Assembly (NCBI RefSeq): GCF_013409205.1
Contig: NZ_JACCAE010000001.1
Span: forward strand, 1,984,001 to 2,048,000
Direction of reading: 5' to 3'
DNA length: 64,000 nt
Source: Janibacter cremeus
GTDB lineage: Bacteria; Actinomycetota; Actinomycetes; Actinomycetales; Dermatophilaceae
Shown here: positions 1 to 64,000 of the stretch, one piece after another
Numbering within the stretch: position 1 is the stretch's first letter
Layout of the letters: each line of letters starts with the position of its first letter
Program-made: the position numbers and the translations under genes
The notes under the pieces: generated by a model
The model's database searches: none
Told to the model about the DNA's origin: nothing
The model's input: only the letters and a program-made list of their open reading frames with translations

Positions 1-283
1 GGTTGCCGGACTTCACCAGTTCGGTGATCTCGGGCTTGATCCGCGGCTCGACGCGGATCCCCGGTGCGAGCCCGGAGAACTCCGCCGAGACACTGCCGAC
101 GACCGTGTCACTGCCGATGGTCGAGTGCTGCCCCCACGAGGGCGACAGGCGCACGTCCGCGGCGTAGTAGTCGGTCTCCACAGGGACCGGCCACAGTGCC
201 GTCACGGCCACTCCACCGGTGAGGCTTGCCGCCGCGACGAGCAGGGCTGCCGCGGCGGGACGAAGAGCTGCTGACCATCGCAC
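1..283 (-). CDS. Membrane-anchored protein, N-terminal part only (3' end outside window)
   Basis: I read 94 codons from a GTG at 283 running off the left edge. Residues 1-30 form a basic start followed by an Ala/Leu-rich hydrophobic segment, a signal anchor. After it comes an extracytoplasmic-looking region with the motifs VETDYYAADVRLSPSW and STIGSDTVVGSV. I recall this opening from large actinobacterial membrane proteins annotated as metallophosphoesterases, but no catalytic domain lies in the window, so function stays open. It is transcribed divergently from the flavoprotein gene at 355. There is no clear Shine-Dalgarno sequence. Confidence 0.6.
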   Translation of the reverse strand, partial: MRWSAALRPAAAALLVAAASLTGGVAVTALWPVPVETDYYAADVRLSPSWGQHSTIGSDTVVGSVSAEFSGLAPGIRVEPRIKPEITELVKSGN

Positions 284-317
284 GGGGTCACTGTAGGTGG
301 CGCACCTGCGGACCCCA

Positions 318-347
318 TTGCTACTGCTGAGTAATGAGGTCTAGGCT
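318..347 (+). promoter_or_regulatory. Probable promoter, leaderless transcript
   Basis: TTGCTA (318-323) and TAGGCT (342-347) are separated by 18 bases. The second box ends 7 bases before the ATG at 355, which would give a leaderless mRNA, common in actinobacteria. This supports 355 rather than the upstream ATG at 334 as the start. Confidence 0.5.
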
Positions 348-354
348 CCAGCGC

Positions 355-2019
355 ATGGATGCTGATGCCATTGTCGTGGGTCACGGGCTCGCCGGACTCG
401 TTGCCGCTGCCGAGTTGACGGACGCGGGGCGCAGGGTCCTGCTCGTCGACCAGGAGAGCGAGGCCAACCTCGGCGCGCAGGCGCACTGGTCCTTCGGTGG
501 GTTGTTCTTCGTCGACAGCCCCGAGCAGCGCCGGATGGGCATCAAGGACTCTGCCGACCTCGCGTACTCCGACTGGATGAACACAGCGGGCTTCGACCGC
601 GATGAGGACCACTGGCCGCGCGAGTGGGCCAAGGCCTACCTCGACTTCGCCGGAGGCGAGAAGCGCGCCTGGCTCCACGGGCAGGGAATGCGCTGGTTCC
701 CGATCGTCGGCTGGGCCGAGCGCGGCGACGGCTCCGCCCACGGCCACGGCAACTCCGTGCCCCGGTTCCACATCACGTGGGGCACGGGGCCGGGAGTGGT
801 CGCCCCCTTCGCCCGCCGCGTGGAGGAGGCCCGTGACCGCGGGCTGGTCACCTACGCGCACCGCCACCGGGTGGACGAGCTGATCGTCGAAGGGGGCGTG
901 GTCACCGGTATCCGCGGGGTCCACCTGGCCGAGGACCGGGCCGAGCGGGGAGTGGCGACCAACCGCGACCCGATGGGTGGCTTCGAGCTGCGCGCGCCCG
1001 TCGTCCTCGTCGCCTCCGGCGGCATCGGCGGCAACCACGACCTCGTCCGGGAGAACTGGCCCGAGCGCCTCGGCACCCCGCCGAAGCACATGGTCACCGG
1101 CGTCCCCGCCCACGTCGACGGGCGGATGATCGGCATCACCGAAGAGGCAGGAGGCCGCCTGATCAATCGCGACCGGATGTGGCACTACGTCGAGGGCATC
1201 CGCAACTGGGACTCGATCTGGCCCGGTCACGGCATCCGGATACTGCCCGGACCCAGCTCGATGTGGCTCGACGCGCAGGGCAACCGTCTGCCCGCGCCGC
1301 TGCTGCCCGGTTACGACACCCTCGGCACGCTCGCCCACCTGCGTGCGACCGGCCACGACCACAGCTGGTTCGTCACCAACCGCTCCGTCGCCGGCAAGGA
1401 GTTCGCGCTGTCGGGATCGGAGCAGAACGCCGACCTCACCGGCAAGGACATCCAGGGTGTCCTGCGCAAGCGCTCGCTGGCCGACGTCACCCCGTCGATG
1501 CAGGCCTTCCTCGACAAGGGTGCTGACTTCGTCCTCGCCGACACCGTCGAGGAGCTCGTGGCGAAGATGAACGGCCTTGTCGAGGAGGGCGAGCCGTCGC
1601 TCGACGTCGCGCACGTCAAGCGCCAGCTCGACGAGCGCGATGCCCAGCTCGACAACGGTTACGCCAAGGACGCCCAGATCGCGGCGATGCGCGTGGCCCG
1701 GTCCTACATCGGGGACAAGATCTCCAAGCGGGCCTACCCGCCGCACAAGCTGCAGGAGAAGAAGAAGGGTCCGCTCGTCGGCGTGAAGTTGCACATCCTC
1801 TCCCGCAAGACCCTTGGCGGCTTCGAGACCGACCTGTCCGGACGGGTCCTGGGCCACGACGGCGCCCCGATCGCCGGTCTGTACGCGGCGGGGGAGGCCT
1901 CCGGCTTCGGTGGCGGAGGCCTGCACGGTTACCGCGCCCTGGAGGGGACCTTCCTCGGTGGGTGCATCTTCTCCGGCCGGTCCGCAGGTCGGGCGATGGG
2001 CGCCGAGCTGGGGGACTGA
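355..2019 (+). CDS. FAD-binding dehydrogenase, KstD/fumarate-reductase flavoprotein family
   Basis: This 554-residue cytoplasmic flavoprotein begins with the dinucleotide-binding pattern G9-x-G11-x-x-G14 right after MDADAIVV. It ends with the second FAD signature, GLYAAGEASGFGGGGLHG, typical of the FAD-binding-2 superfamily (3-ketosteroid dehydrogenases, fumarate reductase flavoproteins). Length and layout match the actinobacterial 'FAD-binding dehydrogenase' group related to KstD; the true substrate is unknown. ATG 355 is preferred over ATG 334 because the promoter leads directly to it. The gene stands alone and converges with the oxidoreductase at 2123, sharing the double hairpin at 2020-2103. 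A CGAAGGGGG 9-mer lies inside it at 888. Confidence 0.85.
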   Translation: MDADAIVVGHGLAGLVAAAELTDAGRRVLLVDQESEANLGAQAHWSFGGLFFVDSPEQRRMGIKDSADLAYSDWMNTAGFDRDEDHWPREWAKAYLDFAGGEKRAWLHGQGMRWFPIVGWAERGDGSAHGHGNSVPRFHITWGTGPGVVAPFARRVEEARDRGLVTYAHRHRVDELIVEGGVVTGIRGVHLAEDRAERGVATNRDPMGGFELRAPVVLVASGGIGGNHDLVRENWPERLGTPPKHMVTGVPAHVDGRMIGITEEAGGRLINRDRMWHYVEGIRNWDSIWPGHGIRILPGPSSMWLDAQGNRLPAPLLPGYDTLGTLAHLRATGHDHSWFVTNRSVAGKEFALSGSEQNADLTGKDIQGVLRKRSLADVTPSMQAFLDKGADFVLADTVEELVAKMNGLVEEGEPSLDVAHVKRQLDERDAQLDNGYAKDAQIAAMRVARSYIGDKISKRAYPPHKLQEKKKGPLVGVKLHILSRKTLGGFETDLSGRVLGHDGAPIAGLYAAGEASGFGGGGLHGYRALEGTFLGGCIFSGRSAGRAMGAELGD

Positions 2020-2103
2020 CCCCCTTCGCCGTCACCCTTGCGTTGGGTTGAGGTATTCCCGCGGGCCCAGGCGCGCGGGATTACCTCAACTCGGCGAAGG
2101 GGG
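2020..2103. terminator. Nested inverted repeat between convergent genes, ends built from CGAAGGGGG
   Basis: The outer arms 2020-2031 and 2092-2103 are a perfect 12-bp inverted repeat containing CCCCCTTCG and CGAAGGGGG. The inner arms 2048-2063 and 2074-2089 pair over 16 bp with one mismatch. It starts immediately after the stop at 2019 and ends 20 bases before the end of the opposing gene, so it is probably a bidirectional terminator. Confidence 0.7.
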
Positions 2104-2122
2104 ACACGGGGGCGCAGGTCGC

Positions 2123-3118
2123 TCAGAGACCGTGAGCCTCCCGTGCGATCAGCAGGATCTTGCCGATGTGACCGCTCGCCTCGAGCTCGCGGTGCGCGTC
2201 GGCAGCCCGGTCCAGCGGGTGGGTGCCCTGGATGATCGGTCGAACGGCGCCATCGTCGATGAGCGGCCACACGTGCTCGCGCACGGCGGCGACGATCGTG
2301 GCCTTCTCCCTCGGCGGGCGTGCCCGCAGCGAGGTCGCGATGACCGCGGCCCGCTTGCTGAGCATCTTCCCCAGGTCGAGCTCGCCCTTGCGCCCACCCA
2401 TGAGGCCGATGACGACCATCCGGCCGTTCGTCGCGAGCAGGTCGACGTTGCGGGGCAGGTACTTCGCCCCGATGTTGTCGAGGATGACGTCCGCGCCGTG
2501 GCCGTCGGTCGCCGCACGGACCTCCTCGACGAAGTCCTGCTCGCGGTAGTTGATCGCGATGTCCGCGCCGAGCTCCCGGCAGAAGGCGAGCTTCTCCTGC
2601 GTGCCCGCGGTCACCGCGACGGTGGCACCGGCGGCCTTGGCCAGCTGGATCGCCATCGTGCCGATGCCCGACGAGCCGCCGTGCACGAGGAAGACCTCGC
2701 CCGGCTGGAGGTTGGCGGTCATGAAGACGTTGGACCAGACCGTGCAGGCGACCTCGGGCAAGCCGGCGGCATCGCGCACGGACACCCCCTGCGGCACCGG
2801 GAACAGCTGGGCAGCAGGAGCGAGCACCTGCTCGGCGTACCCGCCACCGTCGACGAGAGCGCAGACCTCATCGCCGACCGACCAGCCATCGACGTCCGGT
2901 CCGACCTCCCGGATCGTGCCCGAGAGCTCGAGACCGGGAAGGGGGGAGGCCCCCTCCGGCGGCGGGTAGAAGCCCTTGCGCTGCATGACATCGGCCCGGT
3001 TGACGCCGGCCGCGACCGTGTCGATGACGACCTGCCCCGACTGCGGGGTCGGAGCCTGGACATCGGTGGCCTGCAGGACGTCGGCCTCCCCGGGCTCGGT
3101 GATCGAGATGCCGCGCAC
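2123..3118 (-). CDS. NAD(P)H quinone oxidoreductase, zinc-free MDR family (PIG3/QOR-like)
   Basis: The 331-residue protein has the medium-chain dehydrogenase layout: an N-terminal GroES-like domain (NRADVMQRKGFYPPP, as in the TP53I3/QOR branch) and a Rossmann domain with VHGGSSGIGTMAIQLAKAAG. Structural and catalytic zinc cysteines are absent, as expected for quinone oxidoreductases that reduce quinones with NADPH. It starts with GTG at 3118, one base after the stop of the DUF4235 gene, so the two are co-transcribed and translationally coupled. The exact electron acceptor is inference. Confidence 0.85.
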   Translation of the reverse strand: MRGISITEPGEADVLQATDVQAPTPQSGQVVIDTVAAGVNRADVMQRKGFYPPPEGASPLPGLELSGTIREVGPDVDGWSVGDEVCALVDGGGYAEQVLAPAAQLFPVPQGVSVRDAAGLPEVACTVWSNVFMTANLQPGEVFLVHGGSSGIGTMAIQLAKAAGATVAVTAGTQEKLAFCRELGADIAINYREQDFVEEVRAATDGHGADVILDNIGAKYLPRNVDLLATNGRMVVIGLMGGRKGELDLGKMLSKRAAVIATSLRARPPREKATIVAAVREHVWPLIDDGAVRPIIQGTHPLDRAADAHRELEASGHIGKILLIAREAHGL

Positions 3119-3119
3119 G

Positions 3120-3461
3120 TCAGGAGCGCTTGCGGTTGTGCGCGCTGATGTCGGTGGCGTTGCGGCCACCCTCGGCCATCTCCGCCTCGATGTTCTCGCG
3201 CATCGGCTTGGGCAGGTGGCCCGCCGAGCGCTGGTAGATCGCGGCGGCCTGGCGCGTGGTGAAGGTCCTGGCCAGACCCACGGCAAGACCGACGAGTGCC
3301 GCATAGGCGAGAGCCTCGCCGAACGGGATGTCCGGGTTGGTCGGATCGATCTCGGAGTCGTGACCGGTCTTCTTCCAGATCGCCGTGATGACCTTCTTCG
3401 ACACGATGCCGGCGACGATCGCCGACCCCGTCCCGAGCAGCTTCCAGACCATGTTGCCCAC
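3120..3461 (-). CDS. DUF4235 domain membrane protein
   Basis: This 113-residue protein opens with VWKLLGTGSAIVAGIVSKKV, which is characteristic of DUF4235. It has two hydrophobic segments (about residues 5-22 and 48-66) and a polar C-terminus. I chose GTG 3461 because GAAGGGA lies 8 bases upstream; an ATG at 3452 is possible. It is the first gene of a pair with the downstream quinone oxidoreductase. Function is unknown. Confidence 0.75.
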   Translation of the reverse strand: MGNMVWKLLGTGSAIVAGIVSKKVITAIWKKTGHDSEIDPTNPDIPFGEALAYAALVGLAVGLARTFTTRQAAAIYQRSAGHLPKPMRENIEAEMAEGGRNATDISAHNRKRS

Positions 3462-3639
3462 GTCGGTGCTCCCTTCGTCCCGGGAGGGCGCGACGGGGTG
3501 CCGCGCCCGGTACTTGTTGGGCACAACACTGCCACAGCGAGCCACCTCGGGCAGGTGCCGACCATGGTGGTTCGGCGCGGACCCGGGCGCGCAGGTCGCC
3601 CGGCGCCCACGAGCGCGGGAGCGGGTGGGTATGCTGGAT

Positions 3640-3732
3640 GGGCACGACAGGGGAGCGCGCAGCGCTGAGAGTGCGGGAAACCGCAGACCCTCGTACCTGA
3701 TCCGGTTCGCACCGGCGTAGGGAGTCGAGTCT
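3640..3732 (+). promoter_or_regulatory. TPP riboswitch (THI element)
   Basis: The conserved blocks of the thiamine pyrophosphate aptamer are all present in order: GGGGAGC near 3650, CTGAGAG at 3665, the CGCAGACCC block at about 3682-3690, ACCTGATCCGG from 3695, and GCGTAGGGAG ending near 3724. It lies about 100 bases before ykoE. High TPP should switch off expression of the transporter. A possible -10 (TATGCT) lies at about 3630. Confidence 0.93.
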
Positions 3733-3789
3733 CAAGGGCCCTCGTCGAGGTCGGGGCCTGCGGCCGCGGTCATCGTCAGGGGAACCCTC

Positions 3790-3813
3790 CCTGTGGGTTC
3801 ATCGACACAGGAG
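3790..3813 (+). promoter_or_regulatory. Hairpin overlapping the ykoE Shine-Dalgarno sequence
   Basis: CCTGTG (3790-3795) can pair with CACAGG (3806-3811). The second arm overlaps the ribosome site CAGGAG (3808-3813), which lies 10 bases before the ATG at 3824. This fits an expression platform in which TPP binding blocks translation. That role is inference from position and pairing. Confidence 0.4.
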
Positions 3814-3823
3814 AAGCACCCAC

Positions 3824-4468
3824 ATGACCACCACCAAGCCGGCGAACGAGGTCCGTGCCGGCACCATCAAGGCCACCCGTCCGCTGATGCGCTGGCGCAC
3901 CGTCGACCTGCTGACCGTCGCCTTCCTCGGGGTGGCCTTCGGCGTCGCCTACTGGGGCTACGGCCTGATCTACAACGGTCCGATCTCCGCGCTGGGACTC
4001 GCCTTCCAGCCGCTCTTCGGCCTCTTCGTCGGCTTCTGGTTCATCGCCGGTGTCGTCGGAGGGCTGGTCATCCGCCGCCCGGGTGCCGCCGTGGCGTGCG
4101 AACTCATCGCCGCGACCGTCTCCGCACTCTTCGGCAACCAGTGGGGCGTGACCACGATCGTCTCCGGCCTCGCGCAGGGCATCGGCGCCGAGCTGGCCTT
4201 CGCGCTCTTCGCCTACGCGTCCTTCGGCCCGATGGTCGCGGTGCTGTCCGGAGCCCTCTCCGTGCCGTTGGAGTGGCTCTACGAGATCAAGACCTACTTC
4301 ACCGACTGGACCTGGGCCTGGCAGCTGGCCTACCTGCCGTTCATGGTCATATCCGGCGTCGTCATCGCCGGTCTCGGTGGCTGGCTGCTCACCCGGGCCC
4401 TCGCCCGGGCCGGGGCGCTCAACCCCTTCCCGCCGGGCCAGGAGGTCCTGGAGCAGAGGGCGGTCTGA
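3824..4468 (+). CDS. ykoE: ECF transporter S component, YkoE type (thiamine precursor HMP uptake)
   Basis: The 214-residue protein is almost entirely membrane helices (five or six) and matches YkoE: the segment VAFGVAYWGYGLIYNGP near the start and NQWGVTTIVSGLAQGIGAE in the middle. YkoE is the substrate-capture subunit of YkoEDC, thought to import hydroxymethylpyrimidine or thiamine-related molecules. The TPP riboswitch directly upstream supports this. It is followed after 5 bases by the fused ATPase/T component, so the complete transporter is encoded by two genes. Confidence 0.88.
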   Translation: MTTTKPANEVRAGTIKATRPLMRWRTVDLLTVAFLGVAFGVAYWGYGLIYNGPISALGLAFQPLFGLFVGFWFIAGVVGGLVIRRPGAAVACELIAATVSALFGNQWGVTTIVSGLAQGIGAELAFALFAYASFGPMVAVLSGALSVPLEWLYEIKTYFTDWTWAWQLAYLPFMVISGVVIAGLGGWLLTRALARAGALNPFPPGQEVLEQRAV

Positions 4469-4473
4469 GGCCG

Positions 4474-6849
4474 GTGGCTGCGTTGATCCACTCGCGCACG
4501 CCGCCGGGCGGAGGTGACCGTGCCAGGGGTACGTCCGCGCGTCCGTCGCCACCCGGGGCGGAGGCGAAGGGGGCGCGGGGCAGCGTCGAGGTCCGTGGCC
4601 TGACCTGGCGTCCGACGGGTCGCCGGGAGCCGGTGTTGCGCGACCTCGACCTCACCGTGTCCGCGGGGCAGCGCGTGCTGCTCGTCGGACCGAGTGGCTC
4701 GGGCAAGTCCACCCTGCTGCGGGCGCTGGCCGGCCTGCTGCTCACCGTCGACTCCGGCGACCTCGCCGGAAGCGTGCGCATCGACGGCCACGAACCGGGG
4801 GAGCGGCCCGGGGCCGTCGGGCTGGTCCTGCAGGAACCCGGCTCCGGCACCGTCTCGGCCACCGTGGGTCGGGACGTCGCCTTCGGGCTGGAGAACGTCG
4901 CGCTGCCTGCCCGGGAGATGCCGCCGCGCGTGGCGGCCGCGCTCGAGCGAGTCGGTCTGGGCCACCTGCCGCTGGACACCCCGACCCACACCCTCTCCGG
5001 CGGACAGACCCAGCGCCTCGCCCTCGCCGGCGCACTCGCGCTGCGGCCCTCCCTCCTCCTGCTCGACGAGCCGACCGCGATGCTCGACGAGGCCACCGGC
5101 GAGTCCGTGCGTGATGCCGTCGTCGCTGCCGGCGAGGGGCTGACGACCGTCCTCGTCGAGCACCGGATCGCGCCCTGGGTCGATCTGGTTGACCGGATCG
5201 TCGTCCTGGACATCGACGGCCGGATCCGCCATGACGGCGCCCCCGGTCAGGTCCTCGCCGAGCACCACGACGAGCTCGTCGCCGACGGTATCTGGGTCCC
5301 GGGCGCCCCCGCGCCGACGCCGACGACCATCGATCTCGGTCCCCTCCACCAGCCGCAGCCGCACGGCACCGACCTCGTGACCGCCGACCCGCTCCACGTC
5401 GAGCGACGTCGCACTCGTCTCGATGGCAGCAGCGAGACCTCGACCGTGCTGGAGACCGACCGGCCCCTGACCGCCACGGCAGGCCGGGCCACCGCGCTCG
5501 TCGGGCCCAGCGGAAGCGGCAAGAGCACCTGGCTCGCGGCGAGCGCCGGGCTGCTGCCCCCTTCGGCCGGTCAGGTGGTCACCCATGACGGGCTGGAGGT
5601 CGCCGACGTCCCGGCACAGGACGTCGCCGGACGGCTCGGCTGGGTGCCGCAGTGGAGCTCCAGCGCGCTGCTGGCGCGGACCGTCCTGGACGAGGTCATG
5701 CTCACCGGCCGCACCCTCGGCACCCAGGACGAAGGCGATGTCCTGAGGTGCGACGCAGTGGGTCCCACGCACCGCGTGGGCGCCTCGAAGGGGAGGGCCC
5801 GTCGCCTCCTCGAGGCGCTCGGACTGGCCCACCTCGAGCGGGCCGACCCGCAGACGCTCTCCGGCGGTGAGCAGCGCCGGCTGGCGGTCGCCGCTGCGCT
5901 GGCCCACGGGCCCGGGGTCGTCCTGGCCGACGAGCCCACCGTCGGCCAGGACCGCGGCACCTGGGCCGCCGTCGTCGGGCTGCTCACCGCGCACTGTGAG
6001 CGGGGCGGGGCCGTGGTCACCGCGACGCACGACCGCGACCTCGTCGCCCTCGTCGACGAGGTGCACACCGTCGCGCCCCCGCCACCGCGGGAGGCGCCGC
6101 CACGACCACGGGCGGTGCTGTCGGCGTGCGGGCCCTTGTCCCTCTTCACCGCAGCCGCGCTACCGATCATCGCCGCGGTGCTCTCGCCCGGGTGGCGGGC
6201 CTCGCTCGTCGTGCTGGCTTTCCTGGCGCTCGGCGCGCTCGTCGGGCTCTCGAACCTGCCCGGCGCCGGTCGTGGCTGGACGGTGGCCGGGCGCTGGCGG
6301 GGGCTGGTGATCCGTCTGGTGCCCGCGCTGCTCGGGGGCCTTGGTGTCGGGTGGTCGACGTGGCTGCTCGGCGGTCAGGACGTCGGGGCGGCGCTGTCCG
6401 CGGCGATGCGGATGCTCGTCATCGTCGTGCCGTCCGCGATCACGCTCGCCTTCATCGACCCCGACGACCTCGCCGACCATCTGGGCCAACGTCTCCGGTT
6501 GCCGCCGCGGCCCGTCGTGGCCGTCGGCGCGGCGCTGCAGCGACTCCAGTCCTTCGGGGCCGCGTGGACCGAGGTCGGCTGGGCGCGCCGGTTGCGCGGT
6601 CAGGGCATCAGCTGGCGCCACCCGCGCAGCGTCGTCGCGCACCTGTGGTCCTCCACGTTGGGGATGCTGCTGCGCTCGCTCGGCTCCGCAGCGACCCTGG
6701 CGGTGGCGATGGACGCGCGGGGCTTCGCCTCGGCGGGGCGCCGGACGTGGGCCACTCGCGCTCCCTGGCGAATCGCGGACACCCTCGTCGTGCTCGTGGC
6801 CTGCGTGCCGATCGTCATCGTCGTGGCGAGCCGCTTCCTCGGAGTGTGA
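4474..6849 (+). CDS. Fused ECF transporter: two ATPase domains plus T component (YkoD-YkoC fusion)
   Basis: The 791-residue protein contains two ABC ATPase halves and a membrane domain. Walker A GPSGSGKS lies at residues 72-79 and again at 344-351. The signatures are LSGGQ at 174-178 and LSGGE at 462-466. From about residue 548 a multi-helix region ends in an EcfT-like domain (RLRGQGISW, AMDARGFAS). It powers the YkoE substrate subunit. GTG 4474 follows the ykoE stop by 5 bases; the ribosome site is weak, so coupling is likely. Residues 420-440 (GDVLRCDAVGPTHRVGASKG) are an extra loop encoded by a dispersed repeat (5731-5795), placed between a helix and the second signature motif. The insertion keeps the frame and is probably tolerated. 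Confidence 0.87.
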   Translation: MAALIHSRTPPGGGDRARGTSARPSPPGAEAKGARGSVEVRGLTWRPTGRREPVLRDLDLTVSAGQRVLLVGPSGSGKSTLLRALAGLLLTVDSGDLAGSVRIDGHEPGERPGAVGLVLQEPGSGTVSATVGRDVAFGLENVALPAREMPPRVAAALERVGLGHLPLDTPTHTLSGGQTQRLALAGALALRPSLLLLDEPTAMLDEATGESVRDAVVAAGEGLTTVLVEHRIAPWVDLVDRIVVLDIDGRIRHDGAPGQVLAEHHDELVADGIWVPGAPAPTPTTIDLGPLHQPQPHGTDLVTADPLHVERRRTRLDGSSETSTVLETDRPLTATAGRATALVGPSGSGKSTWLAASAGLLPPSAGQVVTHDGLEVADVPAQDVAGRLGWVPQWSSSALLARTVLDEVMLTGRTLGTQDEGDVLRCDAVGPTHRVGASKGRARRLLEALGLAHLERADPQTLSGGEQRRLAVAAALAHGPGVVLADEPTVGQDRGTWAAVVGLLTAHCERGGAVVTATHDRDLVALVDEVHTVAPPPPREAPPRPRAVLSACGPLSLFTAAALPIIAAVLSPGWRASLVVLAFLALGALVGLSNLPGAGRGWTVAGRWRGLVIRLVPALLGGLGVGWSTWLLGGQDVGAALSAAMRMLVIVVPSAITLAFIDPDDLADHLGQRLRLPPRPVVAVGAALQRLQSFGAAWTEVGWARRLRGQGISWRHPRSVVAHLWSSTLGMLLRSLGSAATLAVAMDARGFASAGRRTWATRAPWRIADTLVVLVACVPIVIVVASRFLGV
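5731..5795 (+). repeat. Palindromic repeat copy A, inserted in frame in the ECF ATPase
   Basis: The copy begins GAAGGCGATGTCCTGAGG, continues with GTGCGACGCA, a hairpin CCCACGC-ACC-GCGTGGG (5764-5780), and ends GCGCCTCGAAGGGGAG. The start, hairpin and end blocks recur in glpD (27752-27837, other strand), and the first 27 bases recur before hspR (52364). It is read in the same frame at both ends (EG-VL and GASKG) as the glpD copy. Confidence 0.8.
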
Positions 6850-6868
6850 GCGAACGAAGGAGGGGTGT

Positions 6869-6932
6869 GGCCTGACTCAGGCCGGCGTCCGCACTGTGCA
6901 TCCGGGCTGGGTGTGCACCCGGTCGTGCGGAC
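6869..6932. terminator. Tandem hairpins after the ECF operon
   Basis: GGCCTG-ACT-CAGGCC (6869-6883) forms a short hairpin 19 bases after the stop. GTCCGCAC (6887-6894) pairs with GTGCGGAC (6925-6932). The remaining 6933-7004 holds a CCCTTCG copy and presumably the promoter of the next gene. Confidence 0.5.
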
Positions 6933-7004
6933 GACGCGCCAAGGGCCACCCCCTCCCTTCGTCCGCTCTCGACCCAAGCGCCCCGGGACGGGCACGATGG
7001 GGAC

Positions 7005-7499
7005 ATGGCACGTCTACTCGTCGTCCACCACAGCCCGACCCGCTCGACCCAGGCGCTGCTCGACGCGGCGCTCGAGGGCGCGCGACACCCCGACATCGAG
7101 GGGGTGGAGGTGGAGGTGATCCCTGCGCTGGAGGCGACCGCCGACGACGTCCTCGCTGCCGACGGCTACCTGCTCGGTACGCCGGCGAACTTCGGCTACA
7201 TGTCCGGAGCGCTCAAGCACTTCTTCGACTCGACGTTCCTGCAGGTCGGCGGCGCGCTCGACGACTCGGGAGGCGCGGGCGAGGGGCAGACCGGCCCGAC
7301 CGCCAAGCGGCCATTCGGCCTGTGGGTCCACGGCCGCTACGACGTCACCGGCGCCGTCCGCGCGGTGAACTCGATCGTCTCGGCCCTGGAGTGGAAGCAG
7401 GCGGCGGACGTCCTCGAGGTACTCGGCGACGTCGACGAGGACGCCACCGACCGCGCCACCGAGCTCGGCGGCACTCTCTCCGCCCTGCTCAGCAGCTGA
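7005..7499 (+). CDS. Flavodoxin-fold NAD(P)H:FMN-type oxidoreductase
   Basis: The 164-residue protein starts MARLLVVHHSPTRSTQALLDA, where the S/T-rich turn is the FMN phosphate loop of the flavodoxin family. LLGTPANFGYMSGALKHFFD is the second FMN-binding loop, typical of NADPH-dependent FMN reductase and WrbA-like proteins. Cytoplasmic redox function is likely; substrate unknown. It is a single gene converging with 7557-8138 and shares a perfect palindromic terminator with it. Confidence 0.78.
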   Translation: MARLLVVHHSPTRSTQALLDAALEGARHPDIEGVEVEVIPALEATADDVLAADGYLLGTPANFGYMSGALKHFFDSTFLQVGGALDDSGGAGEGQTGPTAKRPFGLWVHGRYDVTGAVRAVNSIVSALEWKQAADVLEVLGDVDEDATDRATELGGTLSALLSS

Positions 7500-7504
7500 C
7501 ATGA

Positions 7505-7542
7505 CGAAGGGGGTTCCCACCAGCTGGTGGGAACCCCCTTCG
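7505..7542. terminator. Perfect 38-bp palindrome, bidirectional terminator
   Basis: Arms 7505-7523 and 7524-7542 are exact reverse complements over 19 bp with no spacer. Each outer end is the CGAAGGGGG 9-mer. It lies 5 bases after one stop and 14 bases before the end of the convergent gene. Confidence 0.85.
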
Positions 7543-7556
7543 CGCCCTGCCGGGGC

Positions 7557-8138
7557 TCAGGCGTGACGTGCGGTGTAACGACTGTGGCGTGGTGCGTAGC
7601 GCGCGTTGGCGCGGCGCAGCGCGTAGGCCGCGAAGACGACGAGCAGCGCATAGACCGCGAGGGCGATCCAGCCCCCGACGAGACCCGCGGCGACGCCGAT
7701 GACCACCACGGAGACGACGACGCAGCAGACGGCGATGAGGTTGCGGCGGACGGCCGCCCTGGACTCGGGGGTCGCGTGGCGGCTGCGCAGGCTGTGACCG
7801 ACCGGGGGGACGATCCGCTCGAGGTCGCGCTCGGGCGTGTTCGCGGACTCCGGCGTCGAGGTGTCGACTGCGGGGACGACGGCGGTCTCGGCGTCCTGCG
7901 CCGGTACGACCGCGGTCTCGGTGGCCTGGCTCGTGGAGGCGATCGGTGACGTGCCGGACGTGGCGGCCTCCTCGACGGCGTCACGGAAGGCGAGGGTGGG
8001 GATGAGTGCGGTGTCGACCACGTCGTCGTCGGTCGCGAGCATCGCCTCGAGGTCCTCGCTCGGGATGTTGCGCGTCCGGGACACGGACGGCAGGGCAGCG
8101 GGCCCCGAGGAAGGCGGCATGGTGCGCGTGTTGCTCAT
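7557..8138 (-). CDS. Hypothetical protein with two C-terminal membrane helices
   Basis: The 193-residue protein (ATG 8138) has a long polar, Thr/Val/Ala-rich N-terminal part including a duplicated ETAVVPAxDAETAVVPA stretch. Two hydrophobic helices follow around residues 135-175, then a basic, His/Arg-rich tail. The layout suggests an inner-membrane protein with a disordered cytoplasmic region. I do not recognise a family. It is followed on the same strand by a bidirectional terminator. Confidence 0.6.
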   Translation of the reverse strand: MSNTRTMPPSSGPAALPSVSRTRNIPSEDLEAMLATDDDVVDTALIPTLAFRDAVEEAATSGTSPIASTSQATETAVVPAQDAETAVVPAVDTSTPESANTPERDLERIVPPVGHSLRSRHATPESRAAVRRNLIAVCCVVVSVVVIGVAAGLVGGWIALAVYALLVVFAAYALRRANARYAPRHSRYTARHA

Positions 8139-8179
8139 GTGAACAACTATCTCTTGCGCCCAGGGCGATTTCATGCATG

Positions 8180-8968
8180 TCAACCGCTCGGGCGTGTCTC
8201 CAGGCCGGCGACGTGCTCGGTGGCCCGGGCGACCTCCTCCTCGAGCCGATCGACGTCCGCAGCGGCCGCCTCGAGCGCCGTGGCCGCCTCGGAGTGGGTC
8301 AGCCGCGCCGCGCCGAGTGCCCGCTCGTGTTCATGCAAGGACTCCCTGGCAGCGGTCAGCTCACGCTCCCGGGCCCGCTCTGCCTCGATCTCGGTGACCC
8401 GGGCGTCGTCTGCGACGAGCCCACCAGCCCCGTCGGCCTCCTCGTCCTGTGACATCGGTGGGACGAGCCGCAGCACCGCCACCGCGTCGTCGAGCTCGAC
8501 CTCGCCGAACCCGGCATAGGCCAGCGGCCGCAGCAGCCGGCCGGACGCGAGTGCCTCCCCGCTGCCCGGGTCCGCGAGTGCTGCCACCGCGGTCGAGGCG
8601 ACCCCGTCGGACGCACTCGCGCCGAAGGACGTACCGGTCGCCTCCGCGGACCGGCGCGCCGCTGCGACGAGGGCCTCGATCGCCTCGTGGCGCTCCGGTC
8701 TCGCCGCGGACAGGGCTGCTCCGTCCCCCTTCGCCTGGGCAGTGCGCATCCGCTCGCCGAGGTCGATCAGAGCGGCGACCACCGCCGGCTCGCAGCGGGC
8801 GACCCGGTTGAGCAGCCACGCGACGACAGTCGGCTTGCGCAGCGACTTCAGCTCGCCGACGAGGTCAGGGGCCTCAGCCTTTGCCTGCGCCACGAGTCGG
8901 GTGCGTGCGGCGACGAAGTCGGCCAGCGGCGATGCGTAGAGCTCGTCAACGGCTTCGGCCAGGTCCAT
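8180..8968 (-). CDS. Hypothetical coiled-coil protein
   Basis: The 262-residue protein (ATG 8968) begins MDLAEAVDELYASPLADFVAAR and contains a conserved-looking LRKPTVVAWLLNRVAR segment at about residue 43. Residues 190-262 are a charged Ala/Glu/Arg heptad-like helix, a probable coiled coil. It resembles a widespread actinobacterial hypothetical family of about this length with no assigned role. It may be read with 7557-8138, 41 bases downstream. Confidence 0.65.
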   Translation of the reverse strand: MDLAEAVDELYASPLADFVAARTRLVAQAKAEAPDLVGELKSLRKPTVVAWLLNRVARCEPAVVAALIDLGERMRTAQAKGDGAALSAARPERHEAIEALVAAARRSAEATGTSFGASASDGVASTAVAALADPGSGEALASGRLLRPLAYAGFGEVELDDAVAVLRLVPPMSQDEEADGAGGLVADDARVTEIEAERARERELTAARESLHEHERALGAARLTHSEAATALEAAAADVDRLEEEVARATEHVAGLETRPSG

Positions 8969-9095
8969 GACAGACGATCCTGTCAGGCGCGGGCCCCGGC
9001 GATCCGGTTGAGGCCCGGTAGAGCAGGTGATCCGTCCAGTGACCGTCCAGCGACTGCTGTGTGCTCTCCCAGCCGGACCGACTAGATTTTCATGG

Positions 9096-9800
9096 ATGAC
9101 CTCTACCCCGCGCACGCTCTGGTGGCTCGCCGGCCTCACGGCGCTGCTCGTGGCCGGCTCCCTGCTGGCCTCGGGCCTGCAGGACGTGCGCGCCGACATG
9201 ACGGGGGCGCCCGCGTTCGCCTTCCTCCACTGGAACCTCTTCCTCGCCTGGGTGCCCTACGTGGTTGCGCTCGTCCTCGTGGGACTGAACCGGGTGCGGG
9301 CGCCGGGGTGGCTCCTGGCGATCCCCGGCGTGGTGTGGCTGCTCTTCCTGCCCAATGCGCCGTACCTGCTGACCGACTTCATCCACCTGGGGGCGATCCC
9401 GGGTGCGCCGCTGTGGTTCGACGTGCTGCTCATCGGCGCCTTCGCCGGGACCGGGTTGCTGCTCGGGATGGCTTCGCTGCTGCTGGTGCACGACGTGGTG
9501 GGTTCACGCCTCGGGTCCGTCGCCGGTTGGGTGCTGGTCTTCGGCTCGCTGGCGCTGTCCTCGCTCGGGATCTACCTGGGCCGCTTCCCGCGGTTCAACT
9601 CCTGGGACGTGCTGACCAACCCGGACGGACTCGTCCAGGTCGTGCTGTATCGACTCGGGGACCCTCTCGGAAACCCTTTCCTGCTCAGCTTCGCCGTCGC
9701 CATGACCGCCGGGCTCGTCCTGTCCTACCTCCTGACGTGGGGTGTCGGCCAGATGGTCGTGCGCCGGCCGATCGGACGGGTGGCGCAACCCGGCGCGTGA
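9096..9800 (+). CDS. DUF1361 family membrane protein
   Basis: The 234-residue protein has six or seven hydrophobic helices and the DUF1361 hallmark LPNAPYLLTDFIHL in its central part, plus LGIYLGRFPRFNSWDVL later. ATG 9096 is chosen because TAGATT (9084-9089) just upstream looks like a -10 box for a leaderless message; the ATG at 9092 is out of frame. Function of the family is unknown. Confidence 0.8.
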   Translation: MTSTPRTLWWLAGLTALLVAGSLLASGLQDVRADMTGAPAFAFLHWNLFLAWVPYVVALVLVGLNRVRAPGWLLAIPGVVWLLFLPNAPYLLTDFIHLGAIPGAPLWFDVLLIGAFAGTGLLLGMASLLLVHDVVGSRLGSVAGWVLVFGSLALSSLGIYLGRFPRFNSWDVLTNPDGLVQVVLYRLGDPLGNPFLLSFAVAMTAGLVLSYLLTWGVGQMVVRRPIGRVAQPGA

Positions 9801-9961
9801 GCCGGCCGCTCCCGACGCCGCGCAGGCTGGTGCTGCCGGCCCGGCCAGCGATCCGGCATGGCTTATCCCCCCGTTCGTGCCTCGTGCGGCTCTAGGCTGA
9901 CAATGCGTCGACCGACGCAGACTTTGTCGTGAAGTCGGAAACCCCTACGGGAGTGAGCCAC

Positions 9962-10396
9962 ATGGACGTCAAGCCAGTCATTGTCGGAGTCGACGGGTCC
10001 AAGGATTCCGGACGAGCCCTGAAGTGGGCGGCGGACTACGCCCAGCACGTCGGGGCGCCGCTCCAGGCGGTGATCACCTGGGATGTCTCGACGCTCTACG
10101 GCGACACCTTCTCCGGCACGTGGGACTCCACCGCCGTCGAGCAGAAGCACCGCGAGGTGGCCGACAAGATCGTGGGCGAGGCGCTCGGCGACGGTGCACA
10201 GGTCGACGTGCGCGTCGAGAAGGGCAACGCCTCGGAGGTGCTCGTGCGCGACTCCGACGAGGCACAGCTGATCGTCGTGGGCAGCCGCGGCTTCGGCGGG
10301 TTCAAGGGCATGCTGCTGGGCTCGGTCAGTCAGCACCTCGTCACCCACGCCCGGTGCCCGGTCACCGTCCTGCAGCACGAGAAGGTCAAGAAGTAG
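9962..10396 (+). CDS. Universal stress protein UspA family (first of two)
   Basis: The 144-residue single-domain protein starts KPVIVGVDGSKDSGRALKWA and has the ATP-binding signature GSRGFGG-x5-LGSVS before the final strand HARCPVTVL. In actinobacteria such proteins are usually induced by hypoxia or stationary phase. The start at 9962 has GGGAG 10 bases upstream. It is closely related to the next gene (10540); the pair looks like an old tandem duplication. Confidence 0.87.
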   Translation: MDVKPVIVGVDGSKDSGRALKWAADYAQHVGAPLQAVITWDVSTLYGDTFSGTWDSTAVEQKHREVADKIVGEALGDGAQVDVRVEKGNASEVLVRDSDEAQLIVVGSRGFGGFKGMLLGSVSQHLVTHARCPVTVLQHEKVKK

Positions 10397-10446
10397 GCGC
10401 CACCATCTGGCGCCCCAACTACTACTAATGGTAGTAATACTGGTAG
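10396..10446 (+). promoter_or_regulatory. Hairpin and AT-rich dyad between the two usp genes
   Basis: GGCGCCA (10396-10402) pairs with TGGCGCC (10408-10414) right at the stop codon, a likely attenuating terminator. Next comes TACTAC-TAATG-GTAGTA (10420-10436), conspicuously AT-rich in this GC-rich sequence, followed by TAATACTGG. It sits about 100 bases before the second usp gene and could be its operator or promoter. The binding protein is unknown. Confidence 0.4.
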
Positions 10447-10539
10447 GGCGGCTTGGGCGACCCACTCCTGTGTGGTCGGCAGAGTTCGCTCGACGATACG
10501 GAGGCGCACACCTGAGTGCACCACGACAGGAGGGGCGAC

Positions 10540-10980
10540 ATGGCAAGCAAACCGATCATCGTCGGCATCGATGGATCTGCGGACTCCGTCCGAGCGCTGA
10601 AATGGGCGGCAGAGCACGCACGACTGGTTGACGCACCCTTGGTGGGCCTGGTCGCGTGGGACCTGGAGCCCGTCTACGGGTACATGGCGATGACCAACTG
10701 GGAGACGTCCGAGTCCGTGGAGCGGGAGGCCCGCACGATGATGGCCGATGCCATCGGTGACGCGCTGGGCAAGGATGCGCAGATCGAAGAGCGCAGCGTG
10801 CGCGGGCACGCGGCGAAGGTGCTCGTCGAAGCCTCCGAAGATGCGCAGCTGGTGGTCGTCGGCAGCCGTGGTCGCGGAGGTTTCATGGGGATGTTGCTGG
10901 GGTCCGTGAGCCAGCATGTCGTCACCCACGCGCGCTGCCCCGTCATGGTGATGCCGCACGAGGACCAGCCGAAGAAGTAG
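10540..10980 (+). CDS. Universal stress protein UspA family (second of two)
   Basis: The 146-residue protein begins MASKPIIVGIDGSADSVRALKWA with AGGAGG 8 bases upstream. It has the same ATP-binding signature as the first usp gene (GSRGRGG-x5-LGSVS) and an identical C-terminal block, VTHARCPV. The separate strong ribosome site and the 143-base gap with a dyad suggest its own promoter. Two terminator hairpins follow. Confidence 0.87.
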   Translation: MASKPIIVGIDGSADSVRALKWAAEHARLVDAPLVGLVAWDLEPVYGYMAMTNWETSESVEREARTMMADAIGDALGKDAQIEERSVRGHAAKVLVEASEDAQLVVVGSRGRGGFMGMLLGSVSQHVVTHARCPVMVMPHEDQPKK

Positions 10981-10999
10981 GCACTCAGCAACCTCGGCG

Positions 11000-11100
11000 T
11001 CGGGGAGCGATGCTGCGTCCCCGATGAGGCCGCGCTCGCGCGTCCGGTCCGGGGTGGGTCCTGCTCGTTCGGAGGGGGCGGTGGTTCGCCGCCCCCTCCG
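11000..11100 (+). terminator. Two hairpins ending the usp region
   Basis: TCGGGGA (11000-11006) pairs with TCCCCGA (11018-11024). A stronger stem, CGGAGGGGGCGG (11070-11081) with CCGCCCCCTCCG (11089-11100), is perfect over 12 bp with a 7-base loop. Confidence 0.7.
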
Positions 11101-11121
11101 CCGGATGGCAGAGTACGGAGG

Positions 11122-12327
11122 GTGACTACTCGGGCCGCGACAGTGCAGGAGCGGCCCCCCGTCCCCCGGGAGATCCTCGTCCTGGTGGCCGCGGCGTTCG
11201 TCATCGCGGTCGGCTTCGGGCTGATCTCGCCGGTCCTGCCGCAGTTCGCCAAGAGCTTCGACGTCACGGTCGCGGCCGCGACCGTGATCGTCTCGGCCTT
11301 CGCCTTCTTCCGGCTGCTCTTCGCGCCTGCGGGCGGGGCGCTGGTCACCAGGCTCGGGGAGCGCCCCGTCTACCTCACCGGGTTGATCATCGTCGCCGTA
11401 TCGACCGGTGCCTCGGCCTTCGCCCAGACCTACTGGCAGCTGCTGATCTTCCGCTCCCTCGGCGGCATCGGCTCGACGATGTTCACCGTCTCGGCGATGG
11501 CCCTGCTGGTGCGGATGGCCCCACCGGTGATCCGCGGGAAGGTCTCCTCGCTGTACGGCAGCGCCTTCCTCATCGGCGGCGTCATCGGCCCCGTCATCGG
11601 TGGCCTCCTCGGCGAGTTCGGCATGCGCGTGCCCTTCGTCGTCTATGGGATCGCCCTGCTCATCGCGGCGGCCTTCGTCGGTGTCATGCTGCGTGGCGCA
11701 CACCTGCGGCCGGACCCCACGAAGGCCGAGCTGCCGCCGATGTCCGTGCGCGAGGCGCGGCACAACAGCGCCTACCGCGCCGCGATGGTCTCCGCCTTCG
11801 CCAACGGCTGGACGAACTTCGGTGTCCGCGTGGCCGTCCTGCCGCTCTTCGCCGTCGCGATCGTGGGCGAGACCTGGGCGGCCGGGGTCGCGCTCGCCGT
11901 CGGAGCGGGCGCGACCGCGCTGACCCTGCAGGTCTCCGGGCGGCTCGCCGACAGCGTGGGGCGACGGTTGCCCGTGATGATCGGCCTCGGTCTCAGCGGC
12001 GCCGGGATGGGCGTGATGGGCCTGTCCGGTGGGCTCGTCCTCATCCTCATCCTCTCGACCGTCGTCGGCGCCGGCGCGGGCCTGCTCAACCCCGCGCAGC
12101 AGGCGAGCGTCGCCGACGTCGTGGGCAACGACCGCTCCGGCGGCAAGGTCCTCGCCGGCTTCCAGATGTGCCAGGACGCAGGCGGGATCGGCGGCCCGAT
12201 CATCGTCGGACTCGTTGCCGACCACGCCGGCTGGGGCTGGGCCTTCGCGCTGAGCGGGGTGATCTCGGCAATCGCGATCATCCCGTGGTTGCGCGCGCAG
12301 GAGACCCTGACCATCCACCAGGGATGA
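11122..12327 (+). CDS. MFS transporter, 12-helix drug exporter type
   Basis: The 401-residue protein has about 12 hydrophobic helices. It carries the MFS loop motif GGALVTRLGERPVYLTGL between helices 2 and 3, a matching half-motif GRLADSVGRRLPVMIGL in the second half, and the exporter-type motif GSAFLIGGVIGPVIGGLLGE in helix 5. This pattern is typical of proton-driven drug or metabolite exporters; substrate unknown. It starts with GTG 11122. The stop overlaps an ATGA that may start the DsbA-like gene, so the two are probably co-transcribed. Confidence 0.85.
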   Translation: MTTRAATVQERPPVPREILVLVAAAFVIAVGFGLISPVLPQFAKSFDVTVAAATVIVSAFAFFRLLFAPAGGALVTRLGERPVYLTGLIIVAVSTGASAFAQTYWQLLIFRSLGGIGSTMFTVSAMALLVRMAPPVIRGKVSSLYGSAFLIGGVIGPVIGGLLGEFGMRVPFVVYGIALLIAAAFVGVMLRGAHLRPDPTKAELPPMSVREARHNSAYRAAMVSAFANGWTNFGVRVAVLPLFAVAIVGETWAAGVALAVGAGATALTLQVSGRLADSVGRRLPVMIGLGLSGAGMGVMGLSGGLVLILILSTVVGAGAGLLNPAQQASVADVVGNDRSGGKVLAGFQMCQDAGGIGGPIIVGLVADHAGWGWAFALSGVISAIAIIPWLRAQETLTIHQG

Positions 12328-12356
12328 TCCGGCGGGCGTGCGCTGTTGCCCTGGAC

Positions 12357-13061
12357 ATGCAGATCGACATCTGGTCCGACATCGCCTGCCCGTGGTGCTA
12401 CATCGGCAAGCGCCGCCTCGAGACGGCCCTGGCCGACTTCCCGCACCGGGGCGAAGTGGGCGTCACCTGGCACAGCTACCAGCTCGACCCGACCCTGCCG
12501 GAGCACTACGACGGGACCTCGGCCGAGTACCTCGCCTCCCGCAAGGGGTTTCCGGTCGAGCAGCTGGAGGAGATGTCACGCCACGTTGCCGAGCAGGCCG
12601 TCGGTGAGGGTCTGGCCTACGACTTCGACTCGCTCGTCGTGGCCAACTCCGCCCGCGGCCACGAGCTGCTGCACCTGGCCAAGGACCGCGGCCTCGGCGA
12701 CGAGGTGAAGGAGGCGCTGCTGTCCGCCCACTTCGAGCACGGGGCGGACATCGGCGACGTCGACACCCTCGTGCGCATCGGTGCGGCGGCAGGTGTGGAC
12801 GAAGGGGAGATCCGCGCGTCCCTCGCAGATGGCCGGTACAAGGCCGCCGTCGCATCCGACATCGACATGGCCCGGCAGATCGGGGTCACCGGGGTGCCCT
12901 TCGTCGTCGTGGACATGAAGTACGCCGTCTCCGGGGCGCAGCCGCCGGAGGTCTTCCGTGAGGTCATCGACAAGGCGTGGGCGGAGCAGGCCCCGGCGAT
13001 CCAGGTCGTCGACAGCTCCACCGATGCCCAGGCGTGCGGCCCCGACGGCTGCGCCACCTGA
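12357..13061 (+). CDS. DsbA-family oxidoreductase (FrnE-like)
   Basis: The 234-residue thioredoxin-fold protein opens MQIDIWSDIACPWCYIGKRR. The redox motif C11-P-W-C14 is that of the cytoplasmic FrnE/2-hydroxychromene isomerase branch of the DsbA superfamily, without a signal peptide. A cis-Pro loop (GVTGVPFVVVD) and a C-terminal ACGPDGC pair of cysteines are also typical of FrnE. An ATG at 12324 overlapping the upstream stop is an alternative start adding 11 residues; family alignment from memory favours 12357. Likely role: thiol-disulfide chemistry or isomerisation. Confidence 0.85.
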   Translation: MQIDIWSDIACPWCYIGKRRLETALADFPHRGEVGVTWHSYQLDPTLPEHYDGTSAEYLASRKGFPVEQLEEMSRHVAEQAVGEGLAYDFDSLVVANSARGHELLHLAKDRGLGDEVKEALLSAHFEHGADIGDVDTLVRIGAAAGVDEGEIRASLADGRYKAAVASDIDMARQIGVTGVPFVVVDMKYAVSGAQPPEVFREVIDKAWAEQAPAIQVVDSSTDAQACGPDGCAT

Positions 13062-13151
13062 GCGTCTCTGCCCACACGAGGTGGTGCCGGCCATGCGAAC
13101 GGGAGCCAGCAGCATTTCGTCGTGAGCGGCACCGGCGTAGCGTCTGGACAC

Positions 13152-13661
13152 ATGACACCTGCAGAGTTGCTCATCGACGCCTTCGACCGGGTGCGTGACG
13201 GCGCGCTCGCCGTGGTCGACGGTTTGACCGAGGACCAGTTGGCGCACCGCATCGCCCCGGACACCAACTCGATCGCGTGGCTCGTCTGGCACGCCTACCG
13301 CGTGCAGGACGACCACGTCGCCGACGCTGCCGGACTGCAGCAGGTCTGGGCAGCGCGGGGATTCATCGAGCACTTCGACCTCGACCTCGACGAGGACGAC
13401 ACCGGCTTCGGGCACACGCCCGCCCAGGTGGCGAAGGTGCGCGCCCCCGCCCACCTGCTGGCCCGCTACGTCGAGGCGACCCACCGGCAATCCGTCGCCT
13501 GGATCGGCGGCTTGACGGAGGCCGACCTCGACCGTGTCGTCGACGACGCGTGGGACCCGCCGGTCACTCTCGGGGTGCGCTTGGTCAGCGTCGTCAACGA
13601 CGACACCCAGCACATCGGGCAGGCGGCCTACGTGCGTGGTCTGCTCGACGGGTCGGAGTGA
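13152..13661 (+). CDS. DinB family protein (DUF664 type)
   Basis: The 169-residue helical protein has the DinB/YfiT bundle pattern with metal-ligand histidines at WLVWHAYRVQDDHVAD and DDTQHIGQAAYVRGLL. Such proteins often are mycothiol- or metal-dependent transferases, but the substrate is unknown. ATG 13152 is close behind TAGCGT, so a leaderless start is likely. The last codon overlaps the GTG of the SRPBCC gene (GTGA). Confidence 0.8.
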   Translation: MTPAELLIDAFDRVRDGALAVVDGLTEDQLAHRIAPDTNSIAWLVWHAYRVQDDHVADAAGLQQVWAARGFIEHFDLDLDEDDTGFGHTPAQVAKVRAPAHLLARYVEATHRQSVAWIGGLTEADLDRVVDDAWDPPVTLGVRLVSVVNDDTQHIGQAAYVRGLLDGSE

Positions 13662-14131
13662 GGTCACGGGGCGAAGGGGGAGCGGCGTCGGCTGACTTCG
13701 TCGTCCGAGTCGATACGCCGCTCACGCCCGGGCAGGCGTGGGAGCGGGTATGGGACCTGGACCGGCACACCGAGGTCATCCCGCTGACCACCGTGACCCT
13801 CCAGCCGCCCGCGACGCGGCTCGCGCTCGACGCGCACTTCTGCGGGCGCACCGCCGTCGGCCCGGTCGGCTTCGACGACCCGATGCGAGTCGTGCTCTGG
13901 GAGCCGCCCACCACGGGCTCGGGACGAGCCGTCGTGGCCAAGGCCGGCTCCGTCATCGGTGGACGGATCGAGGTGACCTTCGTGCCCGTCGCGGGCCGTG
14001 GGACCCGGATCACGTGGCACCAGCACGTTGAGCTGCCCTGGCTCCCTTCACCCCTGTCGTGGCTGGAGCGTCCTGCCGCTCGCCTCACGGCACTCGGCTA
14101 CCGGATGGTCCTGGGCCGGCTCCTGGTCTGA
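13658..14131 (+). CDS. SRPBCC/polyketide-cyclase-like lipid-binding fold protein
   Basis: The 157-residue protein shows the START-like order: ADFVVRVDTPLTPGQAWERVWDLDRHTEVIPLT at the N-terminus, strands in the middle, and a C-terminal helix (RLTALGYRMVLGRLL). It probably binds a small hydrophobic ligand. It starts with GTG overlapping the DinB stop, so the pair is coupled. Its last 47 bases overlap the convergent membrane-protein gene. Confidence 0.72.
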   Translation: MRSRGEGGAASADFVVRVDTPLTPGQAWERVWDLDRHTEVIPLTTVTLQPPATRLALDAHFCGRTAVGPVGFDDPMRVVLWEPPTTGSGRAVVAKAGSVIGGRIEVTFVPVAGRGTRITWHQHVELPWLPSPLSWLERPAARLTALGYRMVLGRLLV

Positions 14132-14576
14132 GCTCGGCCGTGCGGCCTCGTCGTCCCCAGCGCACCAGTGCTCGAGCTGCGGTCAGGACCGAGCAGACGA
14201 CGATCGCGATCAGTGCCCAGATACCGCCGAAGTAGAGGACGAACCCATTCAGTGGTGGGATGCCCTCGGCGTCCTCGAGCTGCATGGCCGCGGTCAGGTA
14301 GGTCGCCGCCGACGAGCACAGGATCAGCCCGGGCAGAAGTGCGATCGCCAGCAGCCAGCCGGGTGTCCGGGTCCGGGCCAGAAGCGCCACAGCGACGAGG
14401 GCGAGCACCAGTGCGATGCCCAGCAGTGCGTAGGCCGTGAACTCGTCTGGCGGCAGCACAGCCAGCCAGCTCGCCATCCCGACGATGACGGCGGCGAGCC
14501 AGAGCCACACCGGCCGCCGGCGCTTGAGGGTTGGCGGCTCGGGCGGCTCCGGCCACTCGTCCAGGAGCAGGGACAT
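14085..14576 (-). CDS. Hypothetical four-helix membrane protein
   Basis: The 163-residue protein starts MSLLLDEWPEPPEPPTLKRRRP and then has four hydrophobic segments. It ends with a basic, Gly/Pro-rich tail that overlaps the convergent SRPBCC gene. No family is recognised. A GTG at 14648 in the same frame would add 24 residues, but it would run antisense to the small open frame at 14599-14694. No good ribosome site marks either start. Confidence 0.55.
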   Translation of the reverse strand: MSLLLDEWPEPPEPPTLKRRRPVWLWLAAVIVGMASWLAVLPPDEFTAYALLGIALVLALVAVALLARTRTPGWLLAIALLPGLILCSSAATYLTAAMQLEDAEGIPPLNGFVLYFGGIWALIAIVVCSVLTAARALVRWGRRGRTAELRPGAGPGPSGSRVP

Positions 14577-14598
14577 GAGTTCATCGTGCCACCCCGTG

Positions 14599-14694
14599 AT
14601 GGCCGGGTGCTCTGCTCGCGCGGGCGGCGGGCGCGTGGAAGTATCCACCCTCGATCCCGACGGCTACTACCTGCGCATCACTGACCGTCGCTGA
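14599..14694 (+). CDS. Possible small protein or gene remnant (31 residues)
   Basis: The frame ends in GGRVEVSTLDPDGYYLRITDRR, which reads like a genuine protein C-terminus, and most third codon positions are G or C. There is no clear ribosome site. It could be a small protein divergent from 14085-14576 or the tail of a lost gene. Low confidence. Confidence 0.25.
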   Translation: MAGCSARAGGGRVEVSTLDPDGYYLRITDRR

Positions 14695-14706
14695 GTCACC
14701 TACGCG

Positions 14707-14802
14707 CGGGTGCGACGACACGGTCGGTCTGCGGCACAGCATAGAACCGCGAGGTAGTGCACAAGTGCGGCGGTACGACTTAGCAGTGTGTCGTCATACC
14801 CG
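14707..14802. terminator. Long inverted repeat downstream of hrpB
   Basis: CGGG-x3-GACGACAC (14707-14721) can pair with GTGTCGTC-x3-CCCG (14788-14802) across a long inner region. It lies 4 bases beyond the hrpB stop at 14807 on the minus strand. Confidence 0.4.
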
Positions 14803-14806
14803 TCAG

Positions 14807-17314
14807 TTACATCCGGCGCTTGGTCCGCGCGGTCGCCGGCGCGGTCCACGGGTCCTGCGGCCACGGGTGCTTCGGGTAGCGCCCACGCATCTCACCGCGC
14901 ACCTGCGCGTACGGCCCGGACCAGAAGGACGCGAGGTCATCCGTGACTGCCAGCGGGCGGCGTGCGGGGGAGAGCAGGTGGAAGAGCACCGGCACTCGCC
15001 CGTCGATGAGCCGCGGCGACTCCGTCAGCCCGAAACACTCCTGCAGCTTCACCGCCACCACCGGCGCAGCAGAAGGGTCGTCGTGCGCGGGCCAGGTGAT
15101 CGCTGCCCGTGACCCGCTGGGGACCGCGAGCCGCTCGGGGGCCAGCTCGTCCAGTCGCGTCGCCGCCGGCCACGGCAACAACCGGCGAAGGGGGTCGGTC
15201 AGGTCGATCTTGGCCACCGGTGTCCCCGTGGCGATCCGTTGCAGCTCGGGGCCCAGCCACTCGTCGAGCCGCGCGGCGAGGGCGGAGTCGGACACGTCCG
15301 GCCACGGATCGCCGAGGTGGTGGTGCAACGCGGCGAGGCGGCGTCGCAGCGCGTCCGCAGCGGGCGACCAGACCAGCACATCGAGCCCGTGATCGGCGAG
15401 GGCGCGGGCGACGGCGTCGGCGCCGGTTTCGGCATCCACCCGCATCGGGGTGGAACTCAGCTCGATGGCGCCGATGGCGTCGACCTCGCGGGCGGTCACC
15501 CTCCCTTCGCCGAGGTCGGCTCGGACCTGCCGCACACGCAGCCCGGCCCCGGCGGTCTCCGCCTCCTCCCGGGTGATCCCGGCAGCCAGCCGGATGACGG
15601 CACCGGTCCCCGCGGCGACCCTGCTGTCGGTGCGAGCGACGTCGGCGACGACGATCCACTCGTGGTGGCGAAGGGAGCCACCCGTCGGCAAGGCGGCCCG
15701 CGTCCCCGAGGCGAGGAGGTAGGTCGGCCCGTCGCCGACGCGTCGGGCGATGCGGCTGGGGTGGGCAAGTGCTGCCACGAGTCCCACTGCGCCCGAGCGG
15801 GATCCATCCGCGACGGCTGGAGCGAGGCGGGTGAGCCGGTCCACCTCGCGCCGCCAGCGCGAGGCCTCCCGGCCCCGACCGGAGCGTAGGTCCGCCACGA
15901 GCCGGGTGAGGTCCCCGTCGTCGCTGCGGAGGTCGTCGGACAGGGCGGCGACGACCTCGGCGGCGAGCGCGGTGCCGACGAGCTGCGCGCCGACGAGCAG
16001 GGCCCGGGCGAGCCGGGGGTCCGCGGGCACCCGGCTCGCAGCGTGGCCGTCGTCGGTGATCCGGCCCGCGTCGTCGACGAGACCGAGCCCGCTGAGGGTG
16101 CCCTCGGCTGCGGTGATGGCAGCGGCAGGGGGCGGTGTCAGCAGCGGCATCCCGTCACCACGTGGTGAGCCCCACGCCGCGAGCACCAGCGCCGCCTCGG
16201 TGAGGTCCGCGGTCGTGATCTGCGGGGTGACGTGCTCCGGGGCCCGGACCCACGCGGACTCCTCGATGAGCCGGACGGCCGTCCCCGGACCGAGGCGGGC
16301 TGCGCGGCCGGCCCGCTGGGTCATCGAGGCCCGCGACGCCTGCACGGTCACCAGCCCGGACATGTCCCGAGCGGCGTCGCGGCGCGGCTCGCGGGTCAGT
16401 CCCGCGTCGACGACCAGCCGCACCCCGGGGACCGTCAACGAGGACTCCGCGAGGTCGGTGGAGACGATGATCCGTGGCGAGTCCCTTTCTCGCGCACCGG
16501 TCGCCCGGTCCTGCTCGCGCGGGCCGAGACGCCCGTGCAGAGGCAGTACCTCCGCCTTCGGCACGAGAGCCTGCAGCTCCTCGACGACCCGGTCGACCTC
16601 GCGGGCACCGGGGACAAAAGTGAGGGTGTCGCCGGCCCCGTGGTGGTGGGCAGTCGTCGTGGCGACGTGGTGGAGGAACTCCCGTGTCACGCCACGAGCA
16701 TCCGTACGCGGAGTGGGTGAAGGAGCCCAGCGCACCTCCAGGGGGTGCAGCGCCCCGGGGCTACCGACGAGCGGCGCAGGACCGTCGTCGTCGGCCAGGA
16801 CCTCCGCGACGGTCGGGGCATCGAGCGTCGCCGACATCGCGACGAGCGGGAGCTCGCGCAGCTGTCGGACCTCGGCGAGCATCCCGAGCAGCAGGTCGCT
16901 GTCGAGGGCCCGCTCGTGGATCTCGTCGAGGACCACAGCGGCGGTCCCGGACAGCTCCGAGTCCGCGAGCAGCCGACGCACGAGGACGCCGGGAGTGACG
17001 AACTCGATCCGTGCCCCCGCGCGCAGCTGCCGGTCACCGCGCACCGTGTAGCCGACGAGTCCACCGACCGCGGTGCCCGTCAGGTGGGCCAGTCGCTGAG
17101 CGGCCGCACGCACGGCGACGCGGCGGGGACCGGTGACGACGACGCGACCGGGGACGCAGTCCGCGACGAGCGGTGGGGCCAAGGTCGTCTTGCCGCTGCC
17201 GGGCGGAGCCTGTACCACCGCGACGCCCCGGCCGGTGACGGCGGCGCGCAGGTCGTCGAGGCTCTCGACGAAAGGGAGTCCCCGACCGATGGCGGCGAGG
17301 TCGAAGGGTGGCAC
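14807..17314 (-). CDS. hrpB: ATP-dependent helicase HrpB
   Basis: The protein is about 835 residues, the usual HrpB length. It has the DEAH-box motifs in order: APPGSGKTT (Walker A), TGPRRVAVRA (Ia), VLDEIHER (DEIH), MSATLDA (III), STDLAESSLTVPGVRLVVD (V) and QRAGRAAR (VI). The C-terminal HrpB domain contains WPAHDDPSAAPVVAVKLQECFGL and the end motif RYPKHPWPQDPW, which identify it clearly. Role: nucleic-acid helicase, often linked to mRNA processing, specific function unsettled. GTG 17314 is chosen for its GGGGAG site 9 bases upstream; GTGs at 17320 and 17338 are possible. Confidence 0.93.
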   Translation of the reverse strand: MPPFDLAAIGRGLPFVESLDDLRAAVTGRGVAVVQAPPGSGKTTLAPPLVADCVPGRVVVTGPRRVAVRAAAQRLAHLTGTAVGGLVGYTVRGDRQLRAGARIEFVTPGVLVRRLLADSELSGTAAVVLDEIHERALDSDLLLGMLAEVRQLRELPLVAMSATLDAPTVAEVLADDDGPAPLVGSPGALHPLEVRWAPSPTPRTDARGVTREFLHHVATTTAHHHGAGDTLTFVPGAREVDRVVEELQALVPKAEVLPLHGRLGPREQDRATGARERDSPRIIVSTDLAESSLTVPGVRLVVDAGLTREPRRDAARDMSGLVTVQASRASMTQRAGRAARLGPGTAVRLIEESAWVRAPEHVTPQITTADLTEAALVLAAWGSPRGDGMPLLTPPPAAAITAAEGTLSGLGLVDDAGRITDDGHAASRVPADPRLARALLVGAQLVGTALAAEVVAALSDDLRSDDGDLTRLVADLRSGRGREASRWRREVDRLTRLAPAVADGSRSGAVGLVAALAHPSRIARRVGDGPTYLLASGTRAALPTGGSLRHHEWIVVADVARTDSRVAAGTGAVIRLAAGITREEAETAGAGLRVRQVRADLGEGRVTAREVDAIGAIELSSTPMRVDAETGADAVARALADHGLDVLVWSPAADALRRRLAALHHHLGDPWPDVSDSALAARLDEWLGPELQRIATGTPVAKIDLTDPLRRLLPWPAATRLDELAPERLAVPSGSRAAITWPAHDDPSAAPVVAVKLQECFGLTESPRLIDGRVPVLFHLLSPARRPLAVTDDLASFWSGPYAQVRGEMRGRYPKHPWPQDPWTAPATARTKRRM

Positions 17315-17340
17315 CCGCACAGTCTCCCCGAAAGACACCT

Positions 17341-17400
17341 GACGTCGTTGTGCGCGCCTGGCCCCCCGTATTTCGTGGGCCGGGCGCCCACAACGACGCC
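17341..17400. terminator. Large imperfect hairpin upstream of hrpB
   Basis: Arms 17341-17364 and 17377-17400 match at 21 of 24 positions with a 12-base AT-rich loop. It probably terminates the ThrE-like gene read on the minus strand; the hrpB start lies just beyond. Confidence 0.6.
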
Positions 17401-17453
17401 GGGTCGGCGATCAGTAACCCATCGGCTCCGGGCCGGGCACGTCGCGTTCACCG

Positions 17454-17535
17454 GTACTGCAGTTCACGGCGTTGATCCACCCGGAGGCCCCGGCTTCCGG
17501 GGGCGCCGCGCAGCCCGTTGGGCGAACTGCAGTAC
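17454..17535. repeat. Nested inverted repeat covering the 3' end of the ThrE-like gene
   Basis: The outer arms GTACTGCAGTTC (17454-17465) and GAACTGCAGTAC (17524-17535) are a perfect 12-bp inverted repeat. Inside, CCCGGA and TCCGGG (17480-17501) form a second stem. The stop codon lies in one outer arm and about 70 bases of coding sequence lie within the repeat, so it either terminates inside the gene or is a small inserted element. Confidence 0.6.
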
Positions 17536-18777
17536 GACACGCCGGCGGGCAGGGCTGAGCCGCCGCGCGATGTCGCGCAACGGGTGGGCGAGGGCAGCGC
17601 CCACGAGGACCCCGAGTGCGATCGCCGCCACGATGGCCAGGACCTCGGCTGCGGCGACGACGCCGGCAGCCGGGGAGGACTCGATCTGTGCCACGGAGAC
17701 CAGCCCCAGCGACCCGGGTACGAGTAGCCAGAAGCTCGGCAGGAAGGCGACGACACGAGGCACCTGGGGCCTGACGAACTCCACCAGCGTCGCGACGAGG
17801 CTCGCGGCACAGGCGCCGAGGAAGGCACCGAGCCACGGACCCTGGTCCGTCGCTCGGCCGAGCTCCTGCGCGATGACGGTCGCGACGATCGTCAGGAGCA
17901 GGGCGGGGACGAGGGACGGCGGGACGGACTCCAGCAGCGAGATCCCCACGGCGATGAACAGCAGACCCAGCAGGGGCGCCCACAGGCCCAGCTGGTCCGG
18001 GCGCTCACCGTTGATCCGCGACAGTGGGACACCGAGTACGGCGACGGCCGCCCCCACTCCGAGGGTGGCCAGCAGCAGCTGGGTCGCGCCATAGGTCAGC
18101 CGGGACGTGCCGGCCACCATCGCACCCGCGGACAGCTCCGTCAGGCCGGTGACGATGAGGGCGCCCGGCAGCAGCACGGCGATCGGGGGTACGAGGGTCC
18201 ACAACGGCGCATCGATGAGTCCGATCTCGGCCGCACCGAAGGCCGCCATCGCCGAGGCGAAGGCCGCGAGGAAGGGCATCAGGGTGCTGACGAGGAGGGT
18301 GCGGCCGCTGAGCATCATCAGTGCGGCGATGACCTGGCTGAGCACGGCAGCGAAGAGCACCGACGTCCACGCCGGCGCCAGCACGAGGGCGACCCCGGTG
18401 CCGATGAGGAAGATGCCCAGCGGTAGTCCGTAGGCGGGGTAGCGGTGCGGACGCTGACGCAGGACCGCCAGCCTGCCCAGGGCGTCGGCAGGTGGGAGGG
18501 TTCCTGCGGTCAGGGCTGCGTGCACTGCCGTCACCTCGGCGAGCTGATCCAGCCGGACCCCGCCGTCGACGCCCTCGAACGTGGCCGCGTCCCCGCTCGT
18601 CAGCGCGATCCAGAGTCCGGTGGGGGAGGCCGCGACCTCGATGCCGACGTGCCCGAGCGTCTCCGCGGCCTCCCGTACGTCCTCCTCGACCTCGTGGACG
18701 GGCATGCCGCCGGCGAGCAGCCCGGCGCCGAGCCAGGCGAGCAGTCGGCGGGTATCCTGTGCAGCGGTCGTGGTCAC
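17464..18777 (-). CDS. Threonine/serine exporter ThrE family
   Basis: The 437-residue protein has the two-part ThrE layout. A DUF1212 domain (residues 1-250) contains LAGGMPVHEVEEDVREAAETLG and four to five helices. A DUF3815 domain with five helices makes up the second half. Such proteins export threonine and serine in Corynebacterium; here substrate is inferred. GTG 18777 is the only reasonable start. The last 23 residues, VLQFAQRAARRPRKPGPPGG and following, are basic, fall within a nested inverted repeat, and may be a late addition. Confidence 0.82.
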   Translation of the reverse strand: MTTTAAQDTRRLLAWLGAGLLAGGMPVHEVEEDVREAAETLGHVGIEVAASPTGLWIALTSGDAATFEGVDGGVRLDQLAEVTAVHAALTAGTLPPADALGRLAVLRQRPHRYPAYGLPLGIFLIGTGVALVLAPAWTSVLFAAVLSQVIAALMMLSGRTLLVSTLMPFLAAFASAMAAFGAAEIGLIDAPLWTLVPPIAVLLPGALIVTGLTELSAGAMVAGTSRLTYGATQLLLATLGVGAAVAVLGVPLSRINGERPDQLGLWAPLLGLLFIAVGISLLESVPPSLVPALLLTIVATVIAQELGRATDQGPWLGAFLGACAASLVATLVEFVRPQVPRVVAFLPSFWLLVPGSLGLVSVAQIESSPAAGVVAAAEVLAIVAAIALGVLVGAALAHPLRDIARRLSPARRRVVLQFAQRAARRPRKPGPPGGSTP

Positions 18778-18853
18778 CGCGCCATTGTGGGGGATTGGGG
18801 CCGGCAAGGGTGGGTAGGGCGTGAAGGACGCACCAAGGACGAAGGGAGTCCCC

Positions 18854-20185
18854 GTGACCGTATCGAGCAGCAACCGCCGCGAACGCGTGGTCGTCGTCGG
18901 CAGTGGGTTCGCCGGATTCGAGGCTGCTCGAGGGGTGTCGCGGCGACTGCGCCGGGCGGAGCACTCCGCCGAGGTGGTGCTCGTCTCGATGCACGACTAC
19001 ATGCTCTACACCCCGCTGCTGCCCGATGTGGCCGGTGGCCTCATCGACCCGCGCTACGTGGCGGTGCCGCTGGCCAACGAGCTGCCGGACGTGTCACTGC
19101 GACCGGGCAGCGTCGACGGTGTCGACCTGGCGGCACGGACACTGCACGTGAGTGGCTGTGCGCCCGAGGACGAGGAGATGCACTGGGACCGGCTGGTCCT
19201 CACGCCGGGGTCGGTGACCAAGCTCTTCGGCGTGCCCGGGGTCGCCGAGCACGCCCGGGGTCTGAAGACCGTCGCCGAGGCGCTGTACCTGCGCGAGCAG
19301 TTCCTCCACCAGCTCGAGCTCGCCGAGCACGAGGCCGATCCGCAGGTTCAGCAGGCTCGCCGCACGGTCGTCGTCGTGGGCGCCTCGTACGCGGGTACCG
19401 AGCTCGTCGCCCAGCTGCACGCGCTCGCGGAGGACCACGCGAAGCAGCGTGGCCAGGCGATGAACCAGGCCCGATTCGTGCTCATCGACCTCGCCGACCG
19501 TGTCATGCCCGAGGTCGGTGACACGCTCGGCGACCGCGCGCTGCAGTCACTGCGCGGCCGTGGCATCGACGTCCGGCTCGGCACGAGCCTGGAGGAGCTC
19601 ACGGCGGAGGAAGCAACCCTGACCGACGGCGACGTCATCGGCACCAGGACGGTCGCCTGGGTCACCGGCGTGACGGGAGCACCGATGCTCGAGGCGCTCG
19701 ACCTGCCGCTGAAGAAGGGCCGCCTCGCCGTCAACGCGGACCTGTCCGTCCCGGGCCACCCGCATGTCTTCGCGGCAGGCGATGCCGCGGCCGTGCCGGA
19801 CCTGGCGAGCAAGGACAAGGACGCGATCACCCCGCCGACCGCACAGCACGCGGTGCGTCAGGGCAAGGCCGTCGCCCGCAACGTCGCGGCGAGCCTCGGC
19901 GTCGGCAGCAGCAGGCGCTACAAGCACCGCAACCTCGGCCTGGTCGTCGACCTCGGGCCGAAGTACGCCGTGGCGAACCCCTTGGGCATCAAGCTGTCCG
20001 GGTGGCCGGCCAAGATCGCCGCCCGCGGCTACCACCTGGCGTCCCTGCCGCGTTCCGCCAACCGCTGGGCGACCGCGCTCGCGTGGACCGCCGAGGTGAC
20101 CAGCGACCGGCCGATCTCCCGCCTCGGGTTGGTCAGTGCCGACGAGGCGGACTTTCGCACCAGCGAGGGGATCGCCGACGAGTGA
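18854..20185 (+). CDS. NAD(P)/FAD-dependent oxidoreductase, NDH-2-like
   Basis: The 443-residue flavoprotein has two Rossmann motifs, RVVVVGSGFAGFEAARG near the start and VVVVGASYAGTELVAQL in the middle. It also has the FAD-contact motif HVFAAGDAAAVPD and the QHAVRQGKAVARNV segment shared by type II NADH dehydrogenases. A C-terminal amphipathic region would bind the membrane. It probably passes electrons from NADH to quinone. Start GTG 18854 lies 5 bases after GAAGGGAG. It diverges from the ThrE-like gene and converges with the SDR gene 3 bases away. Confidence 0.85.
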   Translation: MTVSSSNRRERVVVVGSGFAGFEAARGVSRRLRRAEHSAEVVLVSMHDYMLYTPLLPDVAGGLIDPRYVAVPLANELPDVSLRPGSVDGVDLAARTLHVSGCAPEDEEMHWDRLVLTPGSVTKLFGVPGVAEHARGLKTVAEALYLREQFLHQLELAEHEADPQVQQARRTVVVVGASYAGTELVAQLHALAEDHAKQRGQAMNQARFVLIDLADRVMPEVGDTLGDRALQSLRGRGIDVRLGTSLEELTAEEATLTDGDVIGTRTVAWVTGVTGAPMLEALDLPLKKGRLAVNADLSVPGHPHVFAAGDAAAVPDLASKDKDAITPPTAQHAVRQGKAVARNVAASLGVGSSRRYKHRNLGLVVDLGPKYAVANPLGIKLSGWPAKIAARGYHLASLPRSANRWATALAWTAEVTSDRPISRLGLVSADEADFRTSEGIADE

Positions 20186-20188
20186 GCC

Positions 20189-20956
20189 TCAGGGCCGCAG
20201 GTGCGAGGCCCCGTTGAGGTCGAGGGTGGCGCCGGAGGCCCACTGCGCATCGGGCGAGGCGAGCCAGAGCACGGCGGAGGCCACCTCCTCCGGTCGGCCG
20301 ACCCGGTCGAAGGGGGAGTCCCCCCTGATCGAGTCGCCGTCCGGTGAGTCGAGCCGGTCGGCGACTCTCTCGGTGTCGATGAACCCCGGCGCGACGGTCG
20401 CGACCGCGATGTGGTGCGGGGCCAGGGCGACGGCGAGCGAGGCGTCCATCGAGTGCAGCGCCGCCTTGGAGGCTGCGTAGGCGGGGAAGTCCGGTTCACC
20501 GCGGTGCACCCCGCGGGTGCCGATCGTGATGACCCGGCCCGAGAGCCCGAGCGCGATCAGGCGCGCGGTCATCGCATGGGTGACCAGCGCGGTGCCGAGC
20601 GTGTTGATCCGCAGGTACTCCTCCCAGCTGTGCTGCCAGACGATGGACTCCGTCGTGGCCGGAGGGTGTCTCAGGGTCGGCGTCGTCGCGATCCCGGCAT
20701 TGTTGACCAGCACTGTCACCGGGCCCCCGAGGGCCCTCTCGGCGGCAGCAGGCAGGCCACGGGCGTCCTCCGCATCACCGAGATCGGCCGCGACGAGGGC
20801 ATGCCCGGCGCCCGGGAGGGAAGCCAGCGTCTCGCTCCCTTCGTCCCGAGCCGTGCGCACGTGGACGGCGACGTGGTCGCCCTGCTCGGCGAAGGCCCGC
20901 GCCACCGCACGGCCGATCCCGCGCGAGGCACCGGTGACGAGGACGCGACGGCTCAT
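20189..20956 (-). CDS. Short-chain dehydrogenase/reductase (SDR)
   Basis: The 255-residue protein has TGASRGIG (cofactor loop), NNAG, YAASK (catalytic Tyr and Lys) and the C-terminal ASAVLWLASPDAQWASGATLDLNG typical of classical SDRs. The residue expected to be the catalytic Ser (usual NISS block) reads TIGT, so a Thr appears to replace it. Substrate unknown. ATG overlaps the upstream GNAT stop (ATGA), so they form an operon. Confidence 0.87.
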   Translation of the reverse strand: MSRRVLVTGASRGIGRAVARAFAEQGDHVAVHVRTARDEGSETLASLPGAGHALVAADLGDAEDARGLPAAAERALGGPVTVLVNNAGIATTPTLRHPPATTESIVWQHSWEEYLRINTLGTALVTHAMTARLIALGLSGRVITIGTRGVHRGEPDFPAYAASKAALHSMDASLAVALAPHHIAVATVAPGFIDTERVADRLDSPDGDSIRGDSPFDRVGRPEEVASAVLWLASPDAQWASGATLDLNGASHLRP

Positions 20957-21516
20957 GGGGTCTCACCGTAGTCACGCGGCAGCACCATCGCGATGACGTC
21001 CGGTGCGTCCTGGGACAACCAGCCCGGCCGCACCCGCCCCGCTTCCTGCCAGCCGGTGCGCCGGTAGAGCCGCATCGCACCGGTACACGTGGGGACGACG
21101 TCGAGGCACGGGGCGAGGCCGCGCTCCCGCAGTGCGGCGACAGCGGTGGCCAGGAGAGCCCCGCCTGCGCCCGATCCGCGCGCGGACAGCGCGGTGAAGA
21201 AGATCGCGACCTCCCCGAGCTCGTCGTAGGGGCGGTCGTGCGCCGCCATCCAGGCACGCACGACGTCGGCGTCGCCTCCGGTGAGCGTCCGCGGGTCGGA
21301 CGGGGTGGAGATGGCGACGTGCCCGACGGGTCGGCCGTCGGCCTCGACCACCCATGCAGCAGCGACACTCGGCCGCAGGATGAACTGCTCGGCCGGGTAC
21401 GGCAGCGGGTCGCGGTGCGGGTAGCCGGACGTGGGCTGCTGCTCCAGCAGTGCCGTGGCCAGGTGCGGGATGTCGGCCGGTTGGCGGGGGCGGATCGTTG
21501 CGGGGTTCGCAGGCAC
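20953..21516 (-). CDS. GNAT family N-acetyltransferase
   Basis: The 187-residue protein carries the acetyl-CoA pyrophosphate loop SARGSGAGGALLATAVAALRERG and the following strand plus MRLYRRTGWQEAG, both standard for GNAT. It acetylates an unknown small molecule or protein. It starts with GTG 21516 and its end overlaps the SDR start by 4 bases. Confidence 0.87.
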   Translation of the reverse strand: MPANPATIRPRQPADIPHLATALLEQQPTSGYPHRDPLPYPAEQFILRPSVAAAWVVEADGRPVGHVAISTPSDPRTLTGGDADVVRAWMAAHDRPYDELGEVAIFFTALSARGSGAGGALLATAVAALRERGLAPCLDVVPTCTGAMRLYRRTGWQEAGRVRPGWLSQDAPDVIAMVLPRDYGETP

Positions 21517-21640
21517 TCGCCCATCCTGCAGGACCCATTGATGCCGGTCTGCTCGGGGGCCTTGACCCCGGCATCACGGGACGTGTGGTGACCGCTCGAA
21601 GGCCGACTGCGGATCGAGGCCGGTCCGCATTCGCCAGGCG

Positions 21641-22072
21641 GTGAGCGCCACCGACAGGCCCGCAGACACCGCCTATGCGTTCGGCGTGGCCGGCTCCGAG
21701 CTGTTCCGGGTGCCTCGCAGGGCGCCGTTCATCATCGCAGGGTCCATCATCGGCACGGTGCTCGCCCTCCTCGGGTTCCACGAGCACCTTGTCGAGTACC
21801 TCGTCCTGCTCGGCATCTTCATCCCGCCCCTGGGCGGGGTGATCGTCGGCGACTACCTGGCCCGGTGGCGCTCGGGGATGCCCGAGGGTGCCCGCCTCCC
21901 GGCGGTCGACGGCCGCAACATGGCGGTCTACCTGGTGGCCAGCCTGCTCGCCTGGGTCTCTGACGCAACCGCCGTCGGCATCCCGCCGCTGATCGGCATC
22001 GTCGTCGCTGCCCTGCTGTCGCTGGCGCTGGGTGTCGGCCGTCGGGGATCGCGCGGCGTCACGTCACGTTGA
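21641..22072 (+). pseudogene. Remnant of an NCS1 cytosine/purine permease (C-terminal third)
   Basis: The 143-residue frame matches only the last part of CodB-type permeases. The string RVPRRAPFIIAGSIIGTVLA is followed by LGIFIPPLGGVIVGDYLARW and GIPPLIGIVVAALLSLALG. Full-length members have about 400 residues; the preceding eight helices are missing, and the 125 bases upstream do not continue the homology. The end overlaps the convergent ABC permease by 14 bases. I judge it a decayed gene, although the open frame could still be translated from GTG 21641. Confidence 0.7.
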
Positions 22073-23708
22073 CCTGACGCTTGCGGAACCCGACCAGGCC
22101 CATGGACGCGAGCAGGGCAGCGACACCGAGGACGGCAAGGAAGGGGCCGATGGTGAAGTCCTCCACCGGAGGCCGGGCGAGCTGGTGCAGCGGTGAGAGC
22201 GCGATCAGCGCGTCCGGCAGCTGCAGCAGCTCGCCCAGGAATTGGACGACGCCCATCCACACGACGAGGACCCAGCACAGCGGGGCCAGCAGGCGTGGTG
22301 CCCAGCCGTAGAGGGCGGCCGCGAGGCCGGTCAAGACCAGGGCGGCCGGGATCAGTGCGATGTGCGCCGCTGTGACCGTCCCGATGACGCCCGCTTCGCC
22401 GGTGACCGCGGCCGCCGCCAGGCCGGTGCACGCCCCGGTCACCGTGCTGATGCCGACGACCCCGCTCGCCACGACGGCCAGGTGGGAGCCGAGCCAGCTG
22501 GCGCGTCCGACGGATGCGGCCAGCACGGTGTCGGTACGACCGCTGTCCTCCTCCACGCACAGGTTCCGCATCGCGAAGACCGCATAGGCAGCGACGAGCA
22601 CGGTGACGAAGGCGCCGAGGAACGACGCGTAGCCGTCCAGGAGGGCGTCGGTGCTGAACATCTCCGCGAACGCCGGCGGCATGTCGTCCCCCGCGTCGAG
22701 CATCGCCTGGGTGAAGGCGCCGTCGGTGACGCCGAGCAGCAGGATGCCGACGCCCCACCCGAGGAATCCTCCGCGCTGGAGCCGGCGAGCGAGGCCCGTG
22801 GGTGTGCCGAGGGCGGGGCGGGCGCGCGGACGTCCCGGGCGTACGGCCACGATGCTGGCCCCGAAGTCACGCCGGCCCAGCAGGACGTAGCCGACGGCGG
22901 TCCCGGCGACGGCAAGGGTCGCCAGGAGGAGAAGGGGGGTCCACCGGTCGTGCACGTACGGCGCCGTCTGCGCCGGCCAGGCCAGGGGAGAGAGCCAGGA
23001 GACGGCACTGCCGCCGGTGGCGGCCATGTCGCCCACGGCCCGCACGACGAAGGAGGCGCCGAGCACGGCCGAGGCCATCCCTGCGGCGGGGCGGGAGAAC
23101 TCGCTCAGCTGCACGGTGACCGCGGTGACCCCGGCGAAGGCGAGGCCCGACAGGGCCGTGCCGGCGCCGACGAGGACGGATCCGGTGGTGGCGAATCCAT
23201 TGGTGACCGCCAACCCCGACACCACGAGAAGGACCAGCACGTTGGTGATGAGGGCGATGGCGAGCGCGGCCGTCAGCTGGGAGTAACGGCCGGTGACGTT
23301 GGCCCGGATCAGCTCGGCACGACCGGTCTCCTCCTCCAGGCGCGTGTGGCGGGTGATGAGGAAGATGCTCATCAGCGCGGCGAGGAGGAAGAGGTAGGGC
23401 ACGTAACCTGCGGCGAAGAACCGCTCGTACGTGGGGGCGTCCATCCCGAACGCCGGGCCGGTGAACATCCGGCCGACGGGTTGGGTGAACACCGGAACCA
23501 ACGCCGCCAAGTCCTTCTGTGTGGGGGCCAGGAGGGGCAGGGCGTTGCCGATGTAGAGGACGAAGATCCCCAGGCCCGCCACCCACGCGGGCAACTTGAT
23601 CCGGTCCCGGCGCAGTCCGAAGCGGATGAGCGTGCTGGTGCCGGCGAATGCCGCCGTGCGGGAGGAGGCGCGGTGCGCCCGGCGGATCGATCCGGTCGCG
23701 GCCGTCAT
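22059..23708 (-). CDS. ABC transporter permease, polyketide-antibiotic exporter type
   Basis: The 549-residue protein has about 12 helices in two similar halves. Each half has an [24 protein letters not shown] box after the second helix, which is the hallmark of the actinobacterial 'exporter of polyketide antibiotics' permeases. It pairs with the ATPase encoded just upstream (ATGA overlap at 23705-23708) and the TetR regulator. Likely role: efflux of a drug or lipid-like compound. Confidence 0.85.
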
Positions 23709-24643
23709 CGCGCCCCGACCTCCTCGTGGGTGTCGAGTTCGCCGGCAGTGACGTCCTCGCCGTAGTGGCGCATCAACAGCTGCTCGAGCGTCGGCGGGTG
23801 GGCGACGAGGGAGCGGACGCCCAGCCCGGAGAGTGCCTCGACGGCCGGCTGGACCCGGTCGCCGTCGACGTGGAACTCCACGCGCCCGTCCTCGAGGGTG
23901 AGGTCGTGGACCCCCGGGAGCGTCGCGAGCTCGTCGGCCGGGCGGTCGGTCTCGGCGACGAAGGTCGTGCGGGTCATGTGGCGCAGATCGGCGAGGCTGC
24001 CGGACTCGACGATGCGGCCGCGGCGCACGATCGAGATCCGGTCGGCGAGGGCCTCCACCTGGGCGAGGATGTGGCTGGAGAGCAGGGCCGTGCGTCCCTG
24101 CGCCTTGGCCTCGGCAATTGTCTGCTGGAAGACGACCTCCATGAGGGGGTCGAGGCCGGCCGTCGGCTCGTCGAGCAGGAGCAGGTCGACATCGGAGACG
24201 AGGGCGGAGATCAGCGCGACCTTCTGGCGATTTCCCTTGGAGTACGTGCGCGCCTTCTTCGAGGGGTCGAGGTCGAAGCGCTCGCACAGCTCCTCGCGTT
24301 TCGCCGTGTCGGGGTGCCCGCGCAGCCGGGCGAAGAGATCGATCGCCTCGCCACCGGTCATCGTCGGCCAGAGCTCGACGTCGCCGGGGACGTAGGCCAG
24401 GCGTCGGTGGAGCCCGACGGCGTCGCGCCACGGGTCGCCACCGAGCATGCGCACCGTGCCGCCGTCGGGACGAAGCAGGCCCAGGAGGACGCGCATGGTG
24501 GTTGACTTTCCGGCGCCGTTGGGGCCGAGGAAACCGTGGACCTCGCCGGGAGCGACCTCGAGGTCGAGGCCGTCGAGGGCACGGACGGTGCCGAACGTCT
24601 TGACCAGCCCCTGCGTGGAGATGACCGCGTCGCTGGAACTCAT
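23705..24643 (-). CDS. ABC transporter ATP-binding protein, drug exporter type
   Basis: The 312-residue protein has Walker [11 protein letters not shown], signature YSKGNRQKV in place of LSGGQ (usual in this exporter subfamily), and Walker [14 protein letters not shown]. It also has a C-terminal extension of about 90 residues (DUF4162-like) starting at [11 protein letters not shown]. It drives the permease at 22059 and its start overlaps the TetR stop by 4 bases, making a three-gene operon. Confidence 0.9.
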
Positions 24644-25329
24644 GATGTCTCCTCGGTGGCGTCGGTGGCGGACAGTCCGCCTGTCATGGTCGTGTCGGTG
24701 GGTGGGTCGAGGGCTGTCGCCATCTCGCTGTAGGCCCCCTCGGTGAGCAGGCCCTGGGTGTAGAGCTCCATGACCGGGCGGAAGTAGGGCGCCACGTCCT
24801 GCGGGTCCGAGCTGTCGGCGAGGAAGTCGACCCCGAGCAGGCGGTGCATCTGCTCGTGGAGGACGAGGGCGCCGAGCGACCAGAGGACCAGGACGATGAC
24901 TCGCTCGCGGGGCATGCGGCTCGGCTTGATCAGACCGGCCTGCTCGCCCTGGGCCATGTAGTCCTGGGCGTCGGCGACCATCTCGTCGACGAGGTCGGCA
25001 ATGTGATCGCCTCCTTCGCTGAGGGTGCGCACGAGATAGCGCAGCAGCGGGCGGCTCTCCTTGATCAGCTGCAGGGCGGCCAGCGGGTTCATCTGCGGGC
25101 CGCTGGCGAGGACCGACTCCTTGTTGGAGCGGACCAGGTGGGCGAGGTGCTCGTCGCAGGCGCGGTGAAGTCCGGCCTTCGAGCCGAAATGGTGGATCAC
25201 CAGTCCCTGCGACACGTCGGCATGGGTGGCGATGGACTTCAGGCTGGTACCGGCCACCCCCTTCTCGCCGAAGAGCTCGATGGCGGCATCGCGGATGCGC
25301 TGCATCCCGTCACGGTCGTCGCTGGTCAC
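24640..25329 (-). CDS. TetR family repressor of the ABC exporter operon
   Basis: The 229-residue protein has an N-terminal helix-turn-helix: [43 protein letters not shown]. The ligand domain is variable as usual. It is the first gene of the operon. Two near-identical 18-bp palindromes at 25346-25390 lie 17 bases upstream, so autoregulation released by the transported compound is likely. GTG 25329 is the start. Confidence 0.9.
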
Positions 25330-25345
25330 GGTCGCCTCCCGACGC

Positions 25346-25390
25346 TGACTGAATACTCAGTCAGTACACTCCTGACTGAGTATCCAGTCA
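25346..25390 (-). promoter_or_regulatory. Double TetR operator over the operon promoter
   Basis: TGACTGAATACTCAGTCA (25346-25363) and TGACTGAGTATCCAGTCA (25373-25390) are two copies of one palindrome, spaced 27 bp centre to centre. On the minus strand a TTGACT box overlaps the distal copy. This arrangement suits two TetR dimers blocking the promoter. Confidence 0.8.
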
Positions 25391-25409
25391 AGACCCGGCG
25401 ATGCGGACG

Positions 25410-25817
25410 TCACCGCTGCAGCAGGTCGTCGGCCATCGACAGGCCGGCGTCACGCTCGGGCTGGATGATCCGGGTGACACCCAGACGGGTCAGGGCCTCG
25501 TAGTGCTGACGCGACCCCGCCTTGGCCCACACCTCACGGATCCCGAGCTCGTTCAGCGCCGTCGCGGTCATCAGGGAGGCAGCCACGTTCGTCATGCCGA
25601 GCACGACGATGGTGTCGCGGGTGATGCCGAGCTGGCGCAGCGTGTCCTCGTCCCGTGCCTCGGCGATGGCGAGGTGCTCGATGTCCCCGGCGAGGCCATC
25701 GACAACCGCCTCGTCGATGTCGACACCGAGTACGCGGCGGCCATGGCCCTCCAGACGCAGCGCGAGCGCGGCGCCGAAGCGGCCGAGGCCGATGACGGCG
25801 ATGTCGAACTTAGCCAA
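25410..25817 (-). CDS. TrkA-N (RCK) potassium-uptake regulator lacking the C-terminal domain
   Basis: The 135-residue protein has the nucleotide-binding RCK fold: DIAVIGLGRFGAALALRLE and VLGVDIDEAVVDGLAG. It stops at ERDAGLSMADDLLQR, exactly where other KtrA proteins (about 220 residues) continue into the TrkA-C domain. The stop is followed within 20 bases by the TetR operator region, so the lost end may reflect insertion or rearrangement. ATG 25817 lies inside the end of the TrkH gene (8-base overlap), so the pair is coupled. It gates the channel with ATP/ADP or NAD(H). Confidence 0.83.
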   Translation of the reverse strand: MAKFDIAVIGLGRFGAALALRLEGHGRRVLGVDIDEAVVDGLAGDIEHLAIAEARDEDTLRQLGITRDTIVVLGMTNVAASLMTATALNELGIREVWAKAGSRQHYEALTRLGVTRIIQPERDAGLSMADDLLQR

Positions 25818-27174
25818 CGAGAACCCTTTCCTGGGGGACCTCGAAGCGTCGAGGCCGGTGGCGCAGCGCCAGCGCGGCGCCGAGGGTGATCGGCCCGAGC
25901 CGGCCGAGGAACATCAAGGCGATGATGACGAGCTCACCGACCGGTGGGAGCTTGCCGGTGATGCCGGTCGACATCCCCACGGTGCCGAAGGCCGAGATCG
26001 CTTCGAAGAGTACGGTGTCGAGCTCGAAGGGGGTGGCCACCAGGAGTGCAGCCGTCGAACCACCGACGAGACCGACGCCCAGCAGGACGACCGTCAGCGC
26101 CTGTCGCATGTTGTCCGCGGAGAGGCGGCGGTGCAGCACGCGCACGGAGGGCTCGCCACGCAGCTCGGCCCAGATGACGAAACCGAGCAGCGCGAACGTC
26201 GAGACCTTGATGCCACCCGCGGTGCCGGCGTTGCCGCCGCCGATGAACATCAGGGTGTCGAGCAGCAGCAGGCTCTCCTGGTGGAGGGCGCCGATGTCGA
26301 TGCTGTTGAAGCCGGCGGTGCGCGCGACCACCGACTGGAAGGCCGCCGCGAGAATCTTGCCCCCCGTGCCCAAGGGGCCGAGCGTCTCCTCGTTGCGCCA
26401 CTCGAAGGCGGCCAGGGTCACCGCACCACCGATCCACAGCACGAGCGATCCCCACAGGACGATCCGTGCGTGTGTCGTCCACCGACGGAACTGCTGCCGC
26501 CAGTGCCGCAGCACCTCCCACCACACGGGGAAGCCGAGCCCACCGATCATCACCGACGCCATGATCGGCAGGCACATCCACGGGTCCTCGACCCACGGAA
26601 CGGCGCTGTCGGCCTGGAGCGCGAAGCCAGCGTTGTTGAAGGCCGAGATCGCGTGGAAGAAGCCCGAGTACAGCGCCTCCGCCCAGCCGTCGTGGTACGC
26701 CACGCGCAGCCGCACCGAGAGCACCACGGTGGTCGCGACCTCGACGGCCAGAGTGAACCAGACGATGCCGAGGACGACCTCGCCCGGGGTGCGGTGGGAG
26801 ATGGAGCGTGACTCGGCGCTGGTCAGGACGTTGACCGGGGCGCCCAACCTGCGGCCGATGACCATGACCAGCAGGGTCGCGGCCGACATGACGCCGAGGC
26901 CGCCGATCTGGATCAGCGCGAGAATGGTCACCTCGCCGAAGGTGGACCAGTGGGTGGCGGTGTCCACCGTGACCAGGCCGGTGACGCACGTGGCGGACGT
27001 TGCGGTGAACAGGGCGGTGAGGAAGTCGGTGGACTCGCCCGACTCGGCGGCCAGTGGCGTCCACAGGGCCAGGGTGCCGAGCGCGATGACGACGGCGAAG
27101 CCCAGCATCACGGTCCGGGCCGGGTTGGCCACCAGACGGTTCAGCAGGTGCGTGTTCGTCACGTCGTGCCCCAC
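25810..27174 (-). CDS. TrkH/KtrB family potassium transporter
   Basis: The 454-residue membrane protein has four pore-loop repeats: TSATCVTGL, SAFNNAGFA, ARTAGFNS and SAFGTVGMSTG. The filter Gly is conserved in each. It forms the K+ (and possibly Na+) conducting subunit together with the downstream RCK protein. An 8-base overlap links them. The upstream 96 bases to glpD are G/C-rich and show no clear riboswitch. Confidence 0.9.
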   Translation of the reverse strand: MGHDVTNTHLLNRLVANPARTVMLGFAVVIALGTLALWTPLAAESGESTDFLTALFTATSATCVTGLVTVDTATHWSTFGEVTILALIQIGGLGVMSAATLLVMVIGRRLGAPVNVLTSAESRSISHRTPGEVVLGIVWFTLAVEVATTVVLSVRLRVAYHDGWAEALYSGFFHAISAFNNAGFALQADSAVPWVEDPWMCLPIMASVMIGGLGFPVWWEVLRHWRQQFRRWTTHARIVLWGSLVLWIGGAVTLAAFEWRNEETLGPLGTGGKILAAAFQSVVARTAGFNSIDIGALHQESLLLLDTLMFIGGGNAGTAGGIKVSTFALLGFVIWAELRGEPSVRVLHRRLSADNMRQALTVVLLGVGLVGGSTAALLVATPFELDTVLFEAISAFGTVGMSTGITGKLPPVGELVIIALMFLGRLGPITLGAALALRHRPRRFEVPQERVLVG

Positions 27175-27270
27175 GACGGGAGACGCTACTCCCGTTCACC
27201 CGTGGTTGCTGCGCTGGTCGGCCGGGGGTGCTGCGCTGACCGGGCCGGTCGGGTCCGGCGCGGGGCCCCC

Positions 27271-28890
27271 TCAGACGGTGAGCATGAGCGCACGCTCCGC
27301 GGCGGCCGTGGCGGGGGCGACGTCCGCGTCGACGAAGCTCACCCGGGTCCTGCGCTCGAGGAGGTCCTCGACCGTGCGGGCGCCCTCGTGGGTGACGGCG
27401 TACGCGAGCTCGGCGCCGATCGTCGGGCAACCGGGCGCGACCGGCCCGGCCAGAGCGGGGTCGGCCTCGGCCATCGCCAGCACCTGCGGCGCGAGGGTGC
27501 CGTAGCGGCGGACCAGGCGGGTCGGCGCGTCGACCTTCGCCAGCAGGTGCGCCGGGGCGGCGCCCAGGAGGGGAAGGGAGGTGGTCCGGCACGCGGAGAA
27601 CCGGCCGGCCCCGCCGCCGATCCGGTCGACGACGGCGTCGATGGCGTCCTGCGCCATCGTGCGGTACTCGGTCAGCTTGCCGCCGGTGATCGTGATCGGA
27701 CGACCGGGCTCGTCGATGAGCAGGTGCTCGCGGGAGGCATCGGCGCTGGCGCCCCCCTTCGAGGCGCCCAGGCGGCGCATGGGGCCGCTTCCGTCGCACC
27801 GCCCACGCGGAGCGTGGGACCCAAGGACACCGCCTTCGCCCTGATCGGCCATGGTGACCAGCGGACGCAGGCCGGCGAAGCGGCCCACGACGTCGGCTCG
27901 GCTCAAGGGCTCGGCGAGGACCGAGCTCATCGCCTTCAGGAGGAACTGCTCGTCGGCGATCGGGACGGTGGGAGCAGTTCCGTCCACGCCGGGGGCCTCC
28001 TCGTCGGTCAGGCCGAGCAGGACCAGATCCCCACTGATCGGGATGGTGAAGATGAAGCGTCCGAAGTGCCCCGGCACCGGGGCGCTCAGCTGCGCCGTGG
28101 GGAAGCCGAGCCGCTCGGCCCGCAGCACCAGGTGGGAGCCACGCGAGGGGGTGACCTCGATCGACGGCTCGTGTTCGCCGCTCCAGACACCGGTGGCCAG
28201 CAGGACGTGACCGGTGGCCTCGATCGTCTCGCCGGACCGGGTGTCCCGCAACCGCACCCGGTCGGCGCCGAGCGGCTCGGCGCCGACGTAGGTGACGACG
28301 TCGGCGCCGTGGGCGGCCGCCGTCCGGGCGAGTGTGGTCACCAGACGCGCGTCGTCCTCGAGCTGACCGTCGGAGTACATGATCCCGTGCAGACCTGCGC
28401 GTGCAGCGGGCACGAGGTCGTGGACGGTGCGCGCCGAGACGCGCCTGGGCGTCGGCAGGAGCGAGCTCGGGGTACGGGCTGCCCGGCGCAGGCCGTCGGC
28501 GAGGAAGATGCCGGCATTGGATGCGATCGACTCGACGGGGTCGGTGTCCGGGACGATGTTGCGCAGTGGGCGGACCAGGTGCGGCGCGACGCGAGTCATC
28601 AGGTGGTGGCGCTCGACCGCGGAGCGGTAGGCGATGGGGAAGTCGGCCCTGGCCAGGTACCGCAGCCCGCCGTGGACCAGCTTGCTGCTCCAGCGGCTCG
28701 TGCCGGAGGCGAGGTCGTTGCGCTCTACGAGAGCGGTGCGCAGACCGCGCGATGCCGCGTCCAGCGCGGCCCCCGCGCCGGTCACGCCGCCACCGACGAT
28801 GATGACGTCGTAGCGCTCGGTGGCAAGCCGCTCGAGGGCTTCCTGCCGCTGGGTGTGGTTGAGGCCGGCGAACGGCGAGCGGGTGCTCAT
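27271..28890 (-). CDS. glpD: Glycerol-3-phosphate dehydrogenase GlpD with an in-frame repeat insertion
   Basis: The 539-residue FAD enzyme oxidises glycerol-3-phosphate to dihydroxyacetone phosphate at the membrane. It has the FAD motif G33-G-G35-x-x-G38 and the GlpD markers SSKLVHGGLRYL, TPSRGSHLVL and TITGGKLTEYRTMAQDAID. Between FAGLRPLVTMADQ and ADASREH lies about 35 extra residues (VLGSHAPRGRCDGSGPMRRL then GASKGG) encoded by a palindromic repeat (27752-27837). The reading frame is kept on both sides, so the protein is probably functional with a surface loop. Start ATG 28890 has GAGGAG 4 bases upstream. Confidence 0.92.
   Translation of the reverse strand: MSTRSPFAGLNHTQRQEALERLATERYDVIIVGGGVTGAGAALDAASRGLRTALVERNDLASGTSRWSSKLVHGGLRYLARADFPIAYRSAVERHHLMTRVAPHLVRPLRNIVPDTDPVESIASNAGIFLADGLRRAARTPSSLLPTPRRVSARTVHDLVPAARAGLHGIMYSDGQLEDDARLVTTLARTAAAHGADVVTYVGAEPLGADRVRLRDTRSGETIEATGHVLLATGVWSGEHEPSIEVTPSRGSHLVLRAERLGFPTAQLSAPVPGHFGRFIFTIPISGDLVLLGLTDEEAPGVDGTAPTVPIADEQFLLKAMSSVLAEPLSRADVVGRFAGLRPLVTMADQGEGGVLGSHAPRGRCDGSGPMRRLGASKGGASADASREHLLIDEPGRPITITGGKLTEYRTMAQDAIDAVVDRIGGGAGRFSACRTTSLPLLGAAPAHLLAKVDAPTRLVRRYGTLAPQVLAMAEADPALAGPVAPGCPTIGAELAYAVTHEGARTVEDLLERRTRVSFVDADVAPATAAAERALMLTV
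27752..27837 (-). repeat. Palindromic repeat copy B, inserted in frame in glpD
   Basis: On the minus strand it runs GAAGGCGGTGTCCTTGGG, then hairpin CCCACGC-TCC-GCGTGGG, then GGTGCGACG, a spacer, and GCGCCTCGAAGGGGGG. The blocks are those of copy A (5731-5795), with GGTGCGACG on the other side of the hairpin. Both ends are read in the same frame as in copy A. Confidence 0.8.
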
Positions 28891-28964
28891 GGGCTCCTCG
28901 GGCGAGTGACGAATCACGGTTACTCGGCGGTTATCGGATGCTACCCCTTGGGCACAATGGCCCC

Positions 28965-30626
28965 ATGGCTGATCTTACTGAGCTTCCGCGGCGCTCCATC
29001 TGGTACGGGTGGGGCGACCCCGCGCACGTCAAGCCGCTGCCGACGGGTGGTTGGCCGTTGCTGAAGTTCCTCGGCCGGGTCGAGCCCGCGGCCCGGGACA
29101 CCCCACCCGTCGCGCTCGAGGACGTGCGCCTGCCCGAGGTGCACCTCTCCGACGCCGCCCGTGCGCAACTGGTCGCCGTCGTCGGCGACGAGCACTTCTC
29201 CACCGCGCGCCTCGACCGGGTCGAGCACACCGGGGGCAAGAGCTACCCCGACCTGTACCGGCTGCGCACGGGGGACGGGTCCCGCGCCCCGGACGCGGTC
29301 GTCTTCCCCGGTACCTCCCAGCAGGTCTGCGATCTGCTCGCCGCCTGCGTCGAGCACGAGGTGGCGGTCGTCCCCTTCGGGGGCGGCACCAGCGTCGTGG
29401 GTGGGGTCGACCCCGTGCGAGGACGATTCTCGGCCGTGATCAGCCTCGACCTGCGCCGGCTCGACGCCGTGGTGAGCGTCGACTCGCTCTCCCAGACGGC
29501 GGTCGTGCAGGCCGGTGCCCGTGGACCCGCGGCCGAGGCGGTCTTCCAGCGGCACGGTCTGACCCTGGGCCACTTCCCGCAGAGCTACCAGCAGGCGACG
29601 ATCGGTGGCTACCTCGTCACCCGCAGCGCCGGCCAGGCGTCCTCGGGCTACGGCCGTTTCGAGGAGAACGTCGTCTCCGTGACGATGGCGACTCCGACGG
29701 GTGAGCTCGTCCTCGGTGGTCGCGCCCCGGCCAACCAGAGCGCCGCCGGCCCGAAGCTCCTTGATGTCGTCATCGGCAGCGAGGGATTGCTCGGCGTCGT
29801 CACCGAGGCGACTGTCCAGCTGGCCCGTCGCCCGCAGATCGAGCACCGGGAGACCTGGGCGCTGCGTGACACCGCGACCGGGTTCGCCGCCTTCCGCGAC
29901 CTCGCCCAGCAACTCGGCCACGGGATCATGCCCGACGTCTCCCGACTGTCGGACCACAACGAGACGACGACGGTGATGGCACAGGCCGGCCTGCCCGGCA
30001 TGGCAGGGATGGGTCTGGTGCGCGCCCGTGGCTGGCGCGAGCCGGCCCTCGCGGTGTTCCAGATCGAGGACGGCGACAGGGCCTCGCTGAGGTTCCGCCG
30101 CAAGAAGCTCGCATCGGTCCTCAAGCGCCACGGCGCCGTGAAGCTGACCGACTCGATCGCCGAGCACTGGATGGCGGGCCGGTTCCGCGGTCCGTACCAA
30201 CGCGACCACCTCATGGACCGCGGTGTGCTCGTCGAGACCGTCGAGACCGCGACGACGTGGGACAACCTCGAGCACCTCTACGAGAGCGTGCAATCGGCCA
30301 TCGTCGAGACGATGGGTCGGGGCTGGGTGCAGTGCCACGTCTCCCACCTCGATGGCGGCGGCGCCTCGCTCTACTACACCTTCATGGCCTCCGCCGAGAG
30401 CGACCCGATCGCCCAGTGGCAGCGGGTGAAGACGGCCGCCGGTGACGCGATGATCGGCGCCGGTGGCACCATCACCCACCATCACGCCGTGGGCACCGAC
30501 CACCGCCCGTGGATCGGGGAGGAGATCGGCGACGGGGGCATCCGCATCCTGCGCGCCATCAAGGCCGAGCTCGACCCGACCGGCGTGCTCAACCCGGGCA
30601 AGCTCATCCCCGACGAGGGCGCCTGA
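28965..30626 (+). CDS. FAD-binding oxidase, alkyl-DHAP synthase (AGPS)-like
   Basis: The 553-residue flavoprotein of the VAO/PCMH fold has the FAD-PP loop VVPFGGGTSVVGGV and the C-terminal LDPTGVLNPGKLIPDEGA. Specific AGPS-like traits include an N-terminal RSIWYGWGDP and THHHAVGTDHRPW near the end, where His residues act in ether-lipid synthases. In Mycobacterium tuberculosis the same order glpD1-flavoprotein-lipid kinase (Rv2249c, Rv2251, Rv2252) is found, supporting a glycerolipid role. ATG 28965 is preceded by CACAAT, so a leaderless start is likely. It diverges from glpD. Confidence 0.83.
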   Translation: MADLTELPRRSIWYGWGDPAHVKPLPTGGWPLLKFLGRVEPAARDTPPVALEDVRLPEVHLSDAARAQLVAVVGDEHFSTARLDRVEHTGGKSYPDLYRLRTGDGSRAPDAVVFPGTSQQVCDLLAACVEHEVAVVPFGGGTSVVGGVDPVRGRFSAVISLDLRRLDAVVSVDSLSQTAVVQAGARGPAAEAVFQRHGLTLGHFPQSYQQATIGGYLVTRSAGQASSGYGRFEENVVSVTMATPTGELVLGGRAPANQSAAGPKLLDVVIGSEGLLGVVTEATVQLARRPQIEHRETWALRDTATGFAAFRDLAQQLGHGIMPDVSRLSDHNETTTVMAQAGLPGMAGMGLVRARGWREPALAVFQIEDGDRASLRFRRKKLASVLKRHGAVKLTDSIAEHWMAGRFRGPYQRDHLMDRGVLVETVETATTWDNLEHLYESVQSAIVETMGRGWVQCHVSHLDGGGASLYYTFMASAESDPIAQWQRVKTAAGDAMIGAGGTITHHHAVGTDHRPWIGEEIGDGGIRILRAIKAELDPTGVLNPGKLIPDEGA

Positions 30627-31501
30627 TGGTGGCCCGTGATGCGCTGATCGTGGCCAACCCGGCCGCCCGCAACGGTCGGGCCAGGGCCAGCGTCCCGGGC
30701 GTCGCCGACATCCTGCGCTCGCACGGCTGGTCCGTCGACATCGCGATCACGACGTGCGCCGAGCACGCCGCCGAGATCGCCGCAGCCGGTGAGCCGGACG
30801 GGCCGCTGCTGGTCGCCCTCGGCGGCGACGGCCTCGTCGCCCGCGTGGCCGAGGGAGCCATCCGCTCCGGCGCGCTCGTCGCACCGCTGCCCGGCGGGCG
30901 CGGTTGCGACTTCATCCGGGCCATCGGTGGATCCCGGGATCTGCACGAGGCGGCCTCCTCCCTTCCCCTTGCCACGGAGCGAAGGGTGGATGTCGGTTTC
31001 GCGGGGGCGACCCCCTTCCTCGGGGTGGCCACGGTGGGCTACGACTCCCGGGCCAACGACCACGCCAACGAGGCGCCGGCCTGGCTGCCGGCCGCGCTCG
31101 TCTACGCCTACGGCGGTGCCCGGGCGCTCGCGGAGACCCGCTCGACGTCCATCACGATGACGACCGACGGGGTGTCGCGGACCTTCGCCGGGTGGAGCGT
31201 CGCGATCGGCAACTCCGGCCGCTACGGCGCGGGGATGATCGTCAATCCCGGCGCGCTCCTCGACGACGGCGAGCTCGACATCACCACCGTCGAGGGCCTG
31301 CCACGGTGGAAGTACCCGATGCTGCTGCCGCGCTACTTCAAGGGCACCCACATCGACGGCATCGACATCCGCGCCGCTCGGGGGCGGGAGATCGAGGTGA
31401 CCGCGCCCGTCGGGCAGCGGGTCTACGCGGACGGGGACGTCGTCGGTCGGACACCGATGACCTTCACCGTCGAGCAGGAGGCGCTGCGCATCCTCGTCTG
31501 A
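30626..31501 (+). CDS. Diacylglycerol/lipid kinase family protein
   Basis: The 291-residue protein has the DAGK catalytic motif ALGGDGLV, the phosphate-binding start ALIVANPAARNGRA, and the ligand loop PLPGGRGCDFIRAIG (usually GTGNDF, here altered). The C-terminal beta-domain contains YADGDVVGRTPMTF. It phosphorylates diacylglycerol or a related lipid. The start overlaps the upstream stop (TGATG), so it is coupled to the AGPS-like gene. Confidence 0.87.
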   Translation: MVARDALIVANPAARNGRARASVPGVADILRSHGWSVDIAITTCAEHAAEIAAAGEPDGPLLVALGGDGLVARVAEGAIRSGALVAPLPGGRGCDFIRAIGGSRDLHEAASSLPLATERRVDVGFAGATPFLGVATVGYDSRANDHANEAPAWLPAALVYAYGGARALAETRSTSITMTTDGVSRTFAGWSVAIGNSGRYGAGMIVNPGALLDDGELDITTVEGLPRWKYPMLLPRYFKGTHIDGIDIRAARGREIEVTAPVGQRVYADGDVVGRTPMTFTVEQEALRILV

Positions 31502-31508
31502 GCACGAG

Positions 31509-32207
31509 TCACCGACGCGCGCGTGGCGTGGACAGCCAGTACGCGAAGGTCCGCGCTCCGTCGGTGGTCCCGATCTCCTGCTCGAACCGGCGCGGAGCGG
31601 TGAGCTCGAAGTCGACCGGTCGCCGGAAGAGCGGACCGTCGTGGGAGAAGGAATGGAACTCACCCAGCTCGCCACACGGGTCGGCGCCGGCGGGGAGCCC
31701 GGCGAAGAACGCGCGGTCGAGGGGGAGACCGAGGGCCTGCGGCCCGAGCACGGCCGCGTCGACGACGACGGTGACGGCGCGGATGCCCGAGGCGAGGAAC
31801 CGCTCGACGCACTCGCCGGAGGACAGCCCCCACAGCGGCTCGAGCACGTCGATCCCCAGCGGCTGGAACTGCTCCCGCTTGTGGTCGAGCACCCCCGAGG
31901 CAGACAGGTCACCGAAGGCGAAGGCGTCGATGCCCTCCCTTCGCATCCGGGTCGCGGCAGCGTCCATCGCCTCGACGTACCCGTCCAGACCGGGCCCCGG
32001 GATCGCCACGATCTGCAGCGGCAGGCCGATGCTGTCCGCCTGTGCCTGCAGGAGGTCGTCCGGGATCTCGTGCACCGTCGACGTGCCGCCCTCGCGGTGG
32101 ACCGTCGTCACCAGACGGTCGACGACGACGTCCGGGTCGTCGAGCAGGGCGGTCAGGGCCAGGGCCGAGTCCTTGCCTCCGCTCCAGTGGAAGGCGACCG
32201 TCCTCAT
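31509..32207 (-). CDS. Dph6-related ATP pyrophosphatase (diphthine-ammonia ligase-like)
   Basis: The 232-residue N-type ATPase opens with the PP-loop HWSGGKDSALAL and has the conserved AFGDL and WGLSSGECVERFLASG blocks. In eukaryotes Dph6 amidates diphthine on EF2, which bacteria lack, so the bacterial substrate is unknown. ATG 32207 overlaps the EamA stop by 4 bases. Confidence 0.85.
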   Translation of the reverse strand: MRTVAFHWSGGKDSALALTALLDDPDVVVDRLVTTVHREGGTSTVHEIPDDLLQAQADSIGLPLQIVAIPGPGLDGYVEAMDAAATRMRREGIDAFAFGDLSASGVLDHKREQFQPLGIDVLEPLWGLSSGECVERFLASGIRAVTVVVDAAVLGPQALGLPLDRAFFAGLPAGADPCGELGEFHSFSHDGPLFRRPVDFELTAPRRFEQEIGTTDGARTFAYWLSTPRARR

Positions 32208-33160
32208 GGCGGGGACTGTACCGACCGCGCGCTGCGGCGTCGTGCGCGCCGCCGTGCCGGGACGGCCACCAGGAGCAGGCTGAGCAGGGCCACGGCGATG
32301 CCGATGGCGGAGAGCACCGAGAGGCTCTCGCGCAGGACGAGCACCCCCAGGAGCGTGGCCGTGACCGGCTCGGCGAGCGAGAGTGTGGCGACCGTGCTCG
32401 CCGAGAGCCGGGCCAGCCCGTGCTGGAAGAGCACGTAGGAGACCCCGGTGGCACCGATCCCGAGCCAGAGCACCACCGCCCATCCGGCTGGGGAGCGCAG
32501 CCACGTCAGGTCGACCGAGAAGAGCACGGGCAGCAGCAGGACGGCACCGGCGACGAAGAGCCAAGCCATGACCACCAACCCCCGCACCCCCCGGAGCAGG
32601 AGCGTGCGGGCCGCGACCGTGTAGCCCGCGTAGGACAGGCCCGCGCCGATGGCTGCGGCGATGCCCAGCGCATCGACCCGCACACCCGGCCCTGCGGACC
32701 CGGTCACGAGGAGGACGACGCCCGTGACGGCGCCGGCGGTCGCGAGGATCCACCGGGGACTCGGCTTCTCGGCCAGGAGCAGCCCGAGCAGGCCGGTCGC
32801 GACGGGAGCTGTCCCCAGCGCCACGACCGTGCCGACCGCCACCCCGGCCCGCGCGACCCCTTCGAAGAAGCACACCTGGTAGGCCGCGACGCAGAGGCCG
32901 CCGAGCAGCACGACGACCGTCTGGGGGACCCGCGCCACCTGGCCGGTGGGCAGGGCCGGGCGGCTCCGGGGCCGGAGCGCGACGGCCAGCAGCGTCAGGG
33001 CCAGCGCGCCGACGAGGATGCGCAGGGCCCCCACCACGACCGGTTGCATGCCCTCCGGTCCCAGTGCCTGGGCGGTGCCGGTGGTGCCCCAGAGCGCAGC
33101 GGCACCGACGGCGGCCAGCACCGCTGCCGCCTGCTGCTTGGTGCGCGTTACGCCGACCAC
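32204..33160 (-). CDS. EamA/RhaT family transporter (DMT superfamily)
   Basis: The 318-residue protein has ten hydrophobic helices in two EamA repeats, each with an AALWGTTG/GLSYAGYTV start and a PVATGLLGLLLAEKP/PVTATLLGVLVLRE end. It is a metabolite exporter, possibly for amino acids; substrate unknown. GTG 33160 is the start. The Dph6-like gene is coupled downstream. Confidence 0.87.
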   Translation of the reverse strand: MVGVTRTKQQAAAVLAAVGAAALWGTTGTAQALGPEGMQPVVVGALRILVGALALTLLAVALRPRSRPALPTGQVARVPQTVVVLLGGLCVAAYQVCFFEGVARAGVAVGTVVALGTAPVATGLLGLLLAEKPSPRWILATAGAVTGVVLLVTGSAGPGVRVDALGIAAAIGAGLSYAGYTVAARTLLLRGVRGLVVMAWLFVAGAVLLLPVLFSVDLTWLRSPAGWAVVLWLGIGATGVSYVLFQHGLARLSASTVATLSLAEPVTATLLGVLVLRESLSVLSAIGIAVALLSLLLVAVPARRRARRRSARSVQSPP

Positions 33161-33173
33161 TGCCGTCGAGTCA

Positions 33174-34784
<1,611 letters not shown>

Positions 34785-35723
34785 TCAGTGCTTCGCGGAC
34801 CCCGGCTCATCCCGGCTGATCGCCGGCGTCTCGACCTGGATGGTCGAGTGGTGGATCGCCACGTCGAAGTGCTCGGCAACGCACTCCTTGACCTGCGCCA
34901 GGACCTCGGCGGCGTGCCCGTCGACGAAGCACTCCTCGTCCACGACGACGTGCGCGGAGAGCGTGGGCAGCCCGGTCGCCACGGTGGAGGCGTGCAGGTC
35001 GTGGACCTCGATCACGTGCTCCACGGACAGGATGTGGTGGTGGACCTCGTGAAGGTCCAGCCCCTTCGGCGCGAACTCCATGAGCACGCTCGAGGTCTCG
35101 CGCATGAGCTTGATCGCGCGGGGCACGATGAGCATGGCGATGAACAGGCCGGCGATCGCATCCGCCCGGAGGTACCCCGTGGTCGAGATGACGATCGCCG
35201 CGATGATCACGCCCACCGAGCCGAGGGCGTCGTTGAGTACCTCGAGGAAGGCGGCGCGCATGTTGAAGTTCGCCGACCGGCCCGAGGCGAGCACGGCGAT
35301 GGCGATGACGTTGGCCACCAGGCCGATGACGCCGAAGACGAGCAGTTCCCCGGCCGGGATCGTCGGCGGGTCGAGGAGTCGGCGGATGCCCTCGACCGCT
35401 GCGTACGCACCGACGACGAGCAGGAGGGTGGCCTGGGCCAACGCCGCGATCACCTCGATCCGCCGGTACCCCCACGTCCGCCCGGGTGACGGTGGCCGGA
35501 GCATCAACGTCCCGGCGACGAGCGCGACGAGCAGCCCTGATGCGTCAGTGAGGGCGTGGGCCGTGTCGGTCAGCAGCGCGAGGCTTCCGGTGAGCCACGC
35601 GCCGACAGCCTGCGCGACCGTGATCCCCGCCGTGATCGCGAAGACGATGGCGAGCTTTGAGCGGAAGTCCCCGGGGTGTCCTGCGTCGTCGGCGCCCGGG
35701 GAGTGAGCGTGTCCGGCACCCAT
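34785..35723 (-). CDS. Cation diffusion facilitator (CDF) metal efflux protein
   Basis: The 312-residue protein has a short His-containing start (GAGHAHS), six helices and the paired metal-site motifs LTDTAHALTDASG (helix 2) and FLEVLNDALGSVG (helix 5). A C-terminal cytoplasmic domain (HEVHHHILSVEH) follows. It is probably a zinc or cobalt exporter driven by protons. Start ATG 35723; an upstream ATG with a better ribosome site is out of frame. Confidence 0.9.
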   Translation of the reverse strand: MGAGHAHSPGADDAGHPGDFRSKLAIVFAITAGITVAQAVGAWLTGSLALLTDTAHALTDASGLLVALVAGTLMLRPPSPGRTWGYRRIEVIAALAQATLLLVVGAYAAVEGIRRLLDPPTIPAGELLVFGVIGLVANVIAIAVLASGRSANFNMRAAFLEVLNDALGSVGVIIAAIVISTTGYLRADAIAGLFIAMLIVPRAIKLMRETSSVLMEFAPKGLDLHEVHHHILSVEHVIEVHDLHASTVATGLPTLSAHVVVDEECFVDGHAAEVLAQVKECVAEHFDVAIHHSTIQVETPAISRDEPGSAKH

Positions 35724-35811
35724 GGAGCCATTGTCTCCCTTCGTCGTTCGCACGAGCACCCAGGGTGGCGGGGTGGGTGCGCCGGGCACCGGGGGCGGGC
35801 AGACTGGGGCG

Positions 35812-36519
35812 ATGCGACGATTCGAGGAGCTGGCCTGGAGCGAGACCCCGCGCGGTGAGATCAGCCTGCGCCGGCGGATCGAGCCGACGCTCAAGGTCGA
35901 TGTCTACGAGGTGAAGCTCGGCGACGAGTTCCTCATGTCGAGCCTCTTCACGGTCGCCGAGGTGGAGCTGGCCCGGCTCGCTCTGGCCCGGGCGAAGGGG
36001 GATGAGCTGGACGTCGTCGTCGGCGGGCTCGGCCTTGGCTGCACCGCGAGGGCGGCGCTGGAGGACTCGAGGGTGCGCTCGATGGTCGTCGTCGACGCCA
36101 TGGCCGAGGTCATCGACTGGCACGAGCGCGAGCTGCTGCCGGAGTCCGCGCGGCTCGTGCGGGACCCGCGCAGTCGGCTGCTCCTCGACGACTTCTTCGC
36201 GCTCGCCGCGTCCGAGGAGGGGTTCGACCCGGACGCTCCGGGGCGTACCTTCGACGCCGTGCTCCTGGACATCGACCACACCCCGCACCACCTGCTGCAT
36301 CCGGACCACGCGCCCTTCTACACCGTGGATGGGCTGCGCCGCCTTCGTTCGCACGTCAAGCCCGATGGGGTCTTCGCGCTCTGGTCGGACGACCCGCCGG
36401 ACGCGCAGTTCTGCGCGCTGGTCGAGCAGGTCTTCGACCACGTTGACGCGCACGTGGTGAGCTTCGCCAACTTCCTCACCGGTGGGGAGTCGAGCAACAC
36501 CGTCTACGTCGCCCACTGA
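35812..36519 (+). CDS. Spermidine synthase-like methyltransferase-fold protein
   Basis: The 235-residue protein has a polyamine-synthase-like Rossmann core: VVVGGLGLGCTARAAL (cofactor loop), MVVVDAMAEVIDWHE and FDAVLLDIDHTPHHLL. The N-terminal tetramerisation strands of true spermidine synthases are short, and the Asp pair for putrescine is unclear, so it may act on another substrate. It is a single gene divergent from the CDF gene and is followed by a terminator. Confidence 0.75.
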   Translation: MRRFEELAWSETPRGEISLRRRIEPTLKVDVYEVKLGDEFLMSSLFTVAEVELARLALARAKGDELDVVVGGLGLGCTARAALEDSRVRSMVVVDAMAEVIDWHERELLPESARLVRDPRSRLLLDDFFALAASEEGFDPDAPGRTFDAVLLDIDHTPHHLLHPDHAPFYTVDGLRRLRSHVKPDGVFALWSDDPPDAQFCALVEQVFDHVDAHVVSFANFLTGGESSNTVYVAH

Positions 36520-36535
36520 GCGCGCCGGCCCCCAC

Positions 36536-36554
36536 GTTCCCGGCCGCCGGGAAC
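36536..36554 (+). terminator. Hairpin terminator
   Basis: GTTCCCGG-CCG-CCGGGAAC lies 17 bases after the stop of the spermidine synthase-like gene. The remainder of 36520-36815 holds the promoter region of the secreted protease. Confidence 0.7.
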
Positions 36555-36650
36555 ATCCTGCTGACGCGCCCTCGTCCGGGTGCGCGCGGTCGTGTGTCTT
36601 CATCTGCGTTGAGTCAAGGCACCCTCCTACCCCATTCAGCATTCTCCAAG

Positions 36651-36683
36651 GGTTCACTCAGGTCTTCTTCAGGGTTCCTCCCA
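36651..36683 (+). promoter_or_regulatory. Candidate PHO box (11-bp direct repeats) upstream of the protease
   Basis: Three 11-bp units follow each other: GGTTCACTCAG, GTCTTCTTCAG and GGTTCCTCCCA, i.e. seven-base cores GTTCACT, TCTTCTT and GTTCCTC separated by CAGG. Streptomyces PhoP sites have this grammar (GTTCACC plus 4 bases). PhoP control is inference. Confidence 0.4.
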
Positions 36684-36815
36684 AGTCATTGACGCCCGTG
36701 CGCGGCAGACACAAGCGTCGCCCTCGGTGCCTGTCGCCGTGAGCCACACCGCACGCGTCGATGCACTGGATCAGGACGCCCCGGGAAACACCCGTGGCGT
36801 CATCGAGGAGGAACA

Positions 36816-39806
36816 GTGAAACGACTGTCCAGAGGAGCTGCATTCAGCGCGGCCCTGGCCATGACGTGCGTACCGCTGACAGCGGTCGCCGCGCCGGCGG
36901 GGCCCTCTGCGGGCCAGACGACGGGCGCGGTCTCGTCGGCCGACCCGAAGGAGCCCGGCTTTGCAGCCGAGGAGAACCGCGCGGACGAGGTCCACGCCAA
37001 GCTGAAGCTCTCGGCCCAGCAGGGCCTGGTCGTCCGCAACCTCGCCGCAGGCCCGGGCGACACCACCACGGTGCGCTACGACCGGACCTACAAGGGCCTG
37101 CGCGTCCTCGGCGGTGACGTGATCGTCACTCGATCGGCATCCGGCGAGATCGTCGACAAGAAGTTCAACGCCAGCGGCACGATCGCGGTCGGGTCGATCG
37201 ACCCGGGGCTCTCGCGCAAGCAGGCCCTCCGCAAGGGCGAGGGCCGTGCAGCGGACGAGGGAATCGCCAAGGGCGAGAGCGAGGACCACGAGAGTGAGCT
37301 CGTCGTCTTCGCCCAGGGCGAGAAGCCGGTGCTGGCCTATGACGTCCTCACCACCGGCGTACAGGAGGACCAGACGCCCAGCCGGCTGCACACGATCGTG
37401 GATGCCTCCTCCGGCGAGGTCCTCGCCTCGTGGGACGAGATCAAGACGGGCACCGGCGAGTCGATGTACGTGGGAAGCGTGGACTTCGAGACGACCGCCT
37501 CGGGTGGCTCGTACGAGATGCGCGACAGCCACGGCAACTACACGACCGACATGAACAACAGCCAGAGCGGCAGCGGCCAGCTGTTCACCGACAATGACGA
37601 CCAGTGGGGCAATGGCTCCGCGAGCAGCGATCAGACCGCCGGTGTGGATGCGCAGTACGGCGCACAGATGACCTACGAGTACTACGAGCAGGTTCACGAC
37701 CGTGCCGGGATCTGGGACAACGGTGAGGGCGCGCGCAGCCGGGTCCACTACGGCAACCAGTACGTCAACGCGTTCTGGGACGGCACCCAGATGACGTACG
37801 GCGACGGCCGGAACAACCAGCACCCGCTCACCTCGCTCGACGTCGCCGCGCACGAGATGACGCACGGCGTCACCGAGGCGACCGCGGGTCTCGTCTACTA
37901 CGGCGACGCCGGCGGCCTCAACGAGTCCACGAGCGACATCTTTGCCGCGGCGATGGAGTTCCACTCGGCCAACTCCGCCGACATCGGTGACTACATGGTC
38001 GGTGAGCAGATCGACATCAACGGCAACGGCACGCCGCTGCGCTACATGGACCAGCCCTCCAAGGACGGCAGCTCCTACGACTGCTACTCCTCAGCCGTCA
38101 GTGACGCCGACCCGCACTACTCGTCGGGCCCGCTGAACCACTGGTTCTTCCTCGCCTCGCAGGGCTCGGGGTCCTCGACCGTCAACGGTGTCGAGTACAA
38201 CAGCCCGACCTGTGACGGCTCGACCGTCGAGGCCGTGGGCCGCGAGGCCGCCGCCGAGGTGTGGTATCGCACCCTGGACACCAAGCTCACCTCCGGCAGC
38301 ACCTACACCGACGCCCGTGACGGCGCGGTCGAGTCCGCCATGGAGCTCTACGGCGACGGATCGACCGAGTGCCACGGCATCCAGGACGCCTTCGACGCCA
38401 TCACCGTTCCCCGGGGTGCGGTCGAGTGCGCACCCCTGGACGGCGGCGGCGACCCGGGTCCGGACCCGGACCCGCAGCCCGGTGCCGTCGACATCCCGCT
38501 GGAAGACGCGCTCGCCCACGTGGACGAGTTCCAGCAGATCGCTGACGACAACGGTGGCAACCGTGCAACGGGGACCACCGGTTACCAGGCCTCCGTGGAC
38601 TACGTCGTCGGACAGCTCGAGGGCGCCGGATACGACGTGCACGTCCAGGAGTTCTCGACGACCTCCGGCACCTCGAAGAACGTCGTCGCCACCCTGCCCG
38701 GTGGCAGCGGCGAGCACGTCGTGATGCTCGGTGCCCACCTCGACAGCGTTGCCCGTGGGGCGGGGATCAACGACAACGGTTCCGGTTCCGCCGGTGCCCT
38801 CGAGATCGCCCTCAACCTCGCCGAGCGCGACGTCGAGCCCACGGCGACGATGAAGTTCGCCTTCTGGGGCGCGGAGGAGCAGGGCCTGCTCGGCTCGACG
38901 CACTACGTGGACAGCTTGGGCCAGCCTGAGATCGAATCCTTCGAGGCGTACGTCAACGCCGACATGATCGGTTCGCCGAACATCGGGTACTTCGTCTATG
39001 ACGACAACCCGAACGGCAACTTCATCCGGGACGACCTCGCCGGTCTCTTCGAGGCCGCCGGTATCGACTCCGACCACGTCGACGTCAACGGTCGCAGCGA
39101 CCACGCCTCGTTCATCGACTCCGGCGTGCCGACCAGCGGTGTCTTCAGCGGCGCCGAGGGCACCAAGTCCAGCGCCCAGGCCAGCAAGTGGGGCGGCACC
39201 GCAGGTCAGGCCTACGACTCCTGCTACCACTCCGCATGCGACGACCGCGGCAACCTCGACGAGGAGGGCATGGACACCCACATGGACGTCCTCGGCTCGC
39301 TCGTCTTCGACTACGCGGACAACTGGGGCGACGACGGCACTGACCCGGACCCGGAGCCGTCCGATGCCGTCACCAACGGTTCCTTCGAGGACGGTGCCAG
39401 CGGGTGGTCGGGTGACACCGGCACGATCAACGACCTCGGGACCGGAGCCCACTCGGGCCAGTACAAGGCCTACCTCGTCGGCTACGGCAGCCGGAAGCAG
39501 GAGGGGATCCGCCAGCAGGTGAGCGTCCCGAAGGGTGGCGAGCTCGCCTTCCACCTGCGGGTGGACACGGACGAGTCCACGTGGTGGGGCGCCTACGACA
39601 CGATGAAGGTCAACGTTCTCGACTCGAGCGGCGACCCGATCGAGACCATGGCCACGTACTCAAACCTGGACGCGTCGAGCAGCTACGCCCAGCACACGCT
39701 CGACATGTCCCGGTACGCGGGGCAGGACGTGACCATCGAGTTCATCGGTCAGGAGGACGTGCGGTACCAGACCTCCTTCCTGGTCGATGACGTCAGCCTG
39801 CAGTGA
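36816..39806 (+). CDS. Secreted double metalloprotease: M4 (thermolysin) fused to M28 aminopeptidase
   Basis: The 996-residue protein starts GTG with AGGAGG 4 bases upstream. Residues 1-26 are a signal peptide ending AVAA. An FTP-like propeptide (about 40-220) precedes the M4 catalytic domain with H346-E-M-T-H350 and Glu370, the thermolysin zinc set. After a Gly/Pro/Asp linker near 545-560 comes an M28 domain with GAHLDS (H641, D643), D653 in GINDNGSGS, and WGAEEQG. A second Asp/Pro linker leads to a beta-sandwich domain (about 845-996) that may bind sugar or protein. Both active sites look complete. One polypeptide would thus carry an endopeptidase and an exopeptidase. It is monocistronic with a strong terminator. 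Confidence 0.92.
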   Translation: MKRLSRGAAFSAALAMTCVPLTAVAAPAGPSAGQTTGAVSSADPKEPGFAAEENRADEVHAKLKLSAQQGLVVRNLAAGPGDTTTVRYDRTYKGLRVLGGDVIVTRSASGEIVDKKFNASGTIAVGSIDPGLSRKQALRKGEGRAADEGIAKGESEDHESELVVFAQGEKPVLAYDVLTTGVQEDQTPSRLHTIVDASSGEVLASWDEIKTGTGESMYVGSVDFETTASGGSYEMRDSHGNYTTDMNNSQSGSGQLFTDNDDQWGNGSASSDQTAGVDAQYGAQMTYEYYEQVHDRAGIWDNGEGARSRVHYGNQYVNAFWDGTQMTYGDGRNNQHPLTSLDVAAHEMTHGVTEATAGLVYYGDAGGLNESTSDIFAAAMEFHSANSADIGDYMVGEQIDINGNGTPLRYMDQPSKDGSSYDCYSSAVSDADPHYSSGPLNHWFFLASQGSGSSTVNGVEYNSPTCDGSTVEAVGREAAAEVWYRTLDTKLTSGSTYTDARDGAVESAMELYGDGSTECHGIQDAFDAITVPRGAVECAPLDGGGDPGPDPDPQPGAVDIPLEDALAHVDEFQQIADDNGGNRATGTTGYQASVDYVVGQLEGAGYDVHVQEFSTTSGTSKNVVATLPGGSGEHVVMLGAHLDSVARGAGINDNGSGSAGALEIALNLAERDVEPTATMKFAFWGAEEQGLLGSTHYVDSLGQPEIESFEAYVNADMIGSPNIGYFVYDDNPNGNFIRDDLAGLFEAAGIDSDHVDVNGRSDHASFIDSGVPTSGVFSGAEGTKSSAQASKWGGTAGQAYDSCYHSACDDRGNLDEEGMDTHMDVLGSLVFDYADNWGDDGTDPDPEPSDAVTNGSFEDGASGWSGDTGTINDLGTGAHSGQYKAYLVGYGSRKQEGIRQQVSVPKGGELAFHLRVDTDESTWWGAYDTMKVNVLDSSGDPIETMATYSNLDASSSYAQHTLDMSRYAGQDVTIEFIGQEDVRYQTSFLVDDVSLQ

Positions 39807-39844
39807 GGGGTGCTGCCCTGCTGAGGGCCTGATGCCCCGTCCGC

Positions 39845-39897
39845 CGGTGCGCCGGCCGGTCACCTGTTCCACGGACGGTCGACCGGCCGGCGCACCG
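39845..39897. terminator. Strong hairpin between convergent genes
   Basis: CGGTGCGCCGGCCGGT (39845-39860) is the exact complement of ACCGGCCGGCGCACCG (39882-39897), with a 21-base loop. It serves the protease gene and possibly the CPBP gene on the other strand. Confidence 0.8.
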
Positions 39898-39964
39898 CAT
39901 GCAGGCTCCCGCGTGGCTTGTCAGCAGTGCGGCCACTGACCTGCAGCAACGCCACGCGCCGTCC

Positions 39965-40507
39965 TCAGAGGGTGATCAGTCCTGCGGTGATGTTCACAAC
40001 GGCATGCAGGAGGGCGCCAGGAACGAACGACCCTGTCTTGTGCCGCAGCCATCCCAGCAGCCATCCCGTGAGGAACTGCACGGGCAGGATCGGCAGCAAC
40101 CGGGCATCAATCAGCAGGAGTGGAAGGTGGGGGAGAAGGAAGACCACGGCTTGCAGGAGATTCCCCCAGAGGAAGCCGATCCGCCGGATCAGTACTCCGG
40201 CCAGGAGCCCACGGAAGAAGACCTCCTCGCTGACGGCACGCAACACCACCCCGATCGCGATGCCGACCGACGTGAACCGAGCGATGGACACACCGGGAGA
40301 CTCGAGCACCCCGGCCGGGATGAGCGCGATGGACAGCCACGCTGTCAGGAGCAACAGCGGCAGCAGTAGCAACGCCCATCCGTAGGTAGCCGCTGAACCC
40401 CTCGAGGCGCCGACCCGCTCCAAGGCGGACGTGAACGTGCGGTCCTTTCCGCGGGACTGCACGACGACGTACACGACGGCAGGCGCGAGGAGGAGGAATT
40501 CCGTCAT
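39965..40507 (-). CDS. CPBP family intramembrane metalloprotease
   Basis: The 180-residue protein has about five helices and the CPBP/CAAX-protease signature SEEVFFRGLLAGVL, followed by LLHAVVNI, the second His motif. Members process prenylated or small peptides or give bacteriocin immunity; the role here is unknown. ATG 40507 or the adjacent GTG 40510 may be used. It diverges from 40623. Confidence 0.82.
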   Translation of the reverse strand: MTEFLLLAPAVVYVVVQSRGKDRTFTSALERVGASRGSAATYGWALLLLPLLLLTAWLSIALIPAGVLESPGVSIARFTSVGIAIGVVLRAVSEEVFFRGLLAGVLIRRIGFLWGNLLQAVVFLLPHLPLLLIDARLLPILPVQFLTGWLLGWLRHKTGSFVPGALLHAVVNITAGLITL

Positions 40508-40622
40508 CACGGGAGCCTATAGAGCCCCTTTGCAAGAGTTGCGACACCCTGGGCGTGACTGTGGTGCAGGGCTGAGTACCTGTACTGATACTGCCGTGAC
40601 CCTGCTCGCGAGAAGATGGGCC

Positions 40623-41048
40623 ATGAGGACAACTGCCCGCACGCTGAGCGATATCGCGCTCCGGTCGATGGCTCTGATCGGGTTCTACCTCGGCGCGTCG
40701 TGGATCGTCGGTCTCCTTCCCGGCTCCGGTGGGGCCAACATCGGTGCCGGTCTGCTCCTCTTCGTGGTGATCATGGTGCTCTCCGGTCTCGGGGGTCTCT
40801 ACGACGGAAGGCGGGCCGGCTTTCTGCGCACGGTCGTCATCTGGGCCGCGACTTCCGTCATCGTCGCGATGGGGATGGTCGCGTTGATCGACGGTTTCCA
40901 TCCCTTCGACGCCGACATCTTCTGGTCGGACCTGCGCGACATCGGTGCCCTCATGGTGGGACTGGTAGTCATGCCGGCTCTGTTGGGTGGCCTGATCACC
41001 GGGCTGACCCGCGCGGATCGTGAGTACCGCAGTTGCCCTGACCGCTGA
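40623..41048 (+). CDS. Hypothetical four-helix membrane protein
   Basis: The 141-residue protein (ATG 40623) has four hydrophobic segments and ends LTRADREYRSCPDR. It contains ALRSMALIGFYLGASWIVGLLPG and WAATSVIVAMGMVALIDGF. No family is recognised. A TGTACTGATACT stretch about 45 bases upstream may hold its promoter. Confidence 0.6.
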   Translation: MRTTARTLSDIALRSMALIGFYLGASWIVGLLPGSGGANIGAGLLLFVVIMVLSGLGGLYDGRRAGFLRTVVIWAATSVIVAMGMVALIDGFHPFDADIFWSDLRDIGALMVGLVVMPALLGGLITGLTRADREYRSCPDR

Positions 41049-41170
41049 CCAGCCGACGCGCGTGAGCGTCCGTGCTGCACTCGGGCCGGCCATCCGGCGT
41101 GGATGAGATGACGTGTCGCGACATGAACGGCACCCTTCTCCGGTCATCTCTCGACACAGATGAGAGAGGC

Positions 41171-41203
41171 TTCATCTCATCCTCATCCCGGTCTCATCCT
41201 TCG
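41171..41203 (+). promoter_or_regulatory. Candidate PHO box: 11-bp direct repeats before the polyphosphate operon
   Basis: Seven-base cores TTCATCT (41171), CTCATCC (41182) and CTCATCC (41193) are spaced exactly 11 bp with 4-base gaps, and a further GGTCATC lies at 41143. This fits the PhoP direct-repeat layout and would tie polyphosphate metabolism to phosphate supply. It lies 50 bases before the DUF4956 start. Confidence 0.4.
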
Positions 41204-41252
41204 CTGTCATGGTTTCTCGAATCACGTTGGGGAAATCGAGGGAGAGGTCGTC

Positions 41253-41870
41253 ATGACGAACTTGTTGGCCGCGGTCGTCGCGGATCTGATCGCGATCACT
41301 GTGCTGGTCTACGCGCTGTACTTCCGGCGCCACTTCCGCCGGGACCTGGTGCTGGCCTACATCGCGTTGAACGTCGGCGTACTGGCTGTCACCACTCTGC
41401 TGGCCGGCAGCGATGTCGGGTTGGGACTGGGTCTTGGCCTGTTCGGGATCCTGTCGATCATCCGACTGCGGTCGGACGCGATCACGCAGGAGGAGATCGC
41501 CTACTACTTCATCGCGTTGGCGCTGGGTCTGGTCAACGGGCTGCACCCGGGCGGCGTCTGGCTGGCGCCGACGATGTCGGCCCTGCTCGTCGCCGTGGTG
41601 TACCTCGTCGACCACCCGCGCTTCGCGGCCACCACCCACCGCCAGAACGTCACCCTGGACAGGGCCTACCCCGACCGGGCGGGGCTGCACGGCGCCCTCG
41701 CGACGCTGCTGCAGGCCGAGATCCTGCACACCGTGGTCCTCGATCTGGACCTGGTCCGCGACGTGACCGTGGTCGATGTGCGCTTCCGGACGATGCCGAA
41801 GGGGGACGTGGTCGACGCCCCCTTCGCGCCGATGACCACGTCGCGCTACGCCGACAGCCTGAGCTCATGA
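41253..41870 (+). CDS. DUF4956 membrane protein of the polyphosphate operon
   Basis: The 205-residue protein has four helices, then a cytoplasmic ferredoxin-like tail, matching DUF4956: RRDLVLAYIALNVGVLAVT and FGILSIIRLRSDAITQEEIAYYF. In many bacteria this family is encoded next to VTC-domain proteins, as here (ATGA overlap at 41867-41870). It is probably the membrane partner of the polymerase. GGGAGAGG lies upstream of ATG 41253. Codons for PKGDVVDAPFAP contain an inverted CGAAGGGGG pair. Confidence 0.87.
   Translation: MTNLLAAVVADLIAITVLVYALYFRRHFRRDLVLAYIALNVGVLAVTTLLAGSDVGLGLGLGLFGILSIIRLRSDAITQEEIAYYFIALALGLVNGLHPGGVWLAPTMSALLVAVVYLVDHPRFAATTHRQNVTLDRAYPDRAGLHGALATLLQAEILHTVVLDLDLVRDVTVVDVRFRTMPKGDVVDAPFAPMTTSRYADSLSS
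41797..41826. repeat. Inverted pair of the CGAAGGGGG 9-mer inside a coding region
   Basis: CGAAGGGGG (41797-41805) and CCCCCTTCG (41818-41826) flank a 12-base loop within the end of the DUF4956 gene. It has the same hairpin design as the intergenic palindromes at 2020 and 7505. Confidence 0.75.
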
Positions 41871-42655
41871 CTGCCTCGCGGGCTGCGCTGTGCGACGGCG
41901 TCGCCGAGTTGCCCCCGGTGGGTCTGGACGAAGTTCTCTCGGTTGCCGGGCTGCAGACGAGGACCGATCACAAGTACCTGCTGACTCCGGAGCAGTTCAC
42001 GGCGATGCTCGACGGGCTCGGAGGCGACTTCTCCGTCCTGGAGATGGAGGGACGCCGCCTCTTCGACTACGAGTCGGTCTACTTCGACACACTCGACCTG
42101 GCCCTCTTCCGTGCGCACCGGCAGGGCCGCCGTCGCCGTTACAAGGTGCGCACCCGCACCTACCTCGACTCGCAGGAGACGATGTTCGAGGTGAAGCTCA
42201 AGGGCCATCGTGGGCAGACGGTCAAGCGCCGCACCCCCCACCCGTTGCACGAGAGGCATCACCTCACCCGGGAGGCGACCAGTTTCCTCGCGGAGGTGCT
42301 CGGTGACGAGTACGGCGTGACTCCGCCGGACCTGGTGCAGGCGATGGTCACGACCTACGCCCGCGCCACCCTGGTCAACGTGCACGAGGGCTCCCGCCTG
42401 ACCTGCGACGTGGGACTCGTCTGCGCCGAGGGAGAGACCCGGCAACCCGGGCCGGATCTGGTGCTGGTGGAGTCCAAGAGCGCCAGCGGCGACGCGCCGG
42501 CCGACCGGGAGTTGGCCCGGATGGGGGTGCGCAAGCAGAGCCTGAGCAAGTACTGCATCGGGACGGCCCTGCTGCATCCGCACCTGCCTGCCAACCCCTG
42601 GAACCGGCTGCTGCGGCAGCGGTTCGGCTCGCAGCGTCAACTTCTACCAGCCTGA
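41867..42655 (+). CDS. VTC domain protein (polyphosphate polymerase-like)
   Basis: The 262-residue protein has the VTC tunnel-domain motifs: RTDHKYLLTPEQF, YESVYFDTLDLALFRAH, RRRRYKVRTRTYLD, MFEVKLKGHRGQTVKRR, and the terminal VESKS and KQSLSKYCIGT. The basic residues line a channel that makes or binds polyphosphate in yeast Vtc4. It is coupled to DUF4956 by a 4-base overlap and followed by a terminator. Confidence 0.9.
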   Translation: MTASRAALCDGVAELPPVGLDEVLSVAGLQTRTDHKYLLTPEQFTAMLDGLGGDFSVLEMEGRRLFDYESVYFDTLDLALFRAHRQGRRRRYKVRTRTYLDSQETMFEVKLKGHRGQTVKRRTPHPLHERHHLTREATSFLAEVLGDEYGVTPPDLVQAMVTTYARATLVNVHEGSRLTCDVGLVCAEGETRQPGPDLVLVESKSASGDAPADRELARMGVRKQSLSKYCIGTALLHPHLPANPWNRLLRQRFGSQRQLLPA

Positions 42656-42696
42656 GGAACTCGGTTCGCGGTGGCCGAGGGAATCGCCCGTTCGGA

Positions 42697-42713
42697 CCCG
42701 CCGCTTGGGCGGG
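42697..42713 (+). terminator. Hairpin terminator of the DUF4956-VTC operon
   Basis: CCCGCC-GCTTG-GGCGGG is followed by CCTGTTGTTCG. It lies 42 bases after the stop and may also end the opposing gene at 42725. Confidence 0.65.
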
Positions 42714-42724
42714 CCTGTTGTTCG

Positions 42725-43114
42725 TCAGCCTCGCGGGTGACGAGTTCCGACCAGGGCGGCCGCGGCGAGGACCGCAACGATCAGTCCCTGGGCGCCTGCC
42801 CAGCCGGCCGCCGGACCGGGGCGTGCCGAGCCCATGACGCTTCCTGCGGCCTTGCTGGACATCATCGATCCCAGGGTGAGGGCCGACATCGCTGACCCCA
42901 CGGACAACGCGCTCGCGGCGCTGCAGAGCGACAGGGCGCTCCCGACCGACCCGATCGACCCCACGCTTCCAACTGACCCGATCGACAGGACCGACCCCCG
43001 GCTGGCGATGCACAGGATCGAATCCGTGGAGGCGATGGACCACTTGGATGACATGTCGCCAGTATGGCGCGCATCGTGTGGCCGTGGGGTGTCGACGGCC
43101 AGTCGGAGCTTCAT
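42725..43114 (-). CDS. Ser/Gly hexad-repeat protein with C-terminal membrane helix
   Basis: The 129-residue protein begins MKLRLAVDTPRPHDARHTGD and then repeats a six-residue unit of the form GS-x-x-S-x about eleven times (GSVLSI, GSVGSV, GSIGSV, GSALSL, and degenerate units down to GSMMSS). It ends in a hydrophobic helix (AQGLIVAVLAAAALVG). Such Ser/Gly hexads suggest a small beta-helix. I recall similar short actinobacterial proteins with GSVLSIGS repeats but no known function. ATG 43114 has only a weak ribosome site. The opposite strand also reads repetitively, but only as a shadow of the repeats. Confidence 0.6.
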   Translation of the reverse strand: MKLRLAVDTPRPHDARHTGDMSSKWSIASTDSILCIASRGSVLSIGSVGSVGSIGSVGSALSLCSAASALSVGSAMSALTLGSMMSSKAAGSVMGSARPGPAAGWAGAQGLIVAVLAAAALVGTRHPRG

Positions 43115-43152
43115 CCGGGAGCCATGGAGTAGCCCAGGGCGGTCGCCGAGCG

Positions 43153-43178
43153 GGCTGCTCGTGGGCTCACGAGCAGCC
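43153..43178 (-). terminator. Hairpin terminator
   Basis: GGCTGCTCGTG (43153-43163) and CACGAGCAGCC (43168-43178) form a perfect 11-bp stem with a 4-base loop, just beyond the end of the peptidoglycan-binding gene on the minus strand. Confidence 0.75.
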
Positions 43179-43186
43179 GGTGAGGG

Positions 43187-44020
43187 TCACTCGGACTTCG
43201 GCACGACGAGCATGTGCCAGGTGATCGGACCGACGATCCCGTCGTCGGGCGGGACGAAGACCGACTGGAGGTTTCTGACCGCCTGCTCTGTCACGGGGCC
43301 GAAGGCGCCGTCCTCCGGGACGGACACCAGCGACTGGACTGCCGCGACAGCGGGCCCGCTGGCCCCGGGGCCGACGGTGACGATCAACGCCGGCCAGTCG
43401 AGCTGTCCCGTCGTCGTGCTGACGTACCGAGCCCGCAGGCCCAGCTGGAACTGGCGCATCGCCTCGCCGGTGGCGGGCCCGTAGTCACCGTCAACGGTGA
43501 GGCCGGCGCCGTGGTGGACGAGCAGGTGCTGCACTGCCCGCACCCGCCAGTTTCCCGCCATCGTCTGGCCGACCTTGGCCAGGGGCCAGAGATCCCGTGG
43601 TGGGGCCGAGACGAAGCTCCACGTCTCCGGCCCCGCAATCCCGTCGTGGGTCAGCCCCCACATCCCCTGGAAACGGCCGACCCGCTCTTGTGTGACCGGG
43701 CCGAAGTCTCCGTCGACCAACAGCAGGGGCTCATCGATCCACGCCGCCAACTGGGTCGCCTGGATTGCCATCACTGCCTCGCCGGAGTCACCGGGTCGGG
43801 CCGGGACGACGACCTGGGCCCACGTGTCCGGGTCGACCTCGCCCGTGGCCGGGAGTCCGACGGTCGCTTGGACGTCGCGGACGGCGGACTCGGTCGCCGG
43901 GCCGAAGATCCCATCTGCGACGATCGCGTGCCCGGCATGCCGCAAGAGGTGCTGTGCCCCGGCGACCAGGCTGGCGCGCGGGTCCCCGGCGCCGAGTGGG
44001 TACCACGGTGTGACGTTCAT
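43187..44020 (-). CDS. Peptidoglycan-binding-domain protein with four tandem repeats
   Basis: The 277-residue protein consists of four PG_binding_1-like units, each with a DG-x-FGP-x-T/DGDYGPAT core followed by a V/M-x-x-FQ helix (DGIFGPATESAVRDVQ, DGDFGPVTQERVGRFQ, DGDYGPATGEAMRQFQ, DGAFGPVTEQAVRNLQ). There is no signal peptide and no catalytic domain. ATG 44020 has GGAGGA 6 bases upstream. Its role is unclear: it may work inside the cell or be released by lysis. Confidence 0.85.
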   Translation of the reverse strand: MNVTPWYPLGAGDPRASLVAGAQHLLRHAGHAIVADGIFGPATESAVRDVQATVGLPATGEVDPDTWAQVVVPARPGDSGEAVMAIQATQLAAWIDEPLLLVDGDFGPVTQERVGRFQGMWGLTHDGIAGPETWSFVSAPPRDLWPLAKVGQTMAGNWRVRAVQHLLVHHGAGLTVDGDYGPATGEAMRQFQLGLRARYVSTTTGQLDWPALIVTVGPGASGPAVAAVQSLVSVPEDGAFGPVTEQAVRNLQSVFVPPDDGIVGPITWHMLVVPKSE

Positions 44021-44595
44021 GACGGTCCTCCGAGCCCGATGGCTGAGCGTTCGCTCCTCGCCGTGTCGAACCAGTCTCCTCCGGTGCGTGCGGGGGGACA
44101 CCCTTGCGGCCGGGGTCTGCGACGAGCGGTAGGCGACCGGGGGCCAGGCGCGGTCATCATCCGCGCCGCGGAATCTGCGGAGATGTAGATTCCCACACGA
44201 TCTGTCCAGATCCTCAGACTTCGGCGTTCCGTAGGAGGCCCGTGTCCCGGGAGATCCAGCCGGACGGGTGCTACGGGACGGACACTGCCATGACGGGGTG
44301 AGACCGCATCATGAGCTGCGGGCTCCCCGTCTGTGGTTCCGCTGCTGGCGATCCTCCGCGATTCATGTCAGTTCCTCAGGCTGCCCAGGCCTGCGCGTCG
44401 GGAGTCAAGGCAGGGTTTCCCAGTACTGCTTGCGCGCTGGCATGGCGTGGATCACCAACTCCTCACCGTCCTCGCTTAAGGCACGGCAGGTCATGGTGTC
44501 CGACGCCCGGACGACCCTTCCACGCCTGGGGGGAGCTGTTCATCGGGGGGACATTCAGGACGTGGTCAGCGACTTTGTCTGTTACACCAAAAACC
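44021..44595. other. Intergenic stretch, no recognisable gene
   Basis: Several short frames exist but none has convincing codon use or homology. The sequence is AT-richer than the core genes and has no CGAAGGG copies. It looks like accessory or decayed DNA. Confidence 0.5.
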
Positions 44596-44626
44596 TTGAC
44601 CTGTTTGCGCGGGGCACTCGTACGAT
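44596..44626 (+). promoter_or_regulatory. Probable promoter of the secreted-protein cassette
   Basis: TTGACC (44596-44601) and TACGAT (44621-44626) are 19 bases apart, 45 bases before the ATG at 44672. The surrounding DNA is AT-rich. Confidence 0.5.
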
Positions 44627-44671
44627 GAAACCGAAATCCTTCACGGAACATCTGCAATACAGGGGAGCACG

Positions 44672-45325
44672 ATGACGACGAAGGCTTGGACGACTGCCAC
44701 CGCCGCTGTGGCCATTTTGATCGTAACTGGGGGTTCGGCCACTGCAGCGCCATCGGCCGCACCTTCCCCGGATCCCGATGCGACTCAGAGCGCTACGGCG
44801 CAGGCGACCCACTCCGCAAATTCTAGGTCGGTGCAGCGCCAGCCCAAATCGCAGGTGAACCTTCAATTGTTGACGAACAGGATGAACGACTTCACGTCGC
44901 TTAATAAGCAGGTGCAGCATCTGCGACAGGAAGGGTTTCGTGAGGTGTCCCCACCGGCAGACGCGCCCAAATCGAGTCGATTCTTCGAGAAGAGTGTCGA
45001 CGGGGGCCGCATCGGCTGGCAGGTCGTGCCTGACGCTGACAAGAATGCACCGGAGCGAGCGGAGTACATGACGCAAGCCGGTATTGGCTGGGACTGGGCT
45101 CACGGGGGCCCGTACGTCTACGCCACTTATGCGGAGTGGCAGGACATCATCCAGTACGGGGCTACTGCAGCGCCTGCTCTGTGCGCAGCCATTGGCAGCC
45201 TGCCAGGAGCCATCGCGTGTGGCGCTGCGGGAGCTGCCGTAGCGAAGTACATAAACTCGCAACCAGAGGCGATTGACGCTGGCTGCCTCGGCGTCAACGC
45301 CCAGCTGAACGCATTCGTCTGCTGA
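44672..45325 (+). CDS. Secreted protein with Cys-containing hydrophobic C-terminus, unknown
   Basis: The 217-residue protein has a signal peptide (residues 1-26, ending SATAA), a Ser/Thr/Ala-rich polar stretch, and a conserved-looking middle (RIGWQVVPDADKNAPERAEY, GWDWAHGGPYVYATYAEWQ). Its C-terminus is Gly/Ala-rich with four cysteines: ALCAAIGSLPGAIACGAAGA, then AGCLGV and a final FVC. It has AGGGGAG before ATG 44672 and its own promoter. Base composition is lower in GC than neighbours. A membrane protein gene follows after 10 bases. The layout resembles secreted bacteriocin-like or toxin proteins with an immunity partner, but I recognise no family; this is inference. Confidence 0.6.
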   Translation: MTTKAWTTATAAVAILIVTGGSATAAPSAAPSPDPDATQSATAQATHSANSRSVQRQPKSQVNLQLLTNRMNDFTSLNKQVQHLRQEGFREVSPPADAPKSSRFFEKSVDGGRIGWQVVPDADKNAPERAEYMTQAGIGWDWAHGGPYVYATYAEWQDIIQYGATAAPALCAAIGSLPGAIACGAAGAAVAKYINSQPEAIDAGCLGVNAQLNAFVC

Positions 45326-45335
45326 ATTGAATTCA

Positions 45336-45683
45336 ATGTCCGCCCGAACTCCTGATGAGGTCTCCATTAATCTCGTCAAACTGATGGTGGTGGTCGGCGC
45401 AGTCCTGAGCGCGCTGATCGTGTCAAGTCCGCTCGTGGGCTTCACCAACTCCGTCGCCCTTCCGCTAACAGCCTTTGTGATCGTGGGAATCGCCGCGCTG
45501 TGTGTATCCGCGTACGTGCGCAAGTGGCGGCGCATTCCGTGGTTGCCGCTCGCAGTGCTGGGGGGTGGTTCCCTGATTCACCTCATCGACCCAGGGGTAG
45601 CGATCACGCTGATAGGAGCGCTATTCGTCGCCGCCGCAGTGTGGCATTCCCTCCACATGGAGCAGCGGCCAGCTGCACGTTGA
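45336..45683 (+). CDS. Small four-helix membrane protein, partner of the secreted protein
   Basis: The 115-residue protein (ATG 45336) has four hydrophobic helices separated by short loops (VKLMVVVGAVLSALIVS, LPLTAFVIVGIAALCVSAYV, LPLAVLGGGSLIHLI, ITLIGALFVAAAVW). It begins 10 bases after the upstream stop, so the two form one transcript. Size and position would suit an immunity protein or exporter part, but no family is recognised. It is followed by the left target duplication of the IS element. Confidence 0.6.
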   Translation: MSARTPDEVSINLVKLMVVVGAVLSALIVSSPLVGFTNSVALPLTAFVIVGIAALCVSAYVRKWRRIPWLPLAVLGGGSLIHLIDPGVAITLIGALFVAAAVWHSLHMEQRPAAR

Positions 45684-45749
45684 GAAGATCGCTGGCACTT
45701 TGACGGCTCTTCAACTTTGAGCGTGGTGGACCCTGATTGAGGGCTCGCG

Positions 45750-45791
45750 GCCCTATGGCCAGCATAGGTGTTGTCGAAACATCGTCATCGC
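45750..45791 (+). repeat. 42-bp target-site duplication, left copy
   Basis: The 42 bases from GCCCTATGG to CATCGTCATCGC are repeated exactly at 47561-47602 in the same orientation, directly abutting the two ends of the IS element. Confidence 0.85.
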
Positions 45792-45810
45792 CTGACTTCT
45801 GCCATTTGCC

Positions 45811-47450
45811 TTAGTGCCTGAAGTCGTTGCCCTGGATGGCGTCGATGATGGCTTGCTTTTCGGCAGGGACGTCGGGCGGGAAGGTCTGCTGGGAGGCGTT
45901 GATCGCGACGGTCGCTGAGCGCAGTGGCCGCAGTTGACGCAGTACGTTGCGGATGGCCAGTCCGGAGCGGTTGTGGACCTCGCGGCTGAGGGCCAAAGCG
46001 GTGAACACGATGGTCAGGTGCGCTTCGATCGCTTCACGGGTGTGGCTGAAGATTGGCCGGGCACGCAGGTCGGTCTTGCTCATCCGGAACGAGGCCTCGA
46101 CCTGCCACAACGCGTGGTAACTGGCGATGACCTCACCAGCGGGCATCACCTCGACGGGGATGTTGCTGACGTACCCCTTCAAGCCCACGAGCCGGGAGGC
46201 CTGGTCCAGGACGCGGTTGCCGCCGGTGGTCTTGACGAATCTGGGTGTGCGGGCAGCCTTGGCGCGGTTCTCCTGCAACGTCAACGTCCGTCGATCCCGC
46301 ACCGCCCGCTTCCTGGAGTACGCCCACACCGCCCGCCACGACCCCAGATGCTCAGCCGGGTCCCAGACCGGTTCGGCACGCTTGGCCGAATCGTTCTCAG
46401 CGCGAGCTGCGCTCGTGGCTCGCTTGGGAGTGATGGTGGGGGTACCGCCCTGCACGGAGTGCTTGGGGGAGCGATGACCTGCCCATCAGCGAACGCGTCA
46501 CCGTGCCAGCGGAAGTGGGACGCCAAGTCCCCCGGCGCCTTGACCGCTCGGGAGCCGACGATGAACCGCAGCCCGGCCTCATCCAAAGCGGTCAGGTTCG
46601 CCGTCGACAGCATCCCGGCATCGGCCACGACGACCATGTCCGCCAGCCCGTGCCGGGCCTGGAACTGCTGAACGATCGGGATGATCGTGGTGGTCTCGGC
46701 TGTGTTGCCCTCCCAGCAGCCGATCTCCAGGGGGAACCCGCCCCGGTCGACGAGCAGCCCGACCACGATCTGCGGGTCCACCCGCCGCTCCTTGCTGTAG
46801 CCCACCTTGCGCAACTCATCCTCGTGCTCGGCCTCGAAGTACAACGTCGTCACGTCATACAGGCACAGACTCACATCCCCACAGCTGGCGGCGTGGGTGA
46901 AGCACGCGGTCGCGACCTGGTCGCGGTAGCCCCGCGCCTGGGGCCGAGAAAGGGTCCGGCGCATCGTGCGCTCACTGGCCGGCGCCCGTCCCAGATCGCC
47001 CAGCACCCGCCCGGTATCCAGGATCGAGGTCGGCTCGACCACCCTCGCGATCACCAGGTCCCGGAACGTGGCATCCCCGACCACGTCGAACCCCAGATCG
47101 ACATACAGCTCGGTCAGCACGTCGTACAGCAGCCTCGAGGACGTAGCCGTCACCCGCGGTGCCGCCACTCGAGCGACTTCCTCGCGGCCATCGCCCTGAG
47201 CGAACAGCGACTCTGCCGCGACCTCGGGCAGGAGATCGACCTTCCTTGGGGTCGGCTCGAGCCCCAGCTCCAGCTCGCCCTGCCCCGGATCTGCCAGCAG
47301 CGCCTCGGCCTGGGCCACCAGCACCCCCAACAGCGCGTCGTCATGCGCCGAGCCCACGTGCCTCACGATCCGCCGGCGCCCCTGGACCGACTCAGCGATC
47401 TGCACCGCCGTCGCCCCCGAGGCCGTGCGCACCCGCCGAATCCACGCCAT
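45811..47450 (-). pseudogene. IS1634-family transposase, frameshifted by a short insert
   Basis: The first frame (from ATG 47450) gives MAWIRRVRTASGATAVQIAE and the DDE-type core: VSLCLYDVTTLYFEAEHEDE, IVVGLLVDRGGFPLEIGCWEGN, MVVVADAGMLSTANL. It stays on register to GDAFADGQVIA, then becomes nonsense. Homology resumes in another frame at TITPKRATSAARAENDSAKR and continues through EPVWDPAEHLGSWRAVWAYS, YHALWQVEASFRMSKTDLRA and the catalytic-Glu region to the stop at 45811. The break coincides with a G/C-rich segment at 46435-46472. The IS probably cannot move without help unless ribosomes shift frame. Confidence 0.8.
46435..46472 (+). repeat. Short hairpin element interrupting the transposase
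   Basis: GGTGGGGGTACC, then a GCAC-GGA-GTGC hairpin, then TTGGGGGAG. Removing about 32 of these bases would restore the transposase frame. I recall very similar GGTACCGCCC...GCTTGGGGGAG segments dispersed in Streptomyces genomes; that link is from memory. Confidence 0.55.
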
Positions 47451-47560
47451 CACAGCGAGCGTAGAGCACCAATTAGTGCCTCACGACAACGTCCACGTCA
47501 GCGTTATCGCAGGTCACAAGCCTGCGACTCATCAACTCCGGCAGACCTGTCCGAAGTCAG

Positions 47561-47602
47561 GCCCTATGGCCAGCATAGGTGTTGTCGAAACATCGTCATC
47601 GC
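47561..47602 (+). repeat. 42-bp target-site duplication, right copy
   Basis: Exact copy of 45750-45791, abutting the right IS end. Confidence 0.85.
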
Positions 47603-47943
47603 ACAAGCCCCTTGGACGCGAAACGCGACTCGTTCGCTCACCTGAGCTCCATCGCACGGAGCAGGATGTCTAGGCCCGCGCAGGCGAGTGCCTCGACCAG
47701 GAGCATGGGCCAGAGGTGGCTCGCGCTGCGGCACCGCTCCGCGAGCCGATCGCTCAGTGGCGAGGCGCTCCCGGGGATCTAACCAAGGAGCGCCTCACTC
47801 TCAGTCTCGGGCGAGCTTCTTGTGATGTCCACCGCTACCCAGCTGTGGGAACCGCCTACGGTGATGCCCGGGCCTACCGAGCAGGGTTGCCAAAGTCGTC
47901 CCGCAGGGATCGATCATGGTCAGTGATGTGGGGGCGCTGAGTG
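47603..47943. other. Non-coding or decayed stretch between IS and next gene
   Basis: No frame has convincing coding character. GAGGCGCTCC (47762-47771) and GGAGCGCCTC (47787-47796) form a 10-bp hairpin, perhaps a terminator left from an earlier gene. Confidence 0.45.
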
Positions 47944-48471
47944 CTAGGTGAGGGTCTCGACGAGTTTGATGGCTATCCAGGCGATGAGGACGATCGCGAG
48001 TGTGGGGACGATGAGAACGGCGAGCCCCCAACGTGCCATGGGCAGCATGTCGGCGCCCGTGCGGGGATCGCGCACACGGGTCGACCGGCGGTAGACCCAT
48101 ACGCCTGCCGGGACGCCGATGAAGAGGCCCATGGTCAGCCAGAGCCACCCGGGCTGGTTGAGGTAATCGACGCCCAGCAAGACGGACAACCCACCCAGAG
48201 CTACGAAGGCACCCGCGATGCCAGCCAGCACAGTGATCAGCGCGGTGTGCCACCACGGTTCTGAGCGACGCTCGGTTGTGAGGTCGGCGGCGTAGTCGCG
48301 GGGCGAACCAAATGCCTCGGCTGGGTCTTCACCGGTCTCGGCGACGTGACTTTCGACCTCGGCGACGATCTGCCCGATTCGATCCCCAGGCATGTTTTTG
48401 GGTAGCAGCGCCGAGATCAGCGACTGGCGATAGTTGGCCATCCTCTTCTCGTCCGTACGGTCGGGGGTCAT
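47944..48471 (-). CDS. Membrane protein with N-terminal HAAS/DUF1700-like domain
   Basis: The 175-residue protein has an N-terminal cytoplasmic helical part (NYRQSLISALLPKNMPGDRI, then IVAEVESHVAETGEDPAEAFGSPRDYAADL), the pattern of HAAS/DUF1700 proteins. Three or four helices follow. Such proteins usually sit behind a PadR regulator; none is visible here. ATG 48471 has AAGGAG 8 bases upstream. It diverges from dnaK. Confidence 0.7.
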   Translation of the reverse strand: MTPDRTDEKRMANYRQSLISALLPKNMPGDRIGQIVAEVESHVAETGEDPAEAFGSPRDYAADLTTERRSEPWWHTALITVLAGIAGAFVALGGLSVLLGVDYLNQPGWLWLTMGLFIGVPAGVWVYRRSTRVRDPRTGADMLPMARWGLAVLIVPTLAIVLIAWIAIKLVETLT

Positions 48472-48622
48472 CGATTGCTCCTTACGTCCGGGAGTAGGCG
48501 GCTGCCCGTTCGGTGAAGTCAAGCCAAGCGCTGGTCCGATCGGCCCGCGCACGACGATCTTGTGTCACAAAGGGTCCCGGGGAGCGAAACGATGCTGCGG
48601 GAACAAACCCCCTTCGCCCATG

Positions 48623-48643
48623 GTTGAGCCAAGTGAACTCAAC
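48623..48643. promoter_or_regulatory. HAIR operator 1 (HspR site) upstream of dnaK
   Basis: GTTGAG-N9-CTCAAC, the spacing of the HspR-associated inverted repeat CTTGAGT-N7-ACTCAAG. HspR represses the operon in the absence of heat shock. Confidence 0.88.
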
Positions 48644-48685
48644 TTTTGAGCCTCGGATTTGCGCAGGTCGCAGGTCGGTATCTAA

Positions 48686-48706
48686 GTTGAGCATCAGCAA
48701 CTCAAC
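48686..48706. promoter_or_regulatory. HAIR operator 2 (HspR site) at the dnaK promoter
   Basis: GTTGAG-N9-CTCAAC, overlapping the likely transcription start; TATCTA at 48679-48684 is a plausible -10. The two HAIR sites are 63 bp apart, centre to centre. Confidence 0.88.
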
Positions 48707-48752
48707 TCCCGTCGGGGTCCCGCCCCGACACCCGATTACGAAGGAGCGCCTC

Positions 48753-50647
<1,895 letters not shown>

Positions 50648-50651
<4 letters not shown>

Positions 50652-51292
50652 CCGACCCCAACCAGCCGATCGACCCCGAGGTCAGCGTGGACGCGGTCGA
50701 CGCCACCTCTGGTGCCGAGGAGCCGGTCGAGGCCGAGGTGGTCCCGGAGGCGCAGGAGACTGCGACCTCCGGGGCCGCCCCCGGCGGTGCTTCCGACGGA
50801 GACGACACGGCCCCGTCGGACACCCTTGAGACCGACGTGCACCCCGACACCGTCCTCGCGGCCGAGCGCCTGGAGGACCTGCAGCGGCTGCAGGCCGAGT
50901 ACGTCAACTACAAGCGGCGCGTGGACCGCGACCGGGCGGAGATCCAGATCCGGGCGGCACACGACGTCCTCGAAACGCTCCTGCCGGTGCTCGACGAGAT
51001 CCAGCTCGCCGACCAGCACGGGGACCTGCCCGAGGGCAGCCCGGTGCGCACCATCACCGACAAGTTGCAGCAGTCGCTGGGCAAGTACGGCCTGGAGAGC
51101 GTCGGGGCGAAGGGTGAGCCCTTCGACCCCAACGTCCACGAGGCACTGATGCACGCCGAGTGGGACCCGCAGGACCCGGACCTGCCGACGGGTGCGACCG
51201 AGACGACGATCGTCACGGTGCTCCAGCCCGGCTACCGTGCGGGCGAGCGCGTCCTGCGGGCAGCCCGCGTGGCCGTCGCCGACCCCCAGTAG
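50648..51292 (+). CDS. grpE: Nucleotide exchange factor GrpE
   Basis: The 214-residue protein has an acidic disordered N-terminus (about 75 residues), the coiled-coil start [21 protein letters not shown], and the C-terminal GrpE block [13 protein letters not shown]...[20 protein letters not shown]. It releases ADP from DnaK. GTG 50648 overlaps the dnaK stop by 4 bases. Confidence 0.97.
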
Positions 51293-51319
51293 CAACCTCA
51301 AGCCCGAAAGGAGGAGAAC

Positions 51320-52345
51320 ATGGCAAGTCAGGACTGGTTGGACAAGGACTTCTATGCCGTCCTCGGGGTCAGCAAGGACTCCGAGACGAACGACATCAAG
51401 AAGGCCTACCGCAAGCTCGCCAAGCAGTACCACCCCGACCGCAACGAAGGGGACGCCGCGGCCGAGCAGAAGTTCAAGGACATCGGCGAGGCCCACGCCG
51501 TGCTCTCCGACCCCGAGGAGCGCAGCGAGTACGACGCGATCCGCTCCATGACCGGCGGGGGTGCCCGCTTCACCGCGGGTGGCCCCGGCGGCAACGGGGG
51601 CTTCGAGGACATCTTCTCCGCCTTCGGTGGGGGAGGGGGCGGCTCCCGGATGCGCTACAGCACCGGGGGTGGCTCCCCCTTCGCCGGGGGCGGGGCCGGT
51701 GAGCCGGACCTGGAGGACATCCTCTCGATGTTCGGCGGCGGTGGTGGTCCCGCCGGTTTCGGCGGACAGGGCGCCGGATTCCGCGCACCCCGTGGCCCGC
51801 AGAAGGGGGGCGACCTCACCGCGCGTACGCGACTGTCCTTCCGTGACGCAGTCGAGGGGCGCACGATCTCCCTCGACGTGAACGGCGAGAAGGTCACCGC
51901 CAAGATCCCGGCCGGGGTCAAGGACGGGCAGAAGATCCGCGTGCGCGGCAAGGGCGCCCACGGCGACCCGCAGGCCGGACGCGGCGACCTGATCCTCACC
52001 GTCTCGGTGGACACGCACGCCGTCTTCGGCCGGGACGGCAACAACCTGACGATCGACCTGCCGGTCACCTTCGCCGAGGCGACGCTCGGGGCGACCGTGG
52101 CCGTGCCGACCCTCGACGGGTCGAGCGTGAAGGTCAAGATCGCCCCCGGGACGCCCAGTGGTCGCGTACTGCGACTCAAGGGCCGCGGTGTCCAGAGCGC
52201 CAAGGCGAAGGGCGACCTCCTGGCCAAGGTGCAGGTCGTCGTGCCGACGGATCTCAGCGACGCCGAGCGCGAGGCCGTCGAGGTCCTGCGTGACTCGGCC
52301 ACCGACGACCCGCGGGCGGACCTCACCTCCGCGGCGCGGGCCTGA
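51320..52345 (+). CDS. dnaJ: DnaJ-type co-chaperone without zinc finger
   Basis: The 341-residue protein has a J domain ([18 protein letters not shown] with HPD), a Gly/Phe-rich linker, and a DnaJ C-terminal domain pair. The four CxxCxGxG zinc motifs of type I DnaJ are missing, making it a type II/CbpA-like protein. It stimulates DnaK ATPase and delivers substrates. GGAGGAG lies upstream of ATG 51320. Confidence 0.93.
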
Positions 52346-52363
52346 CCTGCGGGACTGACCGAC

Positions 52364-52407
52364 GAAGGCGTCGTCTTGAGGTGCGACGCAGGAGCCACGA
52401 AAGGGAG
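52364..52407 (+). repeat. Palindromic repeat copy C (shortened) in the dnaJ-hspR gap
   Basis: GAAGGCGTCGTCTTGAGG continues with GTGCGACGCA and then AGGAGCCACGAAAGGGAG. The first 27 bases match copy A (5731) with three differences; the hairpin part is absent. The end supplies the hspR ribosome site. Confidence 0.7.
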
Positions 52408-52415
52408 TGAGCTCG

Positions 52416-52913
52416 ATGGCCCGGATCTCCGGACTGAGCGGAGAGGACCAGACCCCGGTCTTCGTCATCTCCGTCGCCGCCGAGCTCGCCGGCATGCACG
52501 CGCAGACGCTGCGCCAGTACGACCGGATCGGCCTCGTCATTCCCTCGCGCACCCGCGGTGGCGGTCGGCGGTACAGCGCCGCCGACGTCACCCGGCTGCG
52601 CGAGGTGCAGCGCCTCTCCCAGGACGAGGGCGTCTCCCTCGGGGGGATCCAGCGCATCTTCGAGCTCGAGCACCGGGTCGCCGCCCTGCGCGCCCGGGTC
52701 GACGAGCTCGACGCGGAGCTCGACGGGGCCCGCGAGGAGCTCGGCCAGGGCCGACGATTCTTCGCCGTCGGCTCCCAGGGCGACATCGTCGCCCTGCGCC
52801 ACGGGCAGCGCCCGCGTCCCCGAAACGCCGGTCAGGCCCTCGTCGTGTGGCGTCCGCGCCCCCGACTGAGCGCGCACACTCCCCTCCTCCCTCGGAGGGC
52901 AGGGGGCGGCTGA
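52416..52913 (+). CDS. hspR: Heat shock repressor HspR (MerR family)
   Basis: The 165-residue protein has the MerR-type DNA-binding region: FVISVAAELAGMHAQTLRQYDRIGLVIPSRTRGGGRRYSAADVTRL, then a coiled coil. It binds HAIR sites with DnaK as co-repressor and closes the dnaK operon in a feedback loop; HAIR sites are at 48623, 48686 and 60862. ATG 52416 is preferred (AAAGGGAG 8 bases upstream) over GTG 52407. The C-terminal tail after VVWRPRP is extended by about 16 residues compared with my memory of the family. Confidence 0.94.
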   Translation: MARISGLSGEDQTPVFVISVAAELAGMHAQTLRQYDRIGLVIPSRTRGGGRRYSAADVTRLREVQRLSQDEGVSLGGIQRIFELEHRVAALRARVDELDAELDGAREELGQGRRFFAVGSQGDIVALRHGQRPRPRNAGQALVVWRPRPRLSAHTPLLPRRAGGG

Positions 52914-52938
52914 CGCCGGGGGATGGCACGCTGGGGTC

Positions 52939-53505
52939 ATGCCCCTGCCTCGTGATGCCGCCTCCGTCTTCGACCGCAAGAACACGCCGTTGATGCGGCT
53001 CGTCGACTCCGCCGACCCGCTGGAGCTCGCCGGTCCCAGCCCCTGCGAGGGCTGGACGGGCTCCGACGTGGTCCAGCACCTCATCGACACCCAGCGCGAC
53101 TTCCTGCAGAAGGCCGGAGCCGACATGCCCGACCCGACGCCGACGACCGAGGCCCTGGGTGCGTCCACCGCGTGGCGCACGCACGCCGAAGCGGTGGCCC
53201 GCCAGCTCGCCGACGACACCCTTGCCGAGCGGCCCTACGACACGCCCTTCGGCAGCACGACCGTCGGTGGCGCCTTCGACCGGTTCTACGGCTTCGACCT
53301 GCTGGTCCACCGCTGGGACATCGGCCGGACCGCCGGCATCGACGTGGTCTTCAGCGACCGCGAGCTCGACCAGATCGAGGCGGCCATCGACGGCTTCGGG
53401 GAGGCCATCCGCGGCGAAGGGGTGTGCGCCCCGGCGGTGGAGCTCCCCGGCGACGCCTCCCGCCAGGACCGCCTCATCGGCCGCACCGGCCGCGACCCCC
53501 GCTGA
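52939..53505 (+). CDS. TIGR03086-type DinB/maleylpyruvate isomerase-like protein
   Basis: The 188-residue protein has the mycothiol-dependent DinB_2 pattern: LAGPSPCEGWTGSDVVQHLIDTQRDF (first metal His) and RFYGFDLLVHRWDIGRTAG (second His). Actinobacteria use such enzymes with mycothiol for metabolite transfer or detoxification; substrate unknown. No ribosome site is seen before ATG 52939, only 25 bases after hspR. It converges with 53507. Confidence 0.8.
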   Translation: MPLPRDAASVFDRKNTPLMRLVDSADPLELAGPSPCEGWTGSDVVQHLIDTQRDFLQKAGADMPDPTPTTEALGASTAWRTHAEAVARQLADDTLAERPYDTPFGSTTVGGAFDRFYGFDLLVHRWDIGRTAGIDVVFSDRELDQIEAAIDGFGEAIRGEGVCAPAVELPGDASRQDRLIGRTGRDPR

Positions 53506-53506
53506 G

Positions 53507-54712
53507 TCAGGCGAGGAAGTCGGTCAGGCCTGCCAGCAGTCGGTCGACGTCCGAGTCGTCGGTGTAGGGCGCCAGCCCCACCCGCATCCCGAGGTCCACT
53601 GGCAGGTCCAGCGCCCGGAAGGTCTCGTAGGCGTAGAAGGTCCCGGCCGGGGCGAGGACGTCGCGCTCGCCGAGGAAGCGCTTGGCCCGGGCAGCGTCTT
53701 GGTCGGCGAAGGTGAAGAACAGCGTGGGGGTGCGCCGCTGCGCCACGGAGTGCAGGGTGACGCGGTCGCCCAGCTCGGCCAGGTCCTCTTCGACCCGCCG
53801 GCGCAGCCGCGTCTCGTGCTCGTGCACGAGCTCGTGGGCCCGGACCAGCCGTTCCGGTCGGCTGCCACCCTCCGGGGCGATGCCCGCGATGACGTCGACC
53901 GCCGCCGTCGCGCCGGCCATCAACTCGTAGGGGAGCGTCCCCAGCTCGAAGCGCTCCGGGACCGCATCCGTGGAGGGCAGCAACTTGTCGGGGTGGAGGC
54001 TCGCCAGCAGTTCGGGGTCCGCGGCGAGCGCGGCGCAGTGCGGCCCGAAGAACTTGTAGGGCGAGCAGACGTAGAAGTCCGCGCCCAGGGCGGCGACGTC
54101 CACGCTCGCATGTGCCGTGTGGTGGACCCCGTCGACGTAGACGAGGGCGCCGACGTCGTCGGCGGCTTCGGCGACCCGGGCGACCTGCGGCTGGGTGCCC
54201 AACAGGTTCGACGCCGCGGTGAGCGCCACGAGGCGGGTGCGGCCGGTGACCACCCCGTCGATGCCGCTGAGGTCGAGGTCGCCCGTGGCCGGGTCGAGCG
54301 GCAGCCACCGCACGGTCGCACCGACGGCCTTGGCCACCTGCACCCAGGGGCGCACGTTCGAGTCGTGGTCGAGCTCGGAGAGGACGACGTCATCACCCGG
54401 TCCCCACCCCTTCGCCAGGGTCCGCGCGATGTCATAGGTGATCTGGGTGGCGCTGCGGCCGTAGACGATACCCTCCGGCCGGGCGCCGAGCAGGTCGGCC
54501 AGCGCACTGCGGAAGCCGGCGATCGCCTCCTCGGCGTTGGTCTCGCTGACCAGGTCGTCCCCGCGGTTGGACAGCGGCCCGGTGAGGGTGCGGGCGATCG
54601 CCTCGCCCACCTCGGCCGGTGTCTGGGTCCCTCCGGGACCGTCGAAGTGGGCGATGCCGGAGGACAGGGAGGGGAAGCGCGCGCGCAGCGCGGCGACGTC
54701 GAGGCCGGACAC
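53507..54712 (-). CDS. Cysteine desulfurase-like class V aminotransferase (TIGR01976 type)
   Basis: The 401-residue PLP enzyme begins DVAALRARFPSLSSGIAHFDGPGGTQTP, has the cofactor-lysine motif VCSPYKFFGPHC and the cofactor phosphate patterns GRSATQITYDIARTL and HDSNVRPW. This is the 'cysteine desulfurase-like protein' branch, not a true SufS or IscS. Its substrate is unknown. GTG 54712 lies one base after the SRPBCC stop, so the pair is coupled. Confidence 0.83.
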   Translation of the reverse strand: MSGLDVAALRARFPSLSSGIAHFDGPGGTQTPAEVGEAIARTLTGPLSNRGDDLVSETNAEEAIAGFRSALADLLGARPEGIVYGRSATQITYDIARTLAKGWGPGDDVVLSELDHDSNVRPWVQVAKAVGATVRWLPLDPATGDLDLSGIDGVVTGRTRLVALTAASNLLGTQPQVARVAEAADDVGALVYVDGVHHTAHASVDVAALGADFYVCSPYKFFGPHCAALAADPELLASLHPDKLLPSTDAVPERFELGTLPYELMAGATAAVDVIAGIAPEGGSRPERLVRAHELVHEHETRLRRRVEEDLAELGDRVTLHSVAQRRTPTLFFTFADQDAARAKRFLGERDVLAPAGTFYAYETFRALDLPVDLGMRVGLAPYTDDSDVDRLLAGLTDFLA

Positions 54713-54713
54713 G

Positions 54714-55178
54714 TCAGTTGCTCACCGCAGCGGCGAGACGTCCGAGGGTGTCCTCGAGGTTCTCCTGGGTGACAAGGGGGAAGTCGATCTTCTCCAGCAG
54801 CGCCTCGTCGGTGACATCGCTCCAGTCGTAGGTATGGGTGACCAGGGTGTGGTCCCGGCCCTCGGGCGCGAGCTCCCACAGCCACTCCCAGCCGGGCGGC
54901 TCGGTGCCTGCCGGCGCGGTCTTCCAGCCGACCATCTTGTTCTCGCTGTACGCGGTCACGTGGTTGTCGGTCTGGTAGTCGCCCCCCATGTGGTCGCCGG
55001 ACATGTTCATCGTGAACACCTCACCGACGGACTGGATCCGGTCGGCGTTGTCGACCGATCGGACGAACCCGGACCCATCGAGGTCGGGGTGGCGCTCGGG
55101 GTTGGTCAGCACCTCGAAGACGTCCTCGGTGGGCGCGTCGATGGTGCGCTGGACGGTGATCTTCTTTTCCTGTGCCAT
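54714..55178 (-). CDS. SRPBCC family protein
   Basis: The 154-residue protein starts KKITVQRTIDAPTEDVFEVLTNPERHPDLDGSG, a START/AHSA1-like opening, and ends with a long helix (TQENLEDTLGRLAAAV). It likely binds a hydrophobic ligand. It is the first gene of the pair with the PLP enzyme. Confidence 0.8.
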   Translation of the reverse strand: MAQEKKITVQRTIDAPTEDVFEVLTNPERHPDLDGSGFVRSVDNADRIQSVGEVFTMNMSGDHMGGDYQTDNHVTAYSENKMVGWKTAPAGTEPPGWEWLWELAPEGRDHTLVTHTYDWSDVTDEALLEKIDFPLVTQENLEDTLGRLAAAVSN

Positions 55179-55282
55179 GTCTCGACAAGACCACGTCTCC
55201 TCGGCGCTGTAAAGCCGGGTCCGCCCCGGGCCCGACACCCGCGACGTGGCATCGTCGGTGGCGTCCGTGGGAAAGTCGGGGC

Positions 55283-55540
55283 ATGACCGAGCACCTGATG
55301 GTCTTCCCCGACCGTGACGATGCCGAGCGCATCGCGGACGACCTGATCGACGAGGGATTTCTCGAGGTGCGGGTCGTGCGCGAGGCCCTCGCCGGGGAGG
55401 ACGACGGAGAGGACCACGAGTGGGCGGTCCACGTGGTCGCGCCCCCGCAGTCGCCTGATGGTGCCTCGGACGCGGTCCGCGAGCGGTTCGTCGCGCTGGC
55501 CGAGGAGTTCGACGGCTGGTACGACCCCGACCCCGCCTGA
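55283..55540 (+). CDS. RraB-like ribonuclease E inhibitor family protein
   Basis: The 85-residue acidic protein resembles the RraB fold: VFPDRDDAERIADDLIDEGF...REALAGEDDGEDHEWAVHVV...FVALAEEFDGWYD. In E. coli RraB inhibits RNase E; here the role is inferred only from similarity. ATG 55283 is the preferred start. Monocistronic. Confidence 0.65.
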   Translation: MTEHLMVFPDRDDAERIADDLIDEGFLEVRVVREALAGEDDGEDHEWAVHVVAPPQSPDGASDAVRERFVALAEEFDGWYDPDPA

Positions 55541-55658
55541 CACGGGGGTGCGAGCGGAACTTTCCGTGCCGGGGTCCCGTTGTGCCACGATGTCGATTGA
55601 AATCTGCCCACGGACGCACTGAGGACGTCCACGGGAGCGAGCGCGAAGGGTGGCACCT

Positions 55659-57164
55659 GTGGCTTCTTGGGACGGGCCTTCCGGGCGCCATCGTGGGCCC
55701 GGAGAACGAGGGGCGAATGCTCGTCGTGCGGCACGTCAGGTGCGTCGCTACTACACGCTGACCGCGGCCAGCACCATCGTCCCCGGACTCGGTCTGATCC
55801 GCACCCGTCGTCGGACGGGGCAGGCCATCGTCGCCGCCTTCGCCATCGCGCTCGTCGTCCTCATCGGCTACGTGCTGGCCAAGGGGCTCATGGGCGTCAT
55901 CCGCGTCGGTGTCAGCCGTCTCGCGCTCAGCGTGGTCATCCCCGTGCTGATCATCGTCGCCGTGGTGTGGATCGGGACGATCCTCCTCACGGCCCGGGAC
56001 AACATGCCGGCGGGCGCCCACGGTCGGCCGAAGGCCGCGATGGTGGTCTTCGCCGCGCTGGCCGCCGTGCTCGTCTTCGCGCCCGCGGCCCAGGCGGTGC
56101 GCTACGCGGTGATCCAACGCTCGCTCATCGGAAACGTCTTCGAAACGCTGCGCCCCGACGGTGCAGTCGGGCCCGGCAGCGGCAAGGATCCGTGGGCCGG
56201 CACCGACCGCGTCAACGTCCTGCTCCTGGGCTCCGACGCAGGCAAGGGCCGGATCGGGACCCGGCCGGACGCGATCATGGTCGCCAGCATCGACCCGCAG
56301 TCCGGCGAGACGATCCTCTTCGGCATCCCGCGCAACCTGCAGGACATCCCCTTCTCGGAGGACAATCCCCTCTCGGAGCTCTACCCGGAGGGCTACAACT
56401 GCGGTGACCAGTGCCTGATGGAGTTCGTCTGGACGCTGGGCAAGGACAACGCCGACCTCTTCCCCGACGACTCGAACCCCGGCCTGACGGTGACCAAGGA
56501 CGCGGTCTCCCAGATCCTGGACCTGGACGTCGACTACACGACGGTGGTCAACCTCGAGGGCTTCACCCAGCTCGTGGATGCCATGGGCGGCGTCGAGGTC
56601 GACGTCCAGGAGCGCGTCTGCATCGGCTGCAAACTGGATGCGTACGGCAACGTCGTGGGGACCACGGGCTGGATCGAGCCCGGTGTGCAGCAGCTCGACG
56701 GCTTCCACGCCCTGTGGTACTCGCGCTCGAGAGCCGCCTCGCAGGACGGCGACTTCTCCCGGATGCGCCGGCAACGGTGCATGGTCGGGGCACTGCTCAA
56801 CCAGGTCAACCCGACGTCGATGCTCGTGCGCTACCCGGCGCTGGCCTCGACGCTGGAGGACAATGTCCGGGTCGACATCCCCGAGGACGATCTCGACGAG
56901 TGGGCCGAGCTCGTGCTGCGCATCCAGGACGGCGGCTCGATCAAGTCGCTGCCGCTGACCAACGACGTCATCGATGTCGTCAACCCGGACTACCTGAAGA
57001 TCCACCTGATGGTGCACGAGGCGATCAACCCGCCGGAGCCGACGTCCGAGCCGTCGTCGTCCTCCAGCCCGACCACGTCCTCACCGACCCCGACGCCGTC
57101 GCAGACCCCTTCCTCCAGCGAGACGTCCGAGGACGCCCTCAGCGACATCGCCGCCACCTGCTGA
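55659..57164 (+). CDS. LytR-CpsA-Psr (LCP) family cell-wall glycopolymer transferase
   Basis: The 501-residue protein has several N-terminal helices (about residues 40-160, more than the single helix usual in LCP proteins). The LCP domain follows: VNVLLLGSDAGKGRIGTRPDAIMVASIDPQSG, then VVNLEGFTQLVDAMGGVEVDV and ALWYSRSRAASQDGDFSRMRRQR, whose basic residues bind the lipid pyrophosphate. It attaches teichoic or arabinogalactan-like polymers to peptidoglycan. The tail is Ser/Pro/Thr-rich. GTG 55659 is chosen because GAAGGG lies 8 bases upstream; GTG 55650 is an alternative. Confidence 0.87.
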   Translation: MASWDGPSGRHRGPGERGANARRAARQVRRYYTLTAASTIVPGLGLIRTRRRTGQAIVAAFAIALVVLIGYVLAKGLMGVIRVGVSRLALSVVIPVLIIVAVVWIGTILLTARDNMPAGAHGRPKAAMVVFAALAAVLVFAPAAQAVRYAVIQRSLIGNVFETLRPDGAVGPGSGKDPWAGTDRVNVLLLGSDAGKGRIGTRPDAIMVASIDPQSGETILFGIPRNLQDIPFSEDNPLSELYPEGYNCGDQCLMEFVWTLGKDNADLFPDDSNPGLTVTKDAVSQILDLDVDYTTVVNLEGFTQLVDAMGGVEVDVQERVCIGCKLDAYGNVVGTTGWIEPGVQQLDGFHALWYSRSRAASQDGDFSRMRRQRCMVGALLNQVNPTSMLVRYPALASTLEDNVRVDIPEDDLDEWAELVLRIQDGGSIKSLPLTNDVIDVVNPDYLKIHLMVHEAINPPEPTSEPSSSSSPTTSSPTPTPSQTPSSSETSEDALSDIAATC

Positions 57165-57176
57165 GCCGGTGCGGCG

Positions 57177-57908
57177 TCAGGCCGTCCCGTGGACCAGGTA
57201 TTGCAGTCGCGGTCGGTGTCCCGGTGCGACCCCGAGACGCCGGTCGACCTCGAGGACGTCGGTGAGCGGCCGGGTGGTGACATCGGTGAACCCGGCGGCC
57301 GTGACGACCTCGGCGGTGGCCCCGATCGACTCGGCGCTCGCCAGGGGCAGGTCGTCCATCACCGCTGCGTAGGAGTCGATGAACTCCGAGGGCGACCCCT
57401 CGAGTCCGGCGTCGAACCAGGTGCTGTCGACGACGGCGAGCACGCCACCGGGGCGCAGCAGAGCGCGCCATCGCTGCAGCGCCGTCAGCGGCTCCCGCAG
57501 GGTCCACATGAGGTAGCGGCTGACGACGACGTCGAAGCCACCGGCGACCGGCGGGTCGACGGCGTCGCCGAGGACGAAGGTGGGGGATGCCCCCTTCGTC
57601 CCGGCCGTCCTTGCTCGCGCGATCTCGAGCATCCCGGCCGAGGAGTCGACTCCGGTGACGTCGTGGCCGAGATCGGCGAGGACGAAGGCCGCGTGGCCGC
57701 TGCCGGTCCCCAGGTCCAGCACGCGTGCGGGCGCCGGCGGTAGCGCGCTCGCCCAGACACGGCCCCACAGGTCGCGGTCGACGACATCGCGCCCCTCGCG
57801 GTGCTGGGCCTCGTCGTAGACCCGGGCCCGGTGGTCCCAGTAGTCGTTGATCCTGGCCTGCAGCGCGGTGTCGGCCGAGCGGGCGGCGGCGTTGGTGTCG
57901 GTGTTCAT
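57177..57908 (-). CDS. Class I SAM-dependent methyltransferase in the importer operon
   Basis: The 243-residue protein has motif I VLDLGTGSGHAAFVLADLGHDVTGVDSSAGML and later VVSRYLMWTLREPLTALQRWRALLRPGG. It is the last gene of the FecCD-type importer operon, its ATG overlapping the ATPase stop by 4 bases. It may modify the imported siderophore, cofactor or metallophore. Substrate unknown. Confidence 0.85.
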   Translation of the reverse strand: MNTDTNAAARSADTALQARINDYWDHRARVYDEAQHREGRDVVDRDLWGRVWASALPPAPARVLDLGTGSGHAAFVLADLGHDVTGVDSSAGMLEIARARTAGTKGASPTFVLGDAVDPPVAGGFDVVVSRYLMWTLREPLTALQRWRALLRPGGVLAVVDSTWFDAGLEGSPSEFIDSYAAVMDDLPLASAESIGATAEVVTAAGFTDVTTRPLTDVLEVDRRLGVAPGHRPRLQYLVHGTA

Positions 57909-58675
57909 GCGACCTCCTGACGAAGGGGGGTGAAGAGCAGGTGCAGCCCGTCCGTGTCGTCGACCCGGCGCACGCCGATCCCGTAGACCCGGGAGAGCAG
58001 GTCCGGGTCGAGGACGTCGTCGACGGTGCCTGCACCGGCGACCTGCCCCTGGGAGAGCAGGACGACGTCGTCGCAGTAGCGGGCGGCGAGGTTGAGGTCG
58101 TGCAGTACGACGACCGTGGTCGTCGCAAGAGAGCGCAGCAGGCCGAGCACCTCGTGCTGGTAGCGGATGTCGAGGTGGTTCGTCGGTTCGTCCAGGAGCA
58201 GGTGGTCGGCGTCCTGGGCGAGCGAGCGGGCGATGAGCACGCGCTGCTTCTCCCCGCCGGAGAGGCCGGCGAAGTCGCGCCGGGCGAGGTCGAGGGCACC
58301 GACTCGCTGCAGCGCTGTGCGGGCCGAGGAGATGTCCCCCTCACCGGTCCGCTGGAAGCCGGAGAGTCGGGCCGTGCGCCCCAGGAGGACCATCTCCGCG
58401 GCCGTCATCGTCGTCTCGCCGCCGGACTCCTGCACGACGACGGCGATCTGCCGCGAGATGGTCTGGCGGTCGATCCGATCGAGTCGGGTGCCGTCGATGA
58501 GGACCTCGCCGGCGGCAGGCGTCAGGCCCCCGTGGAGGAGACGCAGGAGGGTGGTCTTGCCGCTGCCGTTGGGACCGATGAGGCCGAGGACGCGACCGGG
58601 CCGGGCCGCGAGCGAGATGTCCCGGATGATCTCGGTGCGGCCGTAGGCGAAGCGCAGCCCGGTCGCGCTGATCAC
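57905..58675 (-). CDS. ABC transporter ATP-binding protein, FecE/BtuD type
   Basis: The 256-residue ATPase has Walker A GPNGSGKTT, signature LSGGEKQRV, Walker B LLLDEPTNHLD and the switch His in VVLHDLNLAARYCDD, all typical for siderophore/B12 importers. It is coupled to the binding protein upstream (ATGA overlap). Confidence 0.92.
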   Translation of the reverse strand: MISATGLRFAYGRTEIIRDISLAARPGRVLGLIGPNGSGKTTLLRLLHGGLTPAAGEVLIDGTRLDRIDRQTISRQIAVVVQESGGETTMTAAEMVLLGRTARLSGFQRTGEGDISSARTALQRVGALDLARRDFAGLSGGEKQRVLIARSLAQDADHLLLDEPTNHLDIRYQHEVLGLLRSLATTTVVVLHDLNLAARYCDDVVLLSQGQVAGAGTVDDVLDPDLLSRVYGIGVRRVDDTDGLHLLFTPLRQEVA

Positions 58676-59673
58676 GAGCCGTCGCCCAGCTCGTCGATGA
58701 GCCGCTCCAGCCCGTCGACGGCCAGCGGGCTCGCCGGCTCGGCGAAGTTGAACAGCTCGGTGTGCACGGCCTCCTCACGGACCGCGGTGAGGCTCTCCGC
58801 CCCGGGGAGGTTGGTCACGGCCTGCTCGACCTCCTGCGGGGCCCCCTCGGAGTGGAGCAGGACGAGCACGTCCGGGTCCTTGGCCAGCAGCGTCTCGAGG
58901 GTGACCTCGAAGACCCGCTCGTCCTGGTCACCGAAGACGTTCTCGATCCCGGCCGCCTCGAGCATCGGGTCGGTCATCGACTTGTTGCCGTAGGCGTAGG
59001 TGGTGCCACCGCCGACGGTGGGGTAGAGGACCGCCCCGGTGCGCTCCCCCTTCGTCACGGTGGAGGTGATCTCCTCGACGCGCTGTTTGAGGTCCGCGAC
59101 GGCCTCGTCCGCCTCGTCCTCGCGGTTGAAGACCTGGCCGTACATCTCGACCTCGTCGTAGATCTGCTGGAAGCCGGGCTCGGGGAGGTTGCTCGTGCAC
59201 AGGCCGGAGGCCTCGAGCGAGGGGATGCCGACCTCGTCGAGGGAGGCGTGGGAGAGGTTGTCGGTCTGGCCGAGCACGAGGCCGGGATCGCGCTCGACGA
59301 CGGCTTCCTTGGAGATCAGCAGGTGGCCGGAGGCGTCGACGCGGTCGGTGAGGGTGTCGATGTCGGCGATCTGCTGCGCGGTCTCGTCCGTGAAGTACCC
59401 GTCCGGGTACACGCCTGCCTTGGCGCTCACGTGGTCGAGGACCCCGACGGAGGTGAGGAAGGGGACGACCGCGGACTTGAGCATGACGACATCGGTCGGC
59501 TCGGACTCGAGCGTCACCTCGTGACCGCAGTTCTCCACGGTCACGGGGTAGTGGCCGTCGTCGGTGCGGGTCTCCGCTTCGGTGCTGCCGGACGAGCCAC
59601 CGCAGGCGGCCGCGAGCAGGGTGGCTGCGGCGATCAGGGCAGTGGCGTGGGTGCGGCGGTGCGGGGAGGGCAC
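58672..59673 (-). CDS. Substrate-binding lipoprotein of a metal-chelate ABC importer
   Basis: The 333-residue protein has a signal sequence ending LLAAACGGSSGS with the lipidated Cys, then a two-lobe periplasmic-binding type III fold (DVVMLKSAVVPFLTSVGVLD, AAGIENVFGD, DVLVLLHSEGAPQEV). It captures a siderophore, B12 or similar chelate. GTG 59673 has AGGAG 8 bases upstream. Confidence 0.88.
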   Translation of the reverse strand: MPSPHRRTHATALIAAATLLAAACGGSSGSTEAETRTDDGHYPVTVENCGHEVTLESEPTDVVMLKSAVVPFLTSVGVLDHVSAKAGVYPDGYFTDETAQQIADIDTLTDRVDASGHLLISKEAVVERDPGLVLGQTDNLSHASLDEVGIPSLEASGLCTSNLPEPGFQQIYDEVEMYGQVFNREDEADEAVADLKQRVEEITSTVTKGERTGAVLYPTVGGGTTYAYGNKSMTDPMLEAAGIENVFGDQDERVFEVTLETLLAKDPDVLVLLHSEGAPQEVEQAVTNLPGAESLTAVREEAVHTELFNFAEPASPLAVDGLERLIDELGDGS

Positions 59674-59699
59674 TTCAGGGACTCCTGGGTGGTGGTTGG

Positions 59700-60809
59700 T
59701 CAGGTGGACGAGACGTGCATGCGTCGGATGAGCACGAGGAGGAAGGGTGCGCCGACGAGCGAGGTGAGGATCCCCAGCGGGATCTCCTGGGGGGCCAGCA
59801 CGGTGCGCGCGACGATGTCGGCCCACAGCAGGAAGATGGCGCCCATGAGTGCGGCGACCGGCACCATGTGGCGGTGGGCGGAGCCGACGACGCGGCGGGC
59901 CAGGTGGGGGATGACCAGGCCGACGAAGCCGATGCTGCCCGAGGCGGAGACGACGACCCCGACGCACAGCGCGACGAGCAGCAGCAGGCGCACGCGGAAG
60001 GTGTCGGGGTCGACGCCCAGGGTCTGCGCCGTCTCGTCGCCGATCGCCAGGGCGTCCAGGCGCCGGCCGAGGCCGACGAGGACGAGGACGGTCAGGGTGG
60101 CGACGACGCTGACGATCACGAGCGGCGCGCCCCAGGAGGCGAGGGACAGGGAGCCCAGCAGCCAGAAGAGCACCGAGCGCGACCCCTCGGCGGAGTCGGA
60201 GGCGAAGATGAGGAAGCTGGTGACGGCGTAGAGCGCGTAGCCGACGGCGACCCCCGCCAGGAGCAGGCGCAGGGAGGTCACCCGGCCACCGGAGCGGGCG
60301 ACGAGCAGGACGAGCATCGAGGCGGCCAGCGCCCCGACGAAGGCGCTCAACGGCAGCGCGTGCGCCCCGGCGCCCGCGCCGGCGCCGAAGAGGATCGCGG
60401 CGGCGGCGCCGCTGGAGGCCCCCGAGTTGACGCCGAGCAGGTAGGGGTCGGCCAGGACGTTGCGCACCATCGCCTGCAGGGCGGCGCCGCACACGGACAG
60501 GCCCGCACCGACACCGATCGCGAGCAGGGCACGCGGCATCCGCACGTCCCAGACGATGGCGTCGCGGGGCACGCTCCACGCCTGCTCGCCGACGCCCAGC
60601 AGATGGTGGGCGATGATCCGTGCGGTGTCCGCAGGTGGGATGGCGACGGCTCCGGCGCCGACGGAGGCGGTGACCGAGGCGAGCAGCAGGACGAGAAGAC
60701 CGAGGGTCCACAGCGTCGCGCGACGGCGTCGGGCGCCGAGTCCGAGGTCGTCGTCGGCCGTGACCTCGGACTCGGCCGGGGCCGTCGTGGTCTGGTCAGT
60801 GGTGGTCAT
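59700..60809 (-). CDS. FecCD family ABC importer permease
   Basis: The 369-residue protein has about ten helices and FecCD hallmarks: VRMPRALLAIGVGAGLSVCG, DPYLLGVNSGASSGAA, GFVGLVIPHLARR and EIPLGILTSLVGAPFLLVLI. It is the first gene of the operon permease, binding protein, ATPase, methyltransferase. It diverges from clpB across a 123-base region. Confidence 0.92.
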   Translation of the reverse strand: MTTTDQTTTAPAESEVTADDDLGLGARRRRATLWTLGLLVLLLASVTASVGAGAVAIPPADTARIIAHHLLGVGEQAWSVPRDAIVWDVRMPRALLAIGVGAGLSVCGAALQAMVRNVLADPYLLGVNSGASSGAAAAILFGAGAGAGAHALPLSAFVGALAASMLVLLVARSGGRVTSLRLLLAGVAVGYALYAVTSFLIFASDSAEGSRSVLFWLLGSLSLASWGAPLVIVSVVATLTVLVLVGLGRRLDALAIGDETAQTLGVDPDTFRVRLLLLVALCVGVVVSASGSIGFVGLVIPHLARRVVGSAHRHMVPVAALMGAIFLLWADIVARTVLAPQEIPLGILTSLVGAPFLLVLIRRMHVSST

Positions 60810-60861
60810 GCTCGCCCGTCTTGTTGCAAGTCAGTCGCAGTGAGCCTAGGTCATACGCAGG

Positions 60862-60882
60862 GTTGAGTGGAATAGACTCAAC
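60862..60882. promoter_or_regulatory. HAIR operator (HspR site) upstream of clpB
   Basis: GTTGAG-N9-CTCAAC, identical in half-sites and spacing to the two dnaK copies. It lies 50 bases before clpB and 53 bases before the divergent permease gene. Confidence 0.88.
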
Positions 60883-60932
60883 TTTGCATCGGTTGATCCG
60901 TGTAGACGAACCATCAGCCCAGAAGGAGAACC

Positions 60933-63503
60933 ATGGAGTTCCAGCCGACGACGAAGGTCGCCGAGGCGCTTGCCCTCGCCCAGCGCGCCGCCCAGACGCA
61001 GGGGCACGCGGAGGTCACCCCGGACCACCTCGTCAGCGCGCTCGTGCAGCTCGACACCCCGCAGTGCGACACCCTGCTGCAGGCCGCCGGGACCGGAGCC
61101 TCCCACGTGCTCGGCCAGGCCGACGCGGCGCTGCGTTCGCTGCCCACCACGAGTGGCGCCGCCCAGCCCCCTTCGCTCGGCCGTGAGCTGGGTGCCGTCC
61201 TGCAGCAGGCCGACACCCTGATGCGGGCGAAGGGGGACACCCACCTCGCCCTCGACGTCCTCCTGCTCGCGCTGGCCGAGACCGGCCACCTGGCCGCGGT
61301 CGAGAAGCGCGGCGCGAAGGACATGGAGGCGAAGCTCGAGGAGCTGCGCGGCGGACGGAAGGTCACCTCGCAGACGCCGGCCGACGGTGGCGAGGCCCTG
61401 CAGGAGTACGGCACGGACCTGACCGCGATGGCCCGGGACGGCAAGCTCGACCCGGTCATCGGCCGTGACGCCGAGATCCGCCGCGTCGTGCAGGTGCTCT
61501 CCCGACGGACGAAGAACAACCCGGTGCTCATCGGCGAGCCCGGCGTCGGCAAGACCGCCGTCGTCGAGGGGCTCGCCTCGCGCATCGTCGACGGGGACGT
61601 CCCGGAGTCGCTGCGGGACAAGCGCCTGATCAGCCTCGACCTGAGCGCGATGGTCGCCGGCGCGAAGTACCGCGGTGAGTTCGAGGAGCGCCTGAAGGCC
61701 GTGCTCGAGGAGATCAGGTCCAGCGAGGGTGAGGTCATCACCTTCATCGACGAGCTGCACACGGTCGTCGGTGCCGGCGCGGGTGGTGACAGCGCGATGG
61801 ACGCAGGCAACATGCTCAAGCCCATGCTCGCCCGTGGTGAGCTGCGGCTGGTCGGCGCGACGACGCTCGACGAGTTCCGCGAGCACATCGAGAAGGACCC
61901 GGCGCTGGAGCGCCGCTTCCAGCAGGTCTTCGTCGGTGAGCCGAGCGTCGAGGACTCCATCGCGATCCTGCGTGGCCTGAAGGAGCGCTACGAGGCCCAC
62001 CACAAGGTCGAGATCGAGGACACCGCGCTCGTCGCGGCCGCGACGCTGTCCGATCGGTACATCACCGGGCGCAAGCTGCCGGACAAGGCGATCGACCTCG
62101 TCGACGAGGCGGCCTCCCGACTGCGCATGGAGATCGACTCCTCACCCGTCGAGATCGACGAGCTGCGCCGCGCCGTCGACCGGCTGAAGATGGAGGAGCT
62201 GCACCTGAAGAACGAGACCGACGAGGCCTCGATGGAGCGCCTCGCGCGGCTGCAGCAGGACCTCGCCGACAAGTCCGAGGAGCTTGCGGCGCTGACCGCC
62301 CGGTGGGAGGCGGAGAAGACCGGCCTCAACGCCGTCGGTGACCTCAAGTCGCGCCTGGACGACCTGCGCACGCAGGCCGAGCGGCTGCAGCGCGAGAATG
62401 ACTTCGAGGGTGCCTCGCGACTCCTCTACGGCGAGATCCCGTCTGCGGAGAAGGAGCTCGAGGCAGCCCAGGCACAGGAGTCGCAGGCCGCCGCCGGCGA
62501 CGAGTCGCCGATGGTCAAGGAGCGCGTCGGCAGCGACGACATCGCCGAGGTCATCGCCGCCTGGACCGGTATCCCTGCCGGGCGCCTGCTGCAGGGGGAG
62601 ACGGAGAAGCTGCTGAGCATGGAGTCGATCATCGGCTCGCGGCTCATCGGCCAGACCGAGGCGGTGCGTGCGGTCAGTGACGCGGTGCGCCGCTCGCGGG
62701 CCGGGGTCGCCGACCCGGACCGGCCGACCGGCTCCTTCCTCTTCCTCGGTCCGACCGGTGTCGGCAAGACCGAGCTGGCGAAGTCGCTGGCGGACTTCCT
62801 CTTCGACGACGAGCGGGCGATGGTGCGCATCGACATGTCGGAGTACTCCGAGAAGCACGCGGTCGCGCGTCTCATCGGGTCCCCACCCGGCTACGTCGGC
62901 TACGAGGAAGGGGGACAGCTCACCGAGGCGGTACGTCGCCGGCCCTACTCGGTGGTGCTCCTCGACGAGGTGGAGAAGGCCCACCCCGAGACCTTTGACA
63001 TCCTGCTGCAGGTGCTCGACGACGGGCGCCTGACCGACGGCCAGGGGCGGACCGTGGACTTCCGCAACGTCATCCTGGTGATGACGAGCAACCTCGGCAG
63101 CCAGTTCCTCACCGACGTCACGCTCGACGTCGAGGCGCAGCGGGAATCGGTGATGGGCATGGTGCGCCAGGCCTTCAAGCCAGAATTCCTCAACCGCCTG
63201 GACGAGGTCGTCGTCTTCGACGCGCTCAGCCGGGACGAGCTGAGCCACATCGTCGAGCTGCAGGTGCGCGAGCTGTCCACGCGACTGGCCGACCGCCGGA
63301 TCGAGCTCGAGGTCACCGACGCCGCGCGCGCCTGGCTCGCCGAGCAGGGCTACGACCCGGCCTACGGCGCCCGACCGCTGCGCCGCCTGGTGCAGAAGGA
63401 GATCGGTGACCGCCTGGCCACCGGGTTGCTCGCCGGCGAGGTTCGCGACGGCAGCGGCGTCACGGTCGACGTCGACGAAGGGAGCGGGCTCACCCTTCGC
63501 TGA
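60933..63503 (+). CDS. clpB: ATP-dependent disaggregase ClpB
   Basis: The 856-residue Hsp100 protein has an N-terminal domain, NBD1 with Walker A GEPGVGKT (201-208), a coiled-coil middle domain (about 400-520), and NBD2 with GPTGVGKT (606-613). [16 protein letters not shown] is at the C-terminus. It works with DnaK to resolve aggregates. GAAGGAG lies before ATG 60933. HspR control through the HAIR site joins it to the dnaK operon 12 kb away. Confidence 0.98.
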
Positions 63504-63515
63504 TCCTGCGTCGTC

Positions 63516-63568
63516 AACACCGCCCGGCGCCCTCCACCGCATGCGCGGGGAGGGCGCCGGGCGGTGTT
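63516..63568 (+). terminator. Very strong clpB terminator
   Basis: Perfect 20-bp stem (63516-63535 with 63549-63568) and a 13-base loop, 12 bases after the stop. Confidence 0.9.
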
Positions 63569-63625
63569 GCGGGCCTCTTGACCTGCTCGCCTATGGTGAG
63601 TGAGGAGACCTGAAGGGGGTACTCC

Positions 63626-64000
63626 ATGGACCTGTTGACACGCGCAGAGATCGACGTACTTGCGGAGCCGGGGGGCGGGGAAGCGCGGGTGTCGTTGTTC
63701 ATGCCCACCCACCGATTCGGCCGAGGCATCGAGGCGGACCGGCTGGGGTGGAAGAACCTCGTCGACGGCGTCGAGGCGGTGCTCGCCCAGCAGATGCGGC
63801 GCCCTGATGTCGAGGCGCTGCTCGCCCCGGCCCGAGATCTGCAGGACGACGGCATGGCATGGCAGTACATGAGTGACGGACTGGCGATGTTCCTGCGTCC
63901 GGGCTGGGAGCGCACCTTCCGCGTGCCGGCACCCACGCCGGCCTTGGCCACGGCCGGTGACCACTTCGTCCTCGGGCCGATGCTGCGCCTGCTCTCCGGT
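63626..64000 (+). CDS. baeRF-type (archaeo-eukaryotic release factor-like) protein, N-terminal part
   Basis: One hundred and twenty-five codons run to the window edge. MDLLTRAEIDVLAEP, VSLFMPTHRFGRGIEADRLGWKNLVDGVE and GMAWQYMSDGLAMFLRPG match the start of actinobacterial baeRF proteins, thought to be linked to ribosome rescue or stress. The rest lies outside. The upstream sequence GAAGGGGGT may serve as ribosome site for ATG 63626. Confidence 0.65.
   Translation, partial: MDLLTRAEIDVLAEPGGGEARVSLFMPTHRFGRGIEADRLGWKNLVDGVEAVLAQQMRRPDVEALLAPARDLQDDGMAWQYMSDGLAMFLRPGWERTFRVPAPTPALATAGDHFVLGPMLRLLSG

What the first reader, a model, noticed from the sequence alone, without database searches (positions are those of the whole stretch)
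5731..5795. Short palindromic repeat inserted in frame into an ECF transporter ATPase
Residues 420-440 of the ATPase are encoded by a repeat also present in glpD on the other strand and, in part, before hspR. Both protein copies share the ends EG-VL and GASKG in the same frame, though the proteins are unrelated. This is like the Rickettsia palindromic elements that create protein segments, but I know of no such family in this bacterial group.
Basis: partly seen in the sequence, partly recalled or inferred. Interest (0 to 1): 0.82.

Follow-up and report, generated by a model that had tools for sequence, protein, structure and literature searches.

The report
Tiny mobile repeat inside bacterial proteins
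A short hairpin-forming DNA repeat has inserted itself into many genes and gaps of a Janibacter genome, typically where the letters CGAAGG stood, and in genes it adds a small in-frame peptide instead of breaking the reading frame.

Summary
Window 5736-5792 is a 57-nt (19-codon) in-frame insert in an ECF-transporter ATPase, absent from orthologues in 15 of 15 other same-genus genomes. It belongs to a dispersed stem-loop family: 65 model hits at E<=0.01 in the 3.3-Mb genome, 18 of 65 called inside a CDS. The exact-block pattern occurs in 15 of 16 genus genomes but 2 of 109 genera of an order sample. Five of twelve copies tried against the nearest relative gave clean empty sites, net gains 36, 36, 57, 66 and 78 nt; each of those five empty alleles carries CGAAGG. 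In three of three genes searched in depth, other lineages carry the insert at the same codon; trees force 2, 3 and 2 changes. Sense copies in genes use only the frame that avoids the element's TGA: 10 of 10 here, 4 of 4 in relatives; that target phase is 28% of sites. It works like Rickettsia palindromic elements but fails their size criterion. No Y1 transposase was found in 16 genus genomes; the mobiliser is unknown.

The parts
4483..6849 (+). ECF-transporter ATPase gene (788 aa; two ABC ATPase stretches and a CbiQ-type membrane part) that carries the insert; the same reading frame is open on both sides
   Evidence: ORF 3793-6849; 788-aa database form P0001; Pfam; 16 of 16 genus genomes have a match
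5730..5735 (+). 5' CGAAGG, the target; present at this site in 8 of 15 genus relatives without the insert, including the nearest one
5736..5792 (+). 57-nt inserted element, 19 codons (long form); the exact edge can slide within CGAAGG(G)
   Evidence: 184 nt against 127 in 12 of 15 relatives (130, 136 and 140 in the other three; none of the 15 has the element); 57-nt gap against G014
5743..5758 (+). start block CTGAGGTGCGACGCAG
5745..5751 (+). left arm of proposed outer stem GAGGTGC, pairs with 5780-5786
   Evidence: pairing given by me to the model; five outer pairs never vary in 13 hairpin forms, so they carry no covariation
5759..5781 (+). hairpin module TGGGTCCCACGCACCGCGTGGGC, replaced by two bases (GA) in the short form
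5780..5786 (+). right arm of proposed outer stem GCGCCTC
   Evidence: as left arm
5782..5791 (+). end block GCCTCGAAGG; last six bases repeat the target CGAAGG
27271..28917 (-). glpD-like gene (548 aa; DAO and DAO_C domains) with the second in-frame copy, which lies between the two domains
   Evidence: the two genomes with a close orthologue, G010 and G014, lack the insert
27751..27841 (-). composite two-hairpin copy in glpD, 78 nt net (26 codons)
52360..52408 (+). short-form copy (36 nt net) between genes, just before a regulator gene (ORF 52407-52913); empty site in G014

Best explanation
This is one copy of a family of very short, non-autonomous mobile elements of Janibacter and one other genus of its family. 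Each has outer blocks CTGAGGTGCG...GCCTCGAAGG around a variable middle that is often a self-complementary hairpin. Shown by comparison: copies arise by precise insertion at CGAAGG, leaving CGAAGG-like strings on both sides and a net gain that is a multiple of three in all five sites measured. Shown on trees: the insert is present at the same codon in separate lineages. Shown statistically: in genes read in the sense direction only copies that keep the frame open were found, so the repeat behaves as tolerated selfish DNA that adds a 12- to 26-residue segment. Inferred: an unidentified enzyme, perhaps one that recognises the folded single strand and the CGAAGG junction, moves the element in trans. 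Inferred: the ATPase still works, because the insert is modelled as a low-confidence, mostly coil stretch between two helices. A specific use of the peptide is not supported.
For: Dispersed family with zero reversed-pattern controls in this genome. Model census: 84 hits at E<=1, 65 at E<=0.01. Absent in 15 of 15 genus orthologues and 118 of 120 listed homologues. Clean empty sites for 5 of 12 copies tried: 36, 57, 78, 36, 66 nt. Same-codon inserts: ATPase 2 of 120, ferredoxin reductase 4 of 120, mycothione reductase 2 of 120, own copy counted each time; trees of 46, 30 and 48 of those proteins force 2, 3 and 2 changes, with 0% of 200 bootstraps showing one. Sense-frame bias 10 of 10 and 4 of 4 against 59 of 210 target sites; no copy among 84 with both flanks coding in the frame that reads TGA. 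Inner hairpin covaries: score 0.411 vs 0.126 shuffled, 0 of 500. Insert region has pLDDT block means 63 and 53, with 95 before and 84 after.
Against: No mobiliser was found: no Y1 transposase in 16 genus genomes, and IS110 presence does not follow the copies. Seven of the twelve empty-site attempts were not clean (5) or found no collinear match (2). Only 38 of 65 copies show a GAAGG-like 5' motif by the script's pattern; others are point variants, and 7 are flagged as a second, intergenic GGTCC-flanked form. At the ATPase site 7 of 15 relatives without the insert do not have GACGAAGG. Four of the 10 sense copies have a 5' string that departs from CGAAGG. Two of the five covariation measures are not beyond shuffles (24 and 114 of 500 reach them). 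Gains and precise losses cannot be fully separated on the trees. No protein function was measured.
Confidence: 0.82

Rival explanations
1. A classic MITE moved by a DDE transposase, with GAAGG or CGAAGG as an ordinary target-site duplication and a strong target preference.
For: CGAAGG on both sides of inserts; in some copies the 5' side reads TGAAGG and the 3' side CGAAGG, so a 5-bp GAAGG duplication fits. Empty sites are precise.
Against: The 3' copy is CGAAGG in at least 49 of 65 copies, more often than the 5' side matches, so it may belong to the element. No long terminal inverted repeat is seen; the ends are asymmetric.
Confidence: 0.3
2. A REP/RPE-like single-strand element moved by a HUH-type (Y1, Y2 or other) enzyme, with CGAAGG acting as both the left target site and the right cleavage site, as in IS200/IS605 logic (recalled).
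For: Stem-loop with covarying hairpin; the target lies outside, and an identical string ends the element; a tandem array shares one CGAAGG between units.
Against: PF01797 absent from 16 genus genomes, while the control rings in 5 of 14 known genomes. Y2 (IS91) and other HUH families were not searched.
Confidence: 0.35
3. One old insertion per site, inherited and lost precisely many times, rather than repeated insertion.
For: Precise excision is possible in principle; P0248 has a 4-residue extra stretch that might be a decayed remnant. In the ferredoxin reductase one pair of sister proteins (P0130, P0133) shares the insert by descent.
Against: The sister group of each bearer, or of the bearer pair, lacks the insert, and the trees force separate changes with 0% of bootstraps showing one. 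Copies at one site can differ in form: long in the window's ATPase, short in P0009.
Confidence: 0.08
4. The inserts were kept because the hairpin or peptide is useful (mRNA stability, termination, or a selected loop).
For: 15 of 65 copies have a CCCCTTCG arm downstream, as on the left arm of terminator-like hairpins; a glucan phosphorylase gene carries several tandem units in frame.
Against: Such hairpins hold the target CGAAGG themselves, which suffices to explain their use. Inserts are scattered over unrelated proteins and absent from nearly all listed homologues of the three genes searched.
Confidence: 0.12

Closest known systems
Rickettsia palindromic elements (RPE)
   Same: Dispersed palindromic repeats, many found in frame inside unrelated proteins (passages of PMC2229807 and PMC10969869).
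   Different: RPEs are given as 105-146 bp with 12-bp terminal inverted repeats and target duplication marked '?' (PMC2229807 passages). These add 36-78 nt, use CGAAGG, and live in Actinobacteria.
REP elements, GTAG and CGTC super-families
   Same: Short stem-loops in many copies, mostly between genes, some inside genes encoding 20-30 residues; CGTC forms have no known transposase (passages of PMC3733652).
   Different: No conserved GTAG or CGTC tag next to the stem; the word Actinobacteria has 0 occurrences in that paper's main text; target sites are shown here.
MITEs (ERIC, RUP, YPAL and others)
   Same: Small, non-autonomous, sometimes fused in frame (passages of PMC2229807 and PMC10969869).
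   Different: Shorter, no long terminal inverted repeat seen, a short fixed target.
IS200/IS605 and IS110-type target use
   Same: Insertion beside a fixed short sequence (recalled, not from a call).
   Different: No Y1 transposase in the genus sample; IS110 not linked to the copies.

Membership tests
Rickettsia palindromic elements | Palindromic repeat inserted in frame in several unrelated protein genes | tested here: met
   18 of 65 copies in called CDS; domain assignments
Rickettsia palindromic elements | Length 105-146 bp with 12-bp terminal inverted repeats | tested here: not met
   net 36-78 nt at five sites; asymmetric ends
Rickettsia palindromic elements | Sequence kinship with an RPE family | not tested
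   no RPE sequence was fetched; an Rfam scan of 301 bases around the insert gave no match, which does not test RPEs
REP (GTAG type) | GTAG tag beside the stem and a Y1 (RAYT) transposase in the genome | tested here: not met
   no GTAG beside the stem; PF01797 in 0 of 16 genus genomes
REP (CGTC type) | Unpaired CGTC at one end of an 8-9 bp stem, CCA-like tail | tested here: not met
   read in the aligned copies: the bases next to the proposed stem are TGTCCT (CGTCCT in some copies) and GAAGG, no CCA tail
MITE | Terminal inverted repeats shared with an autonomous element | tested here: inconclusive
   no long terminal inverted repeat seen; no autonomous relative found, but only two transposase families were searched
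MITE | Target-site duplication | tested here: inconclusive
   CGAAGG on both sides at clean sites, but the element itself mostly ends in it (at least 49 of 65)

The most novel reading that the evidence does not exclude
A new class of minimal, sequence-targeted mobile DNA in Actinobacteria: 36- to 78-nt frame-neutral hairpins that an enzyme of an undescribed type inserts at CGAAGG again and again, so that the same loops of unrelated proteins gain the same short peptide in separate lineages.
Probability: 0.35. Interest if true: 0.82.

Novelty: new variant of a known kind. Interest (0 to 1): 0.66.

Why it matters
Palindromic repeats that enter proteins are best known from Rickettsia, where target duplication is marked '?' (PMC2229807 passage). 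Here a group outside Rickettsia offers insertions with clean empty alleles, a defined short target, recurrent hits at the same codon and a record of selection on frame. That makes two open questions testable: how such tiny elements move, and how often mobile DNA supplies new protein segments.

Tried and rejected
Y1/RAYT transposase as mobiliser: searched in own genome and in 16 genus genomes, none. IS110 as mobiliser: matches in 8 of 16 genomes, but G003, G006, G010 and G011 have copies and no IS110, and G001 has IS110 and no copy by the exact pattern or by the model at E<=1e-4; the ten IS110 loci fetched hold no CTGAGG.GCG block. Known RNA family: none at E<=1 in 301 bases. An old shared protein segment: rejected. 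Literature on such a repeat in Janibacter or its family: six searches listed none by title and abstract start; listings were capped and the library is open-access only. The Ogata 2002 paper was not held, so RPE facts come from passages of two reviews and one REP paper.

The CDS calls rest on a codon-usage score of my own trained on 22 open frames of the window, not on a gene finder; one search required no stop inside the element, so one search repeated the flank test without that requirement.

Full report
What was checked. The window lies at 1984001-2048000 of a 3,307,489-base genome. Its ATPase is 72% identical over the best segment to Janibacter corallicola, and 73-90% to the homologues that sources name Janibacter, so the genus is Janibacter by inference. 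The pattern CCTGAGGTGCG...GCCTCGAAGG occurs once in the window and in none of 100 shuffles. In the whole genome the two blocks within 60 bases give 31 matches (three overlap at one place, so 29 places), and the same pattern read backwards gives none. The short form with up to 3 mismatches gives 45 matches, and the hairpin plus end block gives 13; both reversed controls are zero. In the order sample two of the 396 genomes each give one reversed-control match, so the pattern is not wholly free of chance. A covariance model from 16 copies (15 of this genome, one of G014) finds 84 hits at E<=1 and 65 at E<=0.01; the copies it was built from match by construction.

Anatomy. The core is CTGAGGTGCGA, a variable middle, and GCCTCGAAGG. 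The middle is a few bases (short form), a 22- to 23-base hairpin module (long form, as in the ATPase) or one of other hairpins. I picked 13 distinct 38-base forms from the rows (five genomes). In them 98.7% of cells pair, five of twelve pairs change on both sides, and the covariation score is 0.411 against 0.126 in shuffles (0 of 500) and at most 0.077 when slid. Two further measures are not beyond shuffles: pairs changed on both sides (24 of 500 reach it) and further pair types (114 of 500). The five outer pairs never vary, so they show nothing either way. Upstream, many copies read (C)GAAGGCGGTGTC; the script's GAAGG-like pattern is met in 38 of 65, and 7 of 65 are flagged with a GGTCC-type flank instead, an intergenic form with a longer palindrome. 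At least 49 of 65 end in CGAAGG (the script takes the last match and can undercount).

Empty sites. In the ATPase, orthologues in 15 of 15 other genus genomes lack the element; 12 of them measure 127 nt where the window has 184, and the other three 130, 136 and 140. Eight of the 15 have GACGAAGG at the site, 7 do not. Against the nearest held relative (G014) I tried 12 copies. Five gave clean empty sites with gaps of 36 (acetyltransferase gene), 57 (ATPase), 78 (glpD), 36 (before the regulator gene) and 66 nt (enoyl-CoA hydratase-like gene), every one a multiple of three. In these five the empty allele has CGAAGG followed by G; the filled allele has CGAAGG on both sides, except that the intergenic one ends in CGAAAG. 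Five more were collinear but not clean, and two had no collinear match in the 320 kb fetched. For the acetyltransferase copy the largest gap in the alignment was an unrelated upstream one; the element's own gap is 36.

Recurrence at the same codon. Among 120 listed ATPase homologues (of 3,522 found), 118 lack the element; P0009, an unnamed protein at 79% identity on a short contig, has a short-form insert (EG-AVLRGDREASKG) at the same codon, read by eye because the script's pattern missed it. Some other homologues have longer loops there that do not look like the element. For the ferredoxin reductase copy, 4 of 120 listed carry a 12-residue insert at the same codon. For the mycothione reductase copy, 2 of 120 listed do (the pattern flagged four others that I judged not to be the element). 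These were the three genes searched in depth, so three of three. Trees of 46, 30 and 48 of these proteins, built without the insert columns, force 2, 3 and 2 changes, with one change in 0% of 200 bootstraps. Losses instead of gains are possible but need more events.

Selection on reading frame. Sense CGAAGG in called genes of the window and of 320 kb of G014 falls in phase 1 (xCG AAG Gxx) 141 times, phase 2 (xxC GAA GGx) 59 and phase 0 10, of 210. A sense insertion in phase 1 reads TGA in CTGAGG; the other two sense frames and all three antisense frames of the long and short forms are open. Of 18 copies (E<=0.01) called inside a CDS, 10 are in sense, all in the frame GAC GAA GGC (phase 2); 8 are antisense, in several frames. 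In relatives, 25 loci were taken, 23 copies could be examined and 9 had both flanks coding; the 4 sense ones are all in that frame, and one of the 5 antisense ones has a stop inside. Taken as independent, 10 of 10 has chance 3e-6 and 14 of 14 2e-8. Cautions: four of the 10 (2670882, 1832148, 767606, 578573) have a 5' string that departs from CGAAGG, one relative copy lies in the same gene as one of ours, and one search excluded stops inside the element. Counting only the 6 own and 4 relative copies with exact CGAAGG gives 10 of 10 again. One search repeated the test on flanks only: 19 of 84 copies have coding flanks on one strand, 18 keep the frame, one changes frame, and none shows a gene cut by the TGA.

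Host genes. Of 20 frames scanned, 19 matched a Pfam family. The insert lies within the matched stretch in nitronate monooxygenase, SRAP, carbon-nitrogen hydrolase, two pyridine-nucleotide oxidoreductases, CopD and enoyl-CoA hydratase proteins, and beside or between domains in others, glpD included. In the ATPase model (mean pLDDT 88.5) the insert spans about residues 419-437: coil with block means 63 (411-420) and 53 (421-430), its last few residues drawn as the start of helix 432-445; the blocks before and after have 95 and 84. That it is a tolerated surface loop is inferred.

Terminators. 15 of 65 copies have a CCCCTTCG arm downstream, so they sit on the left arm of GGGG...CCCCTTCG hairpins; one of the 15 is in a called CDS and two belong to one tandem array. 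The target string occurs naturally in such hairpins, which suffices to explain it.

Range. The exact pattern is in 15 of 16 genus genomes (own included) and 0 of 42 others of a kinship sample, and in 5 of 396 genomes, 2 of 109 genera, of an order sample. The covariance model at E<=1e-4 rings in 17 of 186 family genomes, in 2 of 53 genera, and in 14 of the 16 genus genomes. The nearest relative G014 has 1 such hit where this genome has 24 in the same call, which suggests a recent burst; this is an inference.

Mechanism. Shown: precise insertion of a folded short repeat at CGAAGG; frame-keeping survival in genes. Not shown: the enzyme. Y1 transposases were not found in 16 genus genomes (the control rings in 5 of 14 known genomes), and IS110 does not follow the copies. 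The like strings at the element end and at the target recall single-strand transposition (recalled, not from a call), but a 5- or 6-base target duplication fits equally.

Place among known things. Passages of PMC2229807, PMC10969869 and PMC3733652 (not whole papers) describe RPEs, MITEs and tagged REPs, including intragenic ones encoding 20-30 residues. This family works like them but fails the tested size, end and tag criteria, and no listing in six searches showed it. It is filed as a new variant of a known kind. Nothing in the checking round called for a change of odds.

Noticed in passing
own genome C1:767587-767726 (L008): A glucan phosphorylase gene carries several head-to-tail units of the element in frame (GVLRCEER repeats and ASKGASKG), a possible in-protein tandem expansion.
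   Followed up: partly
window 13343-13486, minus strand: Weak IS110 (PF02371) remnant with an internal TAG.
   Followed up: no
L129, L253, own C1:975565-975698: Tandem arrays of elements that share a single CGAAGG-like string between units; the array at 975565 has a 38-base period, not a multiple of three, outside called genes.
   Followed up: partly
P0248 (mycothione reductase homologue): Four extra residues (EGSSAKG) at the recurrent site, perhaps a decayed remnant of an insert.
   Followed up: no
L245, L253, L255, L268, L269 (genus g64): A second genus of the family carries the same element; whether by descent or transfer is unknown.
   Followed up: no
G014 L241 and own 2125442: The one strong copy found in G014 lies antisense in a CopD/CtaG-like gene much like the one hit here, at what looks like the same protein position.
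   Followed up: no
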